Shown here piece after piece: positions 1-64,000 of a DNA stretch of 64,000 bases. A model generated the notes under the pieces. The model did not search any database and had not been told where the DNA came from. It saw only the letters and a list, made by a program, of their open reading frames with translations. The translations under genes were made by a program, and so were the position numbers. The stretch is from a virus. Positions within the stretch are counted from its first letter, which is position 1; each line of letters begins with the position of its first letter. The DNA is taken from positions 1-64,000 of the IMG/VR virus record IMGVR_UViG_3300043313_001040; one strand, 5' to 3'.

Positions 1-27
1 ACAGCCGCCGATAAACCAGCATCCAGA

Positions 28-603
28 CTACATGAGTCTCAATACCTCAGCGAGTCTCGCAAGTCTCTCCTTGCGTCTCAACACCTCAGCGAGTTTCGCA
101 AGTCTCTCCTCCGCGCTCGGGAGTCCGGGCTCACCACTCTCGGCCTTGTTCTTCTTATCGTCCTGCTTGTCTGCCTCTGCGGCGGTGGGTTCGGAGGCTG
201 GGGGTATTACGGGTGGGGGCCCGGAGGCATCCTCCTCGTAATACTCATCGTTCTCCTCGTCACCGGCAGGCTCTGAGTCTTCAGGCTCGGTCATGGGTGA
301 TGTCGTCATGATACTTGTGACCTTCCCCGTCTCGTCTACGATTTGCTTGGTCGACGATCCCTCGACCGCTATGAGCTGAACGGACACACCGTCCTGTAAT
401 CGCGGCATAAGGCTCCCTGATCGTTCCAAATCTCCGTCGCTCACCCAGAGCCTAAAGTCTACCCAATAACCCTTAGTTGGTTCGTCTCGGTTGAGCCTTA
501 TATCGAAGATGTTGCCAACCAGGCCCATGGCTTCGCTCCGTGGCACCCGCTTTACTCTCGGTTTGATTTGACTACCATCGGTCTTTCGGACGAACTCAGC
601 CAT
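28..603 (-). CDS. Hypothetical protein with C-terminal 13-residue duplication
   Basis: Unrecognised 191-residue protein. It has a mixed N-terminal part (about residues 1-100), an acidic Glu/Asp/Pro-rich linker (about 105-155) and a basic helical C-terminus holding two copies of a 13-residue unit (core KLAEVLR then RLAEVLR). The start at 603 has GGGAGG just upstream and overlaps the stop of the preceding gene (596..859) by 8 bp, so the two are probably translationally coupled. It is the last gene of the leftward run visible here. The function is not known; the layout of a folded head, acidic linker and basic tail would fit a nucleic-acid or partner-binding accessory protein, but that is only inference. 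Confidence 0.75.
   Translation of the reverse strand: MAEFVRKTDGSQIKPRVKRVPRSEAMGLVGNIFDIRLNRDEPTKGYWVDFRLWVSDGDLERSGSLMPRLQDGVSVQLIAVEGSSTKQIVDETGKVTSIMTTSPMTEPEDSEPAGDEENDEYYEEDASGPPPVIPPASEPTAAEADKQDDKKNKAESGEPGLPSAEERLAKLAEVLRRKERLARLAEVLRLM
36..113 (-). repeat. 39-bp tandem direct repeat inside the 28..603 gene
   Basis: Two consecutive 39-bp units (36-74 and 75-113) differ at only a few positions and keep the reading frame, duplicating 13 codons. The differences are mostly silent or conservative, suggesting an older duplication kept under coding constraint. Confidence 0.85.
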
Positions 604-859
604 TGTCCCTCCCTTCTACTTTGATCACGTTGCCGTGGGTCATGATCGCGAAAAAGTCAGAGTTGGCGTCGTATTGCTTGCACATCACCCAGTTGATGGT
701 CTCGCTGACCGCCCTGACCTTCGCATACATGCCGTCCATCCCGAGGAAGATCAGCTCCACTGAGAGCTGGTCTTCAAACACGAAATGATCACCCTTATTC
801 AGGTCCCATAGATTCAGGGGCCTGGTTTCTTTTGATTTTGTTGTTGCTGATTCTTCCAT
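596..859 (-). CDS. Hypothetical protein, 87 aa
   Basis: Unrecognised small soluble protein. The open frame continues upstream to 958, but that extension overlaps the neighbouring gene and has unnatural Arg/Cys/Trp-rich composition. The ATG at 859 follows AGGAGG by 11 nt and lies just inside the stop of gene 861..1271, so I take it as the start. The protein has alternating hydrophobic strands (about residues 25-60) suggesting a small beta-rich fold. No catalytic motif is visible. Confidence 0.7.
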   Translation of the reverse strand: MEESATTKSKETRPLNLWDLNKGDHFVFEDQLSVELIFLGMDGMYAKVRAVSETINWVMCKQYDANSDFFAIMTHGNVIKVEGRDNG

Positions 860-860
860 T

Positions 861-1271
861 TTACCATTTACCTCCTGTCCATTTTTCTGAGTGCATAATC
901 TGGGGGTAATGCTTGGCCAGCATCGCCGTGATCTGCACCATCTGATCCCTCGTCTCACCCAGCCAGTTCAGAAATGCGATGAACATCCCTGTCGTGGCTT
1001 CTACCTGCAGCTTTTGGGCTGCTTTCTTTTCCTCCTCGCTGTCGCCAGGATATTCGACCCACTTGGACCGCATCCGAACCTGCACCGCCCCGTCAGGATC
1101 GTCTGGCACCGGCTCCATCCAGGCGCATGACCAGGTAGGGTCAATTCGTCTAATGAACGCCATGTCGGTCCGGTCTAGCACCGACACCATCGCTGCGAGA
1201 TCGTATTTCTCCAGGATCTCCTTAATCTCGTCTACCGCTTTCTGGGGGTTTGTTCTTTGATCGTTTTTCAT
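861..1271 (-). CDS. Hypothetical protein, 136 aa
   Basis: Unrecognised. The N-terminus (about 10-30) is helical and acidic/basic, the middle holds several Trp and Met residues, and the C-terminal half is predicted helical. The start at 1271 follows AAGGAAG, and the coding region overlaps the end of gene 1222..1575 by 50 bp, a long overlap even for this compact region. No motif identifies a function. Confidence 0.65.
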   Translation of the reverse strand: MKNDQRTNPQKAVDEIKEILEKYDLAAMVSVLDRTDMAFIRRIDPTWSCAWMEPVPDDPDGAVQVRMRSKWVEYPGDSEEEKKAAQKLQVEATTGMFIAFLNWLGETRDQMVQITAMLAKHYPQIMHSEKWTGGKW

Positions 1272-1575
1272 TGTTGCTGTCTTCCTTTTTGATCTGCTCC
1301 ATGTATTCCAGGGCGAACCGGATCATCGAGATCGACGGTCCTTGCGCGTCGTCTTCGAATGCTCCCATCGCTTTTAGTAACTCAGTTCCAGCCTCGTCGG
1401 CCGTGACGTATTTCTGCTCAATGGCATCCTGAGGCACTGCCGCCAGGAATACGCCATTGGGGTAGTTGAACTGAATCTTTGCCTCCACTCCAGGATGTGC
1501 TGCCATCCAGTCCATAGCCTTGTGGCTAAGATTACGAATCTGATCGAAGTATTCCTTGGGTAGTTGGATTGCCAT
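1222..1575 (-). CDS. Hypothetical protein, 117 aa
   Basis: Unrecognised. Mostly helical with a lysine/arginine-rich, disordered last 25 residues; that tail is the part overlapping the downstream gene (861..1271). It also overlaps the upstream gene (1532..1753) by 44 bp. It belongs to a string of four mutually overlapping leftward genes at the end of the operon. Confidence 0.65.
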   Translation of the reverse strand: MAIQLPKEYFDQIRNLSHKAMDWMAAHPGVEAKIQFNYPNGVFLAAVPQDAIEQKYVTADEAGTELLKAMGAFEDDAQGPSISMIRFALEYMEQIKKEDSNNEKRSKNKPPESGRRD

Positions 1576-1753
1576 AGAACTTCTCTTCTAGCTCCTCTCT
1601 TTCCATGTCGCGAATCACCTGCTGAAAGCGACTGATGTTGTTGTTTCTGGCCCGGGTGCAGATCCCGTCGCAGGTTGTTGTTAACGGGTTCTGGTTGGTG
1701 ACCCGGGCCCCGCAGATTACACATTTGCGGATCTTACGCTTGAACTTGGGCAT
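1532..1753 (-). CDS. Small zinc-ribbon-like protein
   Basis: 73 residues with a CxxC pair near residue 12 (CVIC) and a second Cys pair near residues 29-33, the spacing of a small zinc ribbon, followed by a helical charged C-terminus. The open frame extends upstream to 1864, but the ATG at 1753 directly follows AGGAGG, so I use it. Small zinc-ribbon proteins are common phage accessory proteins that bind nucleic acid or host proteins; the role here is unknown. Confidence 0.7.
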   Translation of the reverse strand: MPKFKRKIRKCVICGARVTNQNPLTTTCDGICTRARNNNISRFQQVIRDMEREELEEKFYGNPTTQGILRSDS

Positions 1754-2339
1754 CAGACCCTCCTTGTGGCTTCTGTTCCGGTGGATAGATGTCCGGCCGA
1801 CTAGCCCAATACGCTTTTGCTGCCGCGTAGTTCTCAGGATTGGCCAGCCATTCGTTATGCTCATCGTGAAACCGCTTCACGATGGCGTCCTCAGCCTCCT
1901 GAGCCGCTTTCAGCTTATCGCGGTCATTGGTGTAAGCCACGTGCTTCGTGCCTTTGCTGTGGTTCTCCAGGCAGAACACGTTGTCTCCGTGAATCGGAAA
2001 CTGATGGACGCCACTGGCGTCGATCAAAGTGAACGTGTAGCCACGAGCACCCTTGGGGTCGTTCTCGCCGCCGATCTTTAACCCATGATCGAATAGCAGT
2101 GATTTTGCGATCTCCTCATGAGTCTTGGGGATCTGAACTATCACCCAGTGCAACCCTTGCCACCTCATCATATACACGCTGAACTGTTCCTGCATTGGTG
2201 TATCCGGCCGGAAGTAGGTGTATTCCAATTGGGTCATCCACCCACTAACACCTACTCGGTCGAACATCGACGCGAATACTACTTTGCTTGGGTCGCTGCA
2301 CATCTTTACCAACTCTTCTGTTGACGGGAATCTGTTCAT
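1734..2339 (-). CDS. Hypothetical protein, 201 aa
   Basis: Unrecognised soluble protein. Aromatic and beta-rich in the first two thirds, helical and charged near residues 130-180. The start at 2339 follows AAAGGAG with the common local leader (AGGAGAAGTAAC before ATG). The next gene downstream starts inside its last codons, implying coupling. Confidence 0.7.
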   Translation of the reverse strand: MNRFPSTEELVKMCSDPSKVVFASMFDRVGVSGWMTQLEYTYFRPDTPMQEQFSVYMMRWQGLHWVIVQIPKTHEEIAKSLLFDHGLKIGGENDPKGARGYTFTLIDASGVHQFPIHGDNVFCLENHSKGTKHVAYTNDRDKLKAAQEAEDAIVKRFHDEHNEWLANPENYAAAKAYWASRPDIYPPEQKPQGGSDAQVQA

Positions 2340-2340
2340 G

Positions 2341-2640
2341 TTACTTCTCCTTTATGCTGTTGGTTAGTCTTGCTTTTCTTTTTGGTATCCAGAGCTTGGC
2401 TCCGCCCACGTCTTCAATGACGTGACTGTCTTCGTCCCTGGCGATGTGGATGCGAGCAGCTATGGCCGCTCTTTCACCCCACGTTTTCCGAACGTATTGC
2501 ACTCCCCTTTCGTTGTGGCGAACGCTACGGTGCTGTGGTCCAAGAACTGGCTGTAACTCGTCCAGCCATTTATGGACCTGCTCGTAACGTTCGCCCATCT
2601 TTTCTTCCGTCTCTCTGCAATGCTCTTCGAAGGTAGCCAT
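2341..2640 (-). CDS. DUF6915-like protein
   Basis: 99 residues resembling a family of short proteins of unknown function (DUF6915). In order it shows a helical start, a 'HKWLDELQ' helix, an 'RHRS-like VRHNERG' segment, then 'RIHIARDEDSHVIED' near residues 64-80 followed by 'GAKLWIP'. Those family hallmarks (RH..RH, then a 'H-x-x-ED' block and a terminal Pro/Trp) are recalled from family knowledge, not from a search. Function is unknown in the family. The stop is 1 bp from the next start. Confidence 0.55.
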   Translation of the reverse strand: MATFEEHCRETEEKMGERYEQVHKWLDELQPVLGPQHRSVRHNERGVQYVRKTWGERAAIAARIHIARDEDSHVIEDVGGAKLWIPKRKARLTNSIKEK

Positions 2641-3788
2641 TACTCAGCCTCCGGTTTGTATTTGAGCGATGACACAAGGTCTACTTCAGTATCATCGCGT
2701 TTCCCTTTGTAGACTGGCTGATACAGGCTACCGCCTTTGTAGGCGTAGAGATACTGAACTTCCACGATGTCCCCTACTTTGGGTATCTCATGGTTGATCG
2801 GTATGGTTACATTTCCGACTTCGACAAAGTTACCTGATACGTGGTCCATTAGCCCTTTCTCTTTTTTGATTGCCAGGGCCACACTACGCTTATCATTGAC
2901 CTTGATTACCCGACAGCTCGCACTTGCTTTTAGTTTGAACTTCAGCGCTGGTCCCCCGCTTGACGGCCTGCCTGCTACATACCGAGACGCCTTATCTTTT
3001 AATGCTACCCCCTCCTTCCCGGCTTCTATAACTGACCGCAGCAGGTTCTTCTTCGATAATGCGGTGTTGGCCGTGTAGACCATCACGACTGTATCCTGGT
3101 CACCCAGGGATCGTATCAGCATCCCTAGCAGCAAGAGACGCTCTTCGTAGGGTAGCCCCCTGCAATCCTGGTCCTGGAGCTGCAGGATGTCGAAGACGTA
3201 GTATTTGTCTCCGCACGCCTCCCCGTCGATCAGGAAGACGAAATCGTTGTTTTGCAGCGCGCTGCAATATTCGCGCGGCGCTTCGATGATCTTCCCGGTC
3301 TTGTTATATGCGATGAACAGCCCTTTGCTGTTCTTGAATAACATCAGGCGCTTCCCGTCGTGCTTCTCCTGCATCAACCACATGTCGCTCTTGATTAGAT
3401 CTTTAACGTGAGATTCAGTGATCTCGTTGAGGAGCTGCGGTGCTATAATGCCATCAAACGCTGACGTGGATGGTCCCATTGTCACCTCGCTATCACTGGT
3501 TGCTACTCCGATTGGAACTTTAGGTGCCTTGCCTTTGGGCATCTCTTTATATCCCTTTTTCAGCTTCTCATTTACTATCGCCAGGTAAAGTTTTCTGGCT
3601 GCTTCAGCATGAGTTGGGCCAGCCTTCGTTCCACTATTCAGCGTGCTGCCACGCCTGCCATACTGGAATTTGACCGTGTGGTTAGCACCCACGTTCTCAA
3701 TCCAGATGTGATATACTTTGTCTGAGCTGCCTTCCCGGTATTCCAGGTCGCAGCGATTTGTTATTGTTGGTGTTGGCTTGAATGCCAT
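2640..3788 (-). CDS. WGR-domain ATP-dependent DNA ligase
   Basis: Seals nicks in duplex DNA using ATP, with a covalent lysyl-AMP intermediate. Residues about 10-85 form a WGR-type domain (YGRRGS near 43-48), a DNA-end/nick sensing module best known from PARPs. Residues about 115-290 are the nucleotidyltransferase: motif I EKHDGKR with the acceptor Lys142, motif III IDGEACG (187-193), motif IV EGVALKD (259-265) and motif V KFKLK (283-287). Residues about 295-382 look like the OB fold. At 382 residues it is short but complete for a viral ligase. Start at 3788 has AAAGGAG. It probably joins Okazaki fragments or repairs phage DNA. A perfect palindrome of the dispersed repeat family lies inside at 3252-3267. 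Confidence 0.92.
   Translation of the reverse strand: MAFKPTPTITNRCDLEYREGSSDKVYHIWIENVGANHTVKFQYGRRGSTLNSGTKAGPTHAEAARKLYLAIVNEKLKKGYKEMPKGKAPKVPIGVATSDSEVTMGPSTSAFDGIIAPQLLNEITESHVKDLIKSDMWLMQEKHDGKRLMLFKNSKGLFIAYNKTGKIIEAPREYCSALQNNDFVFLIDGEACGDKYYVFDILQLQDQDCRGLPYEERLLLLGMLIRSLGDQDTVVMVYTANTALSKKNLLRSVIEAGKEGVALKDKASRYVAGRPSSGGPALKFKLKASASCRVIKVNDKRSVALAIKKEKGLMDHVSGNFVEVGNVTIPINHEIPKVGDIVEVQYLYAYKGGSLYQPVYKGKRDDTEVDLVSSLKYKPEAE
3252..3267. repeat. Dispersed palindrome copy 1 (GC centre)
   Basis: TTGCAGCGCGCTGCAA, the only fully symmetric copy of the 16-bp family; inside the ligase gene. Confidence 0.75.
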
Positions 3789-3809
3789 TACTTCTCCTTT
3801 GCTGTTGTG

Positions 3810-4133
3810 TTATTCTTCGTCTCGCATCTGTAAGGTAAGACTCCTGTAGTGAAGGAGCTGCCTCACTCTTATCTTATAACGCACGTGCGCCGTGTAGATG
3901 TTCGTCCCGATGGAAAACAGCATGGTGAGTCCAAACCACCACACTACTACAGGGTTTGACATCAGTTTCTCCATTGCTTTCGGAAACCACAGCAGGACCA
4001 TAAATCCAATGATCCATACTGCGCTTCCAATCAGGCATTGGGTCAGGTTTAACCTGTATAGCTGTTCGCCAGCTACGTCGTGATTATAACTGGCCGCTAT
4101 TTCCGTCAGCTTCTTTTTCTGCTCGGGGTCCAT
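3810..4133 (-). CDS. Small membrane protein, two transmembrane helices
   Basis: 107 residues with a cytoplasmic charged N-terminus, two hydrophobic segments (about 31-50 and 62-83) and a basic C-terminal tail, as expected for an inner-membrane protein with both ends inside. Unknown role; small phage membrane proteins often act in host takeover or superinfection exclusion. It overlaps the upstream gene 4084..4563 by 50 bp. Confidence 0.7.
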   Translation of the reverse strand: MDPEQKKKLTEIAASYNHDVAGEQLYRLNLTQCLIGSAVWIIGFMVLLWFPKAMEKLMSNPVVVWWFGLTMLFSIGTNIYTAHVRYKIRVRQLLHYRSLTLQMRDEE

Positions 4134-4563
4134 GGTTCTTCCTTTCTACTGGTTCAATGACATTGATCGCTCCGCCGCCACCGTAATCGAGGTCTTCGAC
4201 GTAGATGAATAGGGCATCGCGAACGGTTGTTTTGATTCCAAATGCCTGCATGATCATGTTAACTGCTATCTCGTTAGGCAGCACCTTGTCTGGTGGCTTA
4301 GGCGTGGGTGTCTCATCCACGCTGATGCTGATGTGGTGACAGACGCCATGAACAGGTTGTTCTTCCTGGTTATAGACTACCCTGTAACCAATCGGGAATT
4401 CGATCCTGGTCATTTCGTTTTTGCCTACTGCCTGATCAGGATTCTGTTCTTTTGCCATCCTGGCGAGCTTGTCGGCTGGTAATACGTTGGCCCTGGCGTA
4501 TTCCAGCATTACCTTAATCCGGGCATCATGCTCCGGCGCTATCACTAGTGGTCTTGTTTTCAT
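4084..4563 (-). CDS. Hypothetical protein, 159 aa
   Basis: Unrecognised soluble protein with a helical N-terminus, a Pro-rich loop near residue 90 and a glycine run near 130. Start at 4563 is followed by the upstream gene's overlapping end (4526..4963), a 38-bp overlap. No family assigned. Confidence 0.65.
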   Translation of the reverse strand: MKTRPLVIAPEHDARIKVMLEYARANVLPADKLARMAKEQNPDQAVGKNEMTRIEFPIGYRVVYNQEEQPVHGVCHHISISVDETPTPKPPDKVLPNEIAVNMIMQAFGIKTTVRDALFIYVEDLDYGGGGAINVIEPVERKNHGPRAEKEADGNSGQL

Positions 4564-4963
4564 TCTCCTCCTTTCGCTTTTTGAATTCTTCCGGCGTTAT
4601 ACCCATCATGATGCCAGCGATGATGTTGCCAGCAGCGCACATGCCTTCGATCCCACACCCATCGACGTTGCCACCAGGACCCTGATCCTGGTCGGCTACT
4701 TTCTTCCAGTATTCGCACTCGACTTGTGCGATCTGCAGCGCCCGATTTCTCCAGCCACTCGGCTCTAACTGTGCCAGCGTGGTGCCATGAAATACATGCA
4801 CTCGATCCTGTTCGATGATCGTCAGGTCTCCATGCTGATTTCGTATTACCAGGCCAGCAATCTCAGCCATGGGCTGTAACGTGAGAGCCTCTTTGGCTTT
4901 TTCCCTGAGCTGCTTGTTTTGAGCACCAGGGAACATGCTCCCAATGTTAGAGAACTGGTTCAC
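4526..4963 (-). CDS. Hypothetical protein, 145 aa
   Basis: Unrecognised. Contains a central glycine/cysteine segment (about 95-115, with two Cys) that may be a short hydrophobic hairpin, and a lysine/glutamate-rich end. Overlaps both neighbours (4084..4563 and 4947..5387). Confidence 0.65.
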   Translation of the reverse strand: MNQFSNIGSMFPGAQNKQLREKAKEALTLQPMAEIAGLVIRNQHGDLTIIEQDRVHVFHGTTLAQLEPSGWRNRALQIAQVECEYWKKVADQDQGPGGNVDGCGIEGMCAAGNIIAGIMMGITPEEFKKRKEENENKTTSDSAGA

Positions 4964-5387
4964 CCCTCGCCTCCTTTAACGCTTCTGATATTTGATCTTT
5001 GGTGGCGTCTGGCCCTATCTCGACCACCTTTACTTCAGCTTTGTCGCCGAACATCTCCTGGATGGTCTTTCTGACGAGCGCAGCCACCGGATGAGGTTTT
5101 TGTTTCTTGTTGGCGCGCTCAGCCAATTCGACTATTTCCGGGACTTTGCACTTCAGGCATGCTGTGTTGATCTCTTCTGCTGCGAATTGCAGCACCGTGG
5201 CCACATGGGTCATCACCTCTATTGCGCACCCCTCTTCTTTGCACTCAGTTTTGTGCGCCTCGTTTAATACCGAGAAATGGTGAGCCAAGTCTCTCGGCAT
5301 ACAAAGCAGGTCCCTTGCAAGATCAGTCAGCTTTTGACCGTTCTCGGCTACTACCATGTGCGATTCACTAATGTTTGCTTTATTCAT
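4947..5387 (-). CDS. Hypothetical protein, 146 aa, cysteine-containing
   Basis: Unrecognised, mainly helical. Four to five cysteines (around residues 29, 49, 54, 77 and 80) could bind a metal. The start at 5387 carries the typical leader of this region: four AAC triplets, AAGAAG, then GTAAA before ATG. Confidence 0.65.
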   Translation of the reverse strand: MNKANISESHMVVAENGQKLTDLARDLLCMPRDLAHHFSVLNEAHKTECKEEGCAIEVMTHVATVLQFAAEEINTACLKCKVPEIVELAERANKKQKPHPVAALVRKTIQEMFGDKAEVKVVEIGPDATKDQISEALKEARGEPVL

Positions 5388-5418
5388 TTTACTTCTTCTT
5401 TTTTGTTGTTGTTGTTGG

Positions 5419-5814
5419 TTACTCGCCTACATCGGCGAAGCCGAACTCTTCGTTGATTTCGTCGGCTATGATGCTGATTGGACGGCCATTTTCAAAACGC
5501 CAAAGAACACCGTCCTTGTCCTTGTGCGTATAGATACACTTACTGTTGTGCCCAGGGATGTGCAGCAGCTCTGTGCAGAACCACTGGTTAACCTTCTGGC
5601 CGTCTATGATCTCTGGTTTGCACCAGATTATCTCCTTGTGGTGACTGGGATGCTTGGCGTGGTCCACACGTGGATCGGTAACATGGAACTCCCGAATCTC
5701 GATTGAGTCGAGGTTTACCTCGTATTGTTTGCCGATGGGGATGTGATCCCGCATGGTTACTAACCCGTCACGGGTGCTGTGCCTAACGAGTGTTGCTGTT
5801 ACGTATCTGGGCAT
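5419..5814 (-). CDS. Hypothetical protein, 131 aa
   Basis: Unrecognised. Beta-rich with many His residues (clusters near 43-60 and 85-95) that could coordinate a metal. Its start overlaps the stop of 5814..6023 by one base. Confidence 0.65.
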   Translation of the reverse strand: MPRYVTATLVRHSTRDGLVTMRDHIPIGKQYEVNLDSIEIREFHVTDPRVDHAKHPSHHKEIIWCKPEIIDGQKVNQWFCTELLHIPGHNSKCIYTHKDKDGVLWRFENGRPISIIADEINEEFGFADVGE

Positions 5815-6023
5815 TAGTCCTCCTTATATTTGTCATCCTCTTTGTCCAGGTGTTCCATGACTGATTGCACATGCGGACAGGAGTCACCTTCCAAATGTGC
5901 CTCGTAGAGCACGTGGTAACAGGTCATGGCTCGGGCCACGACCTGCGATGGTTTCAGACCTGGATGTAGCTCGCAGAGCCGTTTGAGCGCGTCTTCTGCT
6001 GCATCTGGGAATTCGATTTTCAT
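5814..6023 (-). CDS. Possible ribbon-helix-helix protein
   Basis: 69 residues. The first 45 fit a ribbon-helix-helix layout: a short beta strand with alternating residues (MKIEFP), helix one (AAEDALKRLCELHP), the turn 'KPSQVV' and helix two. Such dimers bind DNA operators. The resemblance is by pattern only. One-base overlaps with both neighbours make it part of a coupled trio (5419-6295). Confidence 0.55.
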   Translation of the reverse strand: MKIEFPDAAEDALKRLCELHPGLKPSQVVARAMTCYHVLYEAHLEGDSCPHVQSVMEHLDKEDDKYKED

Positions 6024-6295
6024 CAGTTCCTTTCTGCCACGTCTTTCATGGCCTTCTCGACTGCTTCTTCTGTCTCGAAGATGAACTTCACGATAAGCCT
6101 GCGCTCCAGTTGATTGAAGGTTAGGAAATCTCCCATGAGGTCTCTCATGAATTCAGCCACTCTTTTACCACGCTCAGGCGTGCCTGCTAATTGCTCGAAA
6201 CTCGCAAGTTCCAAACAATGACGTGTAACTAACGTCTGGAGGGTTTTTACGATGTCGTCTGGCACATCAGGATACTTTGGATTTTCTTCTGCCAT
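6023..6295 (-). CDS. Hypothetical protein, 90 aa
   Basis: Unrecognised, all-helical and charged. Start at 6295 has a canonical AGGAGAAGTAAAT leader. No motif seen. Confidence 0.65.
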   Translation of the reverse strand: MAEENPKYPDVPDDIVKTLQTLVTRHCLELASFEQLAGTPERGKRVAEFMRDLMGDFLTFNQLERRLIVKFIFETEEAVEKAMKDVAERN

Positions 6296-6316
6296 ATTTA
6301 CTTCTCCTATTTAGTT

Positions 6317-6934
6317 TTAGTTACGCCTTTGAACTGAGGTCCATGTTTCAACGATGTAGGGATCGTCGATCATGGCTCCAGTGCTGATAGCTTGGTAGTT
6401 TATTATTACTCCGTTCTTGTCAGGACCTTGGCTTGCTGCTTGAAACGCTATTTGGCGCGCTTCTTCCAGCGTGTTAGCCAGCCTGTGCTCATTAGGGATT
6501 GCTTCCACGATGCCTTCGTAGATGTCCCACTGGCGCACCACGAAGTAATCAGGGTAATCGGCCGGGTGATCGTAGATGCAGAAGAACTTCTGAATCTGGC
6601 GAATCCCATTGTGGCTTGGCTCCCATTCACCTGTGATAGGATGAATGCCCATCCAATCCAGGTCGAATGGTTCGCCTACGAATGAGGAGATTCTCAGTGC
6701 TGTCAGAAGCGTGACATCAGGTGACCACGTTTGTAGGTAATGGCATACTGGACATTCCCAGCCCTTCTGGGTTGCTATCAATGCGCCATAATCTCCACCA
6801 TGAGTTTCTGCATACTCGCGATGGGCTGCGTCGCCACGGTCATTCCCACATGTTAGGGGATGAAGGAAGCTGTGCTGATACTGGTTAAGCTGAACCAGTA
6901 GTTCGTAGGGGAATGGTGCGTTTAGTATTTCCAT
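6317..6934 (-). CDS. Hypothetical protein with Cys/His residues, 205 aa
   Basis: Unrecognised. A CPVC pair near residue 60 together with Cys/His around residue 30 (TCGNDRGDAAHREY) suggests a zinc site near the N-terminus. The open frame runs upstream to 7048, but that part is the out-of-frame shadow of the small gene 6936..7115; the ATG at 6934 directly follows that gene's TGA, so translation is probably coupled. Confidence 0.65.
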   Translation of the reverse strand: MEILNAPFPYELLVQLNQYQHSFLHPLTCGNDRGDAAHREYAETHGGDYGALIATQKGWECPVCHYLQTWSPDVTLLTALRISSFVGEPFDLDWMGIHPITGEWEPSHNGIRQIQKFFCIYDHPADYPDYFVVRQWDIYEGIVEAIPNEHRLANTLEEARQIAFQAASQGPDKNGVIINYQAISTGAMIDDPYIVETWTSVQRRN

Positions 6935-6935
6935 A

Positions 6936-7115
6936 TCAGTTAGCGCTGAATACCAGCACTGCCCTTGGTTTGTCGTTTTCGTCCTTGTCCGCGTGGTCCA
7001 CACTGTCGTAGACCGCGCCCGATGCGTTAATGTAGTGATACTGGCCATCTGCCAGCACTGCCATTGGCAGGTTGCCCCATTCAGGCTTCGCTTTGATTAG
7101 TTCTTTAAGTGTCAT
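6936..7115 (-). CDS. Small hypothetical protein, 59 aa
   Basis: A short gene below the usual length cut-off. It starts at 7115 after AAAGGT and a run of AAC triplets and ends 1 bp before the next start. The composition is natural, with an 'ADGQYHYI' segment and an acidic turn before a final beta strand. Function unknown. Confidence 0.65.
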   Translation of the reverse strand: MTLKELIKAKPEWGNLPMAVLADGQYHYINASGAVYDSVDHADKDENDKPRAVLVFSAN

Positions 7116-7149
7116 ATTGCTGTTTTACCTTTCGTTGTTGTTGTTGTTG

Positions 7150-7287
7150 TTATTTGCCTGGAGGCATCATCATCTCGCGCTTTTTGGCCTCTGTCTGCAC
7201 TCGGAACCAATCTGTTATTGCTCCCATAAGCCCGGTCAGGCTGTTGATTCCGTTTAACACAGCTTCGTCTAATTGTTCTTCAGTCAT
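7150..7287 (-). CDS. Small hypothetical protein, 45 aa
   Basis: Very short gene: acidic N-terminus (MTEEQLDEAV), amphipathic helix, Met-rich end. Its stop codon is made by the first base of the following AAC run, and another AAC run precedes its start, as for most genes here. Supported by position and leader rather than homology. Confidence 0.5.
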   Translation of the reverse strand: MTEEQLDEAVLNGINSLTGLMGAITDWFRVQTEAKKREMMMPPGK

Positions 7288-7319
7288 TTTCTTGTTGTCC
7301 TTGTTGTTGTTGTTGTTTA

Positions 7320-8054
7320 CTACGCTCCGATCCCGATAACCATGTTCAGGATCGACTGGTGACCCTTACCATAGGTCGCCAAATTCTTTAATGTGCCGTC
7401 TTCCAGGATGGCGTGGAACTGGCAGCCCTCCAGGTCTACGTCGATTGCGCTGATCTTCTCTTTGAAGTCGAATCCTGCTGCCAATGTCTTTTTGATAACG
7501 TCAGGTAGCGTGATAGGGCAGCGTTGAATCAACGATTCCATGTAAGTGACATCGTAGATCCGATAGCCCTTGAGTAGGGCCCGCATCAATATCACCGGGT
7601 CCTTATGCGCTGATGCACCATTTCGATGACATAGATAGAGGTTCATCTGGTCGAATGTTCTCATGTCAGTCGATAAGAATAACATCGGGACCGGATTAAC
7701 CAGATCCTCGATCTCTACCTTGGTGACCTTGCCTTCTTTCAGCTCTACCAGGACTGAGCCCCTGGTATAGACGCCCTTGATCGTGCCATCCAGGTTATGA
7801 TCAACAAACGTGTTGTCGAATATGAACTGTGCTCCCTCGGCGGGTGGAGGAGCAGCATCTGATTGCTGCATGCAGCTTATGGCCGATAATGCGTATGCGA
7901 CTTTCAGTAAGAAGCTCTTGCCTGAGTCGTTTTGGCCTACCAACACGTTGAGCATTTTAAGCTCTACTTCCATGTTGTTGAATTTGATTGGTGCTGTGAG
8001 ATTCAGCACCAGCTTCTGCAGATGAGCCGGTGGCTTTTTTTTAGACTTCTTCAT
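7320..8054 (-). CDS. ABC/RecF-type ATPase core, apparently lacking Walker B
   Basis: The N-terminus resembles ATPases of the RecF/OLD/SMC group: a beta strand then Walker A GQNDSGKS (40-47). Near the C-terminus (about 228-237) a 'YGKGHQSIL' segment sits where the ABC signature motif precedes Walker B, but the protein ends some eight residues later, so the Walker B and H-loop of a normal ABC ATPase are absent. Either it is a truncated remnant or a specialised nucleotide-binding protein that borrows a partner. Start at 8054 has an AAAGG site with AAC triplets upstream. It overlaps the next gene upstream by 14 bp. Confidence 0.75.
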   Translation of the reverse strand: MKKSKKKPPAHLQKLVLNLTAPIKFNNMEVELKMLNVLVGQNDSGKSFLLKVAYALSAISCMQQSDAAPPPAEGAQFIFDNTFVDHNLDGTIKGVYTRGSVLVELKEGKVTKVEIEDLVNPVPMLFLSTDMRTFDQMNLYLCHRNGASAHKDPVILMRALLKGYRIYDVTYMESLIQRCPITLPDVIKKTLAAGFDFKEKISAIDVDLEGCQFHAILEDGTLKNLATYGKGHQSILNMVIGIGA

Positions 8055-8505
8055 TTTGCCTTTCGTTGTTGTTGTCCCAGCGAGCTACGGCCCTTCGGCC
8101 TTCTTCGTTGTCCCACAGCTTCGCTAGGTCATAGTTGCTGGGACACGTTTCGTTTTTCTCCATCTGGCAGCCATATGCCAGACGACATTGAGTCGGCTTA
8201 TGGTCGTGAATCTCGCACAGACCATTTTGTAGGAATGTGCATTGACCTTTCGACCATGGTTTCATGGTGAAGATTGCCTCAAATGGCATATCAGGTGCCT
8301 CCTGGCCTTCGTAGCCGATTGAGGCTGGCGCTAATGTCCAAATACGATGATCATTGCCAACTTGCTTACATGGCTCCAGCCAGTCTTTCATGAGCCTCGG
8401 TGCTAACCCGAGATCCATGAGATGATTCGCTTCTTGGGGCGTCATCCACCCAGGATTCTGCTTGCACAGCTTTACGCATTTAGCGCACGTGCATGATTCG
8501 CTCAT
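8041..8505 (-). CDS. CxxCxxCC-type (YkgJ-like) cysteine cluster protein
   Basis: 154 residues with a cysteine arrangement typical of the YkgJ-like family: C-x-C-x2-C-x3-C at the extreme N-terminus, then a second group near 88-112 (QCTFLQNGLCEIHDHKPTQC-like spacing) and a final Cys near 121. The family is thought to bind zinc or an iron-sulfur cluster; its activity is not established. Leader with AAC run and AAAGG. Confidence 0.7.
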   Translation of the reverse strand: MSESCTCAKCVKLCKQNPGWMTPQEANHLMDLGLAPRLMKDWLEPCKQVGNDHRIWTLAPASIGYEGQEAPDMPFEAIFTMKPWSKGQCTFLQNGLCEIHDHKPTQCRLAYGCQMEKNETCPSNYDLAKLWDNEEGRRAVARWDNNNERQNEEV

Positions 8506-8508
8506 TTT

Positions 8509-8664
8509 TTACCTTTTGTTGTTGTTGTTTGGCAGACCAAAAGCCCATATCTCAGCAGCAGTGGCGCACACAATATATGTTAGCCAAAAGCTGAATCCTG
8601 GATGAGCTTCTACCATCCATGTTGCTCCCGCAGCGCTCAGAGCGATACGGCATGTCCATCTCAT
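8509..8664 (-). CDS. Small membrane protein, 51 aa
   Basis: Two hydrophobic stretches (about 5-15 and 22-43) and an Asn-rich tail encoded by the AAC run (NNNN). The frame is open to 8721, but the ATG at 8664 is preceded by AAAGGTG and lies just after the stop region of gene 8669..8857. Function unknown. Confidence 0.55.
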   Translation of the reverse strand: MRWTCRIALSAAGATWMVEAHPGFSFWLTYIVCATAAEIWAFGLPNNNNKR

Positions 8665-8668
8665 TTTT

Positions 8669-8857
8669 TCACCTTTCATAGTTGTGTGGATAGGCCCAGT
8701 AGGATAGGGCCACGCATCCAATACCTATTGTTAGTAGTGTTGCTGTTTGTGCTATAAGGCTCCAATCCATGAAGCCCAATTTGCCCATATTCATGCCTAT
8801 GCTGGCACTGAGGAGAATTTGGATGATTGTTCTCAATAGCTCCTCTCTACGAGCCAA
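8669..8857 (-). CDS. Small membrane protein, 62 aa
   Basis: Charged N-terminus, two hydrophobic segments (about 10-24 and 30-55). It overlaps the end of 8833..9024 by 25 bp. With 8509..8664 it makes a pair of tiny membrane proteins. Role unknown. Confidence 0.6.
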   Translation of the reverse strand: MARREELLRTIIQILLSASIGMNMGKLGFMDWSLIAQTATLLTIGIGCVALSYWAYPHNYER

Positions 8858-9024
8858 CGCAGGTTATCCACGAGCTTGAGCGCATCCTCCTTGTTTAGGT
8901 CAGACCTGATCTGCACTGCACCCAGGGTGCCAGTGCGTAGCTCGAACTCAAGGTCATCGAGCACGTGCTCGTGCTCAGCCCCCATCTCATAGTCGTTGTT
9001 GGCTTGATATGTGTTGTATTGCAT
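8833..9024 (-). CDS. Hypothetical acidic protein, 63 aa
   Basis: Unrecognised. Acidic N-terminal half, beta strand, then an amphipathic helix. There is no AGGAG before the start at 9024; instead three AAC triplets sit at the usual ribosome-binding distance. Confidence 0.6.
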   Translation of the reverse strand: MQYNTYQANNDYEMGAEHEHVLDDLEFELRTGTLGAVQIRSDLNKEDALKLVDNLRWLVERSY

Positions 9025-9042
9025 ATGTTGTTGTTGTGTGTT

Positions 9043-9315
9043 TTATAATATGGCTACCCAATCCCCCTCTGGCCCAAGGCTCTGAATACCCTCGTTGTCC
9101 AGTGGGTATATCGAATGGCCTGACTGGTCATCGCCCAGGTATGGGCCACCATCATCAGGCAGTAATGGCACGTCCTCTGAGGATATGCGATACAGCCTGC
9201 CGCCTGCTCTCAACTGTCGGTAGTGGGCCTTGATCCCTCTACGTCTCAGCTCATTATCGAGATCATCGAACTCAGGTGCATTGCCACCAGGTAGGATGCA
9301 GTATTGATATATCAT
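9043..9315 (-). CDS. Hypothetical protein, 90 aa
   Basis: Unrecognised. The ATG at 9315 directly follows ACAACAAC; the longer frame to 9486 is a shadow of the basic gene 9335..9820. The N-terminus (MIYQYCILPGG) then a helix with paired Asp/Glu/Arg, then a Pro/Gly-rich acidic region. Confidence 0.6.
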   Translation of the reverse strand: MIYQYCILPGGNAPEFDDLDNELRRRGIKAHYRQLRAGGRLYRISSEDVPLLPDDGGPYLGDDQSGHSIYPLDNEGIQSLGPEGDWVAIL

Positions 9316-9334
9316 GTTGTTGTTGTGTGTGTTG

Positions 9335-9820
9335 TTATTTGTGCTTAGGAAGGAATCGGCCATCAGGCCCATGACCTTCACGTGGGCGCTTCTTGTAGCG
9401 TTCTGGGTGCTTAGCGTTATAACGCTGGTTGTATTCACGCCTCTTTTCAGGATGTGCGCGCATGAACGCTTTGTGGCGTTCAGCACGTATGGCTCGTTGT
9501 TCAGGGCTCATGTTGGCATAGATACGCCTTGCACGAACCCTGTTGGCTTCAGCCAGCTTATCCTTATTGGCATAGTAATAATCTAATGCCTTCTTCTTAC
9601 GCAGGGCATGACGCTCTGCTATCTTCTCTGGTGTGAGCACTGGCTTTGGCTTGGGTGCTGGTGGTAGCTTGGGTTCAAATGGTTTGAACTCAGGCCATGC
9701 ACCATCACGCTGAATCATCTCCTCGTAGACAGGCCCACGTGCACGCTTACGCATGCTCTTACGCAGCCTGTGGCCTTGCTTGGGTGGCTCATGCCACTCA
9801 TCCAGTGTGTATTCTTTCAT
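9335..9820 (-). CDS. Highly basic hypothetical protein, 161 aa
   Basis: Extremely Arg/Lys-rich with a Pro/Lys linker (about 50-65) followed by a long helical region with repeated Ala/Arg/Glu and Tyr. The charge suggests nucleic-acid binding or a packaging-type protein. The start at 9820 has no clear Shine-Dalgarno. It lies downstream (leftward) of a 105-bp non-coding gap (9821-9925). Confidence 0.65.
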   Translation of the reverse strand: MKEYTLDEWHEPPKQGHRLRKSMRKRARGPVYEEMIQRDGAWPEFKPFEPKLPPAPKPKPVLTPEKIAERHALRKKKALDYYYANKDKLAEANRVRARRIYANMSPEQRAIRAERHKAFMRAHPEKRREYNQRYNAKHPERYKKRPREGHGPDGRFLPKHK

Positions 9821-9885
9821 AAGTATAACAACCGCCGCGGTTTACAAGGAATCTATTCCCGGCTCAGACCCCAGCAGGTCGGCCC

Positions 9886-9925
9886 CCGTGCTTAGTGCCG
9901 GAGTTTGAAATCCCAAAAATGGGAC
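9886..9925 (-). terminator. Weak hairpin in the 9821-9925 gap
   Basis: A short stem, TCCCA/TGGGA around a four-base loop near 9913-9920, follows the stop of gene 9926..10231. It is too weak to be called a terminator with certainty, but this is one of the few gaps over 100 bp in the leftward cluster. Confidence 0.25.
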
Positions 9926-10231
9926 TCACGAATTACCATAACGTTCCACGAATACTAGAAGACTGGGCCGTTGGAGCGTTTCCAGCAGCTCCGGCGACCG
10001 GAGCGAAACATTGAGATCGGCCGGAACTTCCCCCAGGTCGCGAAGTGGTTTCACGGTCCCGTGCGGAGCGCCGGTATCCCAATGATCTTCCTCGTCGAGG
10101 TAGCGACACCCGAATTTATTCCTGACCCCGATGAAGACTCCTCCTCCTCGGTAAACGGCCAGGCTGAAGTTGCGGGCATCGACCACGTAGAGATGGCGCG
10201 GTTCGCAATCTGGAATTATGATGTGGCTCAT
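9926..10231 (-). CDS. Hypothetical protein, 101 aa
   Basis: Unrecognised, beta-rich. It has the pattern of a small Sm-like or SH3-like fold (strand-rich, 'GVFIGVRNKFG' turn), followed by an Asp/Glu/His loop. Overlaps the upstream gene by 4 bp (ATGA type). Confidence 0.65.
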   Translation of the reverse strand: MSHIIIPDCEPRHLYVVDARNFSLAVYRGGGVFIGVRNKFGCRYLDEEDHWDTGAPHGTVKPLRDLGEVPADLNVSLRSPELLETLQRPSLLVFVERYGNS

Positions 10232-10416
10232 ATTCCCATCACCTCCTTCAGCAGATTGTCGATCAACGGCGAAGTCCCCGGAACGTAGTGTGCGCTGTCG
10301 CAGATGCTGTCGGCCAGGCCCATCAGCTCGGAGACTGCCCGCTCCCGCGTGATGAACCCCATGGCCAGCATATTTTTGATGACTGCGATGCAGCCAGCGA
10401 TTTGTTCAGGTGTCAT
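10228..10416 (-). CDS. Hypothetical protein, 62 aa
   Basis: Unrecognised helical protein. Start follows a GGAGGAAATTAAA leader and lies 1 bp from the upstream stop. Confidence 0.65.
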   Translation of the reverse strand: MTPEQIAGCIAVIKNMLAMGFITRERAVSELMGLADSICDSAHYVPGTSPLIDNLLKEVMGI

Positions 10417-10417
10417 T

Positions 10418-10642
10418 TTAATTTCCTCCTTCCGGCGAATGAACGCCTTTGTTGTCTTTCTCGATCTGGTCGGCCATAGATCGCAGCATTCTGGGTAGAT
10501 CTTTGACGACCTCGATTGGTGCCTGCACTGAGAAGCCGAACCCCTCAGTTCCGCCCCACACCATTACGGCCGCGCCAAACGCTTTCGTCTGTTCGCGGAC
10601 GTAGGTGCAGAGCCCGTCGTATTTGCCAGGGCCAGCAGCCAT
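10418..10642 (-). CDS. Hypothetical protein, 74 aa
   Basis: Unrecognised alpha/beta protein with a 'WGGTEGFGFSVQ' strand-turn-strand. It starts inside the stop codon of 10642..10821 (TAATG overlap) after AAAGGAGG. Confidence 0.65.
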   Translation of the reverse strand: MAAGPGKYDGLCTYVREQTKAFGAAVMVWGGTEGFGFSVQAPIEVVKDLPRMLRSMADQIEKDNKGVHSPEGGN

Positions 10643-10821
10643 TACTCGCCCTCCTTTTTTGCAGCGTGCTGCAAACTATCGTCGTTACCGTCGACTATTG
10701 TTATGGCCTCCAAAAGGGCCTTGAATTTTTCCTCCAGCTCATGAACCCGCTTGTTCAGGTCGAACAATGCGATGAGTGCTATGATGACGAAGGCCAGGAG
10801 CAAGATGACGAGGGCGTCCAT
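10642..10821 (-). CDS. Small single-span membrane protein, 59 aa
   Basis: Short gene with an N-terminal hydrophobic helix of about 18 residues (3-20) followed by a charged coiled-coil-like helix. The dispersed palindrome lies within its 3' end and encodes LQHAA. Start at 10821; stop overlaps the next start. Confidence 0.65.
   Translation of the reverse strand: MDALVILLLAFVIIALIALFDLNKRVHELEEKFKALLEAITIVDGNDDSLQHAAKKEGE
10659..10674. repeat. Dispersed palindrome copy 2
   Basis: TTGCAGCGTGCTGCAA on the + strand, at the 3' end of the small membrane protein gene and just upstream of the start at 10642. Confidence 0.85.
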
Positions 10822-10822
10822 G

Positions 10823-11092
10823 TTATGGCTTCCTCCCTGTGATCTTGTCGACAGCCTCCTCGGCGGTCATCTTGGCTTCCATCGTCTCGGCGACCACGAG
10901 GTCCTCCGGGTTGTCGGTAAACGGCAGCGCCCGGATTCTACCGAGCGGGTAGCCGAGCATTTCAGAGCAGATCGTTGCGGCGGCCCGCGCCAGTTGCTCC
11001 TCAGTGTAAGTGTTTGGGTCCGGCCGGTCGCCGTTACTCATCCACCCTTTTTCCTGGGTATCCCAGAGACCGTAGGTTATTGGTTTTTCCAC
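10823..11092 (-). CDS. Hypothetical protein, 89 aa
   Basis: Unrecognised. Helical C-terminal half with alternating Ala/Glu; the Trp/Gly-rich start resembles a small folded domain. It overlaps the 3' end of 11077..11721 by 16 bp. Confidence 0.65.
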   Translation of the reverse strand: MEKPITYGLWDTQEKGWMSNGDRPDPNTYTEEQLARAAATICSEMLGYPLGRIRALPFTDNPEDLVVAETMEAKMTAEEAVDKITGRKP

Positions 11093-11721
11093 TCTTCTCC
11101 CTCCTCTCCTTTGAGTTCGTATTCCCGCATCTTGGCTGCGAGCATGAGCCCGACCCGCATGGGCTCGAAGAACTGACCCCCGAAGTCCATAGCTTTTGAG
11201 GCTCTCCAGTTGCTAAGCACCTGCGGCTTGCCTTCTTCCCGCTTGATGTCGGCCAACACCATCACCGAGCCGTCGTCTGGCCCGCCATGCTGGCAGGACA
11301 TGATCGAGACTTTTTCGACTCGGTTGGGATCTTGCGATGGCATGACATGAGGCCCGTCCGGGTCGACAGGTTTACTCATCCAGACTGAACTCAACAAGGC
11401 AACGGATGTTGCCCGCGTTACGACGCATAATCTGAAGATGAGATTCGCGATGTGCGGTTTTGTCTCCGGGTTCATGTCGGCGATCCCGATAACCAGGAGC
11501 CCTTTTCCTGGGCCTGTGCCCTTTTTCAAGAGTGGCGCACTGGCACCTGGGATATAATCTGCGATATTGTCGGGGATTGTTCCCTCGACGAACAGGCACG
11601 GCATGAGGTCGTCATTCCAGGCAATGCTTTTGACGTTATCCTCGGCTCCCTCTTTGATCATCTCCAGGAACGGCGACCACCGGTCCGGCACTTCGAACGC
11701 TTCTTCTAATTCATTTTTCAT
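11077..11721 (-). CDS. Hypothetical protein, 214 aa
   Basis: Unrecognised alpha/beta protein, helical at both ends with a beta-rich centre (about 80-160). The pattern of strands ending in charged loops is compatible with a hydrolase-like fold, but no catalytic motif can be named. The start has GCAGAAGTATG plus AAC triplets upstream. Confidence 0.65.
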   Translation of the reverse strand: MKNELEEAFEVPDRWSPFLEMIKEGAEDNVKSIAWNDDLMPCLFVEGTIPDNIADYIPGASAPLLKKGTGPGKGLLVIGIADMNPETKPHIANLIFRLCVVTRATSVALLSSVWMSKPVDPDGPHVMPSQDPNRVEKVSIMSCQHGGPDDGSVMVLADIKREEGKPQVLSNWRASKAMDFGGQFFEPMRVGLMLAAKMREYELKGEEGEEWKNQ

Positions 11722-11732
11722 ACTTCTGCTTT

Positions 11733-11873
11733 CTAGTTGTTGTTGTTATTTATTGCTTCTACGATCAGGTATAGCAGTTGCCAAAATCCGATCAGTTTTA
11801 TTGCCCACCAAATAATTGTGGTAATGATGAGGGCTTTGGTGATGTCCCAGCACCATTCTTTGACTGCTCTCAC
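11733..11873 (-). CDS. Small membrane protein, GTG start, 46 aa
   Basis: Short frame with a hydrophobic segment of about 25 residues (12-40) and an Asn-rich end encoded by the AAC run. The GTG start at 11873 overlaps the TGA of 11870..12208 (GTGA), and GAGGAG lies immediately upstream. Natural composition but no homology; moderate confidence only. Confidence 0.45.
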   Translation of the reverse strand: MRAVKEWCWDITKALIITTIIWWAIKLIGFWQLLYLIVEAINNNNN

Positions 11874-12208
11874 AGCTCCTCGACTTTCATGTTAGTCGTG
11901 AAGACTGGCACTTTGTCGCCGTCCCAGAGGACGAAGTAGCCGTAGATGGCCACCCGTTCGTCCACAATGAGCGGCTCCAGGTTTGGCTGAGCGATAGAGC
12001 CCAGCACCTTGCCTTCGCGCCCGTTGGGGGTTCGGTCGCCCTCTTCGCTGTTGACCTTCCTGACGCGCCTGCCGGTGATGATGGCACCGCGCTCCTGACG
12101 GCCTATGATGGCCTTGATAAAACGCTCGGCGCTATCGCCAACGTCACCAACGATGCCTCCTCCTGGCGCTGGATCGCCAGGCTCCAGGTCAGTTTTGAAC
12201 TCTTCCAC
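11870..12208 (-). CDS. Hypothetical protein, 112 aa
   Basis: Unrecognised. Gly/Pro-rich N-terminus, basic centre (GRRVRK) and a beta-rich C-terminus. Overlaps the upstream gene by 20 bp. Confidence 0.65.
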   Translation of the reverse strand: MEEFKTDLEPGDPAPGGGIVGDVGDSAERFIKAIIGRQERGAIITGRRVRKVNSEEGDRTPNGREGKVLGSIAQPNLEPLIVDERVAIYGYFVLWDGDKVPVFTTNMKVEEL

Positions 12209-12740
12209 CTGGCCCTCCTTCCTTGTCGCGGGCTATTCCTCGGCTGAGCATGATCTTGGCGAGGTCGTCCAAGGTCAGGCCCGTGTATTTCATGACCTCT
12301 TCGACATCGGCCCCGGCAATTCTCAGCTCAATTTTTTGAGCGTCACCAAGCCTTATGCCATCGCTCATGATCGAGTTTGGCAGGCAGACGAAGCAGAGGA
12401 ATACAACGCTTCCACCTTCTTGCTCGGCAGTAGCAGCCGCATCGGCCTTGGTGCCGTAAGACACCCAGACTTTCCTGCTGCATTTATCGCATTCCTCCTG
12501 GGTCGACTCGACTTCCGGATACTCGCCTTCCCTGACGATGTTGCAGACCACAATGCTGTCGATTCCACGGTAACCGCCGTTGTGGCGGCATTCCTCCTCG
12601 ACCAATTTGGTCGCTGTCGGATCGCCCATCTCCGACAGGCAATAGACGCACGTGCCACATTCCAGGCACGGGATATGATCTAAGTCCCGTTCCCTGTGGC
12701 AGATATTACATGTTGCCTTCTCCTGTTTCGCTTCTTCCAT
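12189..12740 (-). CDS. Zinc-finger protein with two Cys clusters
   Basis: 183 residues. The first 35 residues hold CNIC, CLEC and CVYC pairs in a RING/ribbon-like arrangement, and a second set (CDKC near 84, CFVC near 116) brackets the middle. Two structural zinc sites are likely. The C-terminal 60 residues are helical. Function unknown; it may be an adaptor protein. Leader with AGGAGAAGTT and an AAC run. Confidence 0.65.
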   Translation of the reverse strand: MEEAKQEKATCNICHRERDLDHIPCLECGTCVYCLSEMGDPTATKLVEEECRHNGGYRGIDSIVVCNIVREGEYPEVESTQEECDKCSRKVWVSYGTKADAAATAEQEGGSVVFLCFVCLPNSIMSDGIRLGDAQKIELRIAGADVEEVMKYTGLTLDDLAKIMLSRGIARDKEGGPGGRVQN

Positions 12741-12767
12741 AACTTCTCCTCCTTGTGTTGTTGTTTA

Positions 12768-13043
12768 TCATCTGATCCGTTCTACCTCGTCGATTTCGTC
12801 CGGGGTCCAGTTTGAGGGAACTGGCATCCGACCGGACCCAATTTCCACCTGAACAATGCGGATCATCCCGACCAGGTTTTGACATTCCTGTTCGTCATCC
12901 CAATGAGCCAGGTCCTTTTGATCCGCTGCGCGGTTCCTGATGATCCGCATGGCCAGCTCCATCCCGAGGATTAACGAGTGCTTGTCCACGTAATCAAAGG
13001 GATGATCCGTCTCGCAGTCCGGGCAGTCGCACAGACCTCTCAT
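12768..13043 (-). CDS. Hypothetical protein with N-terminal CxCxxC
   Basis: 91 residues. An N-terminal CDCPDC motif suggests a metal site, followed by two helices. The open frame extends to 13148, but the ATG at 13043 follows GGAGGAAGA and overlaps the upstream stop by 4 bp. Confidence 0.65.
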   Translation of the reverse strand: MRGLCDCPDCETDHPFDYVDKHSLILGMELAMRIIRNRAADQKDLAHWDDEQECQNLVGMIRIVQVEIGSGRMPVPSNWTPDEIDEVERIR

Positions 13044-13531
13044 TCTTCCTCCTTCCTGCTGTTCCTGATGGCCGCTAACTTCAGGTCGTGCAGTGCCGGT
13101 AGGAACTGCGCCATGACGAGGTGGCAATCGCATCCTTCTGACCCACACGGCACTGGCTGGCTGGCCAGGATTTGCTCCCAGGTAGCTTTGTCGATGTTCT
13201 CCGAGAACGTGCCCATGAAGGACGCGATCATCGGGATCTTGTGATCTACCGGAATGCTGGGGTTGTTTAGCATTCCAGCCGCGTCACGCGCCACGTCGAT
13301 CACGTTGACACCCTCCAGCGTCTTGCCGGTGGCAGTCTTCACGCCTTTGAGGAGCGCCTTAATGATTTCTGGATGCTCGGTCTCGTCGTCATCGGGGTCG
13401 TGGATTTGTCCACAGCCGGGGCAGACCTCTGGTTCACCGTTATTGCCAGGTTCCCCGGCTCGAATACCTCTTATTTCTTTGAGGAACTCGTCGAAGTCGA
13501 TCCTCTCAGGTTTTTCTTCAGGCGCTTCCAT
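13040..13531 (-). CDS. Hypothetical protein with CxxC, 163 aa
   Basis: Unrecognised. Acidic N-terminus, CPGC near residue 37 followed by an acidic loop, a helical body, and a second Cys/His group near 128-137. Starts one base inside the stop of 13531..13872. Confidence 0.65.
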   Translation of the reverse strand: MEAPEEKPERIDFDEFLKEIRGIRAGEPGNNGEPEVCPGCGQIHDPDDDETEHPEIIKALLKGVKTATGKTLEGVNVIDVARDAAGMLNNPSIPVDHKIPMIASFMGTFSENIDKATWEQILASQPVPCGSEGCDCHLVMAQFLPALHDLKLAAIRNSRKEEE

Positions 13532-13872
13532 TATTTGATGCCTCCTTCCTCATCAGAAACGAGCGGCTTGTCGGCCATCTGCCGGGCCCACTCGCGTTTA
13601 ATGAGGAAAAACCGCACCGGGCGCGGATCTTCCCCTTCCTGCCAGGACCGGTAGACCCGGCCGTAGTCGAATTCGTTGTCGCAGACGAGTGCGGCCTCGA
13701 ATCCTCCGTTATCGACCACGCTGACGAGCACCAATCCTTCAGGGATTAGCTCAAACATCGGTGGTTCGTGCAGCTCCTCGTCGCAAAGTGCGATCAGGAA
13801 CGACGATTTTTCGTTTTCCAACGGTTCGCCGTTGGGCTTCTTCTTCAAGTAGACGCTATCAGACTTCTTCAT
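13531..13872 (-). CDS. Hypothetical protein, 113 aa
   Basis: Unrecognised alpha/beta protein with a basic start and a beta-rich core. It overlaps the upstream gene by 14 bp. Confidence 0.65.
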   Translation of the reverse strand: MKKSDSVYLKKKPNGEPLENEKSSFLIALCDEELHEPPMFELIPEGLVLVSVVDNGGFEAALVCDNEFDYGRVYRSWQEGEDPRPVRFFLIKREWARQMADKPLVSDEEGGIK

Positions 13873-14143
13873 TTTGTTTTTCTCCTTCTTTGCTGTCCGT
13901 TCGGCCAGCTATTGCAATGTCGCGCTCGATAAACGCTTTTTGACGAGCTTCCTCGGCGCTTTTCCCCGCCCCGAATCCTGATGGACCAAGGGTTTCTTTT
14001 ATCAACGAATCGAGGACGTGGTGAAAAGCGACTGCTACTTCGTTTTCCACTTTATCCTCGGATTTTGGTGACCATTCTACTTCCAATCGGAACTTAGAGT
14101 CCTTCTCATCACCATTGATGAATCTTATTGTTACGCTTCTCAC
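13859..14143 (-). CDS. Hypothetical protein, GTG start, 94 aa
   Basis: Unrecognised. The longer frame to 14197 overlaps the upstream gene and has unnatural basic composition; the GTG at 14143 overlaps that gene's TGA (GTGA) and follows GGAGGAGAA, so I use it. The last 40 residues include 'SAEEARQKAF', the helix seen at the end of many double-stranded-RNA-binding-like folds, but this is not enough to name it. Confidence 0.6.
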   Translation of the reverse strand: MRSVTIRFINGDEKDSKFRLEVEWSPKSEDKVENEVAVAFHHVLDSLIKETLGPSGFGAGKSAEEARQKAFIERDIAIAGRTDSKEGEKQNEEV

Positions 14144-14361
14144 TTCTCCTCCTTTGCTATTGCCACGACAGCGACGGGAGATTCGCATTCGTGACACTCG
14201 ATATGGAGCGTTCCGTCCTCATGGTAGAAGGCGTCGACTCCAGCACCAGGATGACATCTCTGGGCCATGGCTAATGGCCCTCCGGAGCACGTGCATCCGG
14301 GAGCCTGACATCCCTGTGTCATCATCTTATCCATATCAGTTCTTGTTAGGACTTTACTCAT
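14140..14361 (-). CDS. Small Cys-rich protein, 73 aa
   Basis: Two Cys groups (CQAPGCTC near 18-25 and CHEC near 56-59) with intervening His residues, compatible with one or two zinc ions. Leader AGGAGAAGTAAACCA with AAC triplets upstream. Unknown function. Confidence 0.65.
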   Translation of the reverse strand: MSKVLTRTDMDKMMTQGCQAPGCTCSGGPLAMAQRCHPGAGVDAFYHEDGTLHIECHECESPVAVVAIAKEEK

Positions 14362-15008
14362 TGGTTTACTTCTCCTGTTGTTGTTGGTTGAAAGCCGCTG
14401 CCGGTGTCGACTTCGATTTTATCTACCGATGCTCCCATGAGAACCAGTTGATACGGCATACCGATTACGGTGTAACCTGCGTCCCGCAGGGCAACTCGGT
14501 GATCAAGGGTTCCTCTTTGACTGCCCTCTAGTTCGCCGCCGTTCTTCCAGTTGCCGAACTTATCGCAAGGGAAGATGTAAGTCTCGACTTCGAACGGATA
14601 TGAGTGTCGAAACAGAGCTTCACCTTCTTTATCGCCTTTCTCTTGCATGATTTTAACCATGCGCTGGCGCGATGCTTCCATGAATATCTTAAGGTCCGAT
14701 GCAGACACCAGGACGTAGGACGTGTAATGCGTCCTTTGTCGGTGTCTGTAGATCGGGTCCGGCTTATGGGTAAGCCAGTCGATTCCACTAATCTCGCGCC
14801 CGGTCTTGCGGTCAACCCGCATTCGGCGTAACCAGGCTCGATTTTTATCTTTTAGCAGCTTCCCGCGCCGGTAGGTTGCGCTTTCAGTCCACTCCATCGG
14901 TGGAGAGACTCTGAACACGTGTTGAATTACGTGCGGCCTTTCGTTCTCTCTGGGTGGATCATGTTTAATCTCTTTGATCCAGCGAGCTATTTTGTGTTGT
15001 TGTGACAT
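14358..15008 (-). CDS. Hypothetical protein, 216 aa
   Basis: Unrecognised. Basic N-terminal third with several Trp and Arg residues, a helical middle and a beta-rich C-terminus. Start at 15008 follows AAAGGAGC and is preceded by a strong hairpin (15032-15062). Confidence 0.65.
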   Translation of the reverse strand: MSQQHKIARWIKEIKHDPPRENERPHVIQHVFRVSPPMEWTESATYRRGKLLKDKNRAWLRRMRVDRKTGREISGIDWLTHKPDPIYRHRQRTHYTSYVLVSASDLKIFMEASRQRMVKIMQEKGDKEGEALFRHSYPFEVETYIFPCDKFGNWKNGGELEGSQRGTLDHRVALRDAGYTVIGMPYQLVLMGASVDKIEVDTGSGFQPTTTGEVNQ

Positions 15009-15031
15009 CCGCTCCTTTCAAAAGGGAAAAG

Positions 15032-15062
15032 GGCCGCCCAGGTTCGCTACGCCTGGACGGCC
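15032..15062 (-). terminator. Intercistronic hairpin, possible leftward terminator
   Basis: Eleven-base arms GGCCGCCCAGG and CCTGGACGGCC pair with a single mismatch around a 9-base loop. On the leftward transcript it is followed by CCCTTTTCCCTTTT, a broken T-run. It may be a weak terminator or an RNA-processing/stability element between 15069..15347 and 14358..15008. Confidence 0.55.
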
Positions 15063-15068
15063 ACCCTC

Positions 15069-15347
15069 CTATTTTTTCGACTTATCCGATTTCTCGGGTT
15101 TTTTTTCCGCTGCTACTGTTGCAGTAGCTGGCGCTTGCTCTCCGTGGAATAACGGGAGCCGCACACTGGCTGTAGCTACCCGCACGTCGTCGTAGTTGGC
15201 AATCTCGTATGTCGAGGTTATGCCGAACTCGATTTCTATGCTGGTTGGCTCGCCCACCCTGGCTTTACCGGCAAGCTCTTTATTAGCCGCTGATACGCCA
15301 TGGAGGACTTCTTCAACTACGCTGGCTATTACCTGGTGAATGTCCAA
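15069..15347 (-). CDS. Hypothetical protein, TTG start, 92 aa
   Basis: Unrecognised. The start is TTG at 15347, with AAAGGAGATAAAAC upstream, and overlaps the end of 15329..15580. Helical N-terminus, beta-rich middle, lysine-rich Ala/Pro tail. No ATG alternative has a comparable ribosome-binding site. Confidence 0.6.
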   Translation of the reverse strand: MDIHQVIASVVEEVLHGVSAANKELAGKARVGEPTSIEIEFGITSTYEIANYDDVRVATASVRLPLFHGEQAPATATVAAEKKPEKSDKSKK

Positions 15348-15580
15348 GTTTTATCTCCTTTCACCTTTTCGACGGCCGCCACGAAGGCGTCAGCCATTTG
15401 GCTTGGGACCACGATAGTATCGCGCTTCCCGCCGCAGGCTTCCGTGATCTTTATAAACGTGCCGTCGCTGTTCTTCTTGAGGTCAATGTAATAGACCTTC
15501 CTCTTTCTGCGGTTGAATAACCGCTCCGACCTGATGGTGAGAGTTCCGTCTCCCCATCGCTCACTTCTTGGCTGTGCCAT
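15329..15580 (-). CDS. PUR-alpha-like nucleic-acid-binding protein
   Basis: 83 residues matching the PUR repeat pattern: a basic strand pair (RKRKVYYIDLKKN, about 25-37), 'GTFIKITEA' strand (40-48), a turn with 'GKRDTIVVP' and a final amphipathic helix (61-76). PUR-fold proteins bind single-stranded DNA or RNA as dimers; bacterial single-repeat versions are known. The resemblance was judged by eye. It may coat or remodel phage nucleic acid. Confidence 0.5.
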   Translation of the reverse strand: MAQPRSERWGDGTLTIRSERLFNRRKRKVYYIDLKKNSDGTFIKITEACGGKRDTIVVPSQMADAFVAAVEKVKGDKTWTFTR

Positions 15581-15587
15581 AGTGGTG

Positions 15588-15875
15588 TTATCCTTTCACG
15601 TGCTGCCGCAAATGGGCAAGTAGCGCCTTTCGCGCAAACCCGCTCGCGGCATTGTCGATGTATCCCGCAATCGGCCCCTCGCCGTTACGGTAATCCATTC
15701 TACTAATCTCGAACTTTCTCAACCGATAGGTGATCATGCCCGGACTGTAGTTGGTTTCGCTGATAATCGCTTTATTCGAACGACCCAGCATAGCCAGGAC
15801 CAAACATCGAAAGTCCTCGCTGTTGTTCACCGGGTCTACAGGACGCGGTGTTCGTTTCTGCTTCTTTTTTGGCAT
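15588..15875 (-). CDS. HTH-like DNA-binding protein
   Basis: 95 residues, basic. The region about 26-55 (LAMLGRSNKAIISETNYSPG then a recognition-helix-like TYRLRKF) fits a helix-turn-helix of the type that recognises 'next unit' steps in terminase small subunits and transposase-like regulators. Overlaps the upstream stop by 1 bp. Likely a small transcription regulator. Confidence 0.5.
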   Translation of the reverse strand: MPKKKQKRTPRPVDPVNNSEDFRCLVLAMLGRSNKAIISETNYSPGMITYRLRKFEISRMDYRNGEGPIAGYIDNAASGFARKALLAHLRQHVKG

Positions 15876-16237
15876 TACATGCCCTTTCTGGCTGCGAAGA
15901 CCATCGCTACAGTAATGGCCTCCAGGTTACACCCGCACCCAGGACAGAAGCGGACTTGAGTATTTGCAGCGTGCTGCAAACTGGTCCGCTTGTTTGACCG
16001 CCTTTTCAGGCTGCCCCACGGTGCGCGTTTCTTCTTCGGCTCAGGAAGCACGTCGTTGGGTGCCGCATGTAGCTTGGCTCTCCTGGCGAGCAGAGACTTT
16101 TTCCTAGCCTCCGGACTGTTCATCCTTGCGGCCGCTTCTTTTGCCAGCTTCCGGCCACGGGCCGTGTGTTTCCGAAACACGTGGATCTGAAGACCCGCTG
16201 GACTTTTCGCTTCGTAATCGCATTGATTACACCTCAT
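15875..16237 (-). CDS. C2H2 zinc-finger protein
   Basis: 120 residues. Residues 3-23 form a single C2H2 finger (C-x2-C-x12-H-x4-H), rare in bacteria and phages but known in the Ros/MucR group; here the finger is at the very N-terminus, followed by a long basic helical region (about 25-90) and a terminal CPGCGC motif. The ATG at 16237 was chosen because the finger begins there and GAAAGGG lies upstream; the frame is open to 16291. A palindrome copy lies inside at 15964. Likely binds DNA. Confidence 0.65.
   Translation of the reverse strand: MRCNQCDYEAKSPAGLQIHVFRKHTARGRKLAKEAAARMNSPEARKKSLLARRAKLHAAPNDVLPEPKKKRAPWGSLKRRSNKRTSLQHAANTQVRFCPGCGCNLEAITVAMVFAARKGM
15964..15979. repeat. Dispersed palindrome copy 3
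   Basis: TTGCAGCGTGCTGCAA inside the zinc-finger gene, where it encodes LQHAA on the coding strand. Confidence 0.85.
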
Positions 16238-16287
16238 ACTTATAACCCTTTCTAGTTGGTTGTTACTTCTGCACTTCTGCCTAACGA

Positions 16288-17190
16288 TCAATCCCAGGTC
16301 CGGAAACGCCGTGCTGCTCGCTTGGCGTCTTCCACCTGTCTCTGAGCCGGGCTGATCTGCATTTGAGTTTCCTCGTTATGCTTCACCCGATGCCAGCTCG
16401 TCAGGAAGATCGACCGGTGATGCCCACTGCGGTTATCGGTGATATAACCGCGAGCATAGATAATGCCCCCTGGCATACTTATGGCCGTCTTAGCGACGTG
16501 TGTTGAATCGCCGAGGCGCATTGCACGAATGCGACTCGACCTTTCGGTCGCGATCTTGTTCAGATTGGCCGCCATCTTCCGGGTTACTGGAAGAAAGAAC
16601 CATTCACCCTGGCGAGTGGCTCCCTTGGGCACCTCTCCGCGCAGGAGTTTGTGGGCCTCCTCTACGGACTTTGCCTGTTTCGGCAATGGCGCGATGAAGT
16701 GATGCGTCTCGTCCATCCCGATCAGGAAATGGTTGGTGCTCTTGTTGGGGACCGTCGCCGTGACGATGCCTTGGCACTTCCATTCGTATCTTGGAGGATC
16801 AGTATAGATCAGCTTATCGCGTTTTATCTCGACATCACGGACCTCCCAGGTGGTTTCCTTTGGCATTGCCATTGGAAAGTTACCTTTCAATCGAGCTTCG
16901 ATTGTTATCTGGTTAGGTCGTTTCTCATCGACGGTATTATACCGAACATTTCGAGTGATCGTCCTCGCCTTTTCGTTTACCGTTACGGCTGCCTGCCGCA
17001 ACTTGCGCGAGCCGAACACTTCGACTTTCGCCTGGCCGTGGTTGAGGGTCACGACGCCACGATCATGACCGTGTTTCTTTCGGTTCAGGATCGTGATGGC
17101 GAACACTTCTTTACCGGCCGGTGGCTTCCTGTATTCGGCTGTTCTGATGTCATAGCGACTAAGCGCTTTTGCTAAGTTTTTAACTACCAT
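16288..17190 (-). CDS. Hypothetical protein, 300 aa
   Basis: Unrecognised, the longest unknown in the left half. Residues about 150-215 include 'MDETHHFIAPLP' and 'RQGEWFFLP' followed by 'GDSTHVAKTA' and near the C-terminus 'SIFLTSWHRVKHN'. The conserved-looking His, Trp and 'GEWFF' positions are reminiscent of a protein family found on plasmids and phages, but I cannot name it. AAC run and AAGGAAG before the start. Confidence 0.65.
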   Translation of the reverse strand: MVVKNLAKALSRYDIRTAEYRKPPAGKEVFAITILNRKKHGHDRGVVTLNHGQAKVEVFGSRKLRQAAVTVNEKARTITRNVRYNTVDEKRPNQITIEARLKGNFPMAMPKETTWEVRDVEIKRDKLIYTDPPRYEWKCQGIVTATVPNKSTNHFLIGMDETHHFIAPLPKQAKSVEEAHKLLRGEVPKGATRQGEWFFLPVTRKMAANLNKIATERSSRIRAMRLGDSTHVAKTAISMPGGIIYARGYITDNRSGHHRSIFLTSWHRVKHNEETQMQISPAQRQVEDAKRAARRFRTWD

Positions 17191-17224
17191 ACTATTACTT
17201 CTTCCTTTCGGTTTGTTGTTGTTA

Positions 17225-17875
17225 TTAGTTGACTGCTTTTGGATCTTCCCACGGCGCGTCGTCAGCGATCCAGGCTGACTTTTTTACTTCTTCCGTGGCG
17301 GGTTCTGGTTTGGGGATTCTGACGCCTTTTAACTCTTCCGGGCGCTCGTATTTTTTCCTGTTGGCCAGGAAGAGATACTCGGACCCAGGAGAGTTCATGT
17401 CCTGAAGGATGTCGACGACCATATCGCAGAGGGCCCTGAGCCCTTCTTCGCCTTCTTCTTCGGCTACGTTGACGTAAATATCCGGAGTGGACATTTCATC
17501 GAGATCGTGTTCCTCGCAGTGTTCCGGCCACTTAGCCTTCATCTTTTCCCTGAGATTGCGTCGCAGGCTGCTCTCTCGCAAGGTATTGCTACCAAGCTCG
17601 GCGACTGCGAATTCACGCAGCCCTTCCGCTCTCGATTGGTCGCTGTCCCAACCAAGAGAGTCATTCAAGTGAATGCCCAGGTTAATAAGCCAGGGCATCA
17701 CGCAATGTTTCGGCTGATCGTCTTTGCCCGGCAATCCCGTCGCCAGACTTACTGCTTGCTGGACGCAGAAGGTGTTGTTCTCCTTGCTGCCAGCGCCATG
17801 AACAAGCCCCTCCTTGTTATCTAACAAGCCGAGAAGCTTTAATACTACATCTTTGGTTATACTAAATAACCCCAT
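17225..17875 (-). CDS. Conserved-looking phage hypothetical protein, 216 aa
   Basis: Residues about 24-60 read 'VHGAGSKENNTFCVQQAVSLATGLP', and about 80-95 'SRAEGLREFAVAELGS', blocks that I have seen in phage proteins of unknown function. Mostly helical, ending in an acidic/Pro-rich tail. Leader with AGGAGG and AAC triplets. Confidence 0.6.
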   Translation of the reverse strand: MGLFSITKDVVLKLLGLLDNKEGLVHGAGSKENNTFCVQQAVSLATGLPGKDDQPKHCVMPWLINLGIHLNDSLGWDSDQSRAEGLREFAVAELGSNTLRESSLRRNLREKMKAKWPEHCEEHDLDEMSTPDIYVNVAEEEGEEGLRALCDMVVDILQDMNSPGSEYLFLANRKKYERPEELKGVRIPKPEPATEEVKKSAWIADDAPWEDPKAVN

Positions 17876-17877
17876 TT

Positions 17878-18120
17878 TTACCTCCTATGTGTTGTTGTTG
17901 ATTGTCCTGAGGGAGACATTTCTGTAAGACTACCTTGAGCAGTCTCGAATTGAACGATGATTGGAATACCTTCCTCTTTGGCCATACAGGGTATTGCTAC
18001 CGGCATAGGCCCTTCGTTAGGCAGTTCAATCACCCTTTCCCACACAACCTTTCGGTTGTCTTCTCTGAGCATCCGAATCGTGATCGGATAGTCCTCCTTT
18101 GGCAGGTTATACTGATTCAC
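17878..18120 (-). CDS. Hypothetical protein, uncertain start, 80 aa
   Basis: Unrecognised, beta-rich. The start is uncertain: GTG at 18120 lies just after the upstream stop at 18123, whereas a GTG at 18150 would overlap it; neither has a clear Shine-Dalgarno. The terminus (QSTTTH) is encoded by the AAC run. Confidence 0.5.
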   Translation of the reverse strand: MNQYNLPKEDYPITIRMLREDNRKVVWERVIELPNEGPMPVAIPCMAKEEGIPIIVQFETAQGSLTEMSPSGQSTTTHRR

Positions 18121-18122
18121 TG

Positions 18123-18290
18123 TTAATCGAGGAAGCCGTCTCCAGCCCACCGGCTGACTCTTTGCTTCTTCCTCGCCTCATACTCCTTGCGGAGTTTCCT
18201 CTCTTTCCACCAGTATCGGACCCTCGGAATGATGATTCCGCCCAGCAGAATCAAGAACACGATGATCGCTGCTGCCTGATACCGGTTCAT
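18123..18290 (-). CDS. Small membrane protein, 55 aa
   Basis: N-terminal hydrophobic helix (about 6-22), then a Trp/Arg/Lys-rich amphipathic cytoplasmic tail. Start at 18290 overlaps the upstream stop by 4 bp (ATGA) and follows GGGGGT. Confidence 0.6.
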   Translation of the reverse strand: MNRYQAAAIIVFLILLGGIIIPRVRYWWKERKLRKEYEARKKQRVSRWAGDGFLD

Positions 18291-18991
18291 TTGACCCCCT
18301 TCAGGGTCGCCACCAGGGCGTCCCGGCGTTGCGCGACGATGTTTCGGTCCTCCGGGTCCTGGCACAGCTCCAGGAGCCGTTCTATGCCCTTATTCAGGGC
18401 GTCCGAGACCTCATCGACCGTCGCTGTTCGGCCTTCCTTCCACCAGGAGACCTTTTCAGGGTTCCCGATGTCGAACAGCATGCCGCCTTTCCCGTCGTGC
18501 CACGGTTTGAGCTTCTCCGTGGTTTGCCAGACCGCCGTGACCCCAGGATTATGCGTCAGCATCAGCCCGGCGACGTTCTCAACGGCCGTTTTGGTCACTT
18601 CGTCCTCGCGCCGCTTCATTTGCGGCTTCGAAAGGAACGGGCAACCCTTTACCGACCATTCCGCGCAGTCGACGTGGCTCGGTGGCTCGGCCGAGTTGCG
18701 GTTAACTGTGCACATCGGGCCCACAACGTAGGCTCGGTGCACTCCGAGCGGTTGGCCGCAGACCCAGCAGAGATTTCCGAAGACACAGGCTCTCATGTGG
18801 ACGGGATCGACGATGCGAAAGTCCGGAAACCCTTCTCCAGGCGGCCGTGGCATCATTTTGCCGCCTACTTCCTCCATCCACTGCACAAATGCAGGAACGG
18901 GATACCCGCGTTCGTCGACCGGCAGATTTTTTAATCGCTCGGTCAACTCCGGCAGGTCACTTCTCAGTTTGTGATGCGGACATTCGCTCAT
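18287..18991 (-). CDS. Conserved Cys-rich phage protein, 234 aa
   Basis: The middle third contains a 'CVFGNLCWVCGQPLG' segment (about 69-83), 'GPMCTVNR', then 'EPPSHVDCAEWS' and 'CPFL' (about 102-118). This order of Cys pairs with EPPSH and CPFL looks like a conserved phage protein with a zinc site, function unknown to me. The N-terminus is Pro-rich, the C-terminal part helical. Overlaps the upstream gene by 35 bp. Confidence 0.6.
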   Translation of the reverse strand: MSECPHHKLRSDLPELTERLKNLPVDERGYPVPAFVQWMEEVGGKMMPRPPGEGFPDFRIVDPVHMRACVFGNLCWVCGQPLGVHRAYVVGPMCTVNRNSAEPPSHVDCAEWSVKGCPFLSKPQMKRREDEVTKTAVENVAGLMLTHNPGVTAVWQTTEKLKPWHDGKGGMLFDIGNPEKVSWWKEGRTATVDEVSDALNKGIERLLELCQDPEDRNIVAQRRDALVATLKGVK

Positions 18992-19331
18992 CAGTTTCCT
19001 CCTTTAGTTGCTGCGCTGCGTCGAGCACCTTCTCGGCTTGCTTTTCGAGCTTGAGAAGGTCACGTTCATTGATGATCGGGCGATGACGGGCCAGCTTCTT
19101 TTTCACCGGGGCCTTCAACGCCTTAACTGACTTAGCTTTCGGACCCGTTACCCTTTTGGTCTTGGGTTTTGAACGCTTCCTTTTCCTCCGGATTTCTTTT
19201 TCGGCTTCCATGATTGTTACCACCGTGGTAGCAGCCACGCCGAGGATGCTGATTACTCCAGCAACGATCTTCAGGTTCCTGTCGAACTTATGATCTGACT
19301 GTTGTTGTTTAATGTCGTCGTGTTGACTCAT
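18957..19331 (-). CDS. Membrane-anchored basic protein, 124 aa
   Basis: One hydrophobic segment (about 22-42) preceded by a charged N-terminus and followed by a very basic Lys/Arg stretch (about 47-85) and a final coiled-coil-like helix. The layout suggests an inner-membrane anchor with a nucleic-acid- or lipid-binding cytoplasmic part. AGGAGAAGTAA leader. Confidence 0.6.
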   Translation of the reverse strand: MSQHDDIKQQQSDHKFDRNLKIVAGVISILGVAATTVVTIMEAEKEIRRKRKRSKPKTKRVTGPKAKSVKALKAPVKKKLARHRPIINERDLLKLEKQAEKVLDAAQQLKEETDERMSASQTEK

Positions 19332-19411
19332 TTACTTCTCCTTGTTGTTGTTAGACTTTCGATTACATAGTTGATCGCGGCGATTACCACCACGATTTTT
19401 AGATACTTCAT
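19328..19411 (-). CDS. Tiny membrane peptide, 27 aa
   Basis: ATG at 19411 overlaps the stop of 19408..19710 (ATGA) with AAAGGAAG upstream; the peptide is one hydrophobic helix with Lys at both ends, its last residues being encoded by the AAC run and Shine-Dalgarno of the next gene. The reading frame ends by overlapping the next start. May be a real coupled micro-protein or chance. Confidence 0.35.
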   Translation of the reverse strand: MKYLKIVVVIAAINYVIESLTTTRRSK

Positions 19412-19710
19412 TGTTTGTTGCTTCCTTTCAATCCCCTGGCCTTCTTCTCCCAAGCTTCGTCTGTAGGCGCGTCCAGGAATCCGATCCCACAAAGCACTTG
19501 AAGCTGGTAGTTGCGCGAGCCCCGGCAGATAAGGGGTTCATCCGAGACTCGCTTTGCTCCTTCGATTTTCACCAATATTTCGCCTGTCGAATGACAGATA
19601 CGAGAGGTTTTGAACGAAGCTTCTTCAAGCTCCGCTCGTAGGAATGCTCCAGAACTTCCTTCCCGCCATGGGCAGGTGGAGCACATCTTTTCCGATACCG
19701 GGTAGGCCAT
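19408..19710 (-). CDS. DUF6283-like Cys protein
   Basis: 100 residues. 'CSTCPWREGSSG' near residues 10-21, 'CHSTG' near 39 and 'CRGSRNYQLQVLCG' near 62-75 fit a family of short phage/bacterial proteins of unknown function (DUF6283 in my recollection) that probably bind a metal through these cysteines. Ends with 'PTDEAW'. Confidence 0.5.
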   Translation of the reverse strand: MAYPVSEKMCSTCPWREGSSGAFLRAELEEASFKTSRICHSTGEILVKIEGAKRVSDEPLICRGSRNYQLQVLCGIGFLDAPTDEAWEKKARGLKGSNKQ

Positions 19711-20040
19711 TTATTCTGGTTGCGCTGGTCCGGGGTTTATTTTTCCCGAGCCATCCATGCCGAGCGCGATTTTGAATCGCTTCAGACCTGCGTGTTCCGT
19801 TATCGGACTTAAAGCCTTGTTCACGGCACTAACGTATTTTAGCATCCGCTCCGTGGCATCAAGATCTGCTTGGGTCAGCAAGTTGGCTCCGCATTTCGGG
19901 CACGGCCTGTTTAGCCATTCCCGAAAACCTTCGTTAACCGGCTCGTCATCCTGATGGTAGTCACATCCCGGCGCGTCACATTTGATACCTTTGATTTCTA
20001 TAGCTGCTGGTGGTGGTTTCGCTTGACTATTTTCATTCAT
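19711..20040 (-). CDS. Hypothetical zinc-ribbon-like protein, 109 aa
   Basis: CDAPGC near 20 and CPKC near 50 form a likely zinc ribbon, followed by a helical region. The frame is open to 20103, but that segment is a hairpin (20076-20108) followed by AAC triplets, exactly the local leader arrangement, so I start at ATG 20040. No Shine-Dalgarno is present. Confidence 0.55.
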   Translation of the reverse strand: MNENSQAKPPPAAIEIKGIKCDAPGCDYHQDDEPVNEGFREWLNRPCPKCGANLLTQADLDATERMLKYVSAVNKALSPITEHAGLKRFKIALGMDGSGKINPGPAQPE

Positions 20041-20075
20041 ATGTTTTATCTGTGGTTGTTGTTGTTGCAGGTGTT

Positions 20076-20108
20076 GGCCGGTGGGGTTTCGCTTCTTCCC
20101 CATCGGCC
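20076..20108 (-). other. Intercistronic hairpin
   Basis: GGCC/GGCC outer arms and TGGGG/CCCCA inner arms enclose an 11-base loop, directly after the ParB-like gene and before the AAC leader. No T-run follows, so a processing or stability element is more likely than a terminator. Confidence 0.5.
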
Positions 20109-20114
20109 TTTTTA

Positions 20115-20894
20115 TTACTCTTCCAACTTCAGGTGATCTTTGCCTCGCAACCGGTTTAGCCGTTTCTGGACTTCGATTTTGAGGCTAACCAACTGTTCGG
20201 GACGGACGCGGTAGTTGTAGAGGTCCTCGATCAACTCCACGTATTGCATCATGCTGGCGCACTTTACCATCCGACTGCTTTGGCCCTCGATTTTCTTTAT
20301 CATGCGCTCAGGATCGAAGTCCTTAATGTGGAACAAGTGCATGATCGCTACCGCCAACGGCCGATCCGTAGCAAACGGAATCAGCTTTTTGAGGGTAACG
20401 ATGACGTGCGCCACCTTGTAGGCGTGCTGTTCATTCACCACCCTGAACGTGCCGTATCGAATAGATTCGACTCCGCCGCCACTTTGTTTCCCTCCCAAGA
20501 GAGACGCGCTCGTCGTTACCGGGAGATGGAACTCATGGATGAACGCTCGCAGCTTCACGTAGTCCTTCTTGCCCTGCTCGGCGAAGGAATGCACGTAGTC
20601 CCGTGGCGACCACGGGGTTTGAACACTGTTAGCTGCCGATACGTCAACGATTGAGATGCTGTCTCGTTCAATGTAGAATATCGGCGTCCTAAGTGCCTTA
20701 GCCGCTTCGAATCGCGATTGTCCGTCCGCGATTCCCAATTTACCCAAATGCGGTGTCACCAGGATCGGATAATCCGCGAGCTGGTTCTTCCGCTTGATGG
20801 CTTTTATCATCTTGGCGACCCGTTTTGCCGTGGGTCGGTTGCCCTTGATGTAAGTGAACTTATTGTAGTCTGTTGTTGATAATACCTTAATCAT
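20115..20894 (-). CDS. ParB-like N-domain protein
   Basis: 259 residues. Residues about 15-75 resemble the ParB/Srx domain: a helix binding a scaffold, strand 'YPILVT', then 'GIADGQSRFEAAKAL' (54-68), equivalent to the ParB box that binds CTP in true ParB proteins. Residues about 95-140 (DYVKLRAFIHEFHLPVTTSASLLGG) could be a DNA-binding helix-turn-helix. No ParA was seen. It may be a partition-like, regulatory or nuclease-type ParB homologue. It follows a VWA gene and starts without a Shine-Dalgarno, right after AACAACAAC. See the parS site at 62863 and the dispersed palindromes. Confidence 0.75.
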   Translation of the reverse strand: MIKVLSTTDYNKFTYIKGNRPTAKRVAKMIKAIKRKNQLADYPILVTPHLGKLGIADGQSRFEAAKALRTPIFYIERDSISIVDVSAANSVQTPWSPRDYVHSFAEQGKKDYVKLRAFIHEFHLPVTTSASLLGGKQSGGGVESIRYGTFRVVNEQHAYKVAHVIVTLKKLIPFATDRPLAVAIMHLFHIKDFDPERMIKKIEGQSSRMVKCASMMQYVELIEDLYNYRVRPEQLVSLKIEVQKRLNRLRGKDHLKLEE

Positions 20895-20901
20895 GTTGTT
20901 G

Positions 20902-22554
20902 TTACTGACGTTTAATGATCTGAATTAGGGAATCCGCTATGTTCTCGATCTCGTTCCTGACAAGAACGCTATCGAACCACTTGTGCAGCTTGTCGCTTCT
21001 TGCCCCAGGTTCTCCGACGTAGAGACCGATGGTGTAGACACCTTTCCGGTGCCACTCCTCCTTTCTGATGTGCTCGTCGGTGATCTCGCCGTCGGTGAAG
21101 AAGATCGTTAGATCGCTATTCACCAGCTCGGCCTCATTACTCCGCATGGTGTTAGCGAAGCCTTCGAAGCCTCCCGGGGTGTGGAGATGATTCAGAATCC
21201 TGGGATCGAATGGCATCGGGACCTTGGCGTAGTTTCCTCCACTCAGGATCATATTTTTGCACTCGATCTTTCGCATTCTTACCAACTCGTTGAGCACGTA
21301 GGCCAGGTAGCACCCTTGTTCGGCAACTCCGCTCATTGAACCGCTGCAGTCCAGAACGAAGCTGATCTCTTTTACTCCATAGGGATCATCGCCTTTGCGC
21401 AGATAGATGTCGTCCGCGCCGCGCATGAACTTGTTGAAGTCGATCTTATTAGTCGGGTTCCGACTGGTTATAACTCCCTCGCCGCCCTCCAGGAACTTCT
21501 CGAACAACCGAATCAGGCCGTCAGCCTTCTTCGTGTCGATGGTTCTGATTTTGTGGCCGAAGAACTCGTTAAGTGGAAGCACCAGTTTCTTGTCCTTGTG
21601 ATCTTGCACCTTCAAGTCCGGACGAGGCGGGTCCTTTTTGAGATGCCCACCTGACGGACTAGCGCCGCTGGTCCTGGCGACTGTTTCCTCGATTTCTTTG
21701 TGCTCGCTGCCATCGGCGGCCTCTGCGCCCTCTGGCATGGCTCCGTCGCCCGGGTCCTGAGGATCTGGCAAGTCGGTTCCATGTGGACCGGCAAACCCTT
21801 CTCCAGGCGCTAAACCGCCAGATCCTTCCGCGCCGCCCCCGCCTGTCTCGGGAAAGGTTTTAATCCAGCTCTGGACAATAGGAATGATCTCTTCGGTCCC
21901 GGCCGCGTGGATTGCTCGCCGATAATACCACCTTATCAGGTTGCGACGCCCATACTTCGGGTCGCCAGCGCCTTCGAATTGCATCTTTGGGTCAGGATCT
22001 TTTTTCACCCAATCCTCCATCAGCTTTGGGCTGTTCTCCATGCGGGTGCAGTCGAGAAACAGCCTTACTGCTGGTTGCGGTTTGCCTTCCGCTTTTATGG
22101 CCTCAAGGGCTGGGTCGCCCTTCATCTCGTCGATCAGCTTCAGGTAGCGGAGCCACCCAAACCGACGACGAAACATTCGACGCCACTTGGCCTCGATCCG
22201 AGCGTCTTCCATCAGGTTCCACAAGTGGAACGGGATTTTCGCGTCTTTCTGGAGCGTCGCCATCCGTTCATTGGCCCGGTTGGTAAAGAGGCTGTGGGCC
22301 CCTTCGTGATCGTAAACACGTTGAACGAATGCCATCTTGCCCCTCGACCAGAGAGTGCGTTCGGCGCACTTGTCCAGGTCGGAAGCAATGACGATATTGT
22401 GGCGGCTAATACGATTGTCGTAGCGCCACGATGCCTCTGGCTTGAAGCCCTCAGGCATAAAGGCTAGGTCGTAACCGTCAACGGTTGTCAGTCGCATGAA
22501 CCGACTTTCGATGTGGTAATCAACCAGCCTCGTTTTTTCGCGATAGTTTAGCAT
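20902..22554 (-). CDS. VWA-domain protein with HExxH motif
   Basis: 550 residues. The N-terminal part contains HEGAH (83-87) followed by NLMEDARIE (113-121), a zinc-binding signature seen in CobT-like and metallopeptidase-like phage proteins. A long Gly/Pro/Glu linker (about 235-320) leads to a C-terminal von Willebrand A domain with a complete MIDAS: DCSGS (402-406) and FTDGE (91st-95th residue of the domain, about 486-490). VWA proteins of this kind work with MoxR-type AAA+ ATPases as metal-dependent chaperones or remodelling complexes; the MoxR gene is directly upstream (8-bp gap). AAGGAGAAGT leader. Confidence 0.85.
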   Translation of the reverse strand: MLNYREKTRLVDYHIESRFMRLTTVDGYDLAFMPEGFKPEASWRYDNRISRHNIVIASDLDKCAERTLWSRGKMAFVQRVYDHEGAHSLFTNRANERMATLQKDAKIPFHLWNLMEDARIEAKWRRMFRRRFGWLRYLKLIDEMKGDPALEAIKAEGKPQPAVRLFLDCTRMENSPKLMEDWVKKDPDPKMQFEGAGDPKYGRRNLIRWYYRRAIHAAGTEEIIPIVQSWIKTFPETGGGGAEGSGGLAPGEGFAGPHGTDLPDPQDPGDGAMPEGAEAADGSEHKEIEETVARTSGASPSGGHLKKDPPRPDLKVQDHKDKKLVLPLNEFFGHKIRTIDTKKADGLIRLFEKFLEGGEGVITSRNPTNKIDFNKFMRGADDIYLRKGDDPYGVKEISFVLDCSGSMSGVAEQGCYLAYVLNELVRMRKIECKNMILSGGNYAKVPMPFDPRILNHLHTPGGFEGFANTMRSNEAELVNSDLTIFFTDGEITDEHIRKEEWHRKGVYTIGLYVGEPGARSDKLHKWFDSVLVRNEIENIADSLIQIIKRQ

Positions 22555-22562
22555 ACTTCTCC

Positions 22563-23732
22563 TTAGTTAGGCCGAATCGGGAAGTGGCGAGCGATCAGCT
22601 TACGCAACTGATCCAATTGCTCTGGACTCCGGTGGCCCTGGATATTTCTACCTACCCATACCAGGGCTGAGTCGAGCAACGTATTGCCAATGTCCATCTC
22701 GTTCTCGGCCATCTTGATTCCATCGCAAAGAATACGAACATCCGGCTCCAGCATCAGGAAGTTATCTGCCTTCAGCTTTTTACCTTCAGAGAGTAGCTTC
22801 GCGAACTTCGGTGTAAGCGACACGCTGAACCCGTGATCTTTGAGCACGGTAGCTATGATTCGCTTCACCGATTCCTCCGTGGTCTGCAGATCATACTGCA
22901 ACCATCTACCAGCTTCCGCTGGGTCACCTGCTTGAACGTCGAAACCCGCACCGATGTTTGTTGATGCGATGATTGAGATCATGTGACGCGGCGCGAAGAT
23001 CGTCTCTTGATTGGTTACGAGACCATCTTCTACGTTAATGATCCGGCCAGTCGAAATCGTGTAATACTCGATCCCGTCTGGCATCCTGAATGGAGATAGA
23101 CCGCTAATAAGCGGACTGCGTTCGCGCACTTTGATCCTATACAACTCGTCGATGTAAAGACAGACTCTCTTGCCCTGGGACGCGAGTCGAAACGCGCGAG
23201 CCAGTTCACCATCCTGCCATACTGCTGTAGTTGCGCCTCCCGATGGAGCCCATGGTCTAGGCCCTCCTTTCATCTGTTGAGCGTCCACGCCTTCATCGCC
23301 CTGCATGAGAACGACTTCATCGAACGGCTGCGAGTAGGCGAACACCTTCGCTGCCGTCGTTTTGCCCGAACCCTGGTCACCAATGAACAGGACCGGCTTC
23401 TTCGCTGCACCCGGAGGCACATACTTTCGAAGATACTTCATTACGCTGCTCTCATCACTCGCTTCTGGCGAGAGAGCAGCTTTGATTGCTTTCTTCTTCT
23501 CTACTGGTAACGGCTCGACGATCTTGGAGATGATCTCGTGCAGCTCTTTTTCAATCGGCGGGATGATGTCTTCCCGGCCGAGCTTTATTCTTGTTTCGCT
23601 GAGAATCTTGTAAACATGATCCTCGATTTCCGCTTGCTGTGTGGGGCTAAGCGCCATATACTTCTTCTTCCCTTTCTTCCTGGCCTCCCTCAGCTTCTTA
23701 CGTTTATGGTAAGCTGCGTCTCTGGTTGGCAT
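22563..23732 (-). CDS. MoxR-type AAA+ ATPase
   Basis: 389 residues. Basic N-terminal extension (about 1-35), helical region, then the AAA+ core: Walker A GDQGSGKT (118-125), Walker B CLYIDE (191-196) and a sensor-1 like 'IIASTN'. The order and 'GGPRPWAPSGGATTAVWQDGELARAF' region match MoxR/CbbQ-like ATPases. The frame is open upstream through a TTG inside the palindrome, but the ATG at 23732 is the natural start, right after AACAACAAC without Shine-Dalgarno. Its partner is the VWA protein downstream; together they probably remodel a target complex with ATP. Confidence 0.88.
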   Translation of the reverse strand: MPTRDAAYHKRKKLREARKKGKKKYMALSPTQQAEIEDHVYKILSETRIKLGREDIIPPIEKELHEIISKIVEPLPVEKKKAIKAALSPEASDESSVMKYLRKYVPPGAAKKPVLFIGDQGSGKTTAAKVFAYSQPFDEVVLMQGDEGVDAQQMKGGPRPWAPSGGATTAVWQDGELARAFRLASQGKRVCLYIDELYRIKVRERSPLISGLSPFRMPDGIEYYTISTGRIINVEDGLVTNQETIFAPRHMISIIASTNIGAGFDVQAGDPAEAGRWLQYDLQTTEESVKRIIATVLKDHGFSVSLTPKFAKLLSEGKKLKADNFLMLEPDVRILCDGIKMAENEMDIGNTLLDSALVWVGRNIQGHRSPEQLDQLRKLIARHFPIRPN

Positions 23733-23743
23733 TGTTGTTGTTT

Positions 23744-23759
23744 TTGCAGCACGCTGCAA
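23744..23759. repeat. Dispersed palindrome copy 4
   Basis: TTGCAGCACGCTGCAA, 11 bp upstream of the MoxR start, in the 83-bp gap 23733-23815. Confidence 0.85.
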
Positions 23760-23815
23760 AGAGGGTCGGACTCCTTGCAGCGAGGTTGTCAGACTTGTCC
23801 TACAGGGTCAAGTCT

Positions 23816-24016
23816 TTATTTTTCAGTGAAGGCAGCTATTCGCTCACCCAAAATGTCTGAGTATAACGTCATAGCTACCAGTTGCCGTTCGAGGCGTAAC
23901 TGCTCTGGCCCCTTTACGGAGCGATATGCCTCGCCCCGAAGAAACGCGGTCAGTTTGTCACGCTTTTCGTCCAGCTCTTTTTTTTCGGTCACCACCCTTT
24001 CTTGATGTGGTGCCAT
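23816..24016 (-). CDS. Small conserved-looking phage protein, 66 aa
   Basis: Pattern 'PHQERVVTEKKELDEKRDKLTAFL' near the start and 'LERQLVAMTLYSDILGERIAAF' at the end corresponds to a very widespread family of short helical phage proteins with no known function. Overlaps the next upstream gene by one base. Confidence 0.65.
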   Translation of the reverse strand: MAPHQERVVTEKKELDEKRDKLTAFLRGEAYRSVKGPEQLRLERQLVAMTLYSDILGERIAAFTEK

Positions 24017-24585
24017 TACGCCGCTTTCTTCGGGTTCTTCGGGTTCTCCACGCCTTCCTGGAGATACTCCGACAGCATCAGGTGCCCGAGGATCAGATCG
24101 TCGAGCATTTCCGATGTTACGTAGTCCGGGATGATTTGCGGCAACGGTGGGCTCATCCCGTCGTCGAACCCAATCCAGTTGTTCTCGCCATCGTCGATGT
24201 CCGGCACGAACCGGGGAGCCGGATGGCCAACGGTGCCCGCACCACTGTTGATACGAGCCGTGAAGATGAAGTCCGGCGAAAACCGGGGATCATCATCTAT
24301 GTCCATCCAACGTCCGCGTCCGTCGAACGGAGCGCGACCCGCCTTGAAGGCGTCGTAGTCCATCGGTTTGCGCAGCTTGAAGTAGTAATACCTCCCGTCT
24401 GCGTGCACGATGATTCCTTCCTGGACGTAGATCGTGTCAGGGTCTACGTCTTCTTCCTTCATGCCTTCCGGCACGTAACCCGGAATGACATCCGGCTTCT
24501 TGACTACCGCATAGCGGTGCTGGTTGGCGTCCAGCAGGTAAACTAGATCCCATTCGGGATCGAATTTGCGTTCTACTCTTGGCAT
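24016..24585 (-). CDS. Hypothetical protein, 189 aa
   Basis: Unrecognised acidic protein, rich in Asp, Pro and aromatic residues, beta-rich until about residue 130, then helical. AAC triplets but no clear AGGAG before the start. Sits inside the ATPase block (20.1-26.2 kb), so it may be a partner of the neighbouring AAA+ proteins; this is inference from position. Confidence 0.65.
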   Translation of the reverse strand: MPRVERKFDPEWDLVYLLDANQHRYAVVKKPDVIPGYVPEGMKEEDVDPDTIYVQEGIIVHADGRYYYFKLRKPMDYDAFKAGRAPFDGRGRWMDIDDDPRFSPDFIFTARINSGAGTVGHPAPRFVPDIDDGENNWIGFDDGMSPPLPQIIPDYVTSEMLDDLILGHLMLSEYLQEGVENPKNPKKAA

Positions 24586-24615
24586 AACTGTTGTTGCTTT
24601 CTATTTTTGTGGAAA

Positions 24616-24651
24616 GGGCGGCCCCGAATCAACCAAGGACCGAGGCCGCCC
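24616..24651 (-). other. Strong intercistronic hairpin
   Basis: Perfect 8-base arms GGGCGGCC and GGCCGCCC around a 20-base loop, between the AAA+ gene and 24016..24585. Leftward it is followed by CCCTTTCC rather than a clean T-run: a weak terminator or RNA processing site. Confidence 0.6.
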
Positions 24652-24669
24652 GACTTCCGTTGTTTCTAA

Positions 24670-26187
24670 TTAGGCTCCGAGCGACTTCTTGATCTTCTTA
24701 ACGTCGCCTGCCACTGCATCGACCTTCGGGCCGATGACTTCTTCGATTGCCACCCGCGAAGGCGACAATATTTGATGTGCTTTCTTGACCAGGCTCAGGT
24801 CCTTCTCGGCCTGAGTCGTGCCATCGCCGCGTGGGCGAGCCTTCTTCTGCATGACCTCGCCAGCGATCACCAACATTTCTGTGGTGACGCGCGCGTCGAT
24901 CTCTGCACCGAACTTGCCAATCGCACGCATCTTTGCGCGATTGATGCCGTTCACGATGTCCGCAGGCACCAGGTCCTTGAACGCCTCCCCGATAGCCGTA
25001 ATGTCCACGTCCGGCGCAATGAATTGCCCCGCGACATGTTGAACGAAACGACCAGCCGCCTCCGCATCTGGCGGCGTAAGCTCGATGTCGATGTCGACAC
25101 GGCCGGACCGCATGAATGCGTCGTTGATCTTCTCAGGGAAGTTGGTCGTGAAGACCGTGATGACTTCCGCGTTTTTGGCACCGACACCATCGAGCGTCTC
25201 CAGGATGGAGTTCATCTCTTTGGTCCGTTCCCCGCTGAAGATCGCGTCGCAATCCTCAACGAACAGCACCGATGGGCTGTAGAGCTGCGCCAGCTTGTAG
25301 GCCGACAGGAACTTCTCCGGAGTTTTCAGGTAGAAGTAAGTCCACCCGTGCTCCTTCGCGATCTGCGCCGTGTAATACGACGTGAGCGATTTACCGGTTC
25401 CGAACTTGCCCTTCAACAGCACGCCGCGCTTCACGGCGACTCCATTGATTCGGAAGTCCTGCGGACGTTTCATAACGTCCCAGACCTCCGTCTGCAGCTC
25501 GAACTCGATGTCTCGCGGAAGAATGAGCATGACCTCCTTGGTCACGTCCATATACTTCGGCGCACACTGCGTCGGATCGAAGTTCTCCGTTCCGACATAG
25601 CTCAGATCAAGTTCAACCGGCTGACCGCGATAGATGGAGTGTTCCTTCAGGAACCACTTCGCGGTTTCGACGACTTCCTTGATCGAAGGCTCGAATTTGC
25701 GTTTCACAACGCCCGACACTCCCAACGCGAGAGGTGCACTCGCACCCTTCACGAACAGGCTAAGGCTTCCACCTTCCCATGCGGGCGGAGCCATCTCGCC
25801 ATAAACAACCTGGACGCTTTCTTCCAGGCTGACGGCGATGTTGAGACGACGCGGCGGCCGAGGGCCGAAGAACGTCATTCTCTCCTTGGCGTGGGTGAAC
25901 CCATACACCTTTTCTAAGGCCCTGTTCACGGCCACGATGCCATCCAGAGGATAGCAGTCGAACTCGAAGGAGATTTCCACTGGCTGCTCCTCCAACTCCT
26001 CAGCCTGGAGCAATGCCTTGTGCAGCTCCTTGTAGCTGTTGGCCCGGACAAACCGTTGCCCGAACCGTAGGACCTCGAATTGAGGCTCGACTACCGCCGT
26101 CCCTTCTTTGACGGACGACTCCCTGCCGATCAGCTCCGTTGTTACCAGAGCTTTATCGGATACATCTGCTTTTCGTGTTTTTACCAT
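24670..26187 (-). CDS. AAA+ ATPase, Cdc48/FtsH-like core
   Basis: 505 residues from the chosen start (ATG 26187 after AGAAGTAGG; an upstream ATG at 26211 would add 8). The N-terminal 230 residues are unassigned and beta/alpha mixed. The C-terminal AAA+ module has Walker A GKFGTGKS (260-267), Walker B VLFVEDCD (about 307-314), a sensor-1 'FTTN' and the 'RSGRVD' arginine-finger block (about 361-366). This is the classical AAA arrangement of protein-unfolding or remodelling ATPases. It is a second ATPase next to the MoxR-VWA pair. Confidence 0.85.
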   Translation of the reverse strand: MVKTRKADVSDKALVTTELIGRESSVKEGTAVVEPQFEVLRFGQRFVRANSYKELHKALLQAEELEEQPVEISFEFDCYPLDGIVAVNRALEKVYGFTHAKERMTFFGPRPPRRLNIAVSLEESVQVVYGEMAPPAWEGGSLSLFVKGASAPLALGVSGVVKRKFEPSIKEVVETAKWFLKEHSIYRGQPVELDLSYVGTENFDPTQCAPKYMDVTKEVMLILPRDIEFELQTEVWDVMKRPQDFRINGVAVKRGVLLKGKFGTGKSLTSYYTAQIAKEHGWTYFYLKTPEKFLSAYKLAQLYSPSVLFVEDCDAIFSGERTKEMNSILETLDGVGAKNAEVITVFTTNFPEKINDAFMRSGRVDIDIELTPPDAEAAGRFVQHVAGQFIAPDVDITAIGEAFKDLVPADIVNGINRAKMRAIGKFGAEIDARVTTEMLVIAGEVMQKKARPRGDGTTQAEKDLSLVKKAHQILSPSRVAIEEVIGPKVDAVAGDVKKIKKSLGA

Positions 26188-26285
26188 TTGATACCTACTT
26201 CTTCTAAGCATGGGATTTGTTGTTGTTATTTACCTGACCCACCCACACTAAACTGGCTTCCAGGTAATCTGCTGTAACGTTGGCA

Positions 26286-26334
26286 GCAGACTGGGGGAGA
26301 GTCCTTAGCTAAATGGACTCTCCCCGGTGTCTGC
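26286..26334 (-). other. Long perfect-arm hairpin
   Basis: The outer arms GCAGAC/GTCTGC and inner arms GGGGAGAGTCC/GGACTCTCCCC pair around a 10-base loop with only a small internal mismatch. It is followed by no T-run, so it is probably a structured RNA element protecting or dividing the transcript between 26338..26592 and the AAA+ gene. Confidence 0.65.
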
Positions 26335-26337
26335 AAC

Positions 26338-26592
26338 CTATGCGATTACGGCTTCTGTTTTCTTTTTCATCGCTTTACGCCGGTCTTCCTGGGTAAGTTT
26401 GCCCAGTTTGACCCGAGTCCGTAGCTGAGACGGACTTCCGATTTCAGGATGAATTGAAACTGCGATTAGTCGTTTTTCGCGGTTCGCTTTTCGCCGAAGC
26501 AGCTTGACTGGATATGTCGCTTTGAAGTTCGCGTAATATCCTTTGTCTGCCGAGTGTCGGCGCATTTTGCTTTTCGATACTCCTTGTGCCAT
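26338..26592 (-). CDS. Small very basic protein, 84 aa
   Basis: Arg/Lys-rich throughout with few hydrophobics; resembles a ribosomal- or nucleic-acid-binding protein in composition. Start at 26592 has AAAGGAGGTG. Between two strong hairpins (26286-26334 and 26613-26645). Confidence 0.65.
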   Translation of the reverse strand: MAQGVSKSKMRRHSADKGYYANFKATYPVKLLRRKANREKRLIAVSIHPEIGSPSQLRTRVKLGKLTQEDRRKAMKKKTEAVIA

Positions 26593-26612
26593 TCTTAATC
26601 ACCTCCTTTCTG

Positions 26613-26645
26613 GTTGGCCTAACGAGGGGTTAGTCGTCAGCCAAC
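26613..26645 (-). other. Nested hairpin upstream of 26338..26592
   Basis: GTTGGC/GCCAAC outer arms enclose CTAAC/GTTAG inner arms. It sits in the 86-bp gap before the basic protein gene. Intercistronic RNA element. Confidence 0.5.
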
Positions 26646-26678
26646 TGTTTAGCAATTATCTTTCTTTTTGTTGCTGCT

Positions 26679-26900
26679 TTATACTTTCTCCAGAATGCTC
26701 CGGTCCGTCAGACCAGTAGCGAACGCCCACAGCAGGAGCGCCTTTGCAGGCAGCTCGTATGGATGTTCTTTCTGGGCTTGCTCACCAACCGTGAGAAGCT
26801 CACCAACTGGCGTCCCAAACGGCTCAGGATCTGGGTTCAGATGCTGAGGACCGGTGGAGACACACGTTGCGTATTGGTGGATGTTGCTATACTTCTTCAT
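26679..26900 (-). CDS. Hypothetical protein, 73 aa
   Basis: Unrecognised. Pro/Glu-rich start, then a helix (about 45-65). Preceded by a leader of about 50 nt with AAC triplets, a small hairpin and GCAGAAGTAAT. Confidence 0.6.
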   Translation of the reverse strand: MKKYSNIHQYATCVSTGPQHLNPDPEPFGTPVGELLTVGEQAQKEHPYELPAKALLLWAFATGLTDRSILEKV

Positions 26901-27018
26901 AGCTATTACTTCTGCATTGGCCTTTCTAAAGGGCCGACTTGTTGTTGTTGTTACCGAATTGGCTTATGCCAACCGGACTAGAACACCGAAGGATTGAACT
27001 TCGATGCTCTGTGTCCGA

Positions 27019-27303
27019 TCAAGAACCACTTACCGGTAGGATAAATCCTACCGTTACTTCTCCGTCTTTCAGCTCTCTAAATCCGACTGCCAATACCAGG
27101 TAACGCTTGTCGTTGTAACGGATCACGTCACCCATGCTAACTGACGGAAGCTTCTGAGCCTGAATGTCGTTTTGTCCATAGTAATAAATGGTCGACAGGT
27201 TTGTTTCGGTCAGGTCGCTGACCAAGGTTACAGGGACTTCGACCTTTCGGATCTCCCCCTGGGCGAACATGTTGAGTTCGACTTCGTAGGTTATGTTTCT
27301 CAT
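27019..27303 (-). CDS. Hypothetical protein, 94 aa
   Basis: Unrecognised, all-beta by pattern (alternating hydrophobics throughout). One-base overlap with the upstream stop. A 118-bp gap follows it (26901-27018) that holds only two small hairpins and the AAC leader of the next gene. Confidence 0.65.
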   Translation of the reverse strand: MRNITYEVELNMFAQGEIRKVEVPVTLVSDLTETNLSTIYYYGQNDIQAQKLPSVSMGDVIRYNDKRYLVLAVGFRELKDGEVTVGFILPVSGS

Positions 27304-27644
27304 TACCCGTGCACCTCGACTTTGACTCCCGTGATCTTGGTGTAGATCTCCGCGAGGTTTTTGAACTTCTCGATGATGCTCTTGGCGTAGGGACCCGAGC
27401 GATGACGTGCCTGGATGTAAAGATCTCCTGTGTCCTCATCCGTTTTGAGCCACCAGTCGTTCGTGCCACCGATCACGAGATCGGGACCAACTGAATCGTG
27501 ATCTTCCCAGTCGGCCGGATAACAGTTCGGATGATCTGGTGATATGGCCGTCGCGAACAACAAGGCCAAGGTGACCTTGCTGAAATGCATTGCTGCTCTG
27601 AATTGCATTTCGGAAATAATGTTTCCGATTTCATTGTCTTTCAT
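27303..27644 (-). CDS. Hypothetical protein, first gene of the leftward run, 113 aa
   Basis: Unrecognised alpha/beta protein with Trp-rich middle. It is the first clear coding gene downstream of the structured non-coding region, with GAAAGGCAGAAGTATG before its start and a palindrome copy 28 bp upstream. Confidence 0.65.
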   Translation of the reverse strand: MKDNEIGNIISEMQFRAAMHFSKVTLALLFATAISPDHPNCYPADWEDHDSVGPDLVIGGTNDWWLKTDEDTGDLYIQARHRSGPYAKSIIEKFKNLAEIYTKITGVKVEVHG

Positions 27645-27671
27645 ACTTCTGCCTTTCTACTTCTGCTTTTT

Positions 27672-27687
27672 TTGCAGCGTGCTGCAA
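27672..27687. repeat. Dispersed palindrome copy 5
   Basis: TTGCAGCGTGCTGCAA between the structured region and the first leftward gene; partly overlaps a second small hairpin (27683-27700). Confidence 0.85.
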
Positions 27688-27699
27688 TCGTATGATTGC

Positions 27700-28500
27700 A
27701 TAACGACACCTGCTCCCAACACACCATTGCTGATGCGCTGGGAGCAAGCGGTCGGGTAGTTGACTGTCACTCAACTCCCGACATTGCTGATCTTGCCTAC
27801 TACAGTGGGCACTCACGGTGCTCTGCGCTTTTGCTTCTCACGCTTCACTGCTCTTCCGAGTCCGGTTGATTACGGCATACCCATACCAGGTTTGGACTGG
27901 CTTTGGTGTTGCTGGCGGTCGGCCCTCCCGGGTGACGATGCTACTCGTCCCGACACAGCTAATCCGTAATTCGGCAAGATTCTTGAATGTAATCTCCTGC
28001 ACTGACCACGAACCACTCGTGGCTGATGTTCTCTTCTGCACTCCATAGTTAACAGTCGCATATTGTTGGCGTTCAGAACTCCGATGGGAGCCAGGAAGTT
28101 TCTCTCAGGAAACCTTATCCTATCTCCATCCCGCATACTGCGGGGGCCCGGCGATGCAGTAACATCACCCGTTTAGTCTGGCCTTCATCTCGTCTGTGTG
28201 CCATTTTAGCGGAACACTCCACTTCAGAGATTACACTTTTTAGGAACCATCGTCAGCTACAGTCATATGAATTCAGGATGCGCGTCTACTCGCTAAGCGC
28301 CTCTCCGTGGAGTCTCCGGGCGTCTGCCGGTTAGACCTTTATAGGACAAGGTTATGCCTAGCGAAGTGATCCGAGTTACTCCGGGTTCACTTGCTACTCG
28401 CTAACATCCTGAATGACCATCAATGGTGACGACCATCCCTAATTAAATTTTCAAAGAACTGGCGATGTCCGAGAACATCGTCTGCTACCTATGCAAAACG
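27700..28500 (-). ncRNA. Candidate large structured non-coding RNA
   Basis: About 800 bp with no coherent gene on either strand in a genome where gaps are normally under 50 bp. It contains many perfect stems: 27711-27746, 27751-27782, 28006-28022 (CCACGA/TCGTGG), 28131-28145 (CCCGCA/TGCGGG), a GTTTC/GAAAC hairpin near 28100, and a multibranched domain closed by ATTCAGGATG (28271-28280) with CATCCTGAAT (28405-28414) that itself holds nested stems. Leftward sense is preferred because a boxA-like sequence and the terminator-like hairpin at 28507-28526 are oriented that way and the next genes lie downstream. Could be a phage large RNA, an antitermination leader or a regulatory RNA. Confidence 0.65.
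28448..28460 (-). promoter_or_regulatory. boxA-like antitermination sequence
   Basis: The leftward strand reads AGTTCTTTGAAAA, close to the boxA of Gram-positive-type rRNA leaders (core TTCTTTGAAAA). It lies at the start of the structured region and downstream of a terminator hairpin. A boxA in this position would fit Nus-factor or phage-type antitermination of a long untranslated RNA. Confidence 0.45.
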
Positions 28501-28526
28501 AAAAAAGGCCAAGGTTTCCCCTGGCC
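28496..28526 (-). terminator. Rho-independent-type terminator or attenuator, leftward
   Basis: On the leftward strand GGCCAGGGG pairs with CCTTGGCC around a short loop and is followed by TTTTTTCG-TTTT. It lies downstream of the small terminase gene and upstream of the structured RNA, so it either ends the terS transcript or acts as a leader attenuator. Confidence 0.75.
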
Positions 28527-28560
28527 TACTCGTATTATGCATACTAAGACAAAATTAAAA
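28527..28560 (-). promoter_or_regulatory. Possible leftward promoter
   Basis: The leftward strand has an AT-rich tract, then TTTGTCTTAGTATGCATAATACG: a TATG-CATAAT extended -10-like box with a T-rich upstream element but no good -35. The TTTGTCTTA sequence recurs at the dyad near 55957. Weak evidence. Confidence 0.3.
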
Positions 28561-28607
28561 AAAATTTTGCCTTGATCCGGCCCAAAAACCGGTCTGAAAA
28601 AAACGAC

Positions 28608-29186
28608 CTAAACTTTGGAGGTCGGCCACTCCTTCTCGTGAATCGCGATTAAAGCTTCGTCGACTGCTTCACGCAGGAGCAGCTCGATCTCTTCCTTGGG
28701 ACGCATCTCAACAACCGGTGCCATCTTTGACGGCAGCGACAGCATGATTGTGCGGACCGCTGTCATCGCCTTGGAGACCCACAGCTTGCAGTCGTCGTTC
28801 GTGTGGTATTGGCCGAGCCGAATCTTTTGCTCCAGCTCCAGGCGCTCGCATACTGCAGTAAGTTTTCGAATCTCCAGCTCTGACTTCATCGGAGACGGCG
28901 GCTCGCTTCCGCCTAACGAACTAACCTTGCCGGTCTCGTCCATCCAGGCTTTCCATGCGAGCACGTTGTAGAGGCCCTTTCTTCGCCCCGGGCATCCGCT
29001 CTCACGTGTCCAGCGATTCACCGTTTCACGCGCGATCCCCAGCGCGTCGGCCAGGTCTTGCTGGGTGCTAACAAAACTTTCCTCATCGTCTTCGCTCTCC
29101 GTCATCTTGGCCAAATCAGCGTCCGACATCTTCACGTCCTTCATCGCTTTACGAAGGCGCTTGCTTGTTGCTTCTTTTGTGGGCAT
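28608..29186 (-). CDS. Terminase small subunit-like protein
   Basis: 192 residues. The region about 42-82 (TQQDLADALGIARETVNRWTRESG then a basic wing and 'LYNVLAWKAWM') is a Nu1-like winged helix-turn-helix; the C-terminal 90 residues are helical with a long coiled-coil-like segment and basic end, as in lambda-type small subunits that bind the cos site and the large subunit. It is read away from the large terminase, with only 18 bp between the two starts, unlike the usual co-directional order. Assignment rests on the HTH, the size and the position. Confidence 0.7.
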   Translation of the reverse strand: MPTKEATSKRLRKAMKDVKMSDADLAKMTESEDDEESFVSTQQDLADALGIARETVNRWTRESGCPGRRKGLYNVLAWKAWMDETGKVSSLGGSEPPSPMKSELEIRKLTAVCERLELEQKIRLGQYHTNDDCKLWVSKAMTAVRTIMLSLPSKMAPVVEMRPKEEIELLLREAVDEALIAIHEKEWPTSKV

Positions 29187-29204
29187 ACGTTATGTCTTAC
29201 GCCA

Positions 29205-31010
29205 ATGGATATTATCGAGCAAGCTATTCGTGACGCTTGCACTCCAGCAGATAGACGGCCGCCGTGGAAATGGGCCGAGGATTATTGTTACGTCGCGACC
29301 TCACCGTTCCCCGGCAAATGGCGCTCTGATAACTCGCCCTGGGTAAAGGAACTCATGGAGTCCTTCGCTGATGGTGTCGTTAAAACGATCTCGGTCATGT
29401 GCTCTGCTCAGTCGGCCAAGACTGAGACCATGCTCGTCATGCTGAACTGGATCATCAGCGAAGATCCAGGCCCGACCATGTGGGTCACGAGTAACGACGA
29501 CGAAGCCCTCAAGTTCTGCATCGAGCGGCTCATGCCGACTCTCAACTCATGCGACAAAGTTCGCGAGCTGATGCCGAAGAATCTGACCGGCTCCATCGAC
29601 CGCAGAAAAGCCAAGGCACAGGAGATTCACTTCCCCCGAATGACGCTGGAAGTTATCGGCTCCAACTCCGAGTCGAAGCTGCAGTCTAAGCCGCGCCGCT
29701 GGCTACTGATGGACGAGGTTCGCAACTGGCCGGATGGCGCACTGCCGATGGTGCTCAAACGAACCCGCGCCTATTACAACGCCAAGCGCATCATCATCTC
29801 GACGCCCAAAGATCAGCATGATGCGGTGCACCAGAACTTCATCCAGGGCGACCAGAGGCATTGGCACATTTCGTGCCCCAAGTGCGGTCATGATCAGGTA
29901 ATGACCTGGGAAAAAATTAAGTGGGACGAAAACGGGGTCACAAGGCCTAACGGATTGTGGGACTTCGATGAGATGGCTAAGACCATCCGCTTCGAATGCG
30001 AGAAGAACAAATGCCAGATTACGGACAACCCCGTCGACCGCCGACACTTCGCTCGTAACGGAAAGTGGGTGCCGCACAACCGGCTGGCTCCAAAACACTA
30101 TAGGTCCTACTGCTGGAATGCGCTGATCCCAACCTGGGTTCGCTGGCGCGATCTCGTGGAGGAATTCATCAATGCGAACAAAGCTCTGTCATGGGGGGAC
30201 CCGGAGCCGCTCAAGACCTTCGTGAACGAAACACTGGGCGAACCGTGGGAAGATCGTATGCAATGGGGCGATGATTCCGCATACTTGGAAGCTCGCAAGG
30301 CCGACTACCGCATGGGCGAAGCCTGGGCCGATGAGAAGACCCGCTTCATTGGTGTCGACGTTCAGAAGGACTATCTGCGTTACGTGGTCCGCGCATTCGC
30401 TGATGGCGGCCGCTCGCGGCTCATTGACTATGGCACGCTGAAGAATTTCGATGATCTGAAGGGAAAGATCGCCGAGCTGCACGTCGACCCAGATAACGTC
30501 ATCCTGGATGCGGCCCACAAGACGCCGGACGTTTATAAAGCTGTCATCGACTCCGGTTACACGTGGAAGCCGTTCTGGGGCGACGACCGCGTTTACTTTA
30601 CTCTGAAGGGCGTTAAATCTGTCTGGACGGTCAACACCGTCGATCCGTTCATTGGCACCCGTTACGAGGGGCGCGCCCAGCCGATCCGGTTGTTTCACTG
30701 GAGCAATCCGTCGATCAAGGACACGCTCATGATGATGATGCAGGGGAAATCTTCCCAGTGGGAGATCCCAAAGCACGTCGGCCAGGATTACGTCCTGGAA
30801 GTGACGGCCGAATACCGACAGGAAGTCGTCGACCTGCGCGGACAGATTCGTTATAAATACGCCAGGAAGCGTAAGGAAAACCACGCATTCGACTGCGAGT
30901 GCATGATCCTCACGGCGGCCATCATCAACCGCCTCGTCGGTCTACCGGAACCCTTGGAGAGGGCCCCGGTAGAACCGATGGCTAAAGAGGAGACTTTCGC
31001 TGCGTTGTGA
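29205..31010 (+). CDS. Terminase large subunit, lambda gpA type
   Basis: 601 residues. ATP-driven DNA packaging motor and cos-cutting nuclease. The ATPase part has a deviant Walker A (CSAQSAKTE, 66-74) and Walker B LLMDE (167-171). A Zn-finger-like CPKC (224-227) and C-x4-C (265-270) pair follow. The nuclease domain begins near 'FIGVDVQ' with the catalytic Asp385. This order is that of the gpA/GpA-like family, implying lambda-type packaging rather than headful packaging. ATG at 29205 was preferred over the longer frame starting at 29058, which would run through the divergent terS gene. Confidence 0.93.
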   Translation: MDIIEQAIRDACTPADRRPPWKWAEDYCYVATSPFPGKWRSDNSPWVKELMESFADGVVKTISVMCSAQSAKTETMLVMLNWIISEDPGPTMWVTSNDDEALKFCIERLMPTLNSCDKVRELMPKNLTGSIDRRKAKAQEIHFPRMTLEVIGSNSESKLQSKPRRWLLMDEVRNWPDGALPMVLKRTRAYYNAKRIIISTPKDQHDAVHQNFIQGDQRHWHISCPKCGHDQVMTWEKIKWDENGVTRPNGLWDFDEMAKTIRFECEKNKCQITDNPVDRRHFARNGKWVPHNRLAPKHYRSYCWNALIPTWVRWRDLVEEFINANKALSWGDPEPLKTFVNETLGEPWEDRMQWGDDSAYLEARKADYRMGEAWADEKTRFIGVDVQKDYLRYVVRAFADGGRSRLIDYGTLKNFDDLKGKIAELHVDPDNVILDAAHKTPDVYKAVIDSGYTWKPFWGDDRVYFTLKGVKSVWTVNTVDPFIGTRYEGRAQPIRLFHWSNPSIKDTLMMMMQGKSSQWEIPKHVGQDYVLEVTAEYRQEVVDLRGQIRYKYARKRKENHAFDCECMILTAAIINRLVGLPEPLERAPVEPMAKEETFAAL

Positions 31011-31012
31011 AT

Positions 31013-31028
31013 TTGCAGCACGCTGCAA
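31013..31028. repeat. Dispersed palindrome copy 6
   Basis: TTGCAGCACGCTGCAA filling the 18-bp gap between the converging ends of terL and 31029..31271. Confidence 0.9.
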
Positions 31029-31271
31029 TCAGCCTTCGTCGCCAACGATGTTTGCTAGACTTCGGATGAGTCGGCCGGTGATCAAAACGACGTATTTCTG
31101 ACCAGCCTCGTTCTCGAACACCAGGTCAACCGTTGAGAGGTCTTCCGTGGTGCCGTGTCGAACGACATTGGCATGGTCGATCTTCGCCGCCAGGAATTCC
31201 GGTGGCCGGAATATTGGCGCTTTGGATGGATGATCGAAGACGTTTACTTTGAGATCAGTCTGACCACTCAC
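31029..31271 (-). CDS. Hypothetical protein, 80 aa
   Basis: Unrecognised, beta-rich. Last gene of a three-gene leftward island embedded between terminase and portal genes. Its start overlaps the upstream stop by 4 bp. Confidence 0.65.
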   Translation of the reverse strand: MSGQTDLKVNVFDHPSKAPIFRPPEFLAAKIDHANVVRHGTTEDLSTVDLVFENEAGQKYVVLITGRLIRSLANIVGDEG

Positions 31272-31861
31272 GAGATCAGCCGGGAGTGGATGTTAGCCAC
31301 ACCTGAGAGCATCCGAGCACAGGTTTCTTTCCTCTCTGAAGACCAATCTTCGAGCGGTGATTGCTCGAATTCGTCGGCGAAATACCGCTCGATCTTGGCC
31401 GCCCAGGTTACGAACGATTCCCGTTTCTCGTCCTTCTTCTTCTTCTTGGCTGGGTCGTTGTCGTCGCACAGCTTTAGGACATCGCGAATGCTCTCGCATT
31501 TCTCAATTTCCGATGCGTGCTTTGCCATCGCCTCGCTGACCTTCATGTAATTGTAGGCCGTGCGCTGCGAGAACTCGAAGGTTTCCGCCAGCCATTCCGT
31601 GAAGTTTTTATCCTTCGGGAGCTGGACTTTCGCTGCTAGGAGAAGCTGTCCGGCGCGGGCAGCGGCGATTACCGCTCTACCCATCTGACCAATCGCCGCT
31701 TTGTGGCTCTGCTTGATTTCTTCCGTAAGGGCTTCGATGCCTTCCGGAACCTCTGAGGAGAGAAGACTTAAGTCGACTGCGGGCGCGTCCTTGGACAACC
31801 TGTCCGCTTTGGTGATCCGACCTACGGCACCTTTGGTGCCTTTCCTTGTGAATTCTGCCAT
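31268..31861 (-). CDS. DUF3102-like protein
   Basis: 197 residues. The segment about 60-115 reads 'AAARAGQLLLAAKVQLPKDKNFTEWL' then 'FEFSQRTAYNYMKVSEAM', the pattern of DUF3102-type proteins (G-x2-L-x3-K...F-x2-W...S-x-R-T-A), which look like DNA-binding regulators and occur beside ParB/Noc-like genes. A lysine-rich patch follows. Overlaps the HTH gene upstream by 40 bp, so the two are likely co-regulated. Confidence 0.65.
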   Translation of the reverse strand: MAEFTRKGTKGAVGRITKADRLSKDAPAVDLSLLSSEVPEGIEALTEEIKQSHKAAIGQMGRAVIAAARAGQLLLAAKVQLPKDKNFTEWLAETFEFSQRTAYNYMKVSEAMAKHASEIEKCESIRDVLKLCDDNDPAKKKKKDEKRESFVTWAAKIERYFADEFEQSPLEDWSSERKETCARMLSGVANIHSRLIS

Positions 31862-32298
31862 ACTAATTCTGCCCTTTCTTTTGTTGCTGCTGTTTTTTGT
31901 CTGATTCGCTCGATCCGCTCTAGCTGGTGCTTCTTATAGCTCAGCCGAGCTTGCGGCGATTTTTGTGCCCTGGTAATGGGGAGCTGAAAGTCTTTCTGGA
32001 ACTTGAGAACGTGCTTGTCGAACGCCTGTTTGCTGATCCCGTGCTTGGCGGCAAACTGGGTGTAAGAGCATCCTTGGTATAATGGAATGCCGATAGCCGC
32101 TATGGCAACATCAATTTTGAGCCGGTAATCAGTGCTGTCGATTACCAGCGCGATGAACTTCAGCAATGCGACTGATGCCTGCATCGGCTCCGAAGAGAAG
32201 GATTCTGTCGACGGCGATTCGTCCAGGGAGTCATAATCGAACCCACAACTCGCCTGCGGATAGTCGGCGGGGTCACCGCCCTGATACGACGAATGCAT
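31822..32298 (-). CDS. HTH regulator-like protein
   Basis: 158 residues: acidic N-terminus (about 1-40), helical middle, and 'CSYTQFAAKHGISKQAFDKHV' (about 77-97), a canonical helix-turn-helix, followed by a basic C-terminus. It starts at the edge of a divergent promoter region and overlaps the DUF3102-like gene. It may control the late promoter facing the portal operon; this role is inferred from position. Confidence 0.6.
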   Translation of the reverse strand: MHSSYQGGDPADYPQASCGFDYDSLDESPSTESFSSEPMQASVALLKFIALVIDSTDYRLKIDVAIAAIGIPLYQGCSYTQFAAKHGISKQAFDKHVLKFQKDFQLPITRAQKSPQARLSYKKHQLERIERIRQKTAATKERAELVWQNSQGKAPKVP

Positions 32299-32386
32299 CC
32301 GTTATGATGTTGACATCGCTGCGAGGGCAAGCTATTCACGAGCGATTCCGGTGTGTCAACGATTTTTTTCATAAAGACCACAATAT
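32299..32386. promoter_or_regulatory. Divergent promoter region
   Basis: Rightward TTGACA (32310-32315), 17-bp spacer, TATTCA (32333-32338) is the best sigma-70 type promoter in the window and faces the portal operon. Leftward a TTGACA (complement of 32354-32359) faces the HTH gene but has a poor -10. The two overlap, so mutual exclusion or control by the HTH protein is possible. Confidence 0.65.
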
Positions 32387-32632
32387 ATGGATGACTGGCT
32401 GATCATTTATCGCACATATAGTGCCGAGGAGCTGGCCGCCGAGATTCAATTCCTCAAAGAAGAGCTGGCCAATCCTTACTCGGCCCAGGGGCTCGGTAGC
32501 CAGTCCGCCCAGCGTGATCTTAATGCTTTGAAGAACCGATTGTCGTCCGCTCTCCGGGTAGTCAGCGAGCGTGGCGGCGTTCGGCTCATCCAGGATAGTG
32601 TGGTTGATTTTAGCCGGGGACTTAACATCTAA
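32387..32632 (+). CDS. Small head protein before the portal, gpW-position
   Basis: 81 residues in the position of lambda gpW (between terminase and portal). Two helices with 'TYSAEELAAEIQFLKEEL' and 'SAQRDLNALKNRLSSALRV' and a C-terminal strand. Probably a head-completion or connector protein, but the sequence match is not strong. Its stop overlaps the portal start. Confidence 0.55.
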   Translation: MDDWLIIYRTYSAEELAAEIQFLKEELANPYSAQGLGSQSAQRDLNALKNRLSSALRVVSERGGVRLIQDSVVDFSRGLNI

Positions 32633-34179
32633 TGCTTACGAAACTCGAAAGATCGGTTCACACCGCAATCGAACGGGTAATCGCTCTCGCCAGTCCGCGC
32701 GAGGCCGCTCGACGACAATACGAACGCAAGGTTTACGAGTTCGGTTATGACGCGGCCAGTCCCGGCCGAGCCCGCCAATCAAAAGGCAGCGGACTGTGGA
32801 ATGCCGCATCCGAGAATCTCCAGAACAACCGTGATCGCGTAAAGATGATGTGGGAGGTCCGCGACCTGGTTCAAAATTATTCGTTCATTAAATCCATACT
32901 GCTGAAGGAGGCAATGTATGTCTGCGGCAAAATCCAGTATCAAGCCAACACCGGGGACCCCCAGGCCGATAGCGCCATCGAAGAATACTGGAATTACTGG
33001 TGCAAAAACTGCGACCTCACTGGCCGCCACGTCTTCCGGCAACTCATCCAGCTCATGCACGTCGGGATGCGCCGCGATGGAGATTCCGGTTTCATCCTCG
33101 TGGCTCAAGGTCCCGACCTCAAACTTCAAACCGTCGAAGCCGACCGCATCGGTAATCCGAATCAAGCGGGAACATCTGAGCAAAACTATTTCGGCGGGAT
33201 CAAGGTCAACGAGCTAGGCCAGGTTATCTATTACCGAATCTTCACCCGCAACATTCATGGACAATACTCCGATCCCACTGAGGTTCCGCCTGACAGCTTT
33301 GTTCACTATTTTGATCCTCTCCGGAGTGACCAATACCGGGGCATCACGGCTTTCGACACCGCTATACCTCATGCGCGAGACCTCTACGAACTTCTTCAAA
33401 TGGAGAAGCTTGCGGTTAAATGGGCCAGCGCCCAGACCGGCATCATCACCAAACAGGACCCATCCCTTACTGAGTGGAAGACCGGTGACCTCACGGCAAA
33501 GGGCACACCTGTCGAGTCCGTAGAAGCTGGGAAACTTCATCGACTGCTTCCAGGAGAAAATGTTACGCCTTTCCCTGGTTCGAACCGGCCAAGTGCGACA
33601 TTTAATGGATTCGTTACCACTCTTGTTCGTGAAATGGCTAATGGACTGAACCTGCCGTTTTCTTTTGTTTGGGACCCAAGCACGCTCGGTGGAGCGACTG
33701 CCCGGCTGGAGTCTGCCCAAACTCAGCGTTGTTTCGCTCGTCACCAAAATCTCCTCACCGAGCAGGTGCTCGATAAGATCAAGAACGCGGTCCTCACCCG
33801 GGCTATCGCATTCAAGCTGATCCCACCAGTTCAAACCTATCGCCAGGGCATGTGGCAGTTCCCGGCGCACATCACCGCTGACGTGGGATACCAGACTCAA
33901 GCCGACCTCGCCATGCTGTCCCAGGGCCTCAAAACTCGTTCTGACATCTACGGAGAAATGGGCCTCGACTTCGAAGAACAGACGCGCGTTCTCGCCAGCG
34001 AGATTCAGTATTACCAGCGAATCGCAGCGGAGACCGGTGTGCCCATCGAGCTGCTCACCCAAGGCCTTCCGAATGCTTCGATGATGTTGGCCCAGATGCA
34101 GCAGGCACAGGAAGCAACCATGGCAGGCAAAAAGGCTCCAGTAATTCAGTTCCGACCCGAGTCTTCGAAGACTGGCTAG
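32632..34179 (+). CDS. Portal protein, lambda gpB type
   Basis: 515 residues. Dodecameric ring at the capsid vertex through which DNA is packaged and ejected. Shows family features: a basic start, a 'LVQNYSFIKSILLKEAMYVCG' early block, 'GDSGFILV' and 'EADRI' in the stem-wing part, 'EVPPDSFVHYFDPLRSDQYRGI' near the middle, and a 'WDPSTLGGATARLESAQ' helix-rich crown region. Length is usual for the family. The start overlaps the previous stop. Confidence 0.9.
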   Translation: MLTKLERSVHTAIERVIALASPREAARRQYERKVYEFGYDAASPGRARQSKGSGLWNAASENLQNNRDRVKMMWEVRDLVQNYSFIKSILLKEAMYVCGKIQYQANTGDPQADSAIEEYWNYWCKNCDLTGRHVFRQLIQLMHVGMRRDGDSGFILVAQGPDLKLQTVEADRIGNPNQAGTSEQNYFGGIKVNELGQVIYYRIFTRNIHGQYSDPTEVPPDSFVHYFDPLRSDQYRGITAFDTAIPHARDLYELLQMEKLAVKWASAQTGIITKQDPSLTEWKTGDLTAKGTPVESVEAGKLHRLLPGENVTPFPGSNRPSATFNGFVTTLVREMANGLNLPFSFVWDPSTLGGATARLESAQTQRCFARHQNLLTEQVLDKIKNAVLTRAIAFKLIPPVQTYRQGMWQFPAHITADVGYQTQADLAMLSQGLKTRSDIYGEMGLDFEEQTRVLASEIQYYQRIAAETGVPIELLTQGLPNASMMLAQMQQAQEATMAGKKAPVIQFRPESSKTG

Positions 34180-34200
34180 GTTGACGCCGTTTACAATAAC

Positions 34201-35148
34201 ATGATGACCTCTGGCGGCATTCCAATCTCCGGGCCAATCGCAGCCAGGATTTTGAAGCGCGTCAAAGGTCCGCGCAAGGCAGCCAAACGTGTCGCCACCG
34301 TTTTGTCGCGCATTGTCGATCCAATGGAAATGTCGGCTATCCTCAAGACTGTCGAGTTCGCTAAATCCTGGGCAGACACAGATCCCACGAGCTGGGGGGA
34401 CGTTTACGGATCGGTTAGCGAAACCGGCCGCCGCAAGCGCGGCATCGTTCATCAGGTCGTTGGTAATGCGGAATATGGTGCTCGCTGGGCCGGTGACCTT
34501 TACGACGTGTCCAGGCGCAACCGGTCCGAAAGCGGCCGAGCCGGGAAGTTTAAGATTACCGAGAACTCACCGAATACCGCCCGTATTACCGTGGGTCCTG
34601 ACCAACGCGAACGTCGGAAGAAATACGTCTGGGAGCGCGTGGGGGTGCAACGGCAGATTGCAGCCGTTGGGCTGGCCGCTACTCTGGTTGGGGGTGCAAA
34701 GCTGCATCAGGTTTTAACAAAAGCTGGTGAAGGCAGCGCCCTTGTTGGCATAAAAAACATTGCCAAACGGGCGGCTTACGGAGTCCGCAGTGGCGTCAGC
34801 AAAGCGGTCGGTGGCGGCTCTATTTCAGAACCAGTTCTGGAGCATGGCCCACAGCATGTCGCTGCCCAAATGGCTGCTGATTTGGCCAGTCAAAAAGAGA
34901 AAAAATCACAGTCCGCAGCGAAGAGCATAGCTACAAAATTGACCAGGTATGGTGAAGGGTCAAAGAAGGTTCTACCCTTCAAGACTGCTACCGGGGACGT
35001 CGTTCCATCTGGACATCCTGAAGCCGTTGAGCCCCACTTGACACCCGATCCTAAAACTGGAGAACTGAAGCACCGTAAGAAAACTTTCCGCAAAGAAGCG
35101 TTCGACTTTCCAGGAGGCAATCCGATTCCATTTAGAAAATCCAACTAA
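34201..35148 (+). CDS. Putative internal virion protein with hydrophobic segment
   Basis: 315 residues, basic, Gly/Ala-rich. About 155-175 is a hydrophobic Gly-containing segment (IAAVGLAATLVGGAK) suited to membrane insertion; the ends are charged and helical. No enzyme motif. It is one of three consecutive genes of this style between portal and protease, where lambda-type phages have none. They may be ejected with DNA. Inference from composition and position only. Confidence 0.55.
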   Translation: MMTSGGIPISGPIAARILKRVKGPRKAAKRVATVLSRIVDPMEMSAILKTVEFAKSWADTDPTSWGDVYGSVSETGRRKRGIVHQVVGNAEYGARWAGDLYDVSRRNRSESGRAGKFKITENSPNTARITVGPDQRERRKKYVWERVGVQRQIAAVGLAATLVGGAKLHQVLTKAGEGSALVGIKNIAKRAAYGVRSGVSKAVGGGSISEPVLEHGPQHVAAQMAADLASQKEKKSQSAAKSIATKLTRYGEGSKKVLPFKTATGDVVPSGHPEAVEPHLTPDPKTGELKHRKKTFRKEAFDFPGGNPIPFRKSN

Positions 35149-35149
35149 C

Positions 35150-35569
35150 ATGAACCTTACACCCAATCAGCAGAAACGTGTCGTAACTGAATTTTCGGTC
35201 CTGGAGCAACGCCTGGACATGGTGCTGTTCGCCAAACGAGACGACGACGATGATGATGGCTTTCCTTACGTGAAAACTGGCCTGGCCGGAGCTGGAGCTG
35301 CAGGTTTGGGATACGGTGGATATGCAGTTGCCCAGCGCGGCGCTCGCGTCAATGGTGCTCCTTTACCAGGAACCGTCATGGGACCAGGCATCGGCTATGG
35401 CATGAATTCGATTCCTGGGCCAATAGGTCCTTCGGCACCAAAGGGATTTTTCAATAATCTCGGCACGGGCGCTAAAGCCGTAGGAACCGACATCGCGGAA
35501 TCACCCGTGATTCGCAACCTTCGTGCCCTGCTGAAAGGCGGAGTCAGAAAAGCAGCCAAGGCCCTGTAA
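35150..35569 (+). CDS. Putative internal virion protein, Gly-rich, 139 aa
   Basis: Charged N-terminus with an unusual Asp run (six consecutive Asp near residue 31), then a Gly/Ala/Tyr-rich segment (about 44-62) and a Pro/Gly region, ending in a basic helix. Its neighbours share the Gly/Ala hydrophobic patch. Unknown function. Confidence 0.55.
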   Translation: MNLTPNQQKRVVTEFSVLEQRLDMVLFAKRDDDDDDGFPYVKTGLAGAGAAGLGYGGYAVAQRGARVNGAPLPGTVMGPGIGYGMNSIPGPIGPSAPKGFFNNLGTGAKAVGTDIAESPVIRNLRALLKGGVRKAAKAL

Positions 35570-37774
35570 ATGGTCATCACCTCCGTAGCTGGCAGAAAAG
35601 ATCCCGAGCAGAAGACGCACCGCACGGCCTGGCTGGCTGGCGGAGCTGCTGCTGCCGTGGTCGGCGGTGTCCTTTATGGTGGGATTAAAGGTTACCGTTT
35701 GCCCGGAGGTGGTCGAGGGCACTTGATTGACGCAATTAAGGCTTCTGGCGTCCGAGAAGAGGCAGCCAAAAAAGCTGCCATTACTTCAGCCGAACGTTTG
35801 CAGCACGCTGCAAAAATTGATGAGCTGGTGCCGCACATTGCTGCCGAAGTGGCCGAACACGGCCCTGCTCATCACATGAAGACGGCCCGCGAGATCACGA
35901 AGCTGCCGGAGCCAGGCATTGCGCCGACGCACGCCGACTTCGAAAATATTACCAAGGCTCGCCGATACGCAGTCGATGCGGCCAGGAAACATGGCACCCT
36001 GGCCCTGACTGACCCGACCAAAAGAGATTGGGTCTACTGGGCCAAGCCGTTACATGGCGATAAGCCGACGCGCGGTCATTTCTTTCCGCCAGAGACGGCG
36101 CGCGAGCTTGATCAAAAGTGGATTAAGAAAGAGGCCAAGAACCGGATAACTCAAGATCCGGAATACGTTCATCCACGGGCTGTTCAAAAGGCACTGGAAA
36201 CCCGTGGCCTTAGGCAAGCAGGCGTGCGGGACCGTCGCGGCCCTGAGCATCTCCGCTCTGATGCTACCGAATGGCGTCCAGTCATTGACCCAAAGACCGG
36301 CCGCCAACAAGGCAAAGGAAAGCCCAAGGAGCTAATGGCGCTCTTCAAGCGAATTGAGTTCGATGTTTCGCTAAAGGAAGGTCGTGGTGCCAACGGTAAG
36401 TTCACGTCCAACAACGGGATGCCGCCACTATCGCCGCGCGACCTCCAGTATGCGTATCACGCGCCTCTGATTCGGCAGCACAACGAGCGCGAGCAGCCAA
36501 AGGGAATTTCGACTGGCAAGAAGCTGGCCATCGCGGGCGTGGGAGCAGCCGTGGGTGTAGGAGCACTCGTGCTGGGGAACAAAGCTTTCCGGAACAAGAT
36601 CATAGGTAAGGCGGCAGAGGAGGCTGGGGTTGCCACGGAAGCGGCCAGTTCTAAACTGCCTAAGGGAACACGAGAGGCTGTCGAGTCGGCATTTACCCAG
36701 CGCAATGATGCCAATGTTAAGGCCCTTCGCGCTGAAGCAGAACGCAAACTTTATGCGCAAGAGCTACGGCACTCAGAGGAAGTAGCCGGGCTGAAATCAA
36801 CCATTGAGGCTCATGCTCCAGCTTTGGCCGCGCGAGATGCACTGAAAGACAAGCACGAGAAGACTATCGAACATCTTCATGGCGAGTTGAGCAAGCTGCG
36901 GACTATCCTTAAAACCGACCCGGCTGGTCCTAAACCGGTCTTTACTCCGGTAGATCGGTTCAATCGTCCAATTCATCAGCGTGCGGCATACACCCATGAT
37001 AAAGCCATCACCGAGTTGCACAATGAAGCTGATCGTCATATCGAAGACGCCAAGACAACTCTCGGCGGTGTTGGGTTACGCCTGGAGAAAGCCCATGCTG
37101 ATCCGAAGACGAGTCCGCTGCAAAAAGCCAAGCTTATAATCGAAGAGCGACACCGCCGAGCACAACTCGACCAGCATCTTCAGCACAAACAGAAGATCTA
37201 CGAAATCGACAAAGTTGGCGACCTGGATGCCAAGGCTCAAGAGATCAACTCGCTGTATAAGTCGATGCTTGGGGTTCGAGGAACTACCAGGGCGAACATT
37301 GATGCTGATCACGCAAAGTTGAGCGCTGAAAATCGCGCAGCTAGGGCGGCGGGCAAGAAGGCGGAGATGCCATTTGGCGACGTAATTTCAATCAGTCAAC
37401 GAGGCATTGCAGCCGTTGAAGGCACCGGCGTTAAAGGCCACGGCGGAAAAAAGAAGAACACCAAGAACTATATGTCCGATCAGCGCCTGGCGACTCGACT
37501 CTGCCGCGCATTGACCAAACCCGCGTTCGAACTCGTTCGGCTAACTCCGCGTATGATCGAGCTGGGCATTGGTGGAGAGCCAGCTCTCACCAGGGATGTG
37601 TTCTCCGGAATTGAAGAATTCCTCGCCAACAAACGAGCCAGGCTGGGCAAATTGAATCTGACTCCCAGGAAAAAATTGACTGCAGCTAATTCAATGGCTG
37701 ATCTACCCGCCCACGAACGTTCGTTCAAATATTCAGCAGGCATGGTTCCCATTCGCAAGTCGCAGCTCGGTTGA
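35570..37774 (+). CDS. Large putative internal virion/ejection protein
   Basis: 734 residues with two Gly/Ala-rich hydrophobic segments (about 22-42 and about 309-327), a 'KEGRGANGKFTSNNG' turn between, and long charged helical stretches (about 340-600) that look like coiled coil. Ends with a basic, fibrous tail. No catalytic motif. Likely a minor head/ejection protein. The gene begins 1 bp after the previous stop and contains palindrome copy 7. Confidence 0.55.
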   Translation: MVITSVAGRKDPEQKTHRTAWLAGGAAAAVVGGVLYGGIKGYRLPGGGRGHLIDAIKASGVREEAAKKAAITSAERLQHAAKIDELVPHIAAEVAEHGPAHHMKTAREITKLPEPGIAPTHADFENITKARRYAVDAARKHGTLALTDPTKRDWVYWAKPLHGDKPTRGHFFPPETARELDQKWIKKEAKNRITQDPEYVHPRAVQKALETRGLRQAGVRDRRGPEHLRSDATEWRPVIDPKTGRQQGKGKPKELMALFKRIEFDVSLKEGRGANGKFTSNNGMPPLSPRDLQYAYHAPLIRQHNEREQPKGISTGKKLAIAGVGAAVGVGALVLGNKAFRNKIIGKAAEEAGVATEAASSKLPKGTREAVESAFTQRNDANVKALRAEAERKLYAQELRHSEEVAGLKSTIEAHAPALAARDALKDKHEKTIEHLHGELSKLRTILKTDPAGPKPVFTPVDRFNRPIHQRAAYTHDKAITELHNEADRHIEDAKTTLGGVGLRLEKAHADPKTSPLQKAKLIIEERHRRAQLDQHLQHKQKIYEIDKVGDLDAKAQEINSLYKSMLGVRGTTRANIDADHAKLSAENRAARAAGKKAEMPFGDVISISQRGIAAVEGTGVKGHGGKKKNTKNYMSDQRLATRLCRALTKPAFELVRLTPRMIELGIGGEPALTRDVFSGIEEFLANKRARLGKLNLTPRKKLTAANSMADLPAHERSFKYSAGMVPIRKSQLG
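35798..35813. repeat. Dispersed palindrome copy 7
   Basis: TTGCAGCACGCTGCAA inside the 734-residue gene, encoding LQHAA. Confidence 0.85.
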
Positions 37775-37789
37775 CACCCTTGCTTCGGT

Positions 37790-39031
37790 GTGAACGAAGT
37801 TAAGGTTACCTATTTCTCCGACATCCTCGGTCGATTCGACAAGGACTCGGGCAAAATCTACGGTGTATCAGTTATCACCGAAGGCAAAGCGAAGGGGCAC
37901 GATCTGATCGTCGATTCCCAGACGCTTATGGAGATCAAGGAGGCGGCTGAATCCTGCCCAGACGGTCGACTGAAGACCAAGCTCAACCACCGCAGCGGTG
38001 TGGAATCTGTCTTCGGTTACCTGGAGAACTTCCGGGTCGACGGTCCAAAACTTCTGGCAGATCTGAAGATGCTGAAAAGTCACAAAGATTTCGAACAAAC
38101 CTTCGAACAAATCGAGTCGCTTCCGAACGCCATCGGGCTCTCTGTTGCCTTCGTTGGCAAAGAAGAAAAGAACCGGTCTGGTCAGAAACTCGCTCGTTGC
38201 CGAGAGATTCTTTCCGCCGATCTGGTGCCTGAACCAGCGGCCAATCCGACCGGCATGTTTGAAGCAAAAGGAGCTGCCGTGGTTGACACCGAAAAAATAG
38301 ATAACATGAGCAAACCAAATGATCCGGCCGGACCGGCTAACGAGCCGGAAATCACGAACGCGCAAATCATGGCTTTCCTCCAGGAACAAGTCATGCCGCG
38401 TATCGAGGCGACTGAACAATTTCAAAAGGCCATCCAGGACGAACTGGAAGCCGCCGCTGGTGATCCGGAAGGCGCTGAAGATCCAGTGCCCGGTGCTGGC
38501 GATCCCGCCAACGCCAGTGCTCACAAGCCAGGTGCCGGTGGTGACACAAACGAAGGCGGAACTCGCGGTGGAGGGCCTGAGGGCAGCTCCATGCAGCGTG
38601 CCGCCGCTCGCCAGGGTGACCCCAATGCTCAGCCTGAGCCTGTCGCCGCTGAGATGTCCGCGCTGCGTGATGCGGTTATCAATCTGGAACGTAAAATCGC
38701 TGACAAGGAAAACGCAGAGCGTGAAGTCCAGTTCGAACAAGCACTGAAGGTCATCAAGGACAAGACCGAGGCCGTGGTTGAGTATGCGGCCCAGCTCGAA
38801 CAGGACAACACTGTTTTGCTCGAAGCTCTGAAGACTGGCACCATGCCGGTCAAAAACCACAAGAGCGAGATTCTGCTCGATACCGGCAACGAAGCCGATT
38901 TCCAAACCCGCGTGAAGAAACACGTGGATGCTGGCAAGACCAAAAGCGAGGCAGTCATGCTGGCTCGGAAAGAAGATCCTGCAGCGCACACCAAATGGCT
39001 TGAGAGCCAGGGAGTCGTCACCACTCTGTAA
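37790..39031 (+). CDS. Capsid maturation protease fused to scaffold
   Basis: 413 residues, GTG start. The N-terminal 165 residues resemble the prohead protease fold: 'LNHRSGVESVFGYLENF' (His around 66) and 'LPNAIGLSVAFVG' (Ser near 116) in the order of the His/Ser pair of herpesvirus-type assembly proteases, then 'ILSADLVPEPAANPTGMF'. The C-terminal half is acidic, Pro/Gly-rich and helical like a scaffold (about 173-410). An internal ATG at 38306 preceded by AATAGATAAC could give a separate scaffold protein of about 241 residues, as lambda Nu3 arises from gene C. Confidence 0.75.
   Translation: MNEVKVTYFSDILGRFDKDSGKIYGVSVITEGKAKGHDLIVDSQTLMEIKEAAESCPDGRLKTKLNHRSGVESVFGYLENFRVDGPKLLADLKMLKSHKDFEQTFEQIESLPNAIGLSVAFVGKEEKNRSGQKLARCREILSADLVPEPAANPTGMFEAKGAAVVDTEKIDNMSKPNDPAGPANEPEITNAQIMAFLQEQVMPRIEATEQFQKAIQDELEAAAGDPEGAEDPVPGAGDPANASAHKPGAGGDTNEGGTRGGGPEGSSMQRAAARQGDPNAQPEPVAAEMSALRDAVINLERKIADKENAEREVQFEQALKVIKDKTEAVVEYAAQLEQDNTVLLEALKTGTMPVKNHKSEILLDTGNEADFQTRVKKHVDAGKTKSEAVMLARKEDPAAHTKWLESQGVVTTL
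38306..39031 (+). CDS. Possible internal-start scaffold product
   Basis: In-frame ATG at 38306 (residue 173 of the protease gene) begins 'MSKPNDPAGPAN', exactly where the protease domain ends and the acidic scaffold region begins. A TTGACAC sequence, seen before several other starts here, lies 17 nt upstream. Same frame and stop as the parent gene. Confidence 0.45.
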   Translation: MSKPNDPAGPANEPEITNAQIMAFLQEQVMPRIEATEQFQKAIQDELEAAAGDPEGAEDPVPGAGDPANASAHKPGAGGDTNEGGTRGGGPEGSSMQRAAARQGDPNAQPEPVAAEMSALRDAVINLERKIADKENAEREVQFEQALKVIKDKTEAVVEYAAQLEQDNTVLLEALKTGTMPVKNHKSEILLDTGNEADFQTRVKKHVDAGKTKSEAVMLARKEDPAAHTKWLESQGVVTTL

Positions 39032-39048
39032 AAACCAGACCCAAACAT

Positions 39049-39417
39049 ATGAACCACAATAACGTAATTTCTCTCCCAGTCGGTGCTTCAGCGTTGGTCG
39101 CGCATCAGCGCGTCCGGCTGGCTGCTGGTCTGGTGGTGGCTGCCGGAGCTTCTGACAAGGATTGCCTCGGTCACGTCCTTCAGGACACCGTGGCTGGCGG
39201 CACTGCTGACATCGCGATCAAATTCGCGTCAGGAATGCACTATGCAATCGCTTCTGCCGCAATCAACAACGGCGATGCGGTAACCGGCGCGGCCGGTGGC
39301 AAAATCGTGGCAGGTGCTGCCGGAGTCGGCGGCGACGTAGCCGTGGCCCTCAGCGGTGCTACCGGAGACGGTTCGATCATTCGGATCATCTACGTGGGCA
39401 GCAACGCCGGAACCTAA
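39049..39417 (+). CDS. Capsid decoration-like protein, DUF2190-like
   Basis: 122 residues, small, Gly/Ala/Val-rich with alternating strands ('VAHQRVRLAAGLVVAAGASDKDC' then 'AVTGAAGGKIVAGAAGVGGDVAVAL'). It precedes the major capsid protein, the usual position for a cement/decoration protein (compare lambda gpD). Assigned from composition, position and strand pattern. Confidence 0.6.
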   Translation: MNHNNVISLPVGASALVAHQRVRLAAGLVVAAGASDKDCLGHVLQDTVAGGTADIAIKFASGMHYAIASAAINNGDAVTGAAGGKIVAGAAGVGGDVAVALSGATGDGSIIRIIYVGSNAGT

Positions 39418-39442
39418 TTTCAACTAACCAGAACCACACACT

Positions 39443-40399
39443 ATGTATTCCAACTCCGCAGCAGTAATCCGCCAGGACCTCAGCGTATTCGCAGAAGAAG
39501 CGGCTGGAGTAGACAACTACTTTATCGCCAGCAAGATCATGCCGGTGATCGAGTCGCCCGTGAAAGCGGGTGTCTACCCACGCATCCGCATCGCAGGAGG
39601 CCAGCTCATGAAGGCTGAGTCCACGCGGCGCGGTCCGACCGGCACCTACAACGAGATCGACCGTAAGATCGAGACGGATACCTTCGACTGCGTGGATCGC
39701 GGTCTTGAGGAACGTATCGACGACGTGATCGCTCGTGACCTGGAGCGCTTCTTCGACGTGGAGGTTCTGACGACGAAGTTGATCACGCGCCAGATCATGA
39801 TGGACTACGAGATTCGGGTCGCTGCGGCGATCATGAACACCTCGACGTTCAACACGACTGCGTTCACGACGCCGCTGACAGAAGCGAACGTCGGAACAAT
39901 CGACGTGGTGGCCGACATTTTTGCAGCCAAAGAGCGCCTCACCCGGCGCGGCATCGTCCCGAACACGATGATCATGACCGACTCGGTGTTCAACCGAATC
40001 CGTCGGACCATCAAACTCCAGACGTTCCTGTATGGAACGCTCGGAGCGGGCACCGGTTACCGCCTGGTCAACGCGCAAGACATCGGCAATGCCCTGGGCA
40101 TCCCGAACGTCTTCATCGCGGCGGCGACCTACGACCGTGCGGATAAGGGCCAGGCCCCAATCCTCACTCCAGTCTGGGGCAACGAAACAATCTGGATCGG
40201 CTACGTGGCCGGTGGCGACTTCAGCGCGATGGGCGCGGGCCGAACAATCGTGTGGAGCGCAGACGCCCCCGGGATGTTCGTGACCGAGACCTACCGTTCG
40301 GAGCCACGGCGTGGTGACATGGTTCGGGTGCGTATGCACTCAGCCGAGAAGATCATCGACGCGACGGCGGGCGAACTGCTCACGACCGGATGGGCGTAA
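39443..40399 (+). CDS. Major capsid protein
   Basis: 318 residues. No obvious scaffold segment, as a separate protease/scaffold is upstream. Begins 'MYSNSAAVIRQDLSVFAEEAAG', typical of an HK97-fold capsid N-arm; the body is rich in strands and ends with a basic, Asp/Glu-mixed region. Located between two small decoration-like genes. High, regular codon usage is consistent with strong expression. Fold assignment is by length and position; no search was run. Confidence 0.8.
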   Translation: MYSNSAAVIRQDLSVFAEEAAGVDNYFIASKIMPVIESPVKAGVYPRIRIAGGQLMKAESTRRGPTGTYNEIDRKIETDTFDCVDRGLEERIDDVIARDLERFFDVEVLTTKLITRQIMMDYEIRVAAAIMNTSTFNTTAFTTPLTEANVGTIDVVADIFAAKERLTRRGIVPNTMIMTDSVFNRIRRTIKLQTFLYGTLGAGTGYRLVNAQDIGNALGIPNVFIAAATYDRADKGQAPILTPVWGNETIWIGYVAGGDFSAMGAGRTIVWSADAPGMFVTETYRSEPRRGDMVRVRMHSAEKIIDATAGELLTTGWA

Positions 40400-40412
40400 T
40401 TGGTAACTGACT

Positions 40413-40832
40413 ATGGCAACACTCGTAATCGTCCCAGCTAACGTAATCGCCAGTCCCAGTGCCACCAAAGGAACTGGGGTAGCTGGAGTTACGATCACGG
40501 CAGGCCAGGTCCTCTACAAAGATGCGGCCGACTCGAACAAGCTGAAACTGTCCGACGCCAACGGCGCAGCCGCGCTGCGTGTCGTCGACGGCATCGCTCT
40601 TCACGGGGCGTCAGCCGGTCAGCCGATTACCTACGTTACGCGCGATCCGCTTCTGGTGCTGGGCACCACCCTGGTTGCTGGAACGTCGTATATGCTGGCG
40701 TCTGATACCCCTGGCGGTATCGCTCCCATCGCAGATGCGGCTGCAGGTGATTACGTGACTTCCTTGGGAGTCGCTCATAGCACGACCGAGCTGAATTTTC
40801 AGCCTGTCGCTTCAGGAGCAGTTAAAGTCTAA
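40413..40832 (+). CDS. Second decoration/stabilisation protein, DUF2190-like
   Basis: 139 residues, beta-rich and small residue-rich, with 'GQVLYKDAADSNKLKLSDANG' and 'GIALHGASAGQPITYV' and 'LVAGTSYMLASDTPGG'. It resembles 51121..51570 in this genome, suggesting that a head-stabilising domain was duplicated. Ends just before a strong terminator. Confidence 0.6.
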   Translation: MATLVIVPANVIASPSATKGTGVAGVTITAGQVLYKDAADSNKLKLSDANGAAALRVVDGIALHGASAGQPITYVTRDPLLVLGTTLVAGTSYMLASDTPGGIAPIADAAAGDYVTSLGVAHSTTELNFQPVASGAVKV

Positions 40833-40857
40833 TTTCTCATAGGGCAAGCGCGAACAC

Positions 40858-40896
40858 GGCCGCTCCGGGCGCATACGGAGCGGCCTTTTCGTTTTT
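40858..40896 (+). terminator. Strong Rho-independent terminator
   Basis: GGCCGCTCCG and CGGAGCGGCC pair perfectly around an 8-base loop, followed by TTTTCGTTTTT. It closes the capsid transcript after 40413..40832. Confidence 0.9.
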
Positions 40897-40907
40897 ACTC
40901 CTTGGCG

Positions 40908-41510
40908 TTAGCTCCGCATTCCTGTGTGGTCGCCAAGTTGCCCCTCTTGGAAAGAGGGAGGACTGGCGTTAGCTGAATCCGTTACGTGCGAGGGGAGAAG
41001 ACGCTTTGGAACAAACATGCCGCAAGGGTCTTGCTCGATGTGACCGATTTCCATTAGGTGCTCGACCCACGACTTATCTAGATGCGGGGCCCACGGAATC
41101 AGGAAACGAATGATGCCGTTCTGAGCGATGTAGAACGCTTTCTTTTCGGTAAGCTCGTTCTGGCCTTGAGTGGTGCCTGTGGTTACATCCGCCTCTTTTA
41201 ATCCTGAAACTCGGTCGATGGCGTTCACGAACTGCTTCATTGCTTGACGCAGACTTTGATTGTCACCAGTAGTTGACCAACAATCAGCCTGTTCACGAAT
41301 GAACATCAACACCTTGTCCTTCTCCTCGGTGGCTTGTTGGAGGGCTGAGAGGATGATGGGAATTACTTCCTGATACTGCGCTTCCTGTTTAGCTTGGAAC
41401 TCGCTCGGAGTGTAAAACTCAATGTCCGCTAAAAGGTTCTCGACGCACAGCTTTTCAGCCGCGTTCCTTGCAATCTCCTCTAGTTTCGGTGTGATTTTTT
41501 GTTGGTTCAT
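40908..41510 (-). CDS. Leftward cargo gene (moron-like), hypothetical, 200 aa
   Basis: A single reversed gene inside the rightward structural region. Helical N-terminus (about 5-60), then 'EVIPIILSALQQATEEKDKVLM', and a mixed C-terminal part. Its leader carries AAC triplets like the leftward early genes, unlike its neighbours. It lies just downstream of a strong terminator and upstream of the tail genes, typical of phage cargo genes expressed from their own promoter. Function not recognised. Confidence 0.65.
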   Translation of the reverse strand: MNQQKITPKLEEIARNAAEKLCVENLLADIEFYTPSEFQAKQEAQYQEVIPIILSALQQATEEKDKVLMFIREQADCWSTTGDNQSLRQAMKQFVNAIDRVSGLKEADVTTGTTQGQNELTEKKAFYIAQNGIIRFLIPWAPHLDKSWVEHLMEIGHIEQDPCGMFVPKRLLPSHVTDSANASPPSFQEGQLGDHTGMRS

Positions 41511-41558
41511 GTTTTACTTTTTATTGTTGTTGGTTTACTTGACACTGAAATCTTAGGT

Positions 41559-41879
41559 ATGGCCGATCCGACCAGGTTCATCAAAGGCATGGAGCGAGCC
41601 AACCTGAAGTCGCTCATGATCATGAGCGAGCCTGCCACGCTGAATGGCCACACGATCCGCGTTGCCATTGACGATCTCTCAGCCACTTCTTATGCTCGAT
41701 CCGGTGGCATCAGCGCCGGTGTGGAATCAGCCGTGTTCGTTGGCGACGAAGAGTTCCACGCGGCCGGTGGCAAGAAGGGTTCCGCTATCACTTTCCAGAA
41801 TGGCAAAACCTCAATCGTCCAAAAGATCAGCGACTTCGAAGGCGTGCTTTACCTGCAGCTCGCACCCTTCAGGCCGTAA
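41559..41879 (+). CDS. Head-tail joining protein, gpFII-position
   Basis: 106 residues. Located after the capsid genes where head-tail connectors sit. Strand-rich C-terminal half ('GKTSIVQKISDFEGVLYLQL'). ATG at 41559 follows a TTGACAC sequence (41539) and TAGG; the longer frame upstream includes the AAC region. Family not proven. Confidence 0.55.
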   Translation: MADPTRFIKGMERANLKSLMIMSEPATLNGHTIRVAIDDLSATSYARSGGISAGVESAVFVGDEEFHAAGGKKGSAITFQNGKTSIVQKISDFEGVLYLQLAPFRP

Positions 41880-41882
41880 TCT

Positions 41883-41898
41883 TTGCAGCACGCTGCAA
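41883..41898. repeat. Dispersed palindrome copy 8
   Basis: TTGCAGCACGCTGCAA, filling the 20-bp gap between two head-tail genes. Confidence 0.9.
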
Positions 41899-41899
41899 T

Positions 41900-42313
41900 A
41901 TGGCTACTGACCCGAACACGTCGATGAAGACCAGGGCCGGAGAATTCTTCCGGAAGAACCTGGACATGAATGAGATCAAGTTCTTTCAGAACAATGCGGA
42001 CACGGACGCAGCGCCACCCTACGGCGTCGTCACCGTCACCAGGATGCAGGAAATCGTTCCTAATACGCACGTGTTCAACGCCGAGGTCAAAATTGCCGTA
42101 GTGACCTCCATCGACATTTCATCCTCGGAACAGCACGATACGCTCCTGGAACTGGTGCAGGATAAGCTGGCTCAGATCCCCAAGCGCGTCACCGATGACG
42201 ACATTGGTATCCGGATCTTTGGCTGGGTCGAACTCTACAGCGAGAGCGTCACCAAAGATGAATCGCAATCATTCTCGGACGTTATTACGATCAAGCTGGG
42301 GTGCGGCGGTTGA
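41900..42313 (+). CDS. Putative tail terminator / tail-completion protein
   Basis: 137 residues, beta and helix mixed, with a central 'VTVTRMQEIVPNTHVFNAEVKIAV' and a 'LLELVQDKLAQIPK' helix, which resembles lambda gpU-type proteins. Position between head-tail joining and tail tube genes supports it. Confidence 0.55.
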   Translation: MATDPNTSMKTRAGEFFRKNLDMNEIKFFQNNADTDAAPPYGVVTVTRMQEIVPNTHVFNAEVKIAVVTSIDISSSEQHDTLLELVQDKLAQIPKRVTDDDIGIRIFGWVELYSESVTKDESQSFSDVITIKLGCGG

Positions 42314-42328
42314 CACGCGAAATAGGGT

Positions 42329-42688
42329 ATGCCTTCCGCTAATTACGATCAGTTCGGTGACCTAAGCTACCAGTTCGGCATCGCCGCTGCCGATACGACA
42401 ATCGTCGCTGGTATGGCGGTCGAACAAATCACCGTTACCGGCACTCCTGAGTTCGAGGCGATGGCGAAGAACTCTGGCGGCATGACTGCCTCCTACGTGC
42501 GAGGCAAAGACAAATACGAATTCTCCGCGAGTGGCTTCCTAATCGACGAGTCTGCCTTCGACGCGGTTCCAAATTTCACCTACGACGGCCACTTCTTCAT
42601 CATCAACAAGAGGGAGAAGGCCGACTCGAACGTTGATTTCCGCAAGTGCAACATCTCTGGTGTAGCATTCGCGCTGATCACCACGTAA
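42329..42688 (+). CDS. Putative tail tube or tail minor protein, 119 aa
   Basis: Beta-rich, 119 residues, short for a typical tail tube protein (about 150-250). A tube identity is guessed from position before the tail chaperone and tape-measure genes. Starts with a TTGACAC sequence upstream (42310). Confidence 0.45.
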   Translation: MPSANYDQFGDLSYQFGIAAADTTIVAGMAVEQITVTGTPEFEAMAKNSGGMTASYVRGKDKYEFSASGFLIDESAFDAVPNFTYDGHFFIINKREKADSNVDFRKCNISGVAFALITT

Positions 42689-42697
42689 TCTCAGCAT

Positions 42698-43270
42698 GTG
42701 CTGGATGACGGTTTCGCTGAAGCGTGGGTAAATCGCACCCATCGGGTGCTAGGCAAAACACTCCTTCCATTCAGTCTCTGGCACAGGTTCCAGATGCTGA
42801 TTCTGGACTCGCCGTTCCTTAAGAACGAGATTCCGAAACCACTTGAGTTCGAACAAGCGATCCGCGCTTGCCGGTTGACTTATCCGGATACGGTCGACAC
42901 CAAGATCAATATGTGGTCGCTGCGGTGGCGGTTGGCTGGCCGCAAATACATCGACGAATGCCTCGCGTTCGACGCTTACATGCGAGACTACTATTCTCCT
43001 CCTAAGTTCTTGCCGCCCACCAAGAAGTATCATCAGAAGGAGGTCAACCACCCGCCACCAGAAGAAATGCGAATCTTCAGTGCCGTAGTCATGCTGACCG
43101 GCTGGCCCGAAGAAAAGATCTGGAACATGCCCATTGGCCAGGCCTACTGGTATGCGGCCGGGCACTGGTATCAGCAGGGACAAGAACTCGACTTCTTGAC
43201 ACCGGAACATCTAGTGTTGAAGCAGCGCCTCGATAAAATGAAAGCCGACAAGGAGAACGCAGATGCCTAA
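42698..43270 (+). CDS. Putative tail assembly chaperone, GTG start
   Basis: 190 residues. Sits directly before the tape-measure gene and overlaps it by 8 bp, the canonical position of the tail assembly chaperone (lambda G/GT). Mostly helical with several Trp. I looked for the usual slippery sequence for a frameshifted form and did not find a convincing one. Start is GTG at 42698 without a clear Shine-Dalgarno. Confidence 0.5.
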   Translation: MLDDGFAEAWVNRTHRVLGKTLLPFSLWHRFQMLILDSPFLKNEIPKPLEFEQAIRACRLTYPDTVDTKINMWSLRWRLAGRKYIDECLAFDAYMRDYYSPPKFLPPTKKYHQKEVNHPPPEEMRIFSAVVMLTGWPEEKIWNMPIGQAYWYAAGHWYQQGQELDFLTPEHLVLKQRLDKMKADKENADA

Positions 43271-46200
43271 CCCAGCTTTTGTTGGCACCGGTCTTACTGA
43301 TCTCAAACAGGCACTCGCTGGCCTGAACAAGGGTGGAGGCCTGGAGTGGGGTGGCTTTGCTGGCCTCAGCGAATTGGCTACCGGTGCAAGTAAGACTAAG
43401 GCAGTTATCGAGTCGATTAAATGGGCCGCATTCGCCAGGGCTGGTGTTGCGGGGTTCATGTCTATTGTCCCAGCAGCCTACGCTCTGATGTTCGGCATCC
43501 GGAAGGCCGTTACTGAGTCAGGAATCCTTCAGGCTGCGTTGCAGCGACTGGGTGAGACAAAGGTCCTCACCGCTCAGTTCACGCAGTTCTTGGGCAGCGT
43601 GCAGCTTGCGCGACAGCGTGTAGGAGAGCTTTACGCTTTCGTGGCGAACTCGAAGTTCAACATGGGCGAGGCTGGTAACGCTTCGAAAACCCTTTCCATT
43701 CTGACTAATGGAGCCGAGGGCAGTATCGGCAGCCTTCAAATGCTCGGCCGGGTTGCAACTGCCACGGGCAATAGCCTGGAAGAACTAGCTCTCTATTACG
43801 GCAAGTTCAGCCAGCAAAGCCGCAATGGCGAGGACATCTCCGGCACCGTCCAGGCACTCAGGGAGATGGGCGTTATTACCGAATCGACGGCCGCCTCGCT
43901 GATCAACCTACAGAAATCGGGCGCATCTGCCAGCCAGCTCATGTCGGCGTTCAGGAACGACATCGCCGCCGTCGCCGCCGCTTCGACCGATACCAGCGAC
44001 TCCATTGAGGAACTCCAGGATCGAGTTGAAAAGCTCAAGCAATCCGCCGCTGCGGGCTTCGGGAAAGCCTGGATGAAACAGGAAGCTCGTGACCTGGAAG
44101 GTCAGGTCAAGCTCTGGACCGCAATTAGCGGCGCTACCGAGCAGTTTGGCAAGAGCCTGGAGTATGTCACAAGGCCCGCCAACAATCTAAAGAACGCGCT
44201 CTACGACATGGCGGGAACAGACGCGTTCAAGTCATCTCTAAAAACCTTGTCCGACATGGTGTTCATGCTGCCCATAGCCATTGCTGGATACAGCACGTTA
44301 AAAACATTGATGGCCGGGGAGTTACCCGGAAAGGGCTTGATCAAAACAGCGGGTGGCGCACTCAAGACAGTGTTAAATCCTGCTGCTGCCGCTAGGGGAC
44401 GAGGAACTGCCCTGGCTGGTGCTGCTGACGATATTCTTGAAGTTGCCTTGGCTACTCAAGCAGCTGGCGGAACAGTCACTCGTGGAACAGTAGCGAAGCT
44501 GGCAGGAACCGAAGCACTAAGTAAGGGTTTCATGGGTCTGGGTAATGTTCTGAGTGCTGCCGGGGCAGGCATGGTTCGCGTCGGCGCGTTATTGGCCCGA
44601 CTCGCCCCAGTGGGACTGCTTGTTACTGCCAGCACAATGCTTTTGGCAAAAGCCTGGGAGACTTATCGTGATCGTCAAGAACGTGCCGCCAGTGCCGCCA
44701 GAGATGCGCGAGACGCGATGGCAACACGATCCGGTTTAGCTAAAGAGATCGAAAGCGTAAAAACCCTTGATGACAAGACTCGTAAGTTGGCTGAAGCCCG
44801 CAAGTTGCTCAATTCTGCGATAGCCGAGCGTGCCAGAGTTCAATCTGATTCTTCCTCTACCGAGGATGAAGAGTCGGCCGCTATCGCTCTTGTTCATGAA
44901 CGAGAAAGAGCAGTGAAGGCTATCTCGGAAATCAATGTAAAAAACCTGGGGATGACCGAGAAGGAATTCTCCTATCGTCTTCGGCAGATCGACGTGGAGA
45001 ACGAGATTGCCGACATTCAGTATCAGGCGGCCATGAACAGGGCCAATGCGGTTCAGCGAGAGATCATGGCCAACACTCGTTTGGAAATGCTTCATAAAAG
45101 AATGGCCGAGCACGAAGCTATCCGGAAAGAGGAACCAGCGCTTCTCGCAAATCAGCAGGCCATTGATCAAGAACGAGCAGAACGTCGAGGCAAAGCTGCT
45201 GGCGCGAAAGGCGAATTGTTCAATCTCAGCAGGGAGGCGGTAGAACTTCGTAAGGAGATGAACATGCCATCTCAAAGGAGCGAGACTCGTCAACGCGAGT
45301 TGCGCGCCAGGATGGAGATTAACCTCGCTCGTCAGCAGCAGCTTCAGGGACAAATCGCTGGATTCCAAAATCCAACCGCCAAAGAGGAGCAGTTAAAAGC
45401 TGAGCGAAAAAGGATGATCGAGCAAGGCTCTTCCGAGCATAACTTGTTAATGCAGCAGGCGGAAAATGAGACCGATCCTCATAGGGCCAAAGAACTCCGA
45501 CTGGAAGCTGCTCGCGTTGTGGCGAGAAAAGACGATGCGCTGAAAGAGGAGGCAGCTCAGCTTGAGGCTACTGCCAAAGAACGCAAAGCCGCTGCCGACA
45601 AAGAGATTCGAGATTACGATACCAGCCGGTATGTTCGCAAGCTCCAGGACAAAGCAACCATGGCTGCCGCAGCCGGTAACTTTGGTCTCGCCGCTGCCTA
45701 CCAAAAGGCCGCCCAGGATCGTGAAGACGCCACGAATGACGCGAACCGGTTAGACCAACTGACCCTTGAAATGGGTGGCAAGTTTGCCGCTGCCATGAAA
45801 CTTTCACAGGAGCAGGAAGATCGGAAGAGAACCCGCGCCGCCACGGCCGAGGCACGCTTTGGACCAGAAGGCACCGCCACCCGCACGTTGCGTGAACGTC
45901 AGCTTGCGCTCGCTGAGCGCGGCCTTGGGATTCCAGGGTTCGCGGGTCCAGGAATCAGGGGAGCTGCAGCCGGTCGCGAGCTGATCAAGATGCAGGACAT
46001 TGATCAATTCAATCAGACTCTTCAAGAGCTGATGCAAGGTATCGAGGCGACTCCGGAGAACGTCAAAAACGCCACTCGGACAGCTCAGCAACTCACGGCG
46101 GCTGACATTATCGAAAAGACTGCCGACCTGCAGGGAGTTGGCAGCATGGGTGACAGCCTGACCAGGGTAGGTGGTGGCGGCGGATTTTATGCTGGTGCAG

Positions 46201-46301
46201 CCGGTGACCCACAGCTTGCTGCCACAAAACGGATTGGAGATCTTCTTATCATCACCAACGCTCATCTGGAAGAGATGAAGAAACCGGTTGTAGTAAAATG
46301 A
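43263..46301 (+). CDS. Tape-measure protein
   Basis: 1012 residues; scaffold that sets tail length and is ejected with DNA. At about 0.15 nm per residue it would predict a tail near 150 nm. N-terminal region 'GAVIESIKWAAFARAGVAGFMSIVPAAYALMFG' has a hydrophobic stretch; further hydrophobic segments occur near 310-345 and 430-450; the rest is long helical coiled coil with many Ala/Glu/Arg. Two-thirds of the residues are polar, as is typical. A large coding block with no other interpretation. Confidence 0.88.
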   Translation: MPNPAFVGTGLTDLKQALAGLNKGGGLEWGGFAGLSELATGASKTKAVIESIKWAAFARAGVAGFMSIVPAAYALMFGIRKAVTESGILQAALQRLGETKVLTAQFTQFLGSVQLARQRVGELYAFVANSKFNMGEAGNASKTLSILTNGAEGSIGSLQMLGRVATATGNSLEELALYYGKFSQQSRNGEDISGTVQALREMGVITESTAASLINLQKSGASASQLMSAFRNDIAAVAAASTDTSDSIEELQDRVEKLKQSAAAGFGKAWMKQEARDLEGQVKLWTAISGATEQFGKSLEYVTRPANNLKNALYDMAGTDAFKSSLKTLSDMVFMLPIAIAGYSTLKTLMAGELPGKGLIKTAGGALKTVLNPAAAARGRGTALAGAADDILEVALATQAAGGTVTRGTVAKLAGTEALSKGFMGLGNVLSAAGAGMVRVGALLARLAPVGLLVTASTMLLAKAWETYRDRQERAASAARDARDAMATRSGLAKEIESVKTLDDKTRKLAEARKLLNSAIAERARVQSDSSSTEDEESAAIALVHERERAVKAISEINVKNLGMTEKEFSYRLRQIDVENEIADIQYQAAMNRANAVQREIMANTRLEMLHKRMAEHEAIRKEEPALLANQQAIDQERAERRGKAAGAKGELFNLSREAVELRKEMNMPSQRSETRQRELRARMEINLARQQQLQGQIAGFQNPTAKEEQLKAERKRMIEQGSSEHNLLMQQAENETDPHRAKELRLEAARVVARKDDALKEEAAQLEATAKERKAAADKEIRDYDTSRYVRKLQDKATMAAAAGNFGLAAAYQKAAQDREDATNDANRLDQLTLEMGGKFAAAMKLSQEQEDRKRTRAATAEARFGPEGTATRTLRERQLALAERGLGIPGFAGPGIRGAAAGRELIKMQDIDQFNQTLQELMQGIEATPENVKNATRTAQQLTAADIIEKTADLQGVGSMGDSLTRVGGGGGFYAGAAGDPQLAATKRIGDLLIITNAHLEEMKKPVVVK

Positions 46302-46963
46302 TCGAACTAGCCACAGCAGTCAGATACGGTCTCAGTGGACTGTGGGTAGAGAGCTACGGGCAACTCCATACCGACATCTATGGTTTGTCCTCGGCGGTGG
46401 CCATCTGGGCTTCCCCGGCCGATGCGATGAGTTACCCCAGCATGCTGACCCCACATCCGCTGTGGGGCTTTCTCCATCTCGAACGCCGAACCGTCAGTGT
46501 TGAGTATGGTCATTGCCGCACTACGGCTGAGTATGCCGGATTCGAAGGGACACCCGTCCCGGTAATTGAATGGGGCAGCGGAGTAAACGAAGAACCGATC
46601 CAGACCCATCCGGATTTTGAGTCTTTCGCTGGCAAGCCAAGCGCCCCGCTTAACGGTGCCAGGTTCGTTGATCCAACCACGAACAAAATCACAACCAATG
46701 ATGATCTTGGAGTCTTTGATAAATTCTGGTCCAACCCACCTAACAAGTGGGCTGGAGTAACCAGCTATCTTATGCCCGTTGTCATCAAAAAGATAACAAC
46801 CATCGCTCCATCCCCCATCGACATTTCCAGGGTAGGCAAACTGGAGGATGGATACCTCATCAGCAACGCGTCGAGCACTCAGCGCGGCATCGTATTCCAG
46901 AATGTTATTGAGTTCCGTGGTCCAGGTCAGCGCGGCTGGAACGAAGAACTGTATCCCGGGTAA
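46298..46963 (+). CDS. Putative minor tail protein, 221 aa
   Basis: Unrecognised strand-rich protein following the tape measure. Start overlaps the tape-measure stop by 4 bp (ATGA). Position suggests a distal tail or baseplate protein. Confidence 0.6.
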   Translation: MIELATAVRYGLSGLWVESYGQLHTDIYGLSSAVAIWASPADAMSYPSMLTPHPLWGFLHLERRTVSVEYGHCRTTAEYAGFEGTPVPVIEWGSGVNEEPIQTHPDFESFAGKPSAPLNGARFVDPTTNKITTNDDLGVFDKFWSNPPNKWAGVTSYLMPVVIKKITTIAPSPIDISRVGKLEDGYLISNASSTQRGIVFQNVIEFRGPGQRGWNEELYPG

Positions 46964-47752
46964 ATGAACACGCCCGAACTCCTAGCTGCCTTAACTGAGG
47001 TTAAGCCAGGCATGTTGGTTTCCGATGTGGCTACCGCCAAACGCATGAACGCGATTAGCCAACTCCTGCGTCACGTTCTTCGCGGAGGCAATATCGTAAC
47101 TGGACCCAGAATCAGAAAGCGAAGCGGAGACGGATGGGTTACGTTGGTTGGTGAAGGCGAGGACGGCGGCTTCGGAGGATCATCCGAGTTTCCTTTCCAC
47201 CTTGAAATTGTCCCCAGGCCGGATAACCCGAGCCTGTTCGCCGTCCAGATTACCGACGGTAAGGTAAATAACGAATGGCCCGACGTTGGCACCGATACGA
47301 TGGGATCGCCAACGAGTCCAGGGTTCTTGTCGCTGGACATTGCAAATGTGGAGAACTGCAATGTGTTCCTCCGAGTGATGTTCAACGCAAAGACCAATGT
47401 TATCGCGAGGCTCGACATCTATGAGCGGCCTAACGAGACGTTCCCGGTCGATCAAATTACCTTTCTTCCACCTGACGAAGAACCCGATCCAACCGAGGCG
47501 GATGCTGCAGATAGTCCTGACGTGCCGCCCCCTGCTGGCTACGGGGTGGTTCATATTCTCCTCGGTTACACCTTTTTGATTCCACCACCTTTGGAATCTC
47601 CGCCAGGCACGCCTTCAACGACGGCCATCTTCAACATGATCAGGAGCAACATTCAGCTCGATTTTATTTACGGAAGCAAGAATGGGTTGCCAGCCGTGTT
47701 GGCGGTTAACACTTATTCCAAATTCATCGCGTTCCCTCTTGCCGCACCGTGA
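46964..47752 (+). CDS. Putative minor tail protein, 262 aa
   Basis: Unrecognised. Gly-rich patch near residue 65, acidic Pro-rich linker near 170-190 and a beta-rich C-terminus. Part of the minor tail operon; overlaps the next start by 4 bp. Confidence 0.6.
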   Translation: MNTPELLAALTEVKPGMLVSDVATAKRMNAISQLLRHVLRGGNIVTGPRIRKRSGDGWVTLVGEGEDGGFGGSSEFPFHLEIVPRPDNPSLFAVQITDGKVNNEWPDVGTDTMGSPTSPGFLSLDIANVENCNVFLRVMFNAKTNVIARLDIYERPNETFPVDQITFLPPDEEPDPTEADAADSPDVPPPAGYGVVHILLGYTFLIPPPLESPPGTPSTTAIFNMIRSNIQLDFIYGSKNGLPAVLAVNTYSKFIAFPLAAP

Positions 47753-48753
47753 ACGAACTCCTTTGCGGTGATCGCGGCGGCCTTGATCACAGCTATCTGC
47801 CTATTCGCCCCAGGCAACAATGGGATGATAAAATAGAAATCCTTTTTGCTGCGCTGACTGGTTTTAGGACGGAAGAGTTTTTCGAGAATTATTATCGTCT
47901 CAGCTTTCCGCTTGTCCTTAGCCCTGCGACCTACTTCAAGCTTTGCTGGCGAGTAAAGAAGTTTCAGCTAACAGGCACAATAACGACCGACGAGGGCAGC
48001 AGAGACTTCGACACCGAAGTTGCAATGGTCCGATTACCAGTGGAGGGCGATCCACAGGTTGATGACGAAACCTTTCAGACGATGGCGGCAGCTTCGGAAA
48101 TGGAGATCATTCGGTCATCCGACAGAATTTATCTGAAGGACCCTCTGGTATTGAGGCGACCTTATATGGACCCGCCCCCTGCCGAGCCGCCAGTTAAGTC
48201 ATCCGATGTGCCGAGACCGTGGCGCGACCTATTCTTCAACCAGCTACGTAATGCTGGGTTTTATATGAGGCAATACGAGGATAGCCCTGTGAATTTCTCT
48301 TTGGCAAAACCGTTTCCAGAGGGTGGCGGCTTGCCGTTTTGTAATGTCGATTTCAATCTTCTGTCCGACGAAGGACGGTATGCCGACGTGTTCTTTCCGG
48401 CGTATCCGGAATTTATTGGAGCGATCTATGACGAAGACACGAAGATGGTTCACGCTCCGTTGTTTTTCTCGGTTGTTCTTGGTGCTCAGACTTGCCGGTC
48501 CACACAGGAGCCGGTGGCGGGAGACCCTCTTACTGACTACCCTGGGGGCAATATAGCGGCTGGCGAATTGAGCATCGAGGGTCTTCAGGACGATCCAATT
48601 ATCGTGCCAATGTATCGCGGGGACATCGGCTTCGGAACCGCCAGCGTCACTGCCACGCTGACAGCGGCTGAATTTTGGCCCTACCAAAACTCCCAGGGGC
48701 TGCCAATTTATGACACCATAACCGGAGAGCAACTGCGCGATCCGTTGACATGA
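47749..48753 (+). CDS. Putative minor tail protein, GTG start, 334 aa
   Basis: Unrecognised, beta-rich, 'PPPAEPPVKSSDVPRP' linker near residue 141. GTG at 47749 overlaps the previous stop. Probably an adhesion or baseplate component. Confidence 0.55.
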   Translation: MNELLCGDRGGLDHSYLPIRPRQQWDDKIEILFAALTGFRTEEFFENYYRLSFPLVLSPATYFKLCWRVKKFQLTGTITTDEGSRDFDTEVAMVRLPVEGDPQVDDETFQTMAAASEMEIIRSSDRIYLKDPLVLRRPYMDPPPAEPPVKSSDVPRPWRDLFFNQLRNAGFYMRQYEDSPVNFSLAKPFPEGGGLPFCNVDFNLLSDEGRYADVFFPAYPEFIGAIYDEDTKMVHAPLFFSVVLGAQTCRSTQEPVAGDPLTDYPGGNIAAGELSIEGLQDDPIIVPMYRGDIGFGTASVTATLTAAEFWPYQNSQGLPIYDTITGEQLRDPLT

Positions 48754-48766
48754 TTTCATCAGCAGA

Positions 48767-49315
48767 ATGAAGCTCTACGTCGACATTGATTCTCAGACGG
48801 TAATCTCTTCTCCCGGGGTGCCGCAGAGACTCGACGCGATTACCCTGAAGCGTGCCGGTCTCGTCGAGCTGTCGATCCAATTCTGTCGTGCCGGGCAGAT
48901 CGTTGAGCTGGCCCCTGGGGCGACTGGCATCTTTGAGCTGAAGCCGTCGGGGCAATATGACGCTGATCCAGTTTCAGGAGACGACAACTGGGAGCAGGTC
49001 GGCACAGGGACCGGCACCTCTTATAATTTCCTTTTCTCGCTTCTAACGGAAGCACTGGACGCGCTGCTATTCGTCAACACTGATCCATCTGACGACAAGA
49101 AGAGCATCACCTTAATGGGCGAACTCCAGTGGTATGACGGAGCGCAACACACCACTCAGACCCTTACAGTTACGATTGAAAACAACGTCATCCGCGTCGG
49201 AGACACAATCCCGCCCGGGGCCGCACCCGTCGACTATTTAGTTGACGACTCCGACCCTGGTATGCCCGAGATTATGTTTGACGAAGAGGGCGGCGAACCT
49301 TTGACGGTCTCATAA
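48767..49315 (+). CDS. Putative tail protein, BppU-like N-domain, 182 aa
   Basis: Beta-sandwich-like pattern ('LYVDIDSQTVIS' and 'ITLKRAGLVELSIQF' strands, later 'LTVTIENNVIRVGDTIP'), suggesting a receptor-binding or baseplate upper domain. A related strand pattern occurs at 50179..50547. ATG at 48767 has TTGACA 16 nt upstream. Confidence 0.5.
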   Translation: MKLYVDIDSQTVISSPGVPQRLDAITLKRAGLVELSIQFCRAGQIVELAPGATGIFELKPSGQYDADPVSGDDNWEQVGTGTGTSYNFLFSLLTEALDALLFVNTDPSDDKKSITLMGELQWYDGAQHTTQTLTVTIENNVIRVGDTIPPGAAPVDYLVDDSDPGMPEIMFDEEGGEPLTVS

Positions 49316-49316
49316 T

Positions 49317-50141
49317 ATGATCCATTCCAACTCCGTTAAGAACCACAAGATCGAGAACTGGACGTATGCCAATGCGGCAGCACGAACCGGGGCTACAGGT
49401 TTCCTCGCGGCCGACATCGGCAAGCTGGCCTACCAGACCGACAATCAAACCTACTGGAGGTTAACCGCCGTTACGCCTACCTGGATTCAAGCCATGGCGG
49501 GCCCTGCTGGCGCGGACGGCGCGGATGGCGCAGCCGGACCCGGAGTGCCTACCGGTGGAACTGCTGACCAGATCCTCGCAAAGATCGACGGCACTAATTA
49601 CAATACCCACTGGATCGACGCTCCCAGCGGCGGCGGCGGTGCGCTAACGATGCTTGCCAACATGGACGAAACTGGCGGCACCGTTCCCGCCGATGATCCG
49701 GTCGATCACATTGATCTGCTCAGCATTCCTGGCACCGGCAAGAACCTCAGGATCGAAGGGTTCTTCCGGGGTTACGATGTCGATTACACCGACACGCTTG
49801 GCAATTTGCTGCTCTACTTCAACGCCAATTACACGGACAGTGATTACTGGTATGCCACCAACGAGGATGCAGTCCACACCGACGCGAATGGCGCTCCGGT
49901 AGTCGCCAAATCTGGGATCTACGGTGCTCACCACATCCTAATCGAGATCCCAATGTATTCTTCCACGACTGGATTCTCGCCAACCGCATTTGTCCGAAGC
50001 ATATTTGTCGATGCTTCCGGGATGCACAACCGCGAAAGTATCGTGCGCTTTGCGGCTGTAAGCGGCTCGCCCTTGACTCAGCTTCGCCTCAAAACGTCAC
50101 TGTCACGCCTGGAGTTTCACGGTCGAGCATACCTCTTGTAG
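49317..50141 (+). CDS. Tail fibre with collagen-like repeat
   Basis: 274 residues. Contains a short collagen-like run (about 61-78, Gly-x-y: GPAGADGADGAAGPG) which usually makes triple-helical stems, followed by a beta-rich distal domain (about 100-274). Fibre proteins with this layout bind host surfaces. The gene ends at the palindrome copy 9. Confidence 0.75.
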   Translation: MIHSNSVKNHKIENWTYANAAARTGATGFLAADIGKLAYQTDNQTYWRLTAVTPTWIQAMAGPAGADGADGAAGPGVPTGGTADQILAKIDGTNYNTHWIDAPSGGGGALTMLANMDETGGTVPADDPVDHIDLLSIPGTGKNLRIEGFFRGYDVDYTDTLGNLLLYFNANYTDSDYWYATNEDAVHTDANGAPVVAKSGIYGAHHILIEIPMYSSTTGFSPTAFVRSIFVDASGMHNRESIVRFAAVSGSPLTQLRLKTSLSRLEFHGRAYLL

Positions 50142-50142
50142 T

Positions 50143-50158
50143 TTGCAGCACGCTGCAA
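50143..50158. repeat. Dispersed palindrome copy 9
   Basis: TTGCAGCACGCTGCAA in the 37-bp gap between two tail fibre genes. Confidence 0.9.
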
Positions 50159-50178
50159 ATTGACACCTGGTCATAGGC

Positions 50179-50547
50179 ATGGCGTCCATCGTTCGTAATT
50201 ACACGGTCGAACGTGGGATTCCGTTCTCCCGTCAGATCACGGTTACTTCAGGTGGCGTCGCGGTCGATCTTACCGGTGCTACCATTGAGGCTCAGGTCCG
50301 CCTGGCCAAGCTGCCAGAAGAATATCGTTATAGGCCGACTGGGACGGGGCCGCTAATCACCAGCTTTGATGTCGACATCCCGATTTATACCGACGGTAAG
50401 TTCACCATCAAGTTGCCGGAAAACAAGACGCTGCTGATGGGTCGCGGTGAATACGACTATGACGTAATTATCACCTTCCCTACTGGAACCAAGAACCGGG
50501 TGTTGGCAGGCATTCTTACTGCCGTGGAGGTTACTACGCATGCCTGA
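50179..50547 (+). CDS. Putative tail protein with BppU-like domain, 122 aa
   Basis: Beta-rich, starts 'MASIVRNYTVERGIPFSRQITVTSGG' and ends with 'VIITFPTGTKNRVLAG'. The strand pattern resembles the attachment domains of baseplate upper proteins. Preceded by TTGACAC. Overlaps the next gene by 8 bp. Confidence 0.5.
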   Translation: MASIVRNYTVERGIPFSRQITVTSGGVAVDLTGATIEAQVRLAKLPEEYRYRPTGTGPLITSFDVDIPIYTDGKFTIKLPENKTLLMGRGEYDYDVIITFPTGTKNRVLAGILTAVEVTTHA

Positions 50548-51115
50548 CGATCTTACAATCTCCATCGACGAAGGTCCCATCTCGGAGGTGATCGAAGGCC
50601 CCAGCCAGGATGTCACCGACATCTCCGATCCCATTATTGGGATTGCGGTTGAGAATCCGGCCACCGAAGAGGTCCCCTCTGCGCCACCGGTGGAATCGGT
50701 AACTATTGTCGAGAAAGGCGATCCAGGCCCACCCGGGCCGCCCGGGCCTCCCGGTGGTGGCGGCGGCGGTGGCACAACCGATTACGATACGACGGAGATC
50801 GTAGCGCATGAGGCGATCCCGGCGCTTTCGTTCGTGACCTCGGACGGCAAGATCGCTGATTCGAATAACCCGTTTCATTTCAACAAGGTCATGGGCATTA
50901 CCTTGGTCAGCGTTCCAGTTGACACTGTGGCCACGGTTATAACCGAGGGGGAGGTGACGGATCTTTCTTGGAATTGGACCGCGAATCAAAAACTTTTCCT
51001 CAATGGCACCGCACTCTCACCAATCCCAGTTTCTTCTGGCTTTAGTCAGATGCTCGCTGTGGCCCAGAACTCTCAGACCATCTTTATCCGCGTTCGAACT
51101 CCGATCCGTCTCTAA
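50540..51115 (+). CDS. Tail protein with collagen-like segment and DUF2190-like end
   Basis: 191 residues. An acidic N-terminus, a short Gly-Pro-Pro repeat (GDPGPPGPPGPPG, about 59-72) with a polyGly linker, then a beta-rich C-terminus (about 85-191) like the decoration domain of 51121..51570. Trimeric collagen stem joining domains is plausible. Confidence 0.6.
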   Translation: MPDDLTISIDEGPISEVIEGPSQDVTDISDPIIGIAVENPATEEVPSAPPVESVTIVEKGDPGPPGPPGPPGGGGGGGTTDYDTTEIVAHEAIPALSFVTSDGKIADSNNPFHFNKVMGITLVSVPVDTVATVITEGEVTDLSWNWTANQKLFLNGTALSPIPVSSGFSQMLAVAQNSQTIFIRVRTPIRL

Positions 51116-51120
51116 CTAAT

Positions 51121-51570
51121 ATGGCCACAAGAAAAGCAATCGTTCTCGTTAACGGCGAATTTCAACAGCTCCAGGCTGGAGATACGCTTGCCGGTCCAAT
51201 AGCAGAGGTAGATTTGATTTCGTTGACCAACGGCGAGTCCAGCGCCGCCCTGGCCCTTGGTGACATCGTTTACATTAGCGCGGCCGATACAGTGAAGAAG
51301 GCCAAGGCGGATGCTGCCTCCACTGCTGATGCTTTTGGGATCGCCACGGCTGCCATCGCGGCCGGTGCTGCGGGATACATTCAAACCGCTGGTGTTTTGA
51401 GCGGCCTAACTGGTCTTACGGCTGGCGCAGTCTACTATCTTTCGGCAGCCACGTCCGGATTACTAACGACTACGGCCCCCAGTGCCACAGGGCAAACTGT
51501 AACCCGCGTTGGTAAGGCTATTTCGACGACCGAACTCGAAATCAATATTCAGCGGCCTGTCCTGCTGTAA
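51121..51570 (+). CDS. DUF2190-like tail/decoration protein, 149 aa
   Basis: Beta-rich, 'GDIVYISAADTVKKAKADAASTADAFGIATAAIAAGAAG' and 'LTAGAVYYLSAATSGLL', matching the pattern in 40413..40832 (capsid decoration). Such domains occur in capsids and tail adhesins alike. Position among fibre genes. Confidence 0.6.
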   Translation: MATRKAIVLVNGEFQQLQAGDTLAGPIAEVDLISLTNGESSAALALGDIVYISAADTVKKAKADAASTADAFGIATAAIAAGAAGYIQTAGVLSGLTGLTAGAVYYLSAATSGLLTTTAPSATGQTVTRVGKAISTTELEINIQRPVLL

Positions 51571-51579
51571 TCCCAGGTC

Positions 51580-53145
51580 ATGGCGAATTACGCCCCCATC
51601 ATCATCAAGAATGGGGAGCTGCAGCAGCTTCAGGCGGCCGACTCGCTTGTTGTTCCAATCCTCAATGCAAATGGTGGAAGCGGCACAAAGACCAATATCC
51701 TGTCGGTTTCCGGACTAGCTTTAACCGATACCGGAGCTGCTTCCTCTTCAGTTAGTTCTACCTTTTCAGCAAGAGCCGCAACTGCAGGGCCTGTTGGAGG
51801 TTTAGTTCTTACCACCTACGGTAATTCGGAAGCCACTCATCCCGGCGAAACCACGCTTAACTTTTTTGGGTCCGGAGCTATCTGCTCAGGATTCGTTATC
51901 GGGTCAAATGCTTATCCCACACACATGCTGGATGTGTATGGGACGGGCTGGTTTCAGAATACTTTGCAGGTAGGGGATGGCACAACCTCTGCCTCGGGCG
52001 AGCTACTATTAAATGGAGTGGCGGCTACAAATGAAGGTCCGTATATCGGCTTTCAAAAATCTGGGTCAACTAAGTGGTATGTCGGCCTCACTTCAAGGGT
52101 GATCGGCGGCACTTCGAATAGCTTTACCTTCTTTAGCCTAGCTAACGGTGAAGTGATGCGCATTGGTGCTGGCGTCAACATCGGCGGCACAACTGATCCC
52201 GGTGCAGGAGGTTTGATTATCGCTGGTAGTAATAGTTACCCCTGTGATATTTCATCATCGAATGCCACTAATGTTATCTCTCGTGTTACTTCAACTAATT
52301 CATCCAGTCTCGCGGCCTTTGATGCTGTTAATAATACCGGGTCTATAGCAGAATTTGGAGTAAGAGGTTCGGCTAGGTCTGCGTATGGCGTCTTAGTGGC
52401 CAACGACGGCTATCTTTACTCCGGTGGGCATTTAACCTTACTTGCTGATGGCTCTGGCGTTATTAAATTCGCTGCCAACGGCAACACTGAGCGAATGCGG
52501 CTTGCCTTGGGACTAAACATCGGCGGCACAACTGACCCCGGCGTGGCGAATTTATATGTTGGGAATAGTTCATCAGGGACGGGAACAAGTCATGGTATTT
52601 TCATGTTTGGTTCAAACCAATCATTTATCCGAATGTATGGGCAGACTCGCAACTGGGGGTTGCTTCAAAACAGTTTAGGGCAAGGAGATTTTGCCATATG
52701 GCAAAGTAACAGTGCCGGAACGGACACTAACGCAACTGGTTCAGACCCCTTTGCTGGAACTATTCGTTTTTTAATCGGGAGTGCCGGAGCAATTCGGTTT
52801 CCTGCTTACGGCGCAGGCACGCTTGTAACGGATTCCAGCGGTAACATTACTGCATCATCGGATGAAGCACTTAAACGAAATATCCGACCATTTACTCGCG
52901 GTCTTAAGTCTCTCTTGGGTCTCAATCCGATTACCTATCAGTGGACAAAGGAATCAGGTATGGACCCTGAAGGCGACTATACTGGGTTTGGCTCCCGTCA
53001 TACTCGGACCTGCATCCCCGAAGCCGTCAGTGAAGACCTGACATTCTCTGATAGACCAATTATCGCAGCCATGGTAAATGCGATAAAGGAACTCAACAAC
53101 CGATTGGAAAAATTTGAACATGCCAACACCAACACCAACGCCTAA
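51580..53145 (+). CDS. Tail spike with C-terminal S74 chaperone domain
   Basis: 521 residues. The N-terminal 110 residues share the start of 51121..51570; the middle (about 110-420) is a long Gly/Ser/Asn-rich beta-helical or fibrous region; the C-terminus has the intramolecular chaperone of endosialidase-type spikes: 'SSDEALKRNIRPF' with the catalytic Ser near residue 427 (self-cleavage after trimer assembly) and a coiled-coil end. The spike probably binds a host polysaccharide or protein; no enzyme motif was seen. Confidence 0.85.
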   Translation: MANYAPIIIKNGELQQLQAADSLVVPILNANGGSGTKTNILSVSGLALTDTGAASSSVSSTFSARAATAGPVGGLVLTTYGNSEATHPGETTLNFFGSGAICSGFVIGSNAYPTHMLDVYGTGWFQNTLQVGDGTTSASGELLLNGVAATNEGPYIGFQKSGSTKWYVGLTSRVIGGTSNSFTFFSLANGEVMRIGAGVNIGGTTDPGAGGLIIAGSNSYPCDISSSNATNVISRVTSTNSSSLAAFDAVNNTGSIAEFGVRGSARSAYGVLVANDGYLYSGGHLTLLADGSGVIKFAANGNTERMRLALGLNIGGTTDPGVANLYVGNSSSGTGTSHGIFMFGSNQSFIRMYGQTRNWGLLQNSLGQGDFAIWQSNSAGTDTNATGSDPFAGTIRFLIGSAGAIRFPAYGAGTLVTDSSGNITASSDEALKRNIRPFTRGLKSLLGLNPITYQWTKESGMDPEGDYTGFGSRHTRTCIPEAVSEDLTFSDRPIIAAMVNAIKELNNRLEKFEHANTNTNA

Positions 53146-53344
53146 AAAAGAAGAACCCAAGATCGACTACTCGGACCCAAAGGTTTTGGACGAACAGATC
53201 GAGATGGCCACGAAAGCCCTGCGTGATATGGAGATGGAGAGTTCTTCTCGTCTGAGCTTTCTGAATGGCAATTTAAATGCCCTGAATCAAATTAAAAAAG
53301 GCCTGGCTGTTATCTTTCGAAAATCTGATGTCGACCAAAAATAA
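53120..53344 (+). CDS. Small hypothetical protein, 74 aa
   Basis: Pro/Thr-rich N-terminus (repeated TP), then helical. ATG at 53120 is preferred over 53114. Overlaps the spike stop. May be a spike chaperone or coiled-coil protein linked to the next gene, which overlaps its stop. Confidence 0.55.
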   Translation: MPTPTPTPKKEEPKIDYSDPKVLDEQIEMATKALRDMEMESSSRLSFLNGNLNALNQIKKGLAVIFRKSDVDQK

Positions 53345-54137
53345 ATCAGTTCTGGTTATCGAAGATCATCCGGATAGCTGCCAGGTCTTGAAGGAGATGC
53401 TGAAGCGGCGCGGGCTTCATGCCGAGTGCGCCGACACTATCAGAGAAGCCGAGAGCTGCATCATGTTTGCAGAGTCTCAGGGCAAACCGTATTCCTGCAT
53501 TGTATCAGACCTTGGCCTGGGTGATTCCAATGCACTCCAGACGGTTGAGTGGCTTAAAAAAGTCTCCAACAAACTGCCGGTCCGCGCAATCTCCGGAATC
53601 CAGGACCCGGCAGTTATTGAAGCGTGCCGCACCGCCCGGATTCCCCTGATCTTGAAGGGGACAAGCGCTGAAGGCATCATGGAATCGGTGCTCTATGCGA
53701 TTACCGAGCGTGACACGCCTCCAGATAGGGAGATCATAAATATCATAGCTGATAACAGAAAACACCAGCGCGAGGTGCACGATCCTGGGCAACCGGATAG
53801 CGGGCACCGGGATAATGATGGTGCTTTTTCTAGTTGGTCAAAGACTGGGAAAGCGATCACCAAGTTTGGCGTTATTGTCGGAACTCTCACGGCCACTCTG
53901 ACCCTCGGAGCGTGGCTGTATCGAGGACTGGAAGACCGGATTCTCGATGCAGCAAGCACTAAAACCCATCTCGCTTTAATCGACAGCAAAATCTCTGATG
54001 GAGCCGAGCAGCGAAAACAACATGGAGATAAAATCCGCGCCCTGGAAGATAACCGGCTCGAAGTAAATCTGAAGCTGACCTCCATCAACGAAAAGCTTGA
54101 CCACATAGATAAGAAGTTGGATGGTCCATCCAGATGA
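53328..54137 (+). CDS. Receiver (CheY-like) domain fused to membrane anchor and coiled coil
   Basis: 269 residues. Residues 5-125 are a complete receiver domain: the acidic pair E12-D13, the phospho-acceptor Asp61, Ser89 and Lys110 in 'ISG...LKG', i.e. all five conserved positions. Residues about 130-175 are a polar linker, about 177-198 a transmembrane segment, and about 205-265 a coiled-coil tail. Receiver domains in phages are rare and are normally soluble. This membrane-anchored one sits directly before the spanin/holin/endolysin genes. It may let a host histidine kinase influence lysis. ATG overlaps the upstream stop. Confidence 0.85.
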   Translation: MSTKNKSVLVIEDHPDSCQVLKEMLKRRGLHAECADTIREAESCIMFAESQGKPYSCIVSDLGLGDSNALQTVEWLKKVSNKLPVRAISGIQDPAVIEACRTARIPLILKGTSAEGIMESVLYAITERDTPPDREIINIIADNRKHQREVHDPGQPDSGHRDNDGAFSSWSKTGKAITKFGVIVGTLTATLTLGAWLYRGLEDRILDAASTKTHLALIDSKISDGAEQRKQHGDKIRALEDNRLEVNLKLTSINEKLDHIDKKLDGPSR

Positions 54138-54382
54138 ACTGGCGCGTTAACTGGTTCGTGTTTCTTGTTCTCCCATGGCTGATCATCATTCTCGTCTGTT
54201 TGTCGAGCTGCGCTCCGATCAAGCCAAAGACAAATACGCCAGTCCCCTCGCTGACTAAAGCTACCGAGATCAATCGTTCGGTTCGTTCGAACATCGTCGA
54301 CTCGAAGGATGCAATCGGCCGAGCCCGTCGGTTGAACACGGTTATCGACAACAAGCTGAATCTTCTCCGCGATTACAAATGA
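54134..54382 (+). CDS. Putative outer-membrane lipoprotein (o-spanin-like)
   Basis: 82 residues. Hydrophobic signal sequence (about 8-26) ending in 'VCLSSC', a lipobox-like Cys, then a charged helical tail. Small lipoproteins downstream of or beside holins are typical o-spanins that fuse membranes at the end of lysis. Start overlaps the previous stop. Confidence 0.65.
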   Translation: MNWRVNWFVFLVLPWLIIILVCLSSCAPIKPKTNTPVPSLTKATEINRSVRSNIVDSKDAIGRARRLNTVIDNKLNLLRDYK

Positions 54383-54813
54383 TCCTGAACAAGAAATGGT
54401 TTCTTATTGCGGTAATCGTCATCGAGCTAATGGCGTTAGCTGCGGCGATGGCGCAGCAGGTTCAGTTGACCAGGGAACAGCTAATCAACCAGATCCAGGA
54501 TAAAGTCCACGAGCAGGAAAAGGAGCTGGAGTTCGCTGAGAAGAAAGCCAAAGAGGCTCGCGACAATTCGGATCGCACCCACGAGGAACTCGGCCGCGCC
54601 CAGGGGCAGATCGACCAGGTTGGCAAAGAGCGAGACGCCTGGCACCAATACGGCGACGATCAGCACGACAAGTGGATGAACGCCGAGACCCGCGTAGCCA
54701 AGGAGCAGGCAGCAGTCCTGCGGCGTAACATCATCATTATCGGATTAGTTTTGCTGATCGGATTATACGTGGTGGCCAAGATCTACTTCAAAGCTCAATT
54801 ACCATTTCTATAA
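54379..54813 (+). CDS. Putative i-spanin or membrane coiled-coil protein
   Basis: 144 residues: N-terminal hydrophobic segment (about 7-25, possibly a signal peptide with an Ala-x-Ala-like site), a long charged coiled coil (about 30-110) and a second hydrophobic segment (about 115-135). An i-spanin normally has one N-terminal anchor; the second segment is odd and makes a coiled-coil protein crossing the membrane twice an alternative. Confidence 0.5.
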   Translation: MILNKKWFLIAVIVIELMALAAAMAQQVQLTREQLINQIQDKVHEQEKELEFAEKKAKEARDNSDRTHEELGRAQGQIDQVGKERDAWHQYGDDQHDKWMNAETRVAKEQAAVLRRNIIIIGLVLLIGLYVVAKIYFKAQLPFL

Positions 54814-54815
54814 CC

Positions 54816-55145
54816 ATGGACTCAGCACCTACCCCTTCAGTGATGCAGCAGCAGAAGAACGTATTCGAGTTCATCACTGACCAGCTCGGCACTAACCCCA
54901 CTGAGTCGAAGAAGTTTCTCATGGCTCTTGTTGGAATCATTGCCATTTTTCTCCAGTTCGTTGTGTCGGCAGTGTTGATGTTCTACCGCACGGACTTGGG
55001 CGCGCACTTGGTTGCGATGTTCACAATCGCCGTCCCATCGCTCGCGGGTATTGTCGCAATCTACCTCGGCGCTCAGGGTGCCGTTGAAGTCAAAGCTAAT
55101 GGGGTGCTCCAGCATCAGGCCCAGGACCTCGCTTCAAAGCTATGA
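54816..55145 (+). CDS. Putative holin
   Basis: 109 residues with two hydrophobic segments (about 34-56 and 64-85), a charged N-terminus and short polar end, a class-II-like layout. It lies directly upstream of the endolysin and overlaps its start. Confidence 0.6.
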   Translation: MDSAPTPSVMQQQKNVFEFITDQLGTNPTESKKFLMALVGIIAIFLQFVVSAVLMFYRTDLGAHLVAMFTIAVPSLAGIVAIYLGAQGAVEVKANGVLQHQAQDLASKL

Positions 55146-55774
55146 GCCCATCGGAAGCTAAGGATAAGATTCGCCAGATCCAGCGCATCCTTGAAGTCAA
55201 AGATGATGGCGACTTTGGAGTCAACAGTAAGCTTGCGCTTTCCAATCTCGATAACATCAGTCGTCAGCTCCCTCAGCCATCAATCGTAACACCGCCACCA
55301 GGGTCTGGAGAGACGCCGGTTGATCCGCGAAGCGAGAAAGCCATCGCCACGTTGCATCCACGGGTCCAGCCAATCGCTCGTCAGTTCGTGAAGCTCACGG
55401 CCGCCAATGGCATCAAGGTTGAGATCACGTCGGGCACCAGGAGTTATGCCGAGCAGCAGGCGCTCTTTGACAAGCACGATGGAACGACCCGTGCTCCGGC
55501 TGGTTATTCGAACCACAACTTCGGTCTCGCCTTCGATGTCACGATGGATGCCGAACCGGACGACACCCTGCAGCCGGTCTGGGAATCACCGCTCTACAAG
55601 AAGCTTGGAGTGCTCGGCAAAAGCCTGGGGCTGACCTGGGGCGGCGACTGGCAAAGCATCGTGGACGAACCGCACTTTGAAGTGCGCCCTCCGTGGGCCA
55701 AAGATTTAAGCGAGACCTCAATGATCTCGGAGCTACGACGACGCCATGCCGCAGGAATCGACGCCTTCGCCTGA
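55142..55774 (+). CDS. M15-type peptidoglycan endopeptidase (endolysin)
   Basis: 210 residues. N-terminal region (about 1-40) looks like a short peptidoglycan-binding repeat; residues about 65-190 form an M15 (VanY-like) metallopeptidase: 'SGTRSYAEQQ', 'SNHNFGLAFD' with His125 and Asp132, and 'DEPHFE' with His178 as the zinc ligands. It cleaves the peptide crosslinks of the host wall. Placed after the holin. Confidence 0.87.
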   Translation: MSPSEAKDKIRQIQRILEVKDDGDFGVNSKLALSNLDNISRQLPQPSIVTPPPGSGETPVDPRSEKAIATLHPRVQPIARQFVKLTAANGIKVEITSGTRSYAEQQALFDKHDGTTRAPAGYSNHNFGLAFDVTMDAEPDDTLQPVWESPLYKKLGVLGKSLGLTWGGDWQSIVDEPHFEVRPPWAKDLSETSMISELRRRHAAGIDAFA

Positions 55775-55919
55775 GCCAGTGCCTCAGGAACAGGAAAAGT
55801 TGCAGCGTGCTGCAAAACACGCCTGCGATCTCTGTGGTGAGCCAGCCCTGGTCCATCAGTTCGGTTGCCACTTCTGCCGGGAGTGCGCGGTGAACAACAT
55901 CTCAGTAACCGGTGGATAA
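55746..55919 (+). CDS. Small zinc-finger-like protein, 57 aa
   Basis: Overlaps the end of the endolysin in another frame. Pro/Glu N-terminus, then CDLC (about 30-33) and C-x2-C (about 47-50) pairs with a His, typical of a short zinc ribbon; encoded sequence LQRAA comes from palindrome copy 10. The start is ATG 55746. Confidence 0.55.
   Translation: MPQESTPSPEPVPQEQEKLQRAAKHACDLCGEPALVHQFGCHFCRECAVNNISVTGG
55800..55815. repeat. Dispersed palindrome copy 10
   Basis: TTGCAGCGTGCTGCAA at the 5' end of the small zinc-finger gene, just beyond the endolysin gene. Confidence 0.85.
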
Positions 55920-56040
55920 GAAAATAAAATTAAAGTTCCCTCTGGCACGGCATGTGATTTGTCTTACAGCACCGATGGTGCAATTCTTATAAGTAAGACA
56001 AATCCTACACCGACCTAACGACTGGTTCATTGGGTCCGAT
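55920..56040. promoter_or_regulatory. Non-coding gap with 12-bp dyad and promoter-like boxes
   Basis: Arms GATTTGTCTTAC (55956-55967) and GTAAGACAAATC (55993-56004) are perfectly complementary and enclose a second small stem (GCACC/GGTGC). Inside, TTACAG (55964-55969) with an 18-bp spacer to TATAAG (55988-55993) resembles a promoter driving the replication genes. The dyad looks like an operator or an attenuating hairpin covering that promoter. Confidence 0.55.
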
Positions 56041-56076
56041 TTGACGGCCTTTGATGTTTCTGAAAAGGTGTCGGTC

Positions 56077-56316
56077 ATGGCCAAACTCGCGCTCCCCAAG
56101 CTTCCAGAGCCACTGCCGGAGACTCTCACCGTCCGGTTCAAGAAGCCGCTAATGCGGGGGATTCTTACCTACACTATTTACTCGGACGTGACGTATAGCC
56201 GTCTCGTCCAGCGTGCCGTCGAGAAAGAGCTTGATCGACTGGCGCGAAAAGATCCCAAGCTCAAAGCCAAACTAGAAAGGGCAATGCAGAATGGAACTAA
56301 CGACAACACCGAGTAA
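56077..56316 (+). CDS. Possible ribbon-helix-helix protein, 79 aa
   Basis: Short protein with a strand 'ETLTVRFKKP' and two helices ('YSRLVQRAVEKELDRLARKDPKLKAKLERA'). The pattern resembles a ribbon-helix-helix DNA-binding protein. Start ATG 56077 follows AAGGTG; the TTG at 56041 is not used. First gene of the replication module. Confidence 0.5.
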   Translation: MAKLALPKLPEPLPETLTVRFKKPLMRGILTYTIYSDVTYSRLVQRAVEKELDRLARKDPKLKAKLERAMQNGTNDNTE

Positions 56317-57103
56317 CCCCCAGGCAGTAGCAATCTATCAACGGATGCAAGACCCGCTCGACGCCATTACCAAGATGGGCGAGATGTTCGCGTCCAGCGG
56401 CATGTTCGGCTGCACCAAGCGCGAGCAGGGACAGGTGCTCGCACTCGCCTGTCTCGTTCAGGGTAAGGACCCGTTCGAGTTGATGCAGAATTATTACATC
56501 ATCAACGGCTCGCTCTCGATGAAGTCCGTTGCGGTCCTGGCCAACTTCATGAAGGCCGGTGGCAAAGTGAAATGGTTCTCGGCGCTCAATGATGCGAGAG
56601 AGGCCAAGGCTACTTTCTCCATCGGCGATAACACGCTGGAGGAAGCCGTCTACACCATCGACGATGCGAAGACCGAGGGTCTGATCAGTGGTCCCAACAA
56701 GAACAACTGGGCCGTGCGCCCGGCTGACATGCTCAGGGCCCGGCTGATCACCAAGGCTGTTCGCATGATTGCTCCCGGCATCATCATGGGCATGCAGGAA
56801 GAAACTGACGCTGGCAACCAGCCGCCAGTAGACCGCACGCCGCTGCGGGCAACTGTTGAAGAACCGAAGCCACAGGAGGAACCCGAGAAGACGCTTGAAG
56901 ACATCCTGGCGGAGAATGATGTCTCCGAGCAGGACGCTATCAATCTCTGCGTTGATCTGAAGTTTCTCGATCCGGGTGAAACCCTCCGCAATCTGACGCC
57001 TACGGTGCGCAAGCGCATCATGAAAAAGGTCCCAGAGTTCATCGAGAAGGTGAAAGCCTTCAACCAACCGGAGCTACCCGACAATGAATCCGCCGCAAGT
57101 TGA
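56291..57103 (+). CDS. RecT-like single-strand annealing protein
   Basis: 270 residues. 'SGMFGCTKREQGQVLALACLVQGKDPFELMQNYYIINGSLSMKSVAVLANFMKAGG' and a C-terminal acidic helical region fit the phage RecT group, which anneals complementary single strands during recombination and replication. It lies with nuclease, SSB, helicase and resolvase genes. ATG at 56291 overlaps the previous stop by 26 bp. Confidence 0.75.
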   Translation: MELTTTPSNPQAVAIYQRMQDPLDAITKMGEMFASSGMFGCTKREQGQVLALACLVQGKDPFELMQNYYIINGSLSMKSVAVLANFMKAGGKVKWFSALNDAREAKATFSIGDNTLEEAVYTIDDAKTEGLISGPNKNNWAVRPADMLRARLITKAVRMIAPGIIMGMQEETDAGNQPPVDRTPLRATVEEPKPQEEPEKTLEDILAENDVSEQDAINLCVDLKFLDPGETLRNLTPTVRKRIMKKVPEFIEKVKAFNQPELPDNESAAS

Positions 57104-57248
57104 TGTCGAGGTAATCTACCGGCCTAACAAACGTGAACGAAGACTTCAATTCATTGCCGACTCCCAACGAGCCGCCGCCGATATTGCCAAAAAGCGAAGC
57201 GCCCGAACCAAAGCCAACCGCGAGAAATATGCCAAGAAATCCAGATGA
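57084..57248 (+). CDS. Small basic protein, 54 aa
   Basis: Short Arg/Lys-rich protein with an N-terminal strand and helical end. Overlaps the RecT stop. Likely a nucleic-acid-associated accessory; no motif. Confidence 0.45.
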   Translation: MNPPQVDVEVIYRPNKRERRLQFIADSQRAAADIAKKRSARTKANREKYAKKSR

Positions 57249-57357
57249 TGAGGAACCCGTGAAAGGTTGCTTCATTCTTTGTCTGACCTGCCTGCTTCTC
57301 TCGCTCGGCGTCTGGAAGCTCGTCGAGTTGATAATAATTTTCTGCCACTGGGTTTAA
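57229..57357 (+). CDS. Small membrane protein, 42 aa
   Basis: ATG at 57229 starts a hydrophobic C-terminal segment (about 12-40) after an acidic N-terminus; overlaps 57084..57248 in another frame. The longer GTG frame from 57133 is also open. Coding confidence is low. Confidence 0.35.
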   Translation: MPRNPDDEEPVKGCFILCLTCLLLSLGVWKLVELIIIFCHWV

Positions 57358-57359
57358 CC

Positions 57360-58391
57360 ATGGCTGACCACCATTCCACCTTTGCACCGTCGTCTCTGCC
57401 GATGTTGGAGCAGTGTCCCTGCTTCGAACGGGCAGAGGACACTTCGTCGACCATTTATCGTGACCGAGGCGTAGAGTTACATCTGGCATTCGAACATCGG
57501 CTGCGCGGCTTCCCGCTCCCACCTGAGACTGTGCTTACCCCGTCCGAGAAGGAGCAGATCGAGTGGGCGGTCGATCACGTGCTTGTAAACATGTCGTCGG
57601 AATTCCCGCTGGAGATCGAGCAGAAGCTCGTCCTCCTGGATGATAACTTCAACGTTATCACCTTCGGGACCGGTGACGTATTAAATGGGCCACAGTTATT
57701 CGATCTGAAGACCGGAGATTACCACAACTACTGGCTGCAGGTTGCCTGCTACGCCCTCATGCAGATGGACCGTATCGAGGCTGATCGAGCCAAGGTCAAC
57801 CTTCTCTTTGTCCGGCATAAGAACGTTCATCAGATCGACGTTACCCGGGAAGAAGCAACCCGGCGCATCAATAAAGTCGTGGCTGCCGTGCTTGACCCGG
57901 ACAAGAAACCCCGGGCTAACCCTTACTGTCGCTGGTGCCGCAAGGTCATGACATGCGAAGCAGTCGTGCACCTTGTCAGTGGAGTCGAGGCTGAGCACTA
58001 CGAGATTCGCGACCCGGAAGCACTCTCCGCTGCGCTGATGGCTGCTAAGACCGTCAAGGAATGGGCCGAGCGCGTGGAGGCCTACGCCAAAGAGTCCGCG
58101 CTGGCCGGGATGGAGATTCCTTTCTTCTATCTCAAGAGTCGGGCCGGTGCCCGAGAGATCATGGACGTAAACAAAGCGTTCGCTCTCTCAGAGTTGCCTG
58201 CCGATTTGTTCCTAACCCTTTGCAACCTGCCGGTCGGTAAGCTGGAGGATGCGATTGCTCAGCATGAAGGAGTAAAGAAATCTGCTGCCAGCAAGATAGT
58301 TAACACACGGCTAAGTGAAGTGATCAAGCGGCGACCGCCGACCGTTCACCTGGCTCCAACCAAAAACGAAGACGAACCAACGGAAAAATAA
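57360..58391 (+). CDS. PD-(D/E)XK exonuclease-like protein (DUF2800-like)
   Basis: 343 residues. Residues about 30-150 hold the nuclease core: 'GVELHLAFEH' then 'GTGDVLNGPQLFDLKTG' (D, then D-x-K) and 'WLQVACYALM' (the conserved Gln/Tyr helix). The C-terminal half has 'CRWCRKVMTC'-like cysteines that may hold an iron-sulfur or zinc site. Likely a RecB-type or lambda-exonuclease-type enzyme processing ends for RecT. Start at 57360 follows the previous gene. Confidence 0.8.
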   Translation: MADHHSTFAPSSLPMLEQCPCFERAEDTSSTIYRDRGVELHLAFEHRLRGFPLPPETVLTPSEKEQIEWAVDHVLVNMSSEFPLEIEQKLVLLDDNFNVITFGTGDVLNGPQLFDLKTGDYHNYWLQVACYALMQMDRIEADRAKVNLLFVRHKNVHQIDVTREEATRRINKVVAAVLDPDKKPRANPYCRWCRKVMTCEAVVHLVSGVEAEHYEIRDPEALSAALMAAKTVKEWAERVEAYAKESALAGMEIPFFYLKSRAGAREIMDVNKAFALSELPADLFLTLCNLPVGKLEDAIAQHEGVKKSAASKIVNTRLSEVIKRRPPTVHLAPTKNEDEPTEK

Positions 58392-58392
58392 T

Positions 58393-64000: not shown

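What the first reader, a model, noticed from the sequence alone, without database searches (positions are those of the whole stretch)
20115..26187. Block of MoxR AAA+, VWA, second AAA+ and ParB-like genes
Two AAA+ ATPases, a VWA protein carrying an HExxH motif and a ParB-like protein are adjacent with two small unknowns. MoxR-VWA pairs act as metal-dependent remodelling complexes; a second AAA with a separate N-domain and a ParB-like partner has no standard phage role. It may be a takeover or defence-like system, or a cobaltochelatase-like or host-complex disassembly machine. Hairpins and a palindrome copy lie between the genes.
Basis: partly seen in the sequence, partly recalled or inferred. 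Interest (0 to 1): 0.7.

Follow-up and report, generated by a model that had tools for sequence, protein, structure and literature searches.

The report
Phage MoxR–metallopeptidase-VWA gene pair
An uncultivated phage carries a divergent copy of a known two-gene machine, a ring ATPase plus a metal-binding protein that looks like a protease, and the other genes beside it (a second ATPase, a ParB-like protein and two small proteins) turn out to be independent neighbours, so this is not a new multi-gene system.

Summary
The genes are real and where stated (minus strand, 20115-26211, a 72-kb IMG/VR phage contig), but they are not one system. Only MoxR and VWA form a conserved unit: 43 of 51 loci carry both, adjacent, same strand, MoxR first; of the eight exceptions seven are cut at an end and one is a divergent CobT/CobS plasmid pair. 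The VWA protein has an N-terminal zincin-like signature (HExxH, then LWNLxEDxxIE) and a complete MIDAS, invariant in 16 sequences at 20-24% identity to it. Its nearest relatives are adjacent genes on Variovorax megaplasmids; the profile also reaches a CobT-type protein. The second AAA+ belongs to a phage family found in 99 records, the ParB-like protein to another; outside the window neither lies near this pair in any related locus. Phage MoxR/metallopeptidase-vWA pairs are already described, with virion assembly or cobalamin synthesis proposed. Most likely this is an ATP-driven remodelling or clipping machine with an early or middle substrate; that step is inferred. Defence is not supported. 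A very divergent new member of a known kind.

The parts
22563..23732 (-). MoxR-type AAA+ ATPase (CobS-like), first gene of the pair; ATG at 23732 after a CAA tract is a better start than TTG at 23759
   Evidence: PF07728 AAA_5 30.4 bits; Walker A GDQGSGKT at residues 127-134 of the longer form, Walker B CLYIDE, ASTN; Variovorax relative matches phrog_249 at 2.5e-13
20902..22554 (-). Zincin-like N-terminal part (HEGAH 83-87, LWNLMEDARIE) plus C-terminal VWA domain with MIDAS (DCSGSM 402-407, TDGEITD); second gene of the pair, 8 bases after MoxR
24670..26211 (-). Second AAA+ ATPase with conserved N-terminal domain; widespread phage family, a neighbour rather than part of the pair
   Evidence: phrog_10440 3e-76; 99 phage records; 0 of 80 viral loci carry this MoxR/VWA or the ParB-like gene
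24016..24585 (-). 189-aa protein, no family found
   Evidence: no relative among the ORFs of the loci fetched by then
23816..24016 (-). 66-aa crAss001_48-related protein, overlaps the previous gene by 1 base
   Evidence: PF21825 2.4e-18
20115..20894 (-). ParB-like protein with a ParB/Srx-type N-terminal motif (IADGQSR); independent neighbour, 7 bases after VWA
   Evidence: phrog_12305 1.1e-35; 0 of 80 viral relatives lie near MoxR/VWA or the second AAA+
24586..24669 (-). Intergenic stem-loop GGGCGGCC...GGCCGCCC followed by TTT, between the second AAA+ and the 189-aa gene; terminator- or processing-like
   Evidence: fold -30.1 kcal/mol; role inferred
26212..26337 (-). Strong stem-loops in the leader of the second AAA+ gene
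   Evidence: fold -47.8 kcal/mol; role unknown

Best explanation
The functional unit is the two-gene MoxR + zincin-VWA pair at 20902-23732, a very divergent relative of the phage CobS/CobT-like MoxR-metallopeptidase-vWA pairs. By analogy with characterised MoxR-VWA pairs, the MoxR protein forms an ATP-driven ring and the VWA domain, through its MIDAS metal site, couples the ring to a substrate; the N-terminal zincin-like domain, which keeps all catalytic-looking residues, then clips or grips the substrate. The likely substrate is a host or phage complex that must be remodelled during early or middle infection, since the pair lies outside the structural gene block. The second AAA+ ATPase, the ParB-like protein and the two small ORFs are independent early genes that happen to lie beside it. 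Shown: presence, pairing, order, conserved residues, independence of the second AAA+ and ParB-like genes. Inferred: ring assembly, proteolysis, timing and the class of substrate.
For: Pair: 43 of 51 loci have both genes, MoxR next to and 5' of VWA on the same strand; seven exceptions are cut at an end and the eighth is the divergent plasmid pair L099. Distances co-vary, r=0.976, 0 of 5000 permutations. Variovorax megaplasmids carry the same adjacent pair (VWA 7e-25 over 90%, MoxR 1e-33). H83, E84, H87, N113, E116, D117, I120, E121 and D402, S404, G405, S406, T487, D488 are invariant in 16 sequences. The family profile finds a Pfam CobT protein (E=3.4e-8), matching both its HExxH...LWNxxEDxxIE stretch and its VWA region. 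Independence: this VWA/MoxR in 0 of 80 AAA2 loci and 0 of 80 ParB loci; AAA2 or ParB in none of the MoxR/VWA loci other than the window; a whole-record VWA profile search finds 1 weak hit in 50 AAA2 records. Timing: the block is on the minus strand, opposite terminase and portal; relatives lie next to Erf, exonuclease and DnaB genes; N4 gp24/gp25, an analogous pair, are middle genes (PMC4193335).
Against: In the relatives the pair sits at the junction between replication and terminase genes, and in L236 it runs in the same direction as terminase, so a late role is not excluded. No substrate is known. HExxH could be structural. Homology of this family to the N4 pair by profile is weak (hhalign probability 55% and 70%).
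Confidence: 0.55

Rival explanations
1. Virion-assembly chaperone: the pair helps assemble and proteolytically mature the virion, as proposed for jumbo phages and reported for a MoxR-VWA pair without peptidase in an Acidianus virus.
For: Proposed in PMC7824862. In L236 the pair is co-directional with terminase. N4-like roseophages have extra structural genes near their gp24/gp25 homologues (PMC4193335).
Against: In the window the pair is in the non-structural strand block; N4 gp24/gp25 are middle genes; relatives include bacterial megaplasmids where the pair lies near deaminase, exonuclease, Rad52 and SSB genes.
Confidence: 0.22
2. Viral CobST: the pair completes a host cobaltochelatase with host CobN and raises cobalamin supply.
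For: Proposed for archaeal and bacterial tailed viruses (PMC8651126). The family profile matches a Pfam CobT protein, and the Variovorax ATPase matches a CobS-like PHROG.
Against: The window VWA has no hit to the Pfam CobT models. No ribonucleotide reductase in the window's phage or in 24 relatives, most of them fragments, so one usual reason for a phage to want cobalamin is absent. HExxH is kept, which cobalt insertion is not known to need.
Confidence: 0.1
3. The whole block (second AAA+, small ORFs, MoxR, VWA, ParB-like) is one composite takeover or defence-like machine.
For: Tight spacing on one strand. In Schitoviridae the same second-AAA+ family lies 3-4 kb from the N4 gp24/gp25 pair.
Against: No shared neighbourhood in any related locus of the three families. 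Only 6 of 50 second-AAA+ records have a DUF2201 metallopeptidase. The nearest relative of the second AAA+ (L013, 45% identity, incomplete contig possible) has no MoxR/VWA found. No PADLOC model fits.
Confidence: 0.07

Closest known systems
MoxR / metallopeptidase-vWA pair of group 2.2 jumbo phages (ASV44729.1 / ASV44728.2, PMC7824862)
   Same: MoxR AAA+ paired with a vWA protein that has an N-terminal metallopeptidase domain
   Different: Direct sequence comparison with those proteins was not done; the window's record is 72 kb, not jumbo, and no cultured phage gives a tblastn hit
Viral CobS/CobT (PMC8651126; phrog_249, phrog_1576, phrog_459; Pectobacterium plasmid pair L099)
   Same: AAA_5 ATPase plus zincin-like-VWA protein; shared HExxH...LWNxxEDxxIE signature and VWA region
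   Different: Window VWA has no Pfam CobT match and is shorter (550 versus 798 aa); in L099 the order is CobT then CobS
N4 gp24/gp25 pair of Schitoviridae (phrog_1297/phrog_1314; DUF2201_N + DUF2201)
   Same: AAA+ followed by metallopeptidase-VWA protein, and the second-AAA+ family 3-4 kb away
   Different: Window VWA does not match PF13203 or PF09967; profile comparison inconclusive
RavA-ViaA, NorQ-NorD, CbbQ-CbbO
   Same: Would work like them: a MoxR ring coupled to a VWA partner (own knowledge; RavA-ViaA papers listed)
   Different: To my knowledge their VWA partners lack the HExxH domain; no sequence test was made here
phrog_10440 phage AAA+ (KPP25 ORF048, PhiW-14 gp235, Zuri gp37)
   Same: Second AAA+ of the window belongs to it, N-domain included
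   Different: Window member is 27-32% identical to the cultured-phage members aligned

Membership tests
Phage MoxR / metallopeptidase-vWA pair | Adjacent MoxR AAA+ and vWA genes | tested here: met
   8-base gap in the window; 43 of 51 loci, exceptions cut or divergent
Phage MoxR / metallopeptidase-vWA pair | vWA protein with N-terminal zincin-like active site | tested here: met
   Signature level only: HExxH plus NLxEDxxIE invariant in 16 sequences; fold not confirmed because structure prediction was off
Phage MoxR / metallopeptidase-vWA pair | Complete MIDAS (DxSxS, T, D) | tested here: met
   D402, S404, S406, T487, D488 invariant
CobST cobaltochelatase | Pfam CobT (PF06213/PF11775) match | tested here: not met
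   No Pfam family for the VWA protein at E up to 0.1; only profile-level homology to a CobT-type protein
CobST cobaltochelatase | Acts with CobN in cobalt insertion | not testable with these tools
   CobN was not searched and the host is unknown. No ribonucleotide reductase in 25 records
N4 gp24/gp25 (DUF2201) pair | PF13203 and PF09967 match in the VWA protein | tested here: not met
   N4-like proteins match strongly
phrog_10440 AAA+ | Profile match over N-domain and AAA domain | tested here: met
   3e-76 over residues 59-508
phrog_12305 ParB-like | Near full-length profile match | tested here: met
   1.1e-35 over residues 3-234
ParABS partition system | ParA ATPase next to ParB, and parS sites | not tested
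   No ParA or parS was sought; the neighbouring ATPases match AAA and AAA_5 models
Anti-phage defence system | Match to a known defence model | tested here: not met
   PADLOC: only generic AAA similarity (IetA 9e-11, RtcR-like 3e-4), nothing for VWA or ParB; PADLOC-DB is of 2023; defence-island context was not tested

The most novel reading that the evidence does not exclude
Phage MoxR/zincin-VWA pairs, this family and the N4 core pair gp24/gp25 included, are ATP-driven metalloproteases that act on a host or replication complex in the middle of infection, rather than virion-assembly chaperones or cobaltochelatase subunits.
Probability: 0.3. Interest if true: 0.65.

Novelty: new member of a known kind. 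Interest (0 to 1): 0.35.

Why it matters
Two of the 14 core genes of N4-like phages (gp24, gp25) have no known function, and two published guesses for MoxR/metallopeptidase-vWA pairs (virion assembly, cobalamin) compete. Co-inheritance and fully conserved peptidase-like and MIDAS sites in a separate, very divergent branch argue that this is a working machine and give exact residues to test. It also shows that a suggestive gene block can dissolve into one true pair plus neighbours once neighbourhoods are counted.

Tried and rejected
Direct DNA and protein searches of cultured phages for MoxR and VWA: no match. Single-sequence scans of viral contigs for VWA and MoxR, and a MoxR scan from a three-row alignment: nothing; alignments with relatives worked. 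The genome-contig scan found only Variovorax WDL1. Block as one system: rejected on neighbourhood counts. Defence: no model. The gene after the pair in Variovorax as a ParB relative: rejected, it is a dCMP deaminase-like protein. Structural RNA at the hairpins: no Rfam match. Solved-structure sequence search: nothing for VWA, only weak hits for MoxR, generic Cdc48/FtsH-type AAA for the second AAA+.

Full report
What is there. The window is positions 1-64000 of a 72014-base IMG/VR virus record. Six ORFs lie tightly packed on the minus strand between 26211 and 20115: a second AAA+ ATPase, a 189-aa protein, a 66-aa protein, a MoxR-type AAA+ ATPase, a VWA protein and a ParB-like protein. Gaps are 84 and 83 bases at the two intergenic regions and 7-8 bases, or a 1-base overlap, elsewhere. 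Terminase and portal are on the plus strand from about 29.1 kb. Family scans support the two ATPases, the ParB-like and the 66-aa protein; the VWA protein is supported by homologues, and the 189-aa protein rests on its ORF alone.

The MoxR/VWA pair. No cultured phage gives a match to either protein. The first relatives were an adjacent AAA+ and VWA gene pair on Variovorax megaplasmids. Alignments seeded with these reached viral contigs. Counting one locus per contig where the contig was recognised, 43 of 51 have both genes, with MoxR next to and upstream of VWA on the same strand. The 43 include the window itself and three Variovorax loci, two of them from the same strain, so the total is approximate. 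Six VWA-only and two MoxR-only loci remain: seven are cut at an end, and one is the Pectobacterium plasmid L099, where a CobS-like gene follows the CobT-like gene but is too divergent for the model. MoxR and VWA distance matrices correlate at r=0.976, with 0 of 5000 permutations as high; several of these sequences are close relatives, which inflates such a figure.

Residues. In 16 VWA sequences, the others 20-24% identical to the window's, H83, E84, H87, N113, E116, D117, I120 and E121, and the MIDAS region residues D402, S404, G405, S406, M407, T487, D488 and D493, are invariant. The family model finds the CobT-type protein of L099 at 3.4e-8, with one matched stretch over HExxH...LWNxxEDxxIE and one over the VWA region; hhalign gives 86% for the first.

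The neighbours. The second AAA+ matches phrog_10440 over its N-domain and AAA domain and has relatives in 99 phage records of many kinds, some matching the AAA domain only. Eighty viral loci of that family were fetched; none has this MoxR, this VWA or the ParB-like gene within 10 kb, where the contig allows. A profile search of 50 whole records gave one weak VWA hit, in G019, and PF13203 in six. Some of these records are fragments. Eighty viral loci of the ParB-like family contain neither the second AAA+ nor this MoxR/VWA. None of the MoxR/VWA loci except the window has the second AAA+ or ParB (locus L001 itself is cut short of the second AAA+). In Schitoviridae the second-AAA+ family does lie 3-4 kb from the N4 gp24/gp25 pair, the one hint of a wider link.

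Context and function. In relatives the pair lies beside Erf, exonuclease and DnaB genes and near terminase, in either orientation. N4 gp24/gp25 are middle genes and belong to the 14-gene N4 core with no known function (PMC4193335). Two published proposals exist for such pairs: virion assembly (PMC7824862) and cobalamin synthesis with host CobN (PMC8651126). No ribonucleotide reductase was found in the window's phage or 24 related records. I favour an ATP-driven remodelling or clipping machine for an early or middle substrate; the ring, the proteolysis and the substrate are inferred.

Verdict. Observation confirmed; interpretation partly supported: the pair is right, the single system is not. 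Known kind, very divergent member.

Noticed in passing
window 1-29200, minus strand: CAA tracts (AACAACAAC) occur 31 times on the minus strand and 0 times on the plus strand of the whole record, often just before start codons (16 of 52 candidate genes have a CAA tract within 45 bases upstream, against 5.8% of random positions). Possibly an unusual translation leader; it also suggests the MoxR start at 23732.
   Followed up: partly
L003 13833-14996, L004 11849-13075, L008 5203-6303: N4 gp25-like proteins are annotated as HNH endonuclease (phrog_1314 and GenBank records) but match the metallopeptidase and VWA-like models PF13203 and PF09967.
   Followed up: partly
L099 7959-11824: Pectobacterium plasmid Drgb1 carries a CobT-like and a CobS-like gene near dnaE and an integrase gene.
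   Followed up: no
window 23816-24016: A crAss001_48-related protein of unknown function lies directly upstream of the pair.
   Followed up: no
G019 (record of L033), 44487-46322: A 109-kb phage with the second-AAA+ family also encodes a weak VWA match beside an AAA_5 ATPase, perhaps a CobST-type pair.
   Followed up: no
L042 9767-12934: Two neighbouring members of the second-AAA+ family on one contig.
   Followed up: no

Follow-up and report, generated by a model that had tools for sequence, protein, structure and literature searches.

The window analysed here covers 64,000 bases of an uncultured virus record that is 72,014 bases long. Genes for terL, portal and the major head protein are among those read rightward, starting at 29205. 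On the minus strand, a gene resembling the terminase small subunit (terS-like) is followed by a stretch of approximately 800 bases and, beyond it, by open frames in a row from 27644 to the left end of the window. A single close relative, L004 (4,751 bases; TerL ~81% in the portion available), was obtained from TerL searches. The features of the locus are listed below in the leftward direction.

28608–29186, minus strand: terS-like gene (phrog_57, E 3e-21; 63% to L004), upstream of the RNA
28533–28546, minus strand: TAGTATGCATAATA, common to L004 (blastn anchor), possible promoter or operator
28496–28527, minus strand: intrinsic terminator that probably belongs to the terS-like gene (hairpin with a 9-bp stem and a GAAA loop, then a T-run)
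27690–28490, minus strand: structured RNA core, ends approximate (fold z −6.45 compared with −4.25 on plus; coding controls; syntenic structured stretch in L004)
28463–28480, minus strand: first hairpin, CGATGTT-CTCG-GACATCG (pair probability 0.93; L004 has a hairpin in the corresponding position)
28448–28459, minus strand: boxA-like GTTCTTTGAAAA (matches the full consensus, as does only one other site in the 64 kb)
28240–28442, minus strand: domain 1 with a 10-bp stem and multiloop (predicted helices, p 0.7–0.99)
27986–28237, minus strand: domain 2, predicted, with a 12-bp closing stem (p 0.86)
27790–27980, minus strand: domain 3, predicted, with an 8-bp closing stem (p 0.94)
27751–27782, minus strand: 3' hairpin A, GTCGGG/CCCGAC (p 1.0; in L004 the outer pairs are retained, one of them with both bases changed)
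27707–27750, minus strand: 3' hairpin B, with a 20-bp stem that is a candidate for processing (p 0.99; 19/19 compared pairs kept in L004)
27683–27700, minus strand: small hairpin TGCAATC-ATAC-GATTGCA (p 0.99; no counterpart seen in L004)
27672–27687: palindrome TTGCAGCGTGCTGCAA, a dispersed DNA site (also in L004 at 1963–1978, behind its RNA)
27303–27644, minus strand: gene that follows the RNA directly (113 aa, without a family; L004 has another gene in this position)
27019–27303, minus strand: second gene behind the RNA (94 aa; 44% identity to the first gene behind the L004 RNA)

The longest open frame within the stretch was 88 aa. A PHROG search at E 0.1 gave no match for five frames from the window and three from L004, and tblastx of the stretch against its L004 counterpart produced nothing below E 0.18; the same test scored the neighbouring small gene at 2e-9. 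Neither comparison revealed a conserved protein in the region, and the absence of a gene from these ~800 bp, as described in an earlier note on this DNA, was upheld.

When bases 28480–27650 were folded as the minus strand, a minimum free energy of −319.8 kcal/mol (z −6.45) was obtained, which none of 20 shuffles equalled, while the plus strand gave z −4.25. A repeat fold with slightly different ends and 16 shuffles gave z −4.8 and −3.5 for the minus and plus strands, respectively, and sixteen 800-base folds of coding sequence from the right arm of the window ranged from −2.1 to +1.7. The many stems previously reported are thus real and above chance. The fold comprised three domains (28442–28240, 28237–27986 and 27980–27790) followed by three hairpins at the 3' end; most helices of the minus strand exceeded a probability of 0.8. 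The 10-bp stem said to close a multibranch domain was recovered as TTCAGGATGT/GCATCCTGAA, enclosing ~120 nt and nested helices at a mean pair probability of 0.94. In 250-base scans the signal was strong at both ends of the stretch and weak in the middle, making the middle domains the least certain. Within domain 1, TTAGCGAGTAG occurs twice on the minus strand (28403–28393 and 28293–28283). Both copies could pair with TTCGCTAGG, so domain 1 might switch between two folds; the MEA fold strongly favoured one of the two pairings (p 0.97).

The preference for the minus strand exceeded the effect of composition and, based on this preference, the stretch is taken to be transcribed leftward. GNRA tetraloops were present in 5/14 cases on minus-strand folds compared to 0/12 on plus-strand folds; together with two G-U pairs of hairpin B that are present in both phages, they point to a minus-strand RNA. 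These observations also bear on the proposal that the stretch is not an RNA but a DNA element rich in inverted repeats, such as a cos or pac site, an origin or an operator cluster. The stretch adjoins the terminase genes, beside which packaging sites are often found, it is abutted by a dispersed palindrome, and its plus strand too folds better than shuffles. Inverted repeats would, however, be strand-symmetric, whereas the minus strand folds better beyond composition in both the window and L004. With the GNRA loops confined to that strand and the G-U pairs kept, a DNA element was judged improbable.

The palindrome (TTGCAGC-RY-GCTGCAA, up to one mismatch) was found in 13 copies in 72 kb. Eleven of these lie in the window, where 0.09 would be expected by chance, at positions 3252, 10659, 15964, 23744, 27672, 31013, 35798, 41883, 50143, 55800 and 59810; the others lie at 64850 and 67092 of the record. 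Copies were located both in and between genes at a spacing of 2.2–8.3 kb, which is more even than random (p 0.0002), and none was found in the more distant TerL relatives searched. Because the site is dispersed, the copy at 27672–27687 is not a part special to the RNA. It could be a partition site, a repressor site (stoperator-like) or a DNA-organising site.

A counterpart of the stretch was present in L004. It comprises ~790 bases without a conserved gene (z −7.76 for the minus and −6.80 for the plus strand), placed between a terS-like gene (63%) and a homologue of the window gene 27019–27303 (44%). Blastn gave two anchors common to both stretches, TATGCATAATA to the 5' side and the palindrome to the 3' side. 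In the sequence between them, the 3' ends were more alike than 200 of 200 shuffles. For the 5' ends (hairpin and boxA-like site) the likeness was marginal, with 5 of 200 shuffles as good, and the middle showed no recognisable likeness (44 of 200 as good). A base-pair-aware alignment of the whole stretches, performed with a simple custom program, did not stand out from domain-permuted controls, 8 of 40 of which did as well.

The stem letters of the two abutting 3' hairpins were then cut out by hand and compared pair by pair. All 25 compared pairs were standard in both phages, and in seven both partners had changed; shuffles averaged 3.5 such pairs (4 of 500 reached this count) and sliding gave 0–1. 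In hairpin B, which is 20 bp in the window and 19 bp in L004, six pairs had changed on both sides and three on one side. Since alignment by hand favours structure, the compensatory count is support rather than proof. The comparative folding suggested in the earlier note, here with two sequences only, supports the 3' hairpins, which are compensated in L004, and not the middle domains, which are not recognisably alike. An unconserved middle is also what a decayed or chance-structured spacer of no function would present; such a spacer is nevertheless highly unlikely, as length, place and strong folding have been kept by two phages at ~80% TerL identity and the 3' hairpins carry compensatory changes. 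The large structured non-coding RNA that had been proposed is thus supported by folding statistics, strand asymmetry, the syntenic counterpart and the compensatory changes at the 3' end. Very probably, the ~800-base stretch yields an elaborately folded RNA ahead of the long gene row.

Two further elements noted earlier, a terminator-like hairpin with a T-run (hairpin at 28527–28506) and a boxA-like sequence (GTTCTTTGAAAA at 28459–28448), were both confirmed to be present. Judged by its sequence, the boxA-like site may be real; its counterpart in L004, GTTTTTTAGAAA, is at the same place with two mismatches, the level expected by chance in that contig. No terminator was predicted at the equivalent place in L004. 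Similarly, none was found between the RNA and the next gene (27644) in the window, nor between the corresponding features in L004, and a search for a sigma-70 consensus promoter for the RNA found none. The terminator at 28527–28496 is more likely to sit outside the conserved RNA, and it is suited to ending the transcription of terS. As it precedes boxA in the direction of transcription, a boxA complex cannot suppress it. An attenuator calls for a conserved terminator between the element and its genes, and the only strong minus-strand terminator is upstream. The suggestion of an attenuator plus antitermination leader was weakened by these findings, and the attenuator reading was dropped because of the order in which terminator and boxA occur.

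More generally, the stretch may be an extended 5' leader which regulates the leftward genes in cis, as a switch, an attenuator or a put/EAR-type antitermination element, and is never released. In both phages it immediately precedes the gene row and no terminator intervenes, a boxA-like site is present, and the two TTAGCGAGTAG copies would allow mutually exclusive pairings with TTCGCTAGG. Against this, a leader of 800 nt would be a long one, the strong terminator comes ahead of boxA and has no predicted equivalent in L004, one pairing is preferred in the MEA fold, and the first downstream gene is not the same in the two phages. A leader is accordingly regarded as possible rather than likely. 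Put of HK022 and EAR are likewise structured RNAs heading a gene row; they are short elements with terminators downstream, whereas here the only strong terminator is upstream of the element. The same order of parts (hairpin, boxA-like site, long untranslated structured RNA) is seen in the rRNA operon leaders with boxA, which serve NusB/NusE antitermination. The stretch differs from these in having one boxA-like site, imperfect in L004, and an RNA unrelated to rRNA (no Rfam match).

The Rfam covariance-model search proposed in the earlier note matched no family in the window or L004, at either the gathering score or E values up to 5, with GOLLD, ROOL and OLE included. GOLLD is a large structured RNA, often >800 nt, of phages and prophages, and its 3' region is better conserved than its 5' region; ROOL is a large ornate RNA, also of phages and prophages, and the functions of both are unknown (PMC12286853). 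A divergent member of either family would agree with the size, the phage carrier and the better conserved 3' part, as in GOLLD (PMC12286853), the last being drawn here from two sequences only. However, in addition to the lack of an Rfam match, no tRNA was found in the window by ARAGORN, and GOLLD and ROOL are often, not always, near tRNA islands. The RNA is instead flanked by the terS-like gene and the row of leftward genes. For these two reasons, no Rfam match and no tRNA neighbour, it was not filed as a GOLLD or ROOL member; the earlier suggestion of one of these families is unsupported, and a divergent member is very improbable. A further trait of GOLLD and ROOL is an RNA-only homo-oligomeric cage.

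The best explanation, to which a probability of roughly one in two is given, is that the stretch is a large (~750–800 nt) structured non-coding RNA which is read leftward with the gene row, released and active as a stand-alone molecule, the last of these being the least certain step. Transcription would start in the gap that separates the RNA from the terS-like gene. The boxA-like site that follows the first hairpin would let the polymerase cross 800 untranslated bases without being stopped by Rho, as happens in rRNA leaders. As no terminator separates the RNA from the downstream mRNA, cleavage is proposed at the ~20-bp 3' hairpin B, a plausible substrate for RNase III; an RNase III-like cut there would free the folded RNA from the mRNA. 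The freed RNA would then act on its own, in the manner of GOLLD and ROOL. The two phages share the RNA but not the gene immediately downstream of it, which weakly favours a separate RNA over a gene-specific leader.

Tentatively, and at somewhat less than even odds, the RNA may represent a novel class among the large ornate phage RNAs, with no relation to GOLLD, ROOL or OLE. It would derive from a boxA-bearing leader next to the terminase genes and be released by cleavage at the conserved 3' hairpin, its 3' part being closely preserved and its body changing fast. Large structured phage RNAs are so far few, and what they do is an open question; this is apparently an independent further case of such size. 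Its genome setting is different, next to terminase genes and at the head of a long row of genes rather than near tRNAs. It would provide a separate case for asking what these RNAs do and whether cage-like assembly is common, and it bears on how phages get 800 untranslated bases transcribed.

The RNA seems to be narrowly distributed, as far as can be told from records of which many are fragments and from scans that all used short exact patterns. Searches with the RNAs of the window and L004 by blastn gave no matches in the phage collection, and TerL alignment found no relative in genome contigs. Patterns of the 3' hairpin DNA, run against viral and genome contigs, gave besides L004 only matches judged to be chance: L006 and most of L057–L073 lie inside long open frames, L055 and L056 are tRNA-like sequence, and L054 is without the hairpin. 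A pattern combining the palindrome with a ribosome-binding site gave no matches and was too strict to recover even L004. Among 23 more distant relatives, the 13-base core was found in the records of three, only with one mismatch, and the more distant relatives (TerL ~55%) had no counterpart in the parts examined. Outside two structured gaps in L087 and L096, an open-frame and folding screen of seven larger relatives, whole or in part, revealed no comparable stretch; the candidate G022 45120–46142 (z −4.4) reads as a run of small overlapping genes. Two gene-free stretches, L023 2982–3691 and L039 1104–2018, were also set aside, their folding over the full length being not above background.

Separately, two stretches without long open frames in TerL relatives folded well with 16 shuffles, L096 5262–5679 (minus strand, z −6.0) and L087 3917–4401 (plus strand, z −4.2); neither had an Rfam match. 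Within the window, the intergenic region 26905–27054 contains four stable hairpins on the minus strand (250-base window, z −6.3). One of them is T-arm-like, CGAAG-TTCAATC-CTTCG, and ARAGORN called no tRNA there. Further along the minus strand, 20902–26211 encodes an AAA ATPase (24670–26211), then an AAA_5 protein (22563–23759) and a 550-aa protein of unknown family. A search for the ATPase in viral contigs found none, and its relatives occur in N4-like and other phages.
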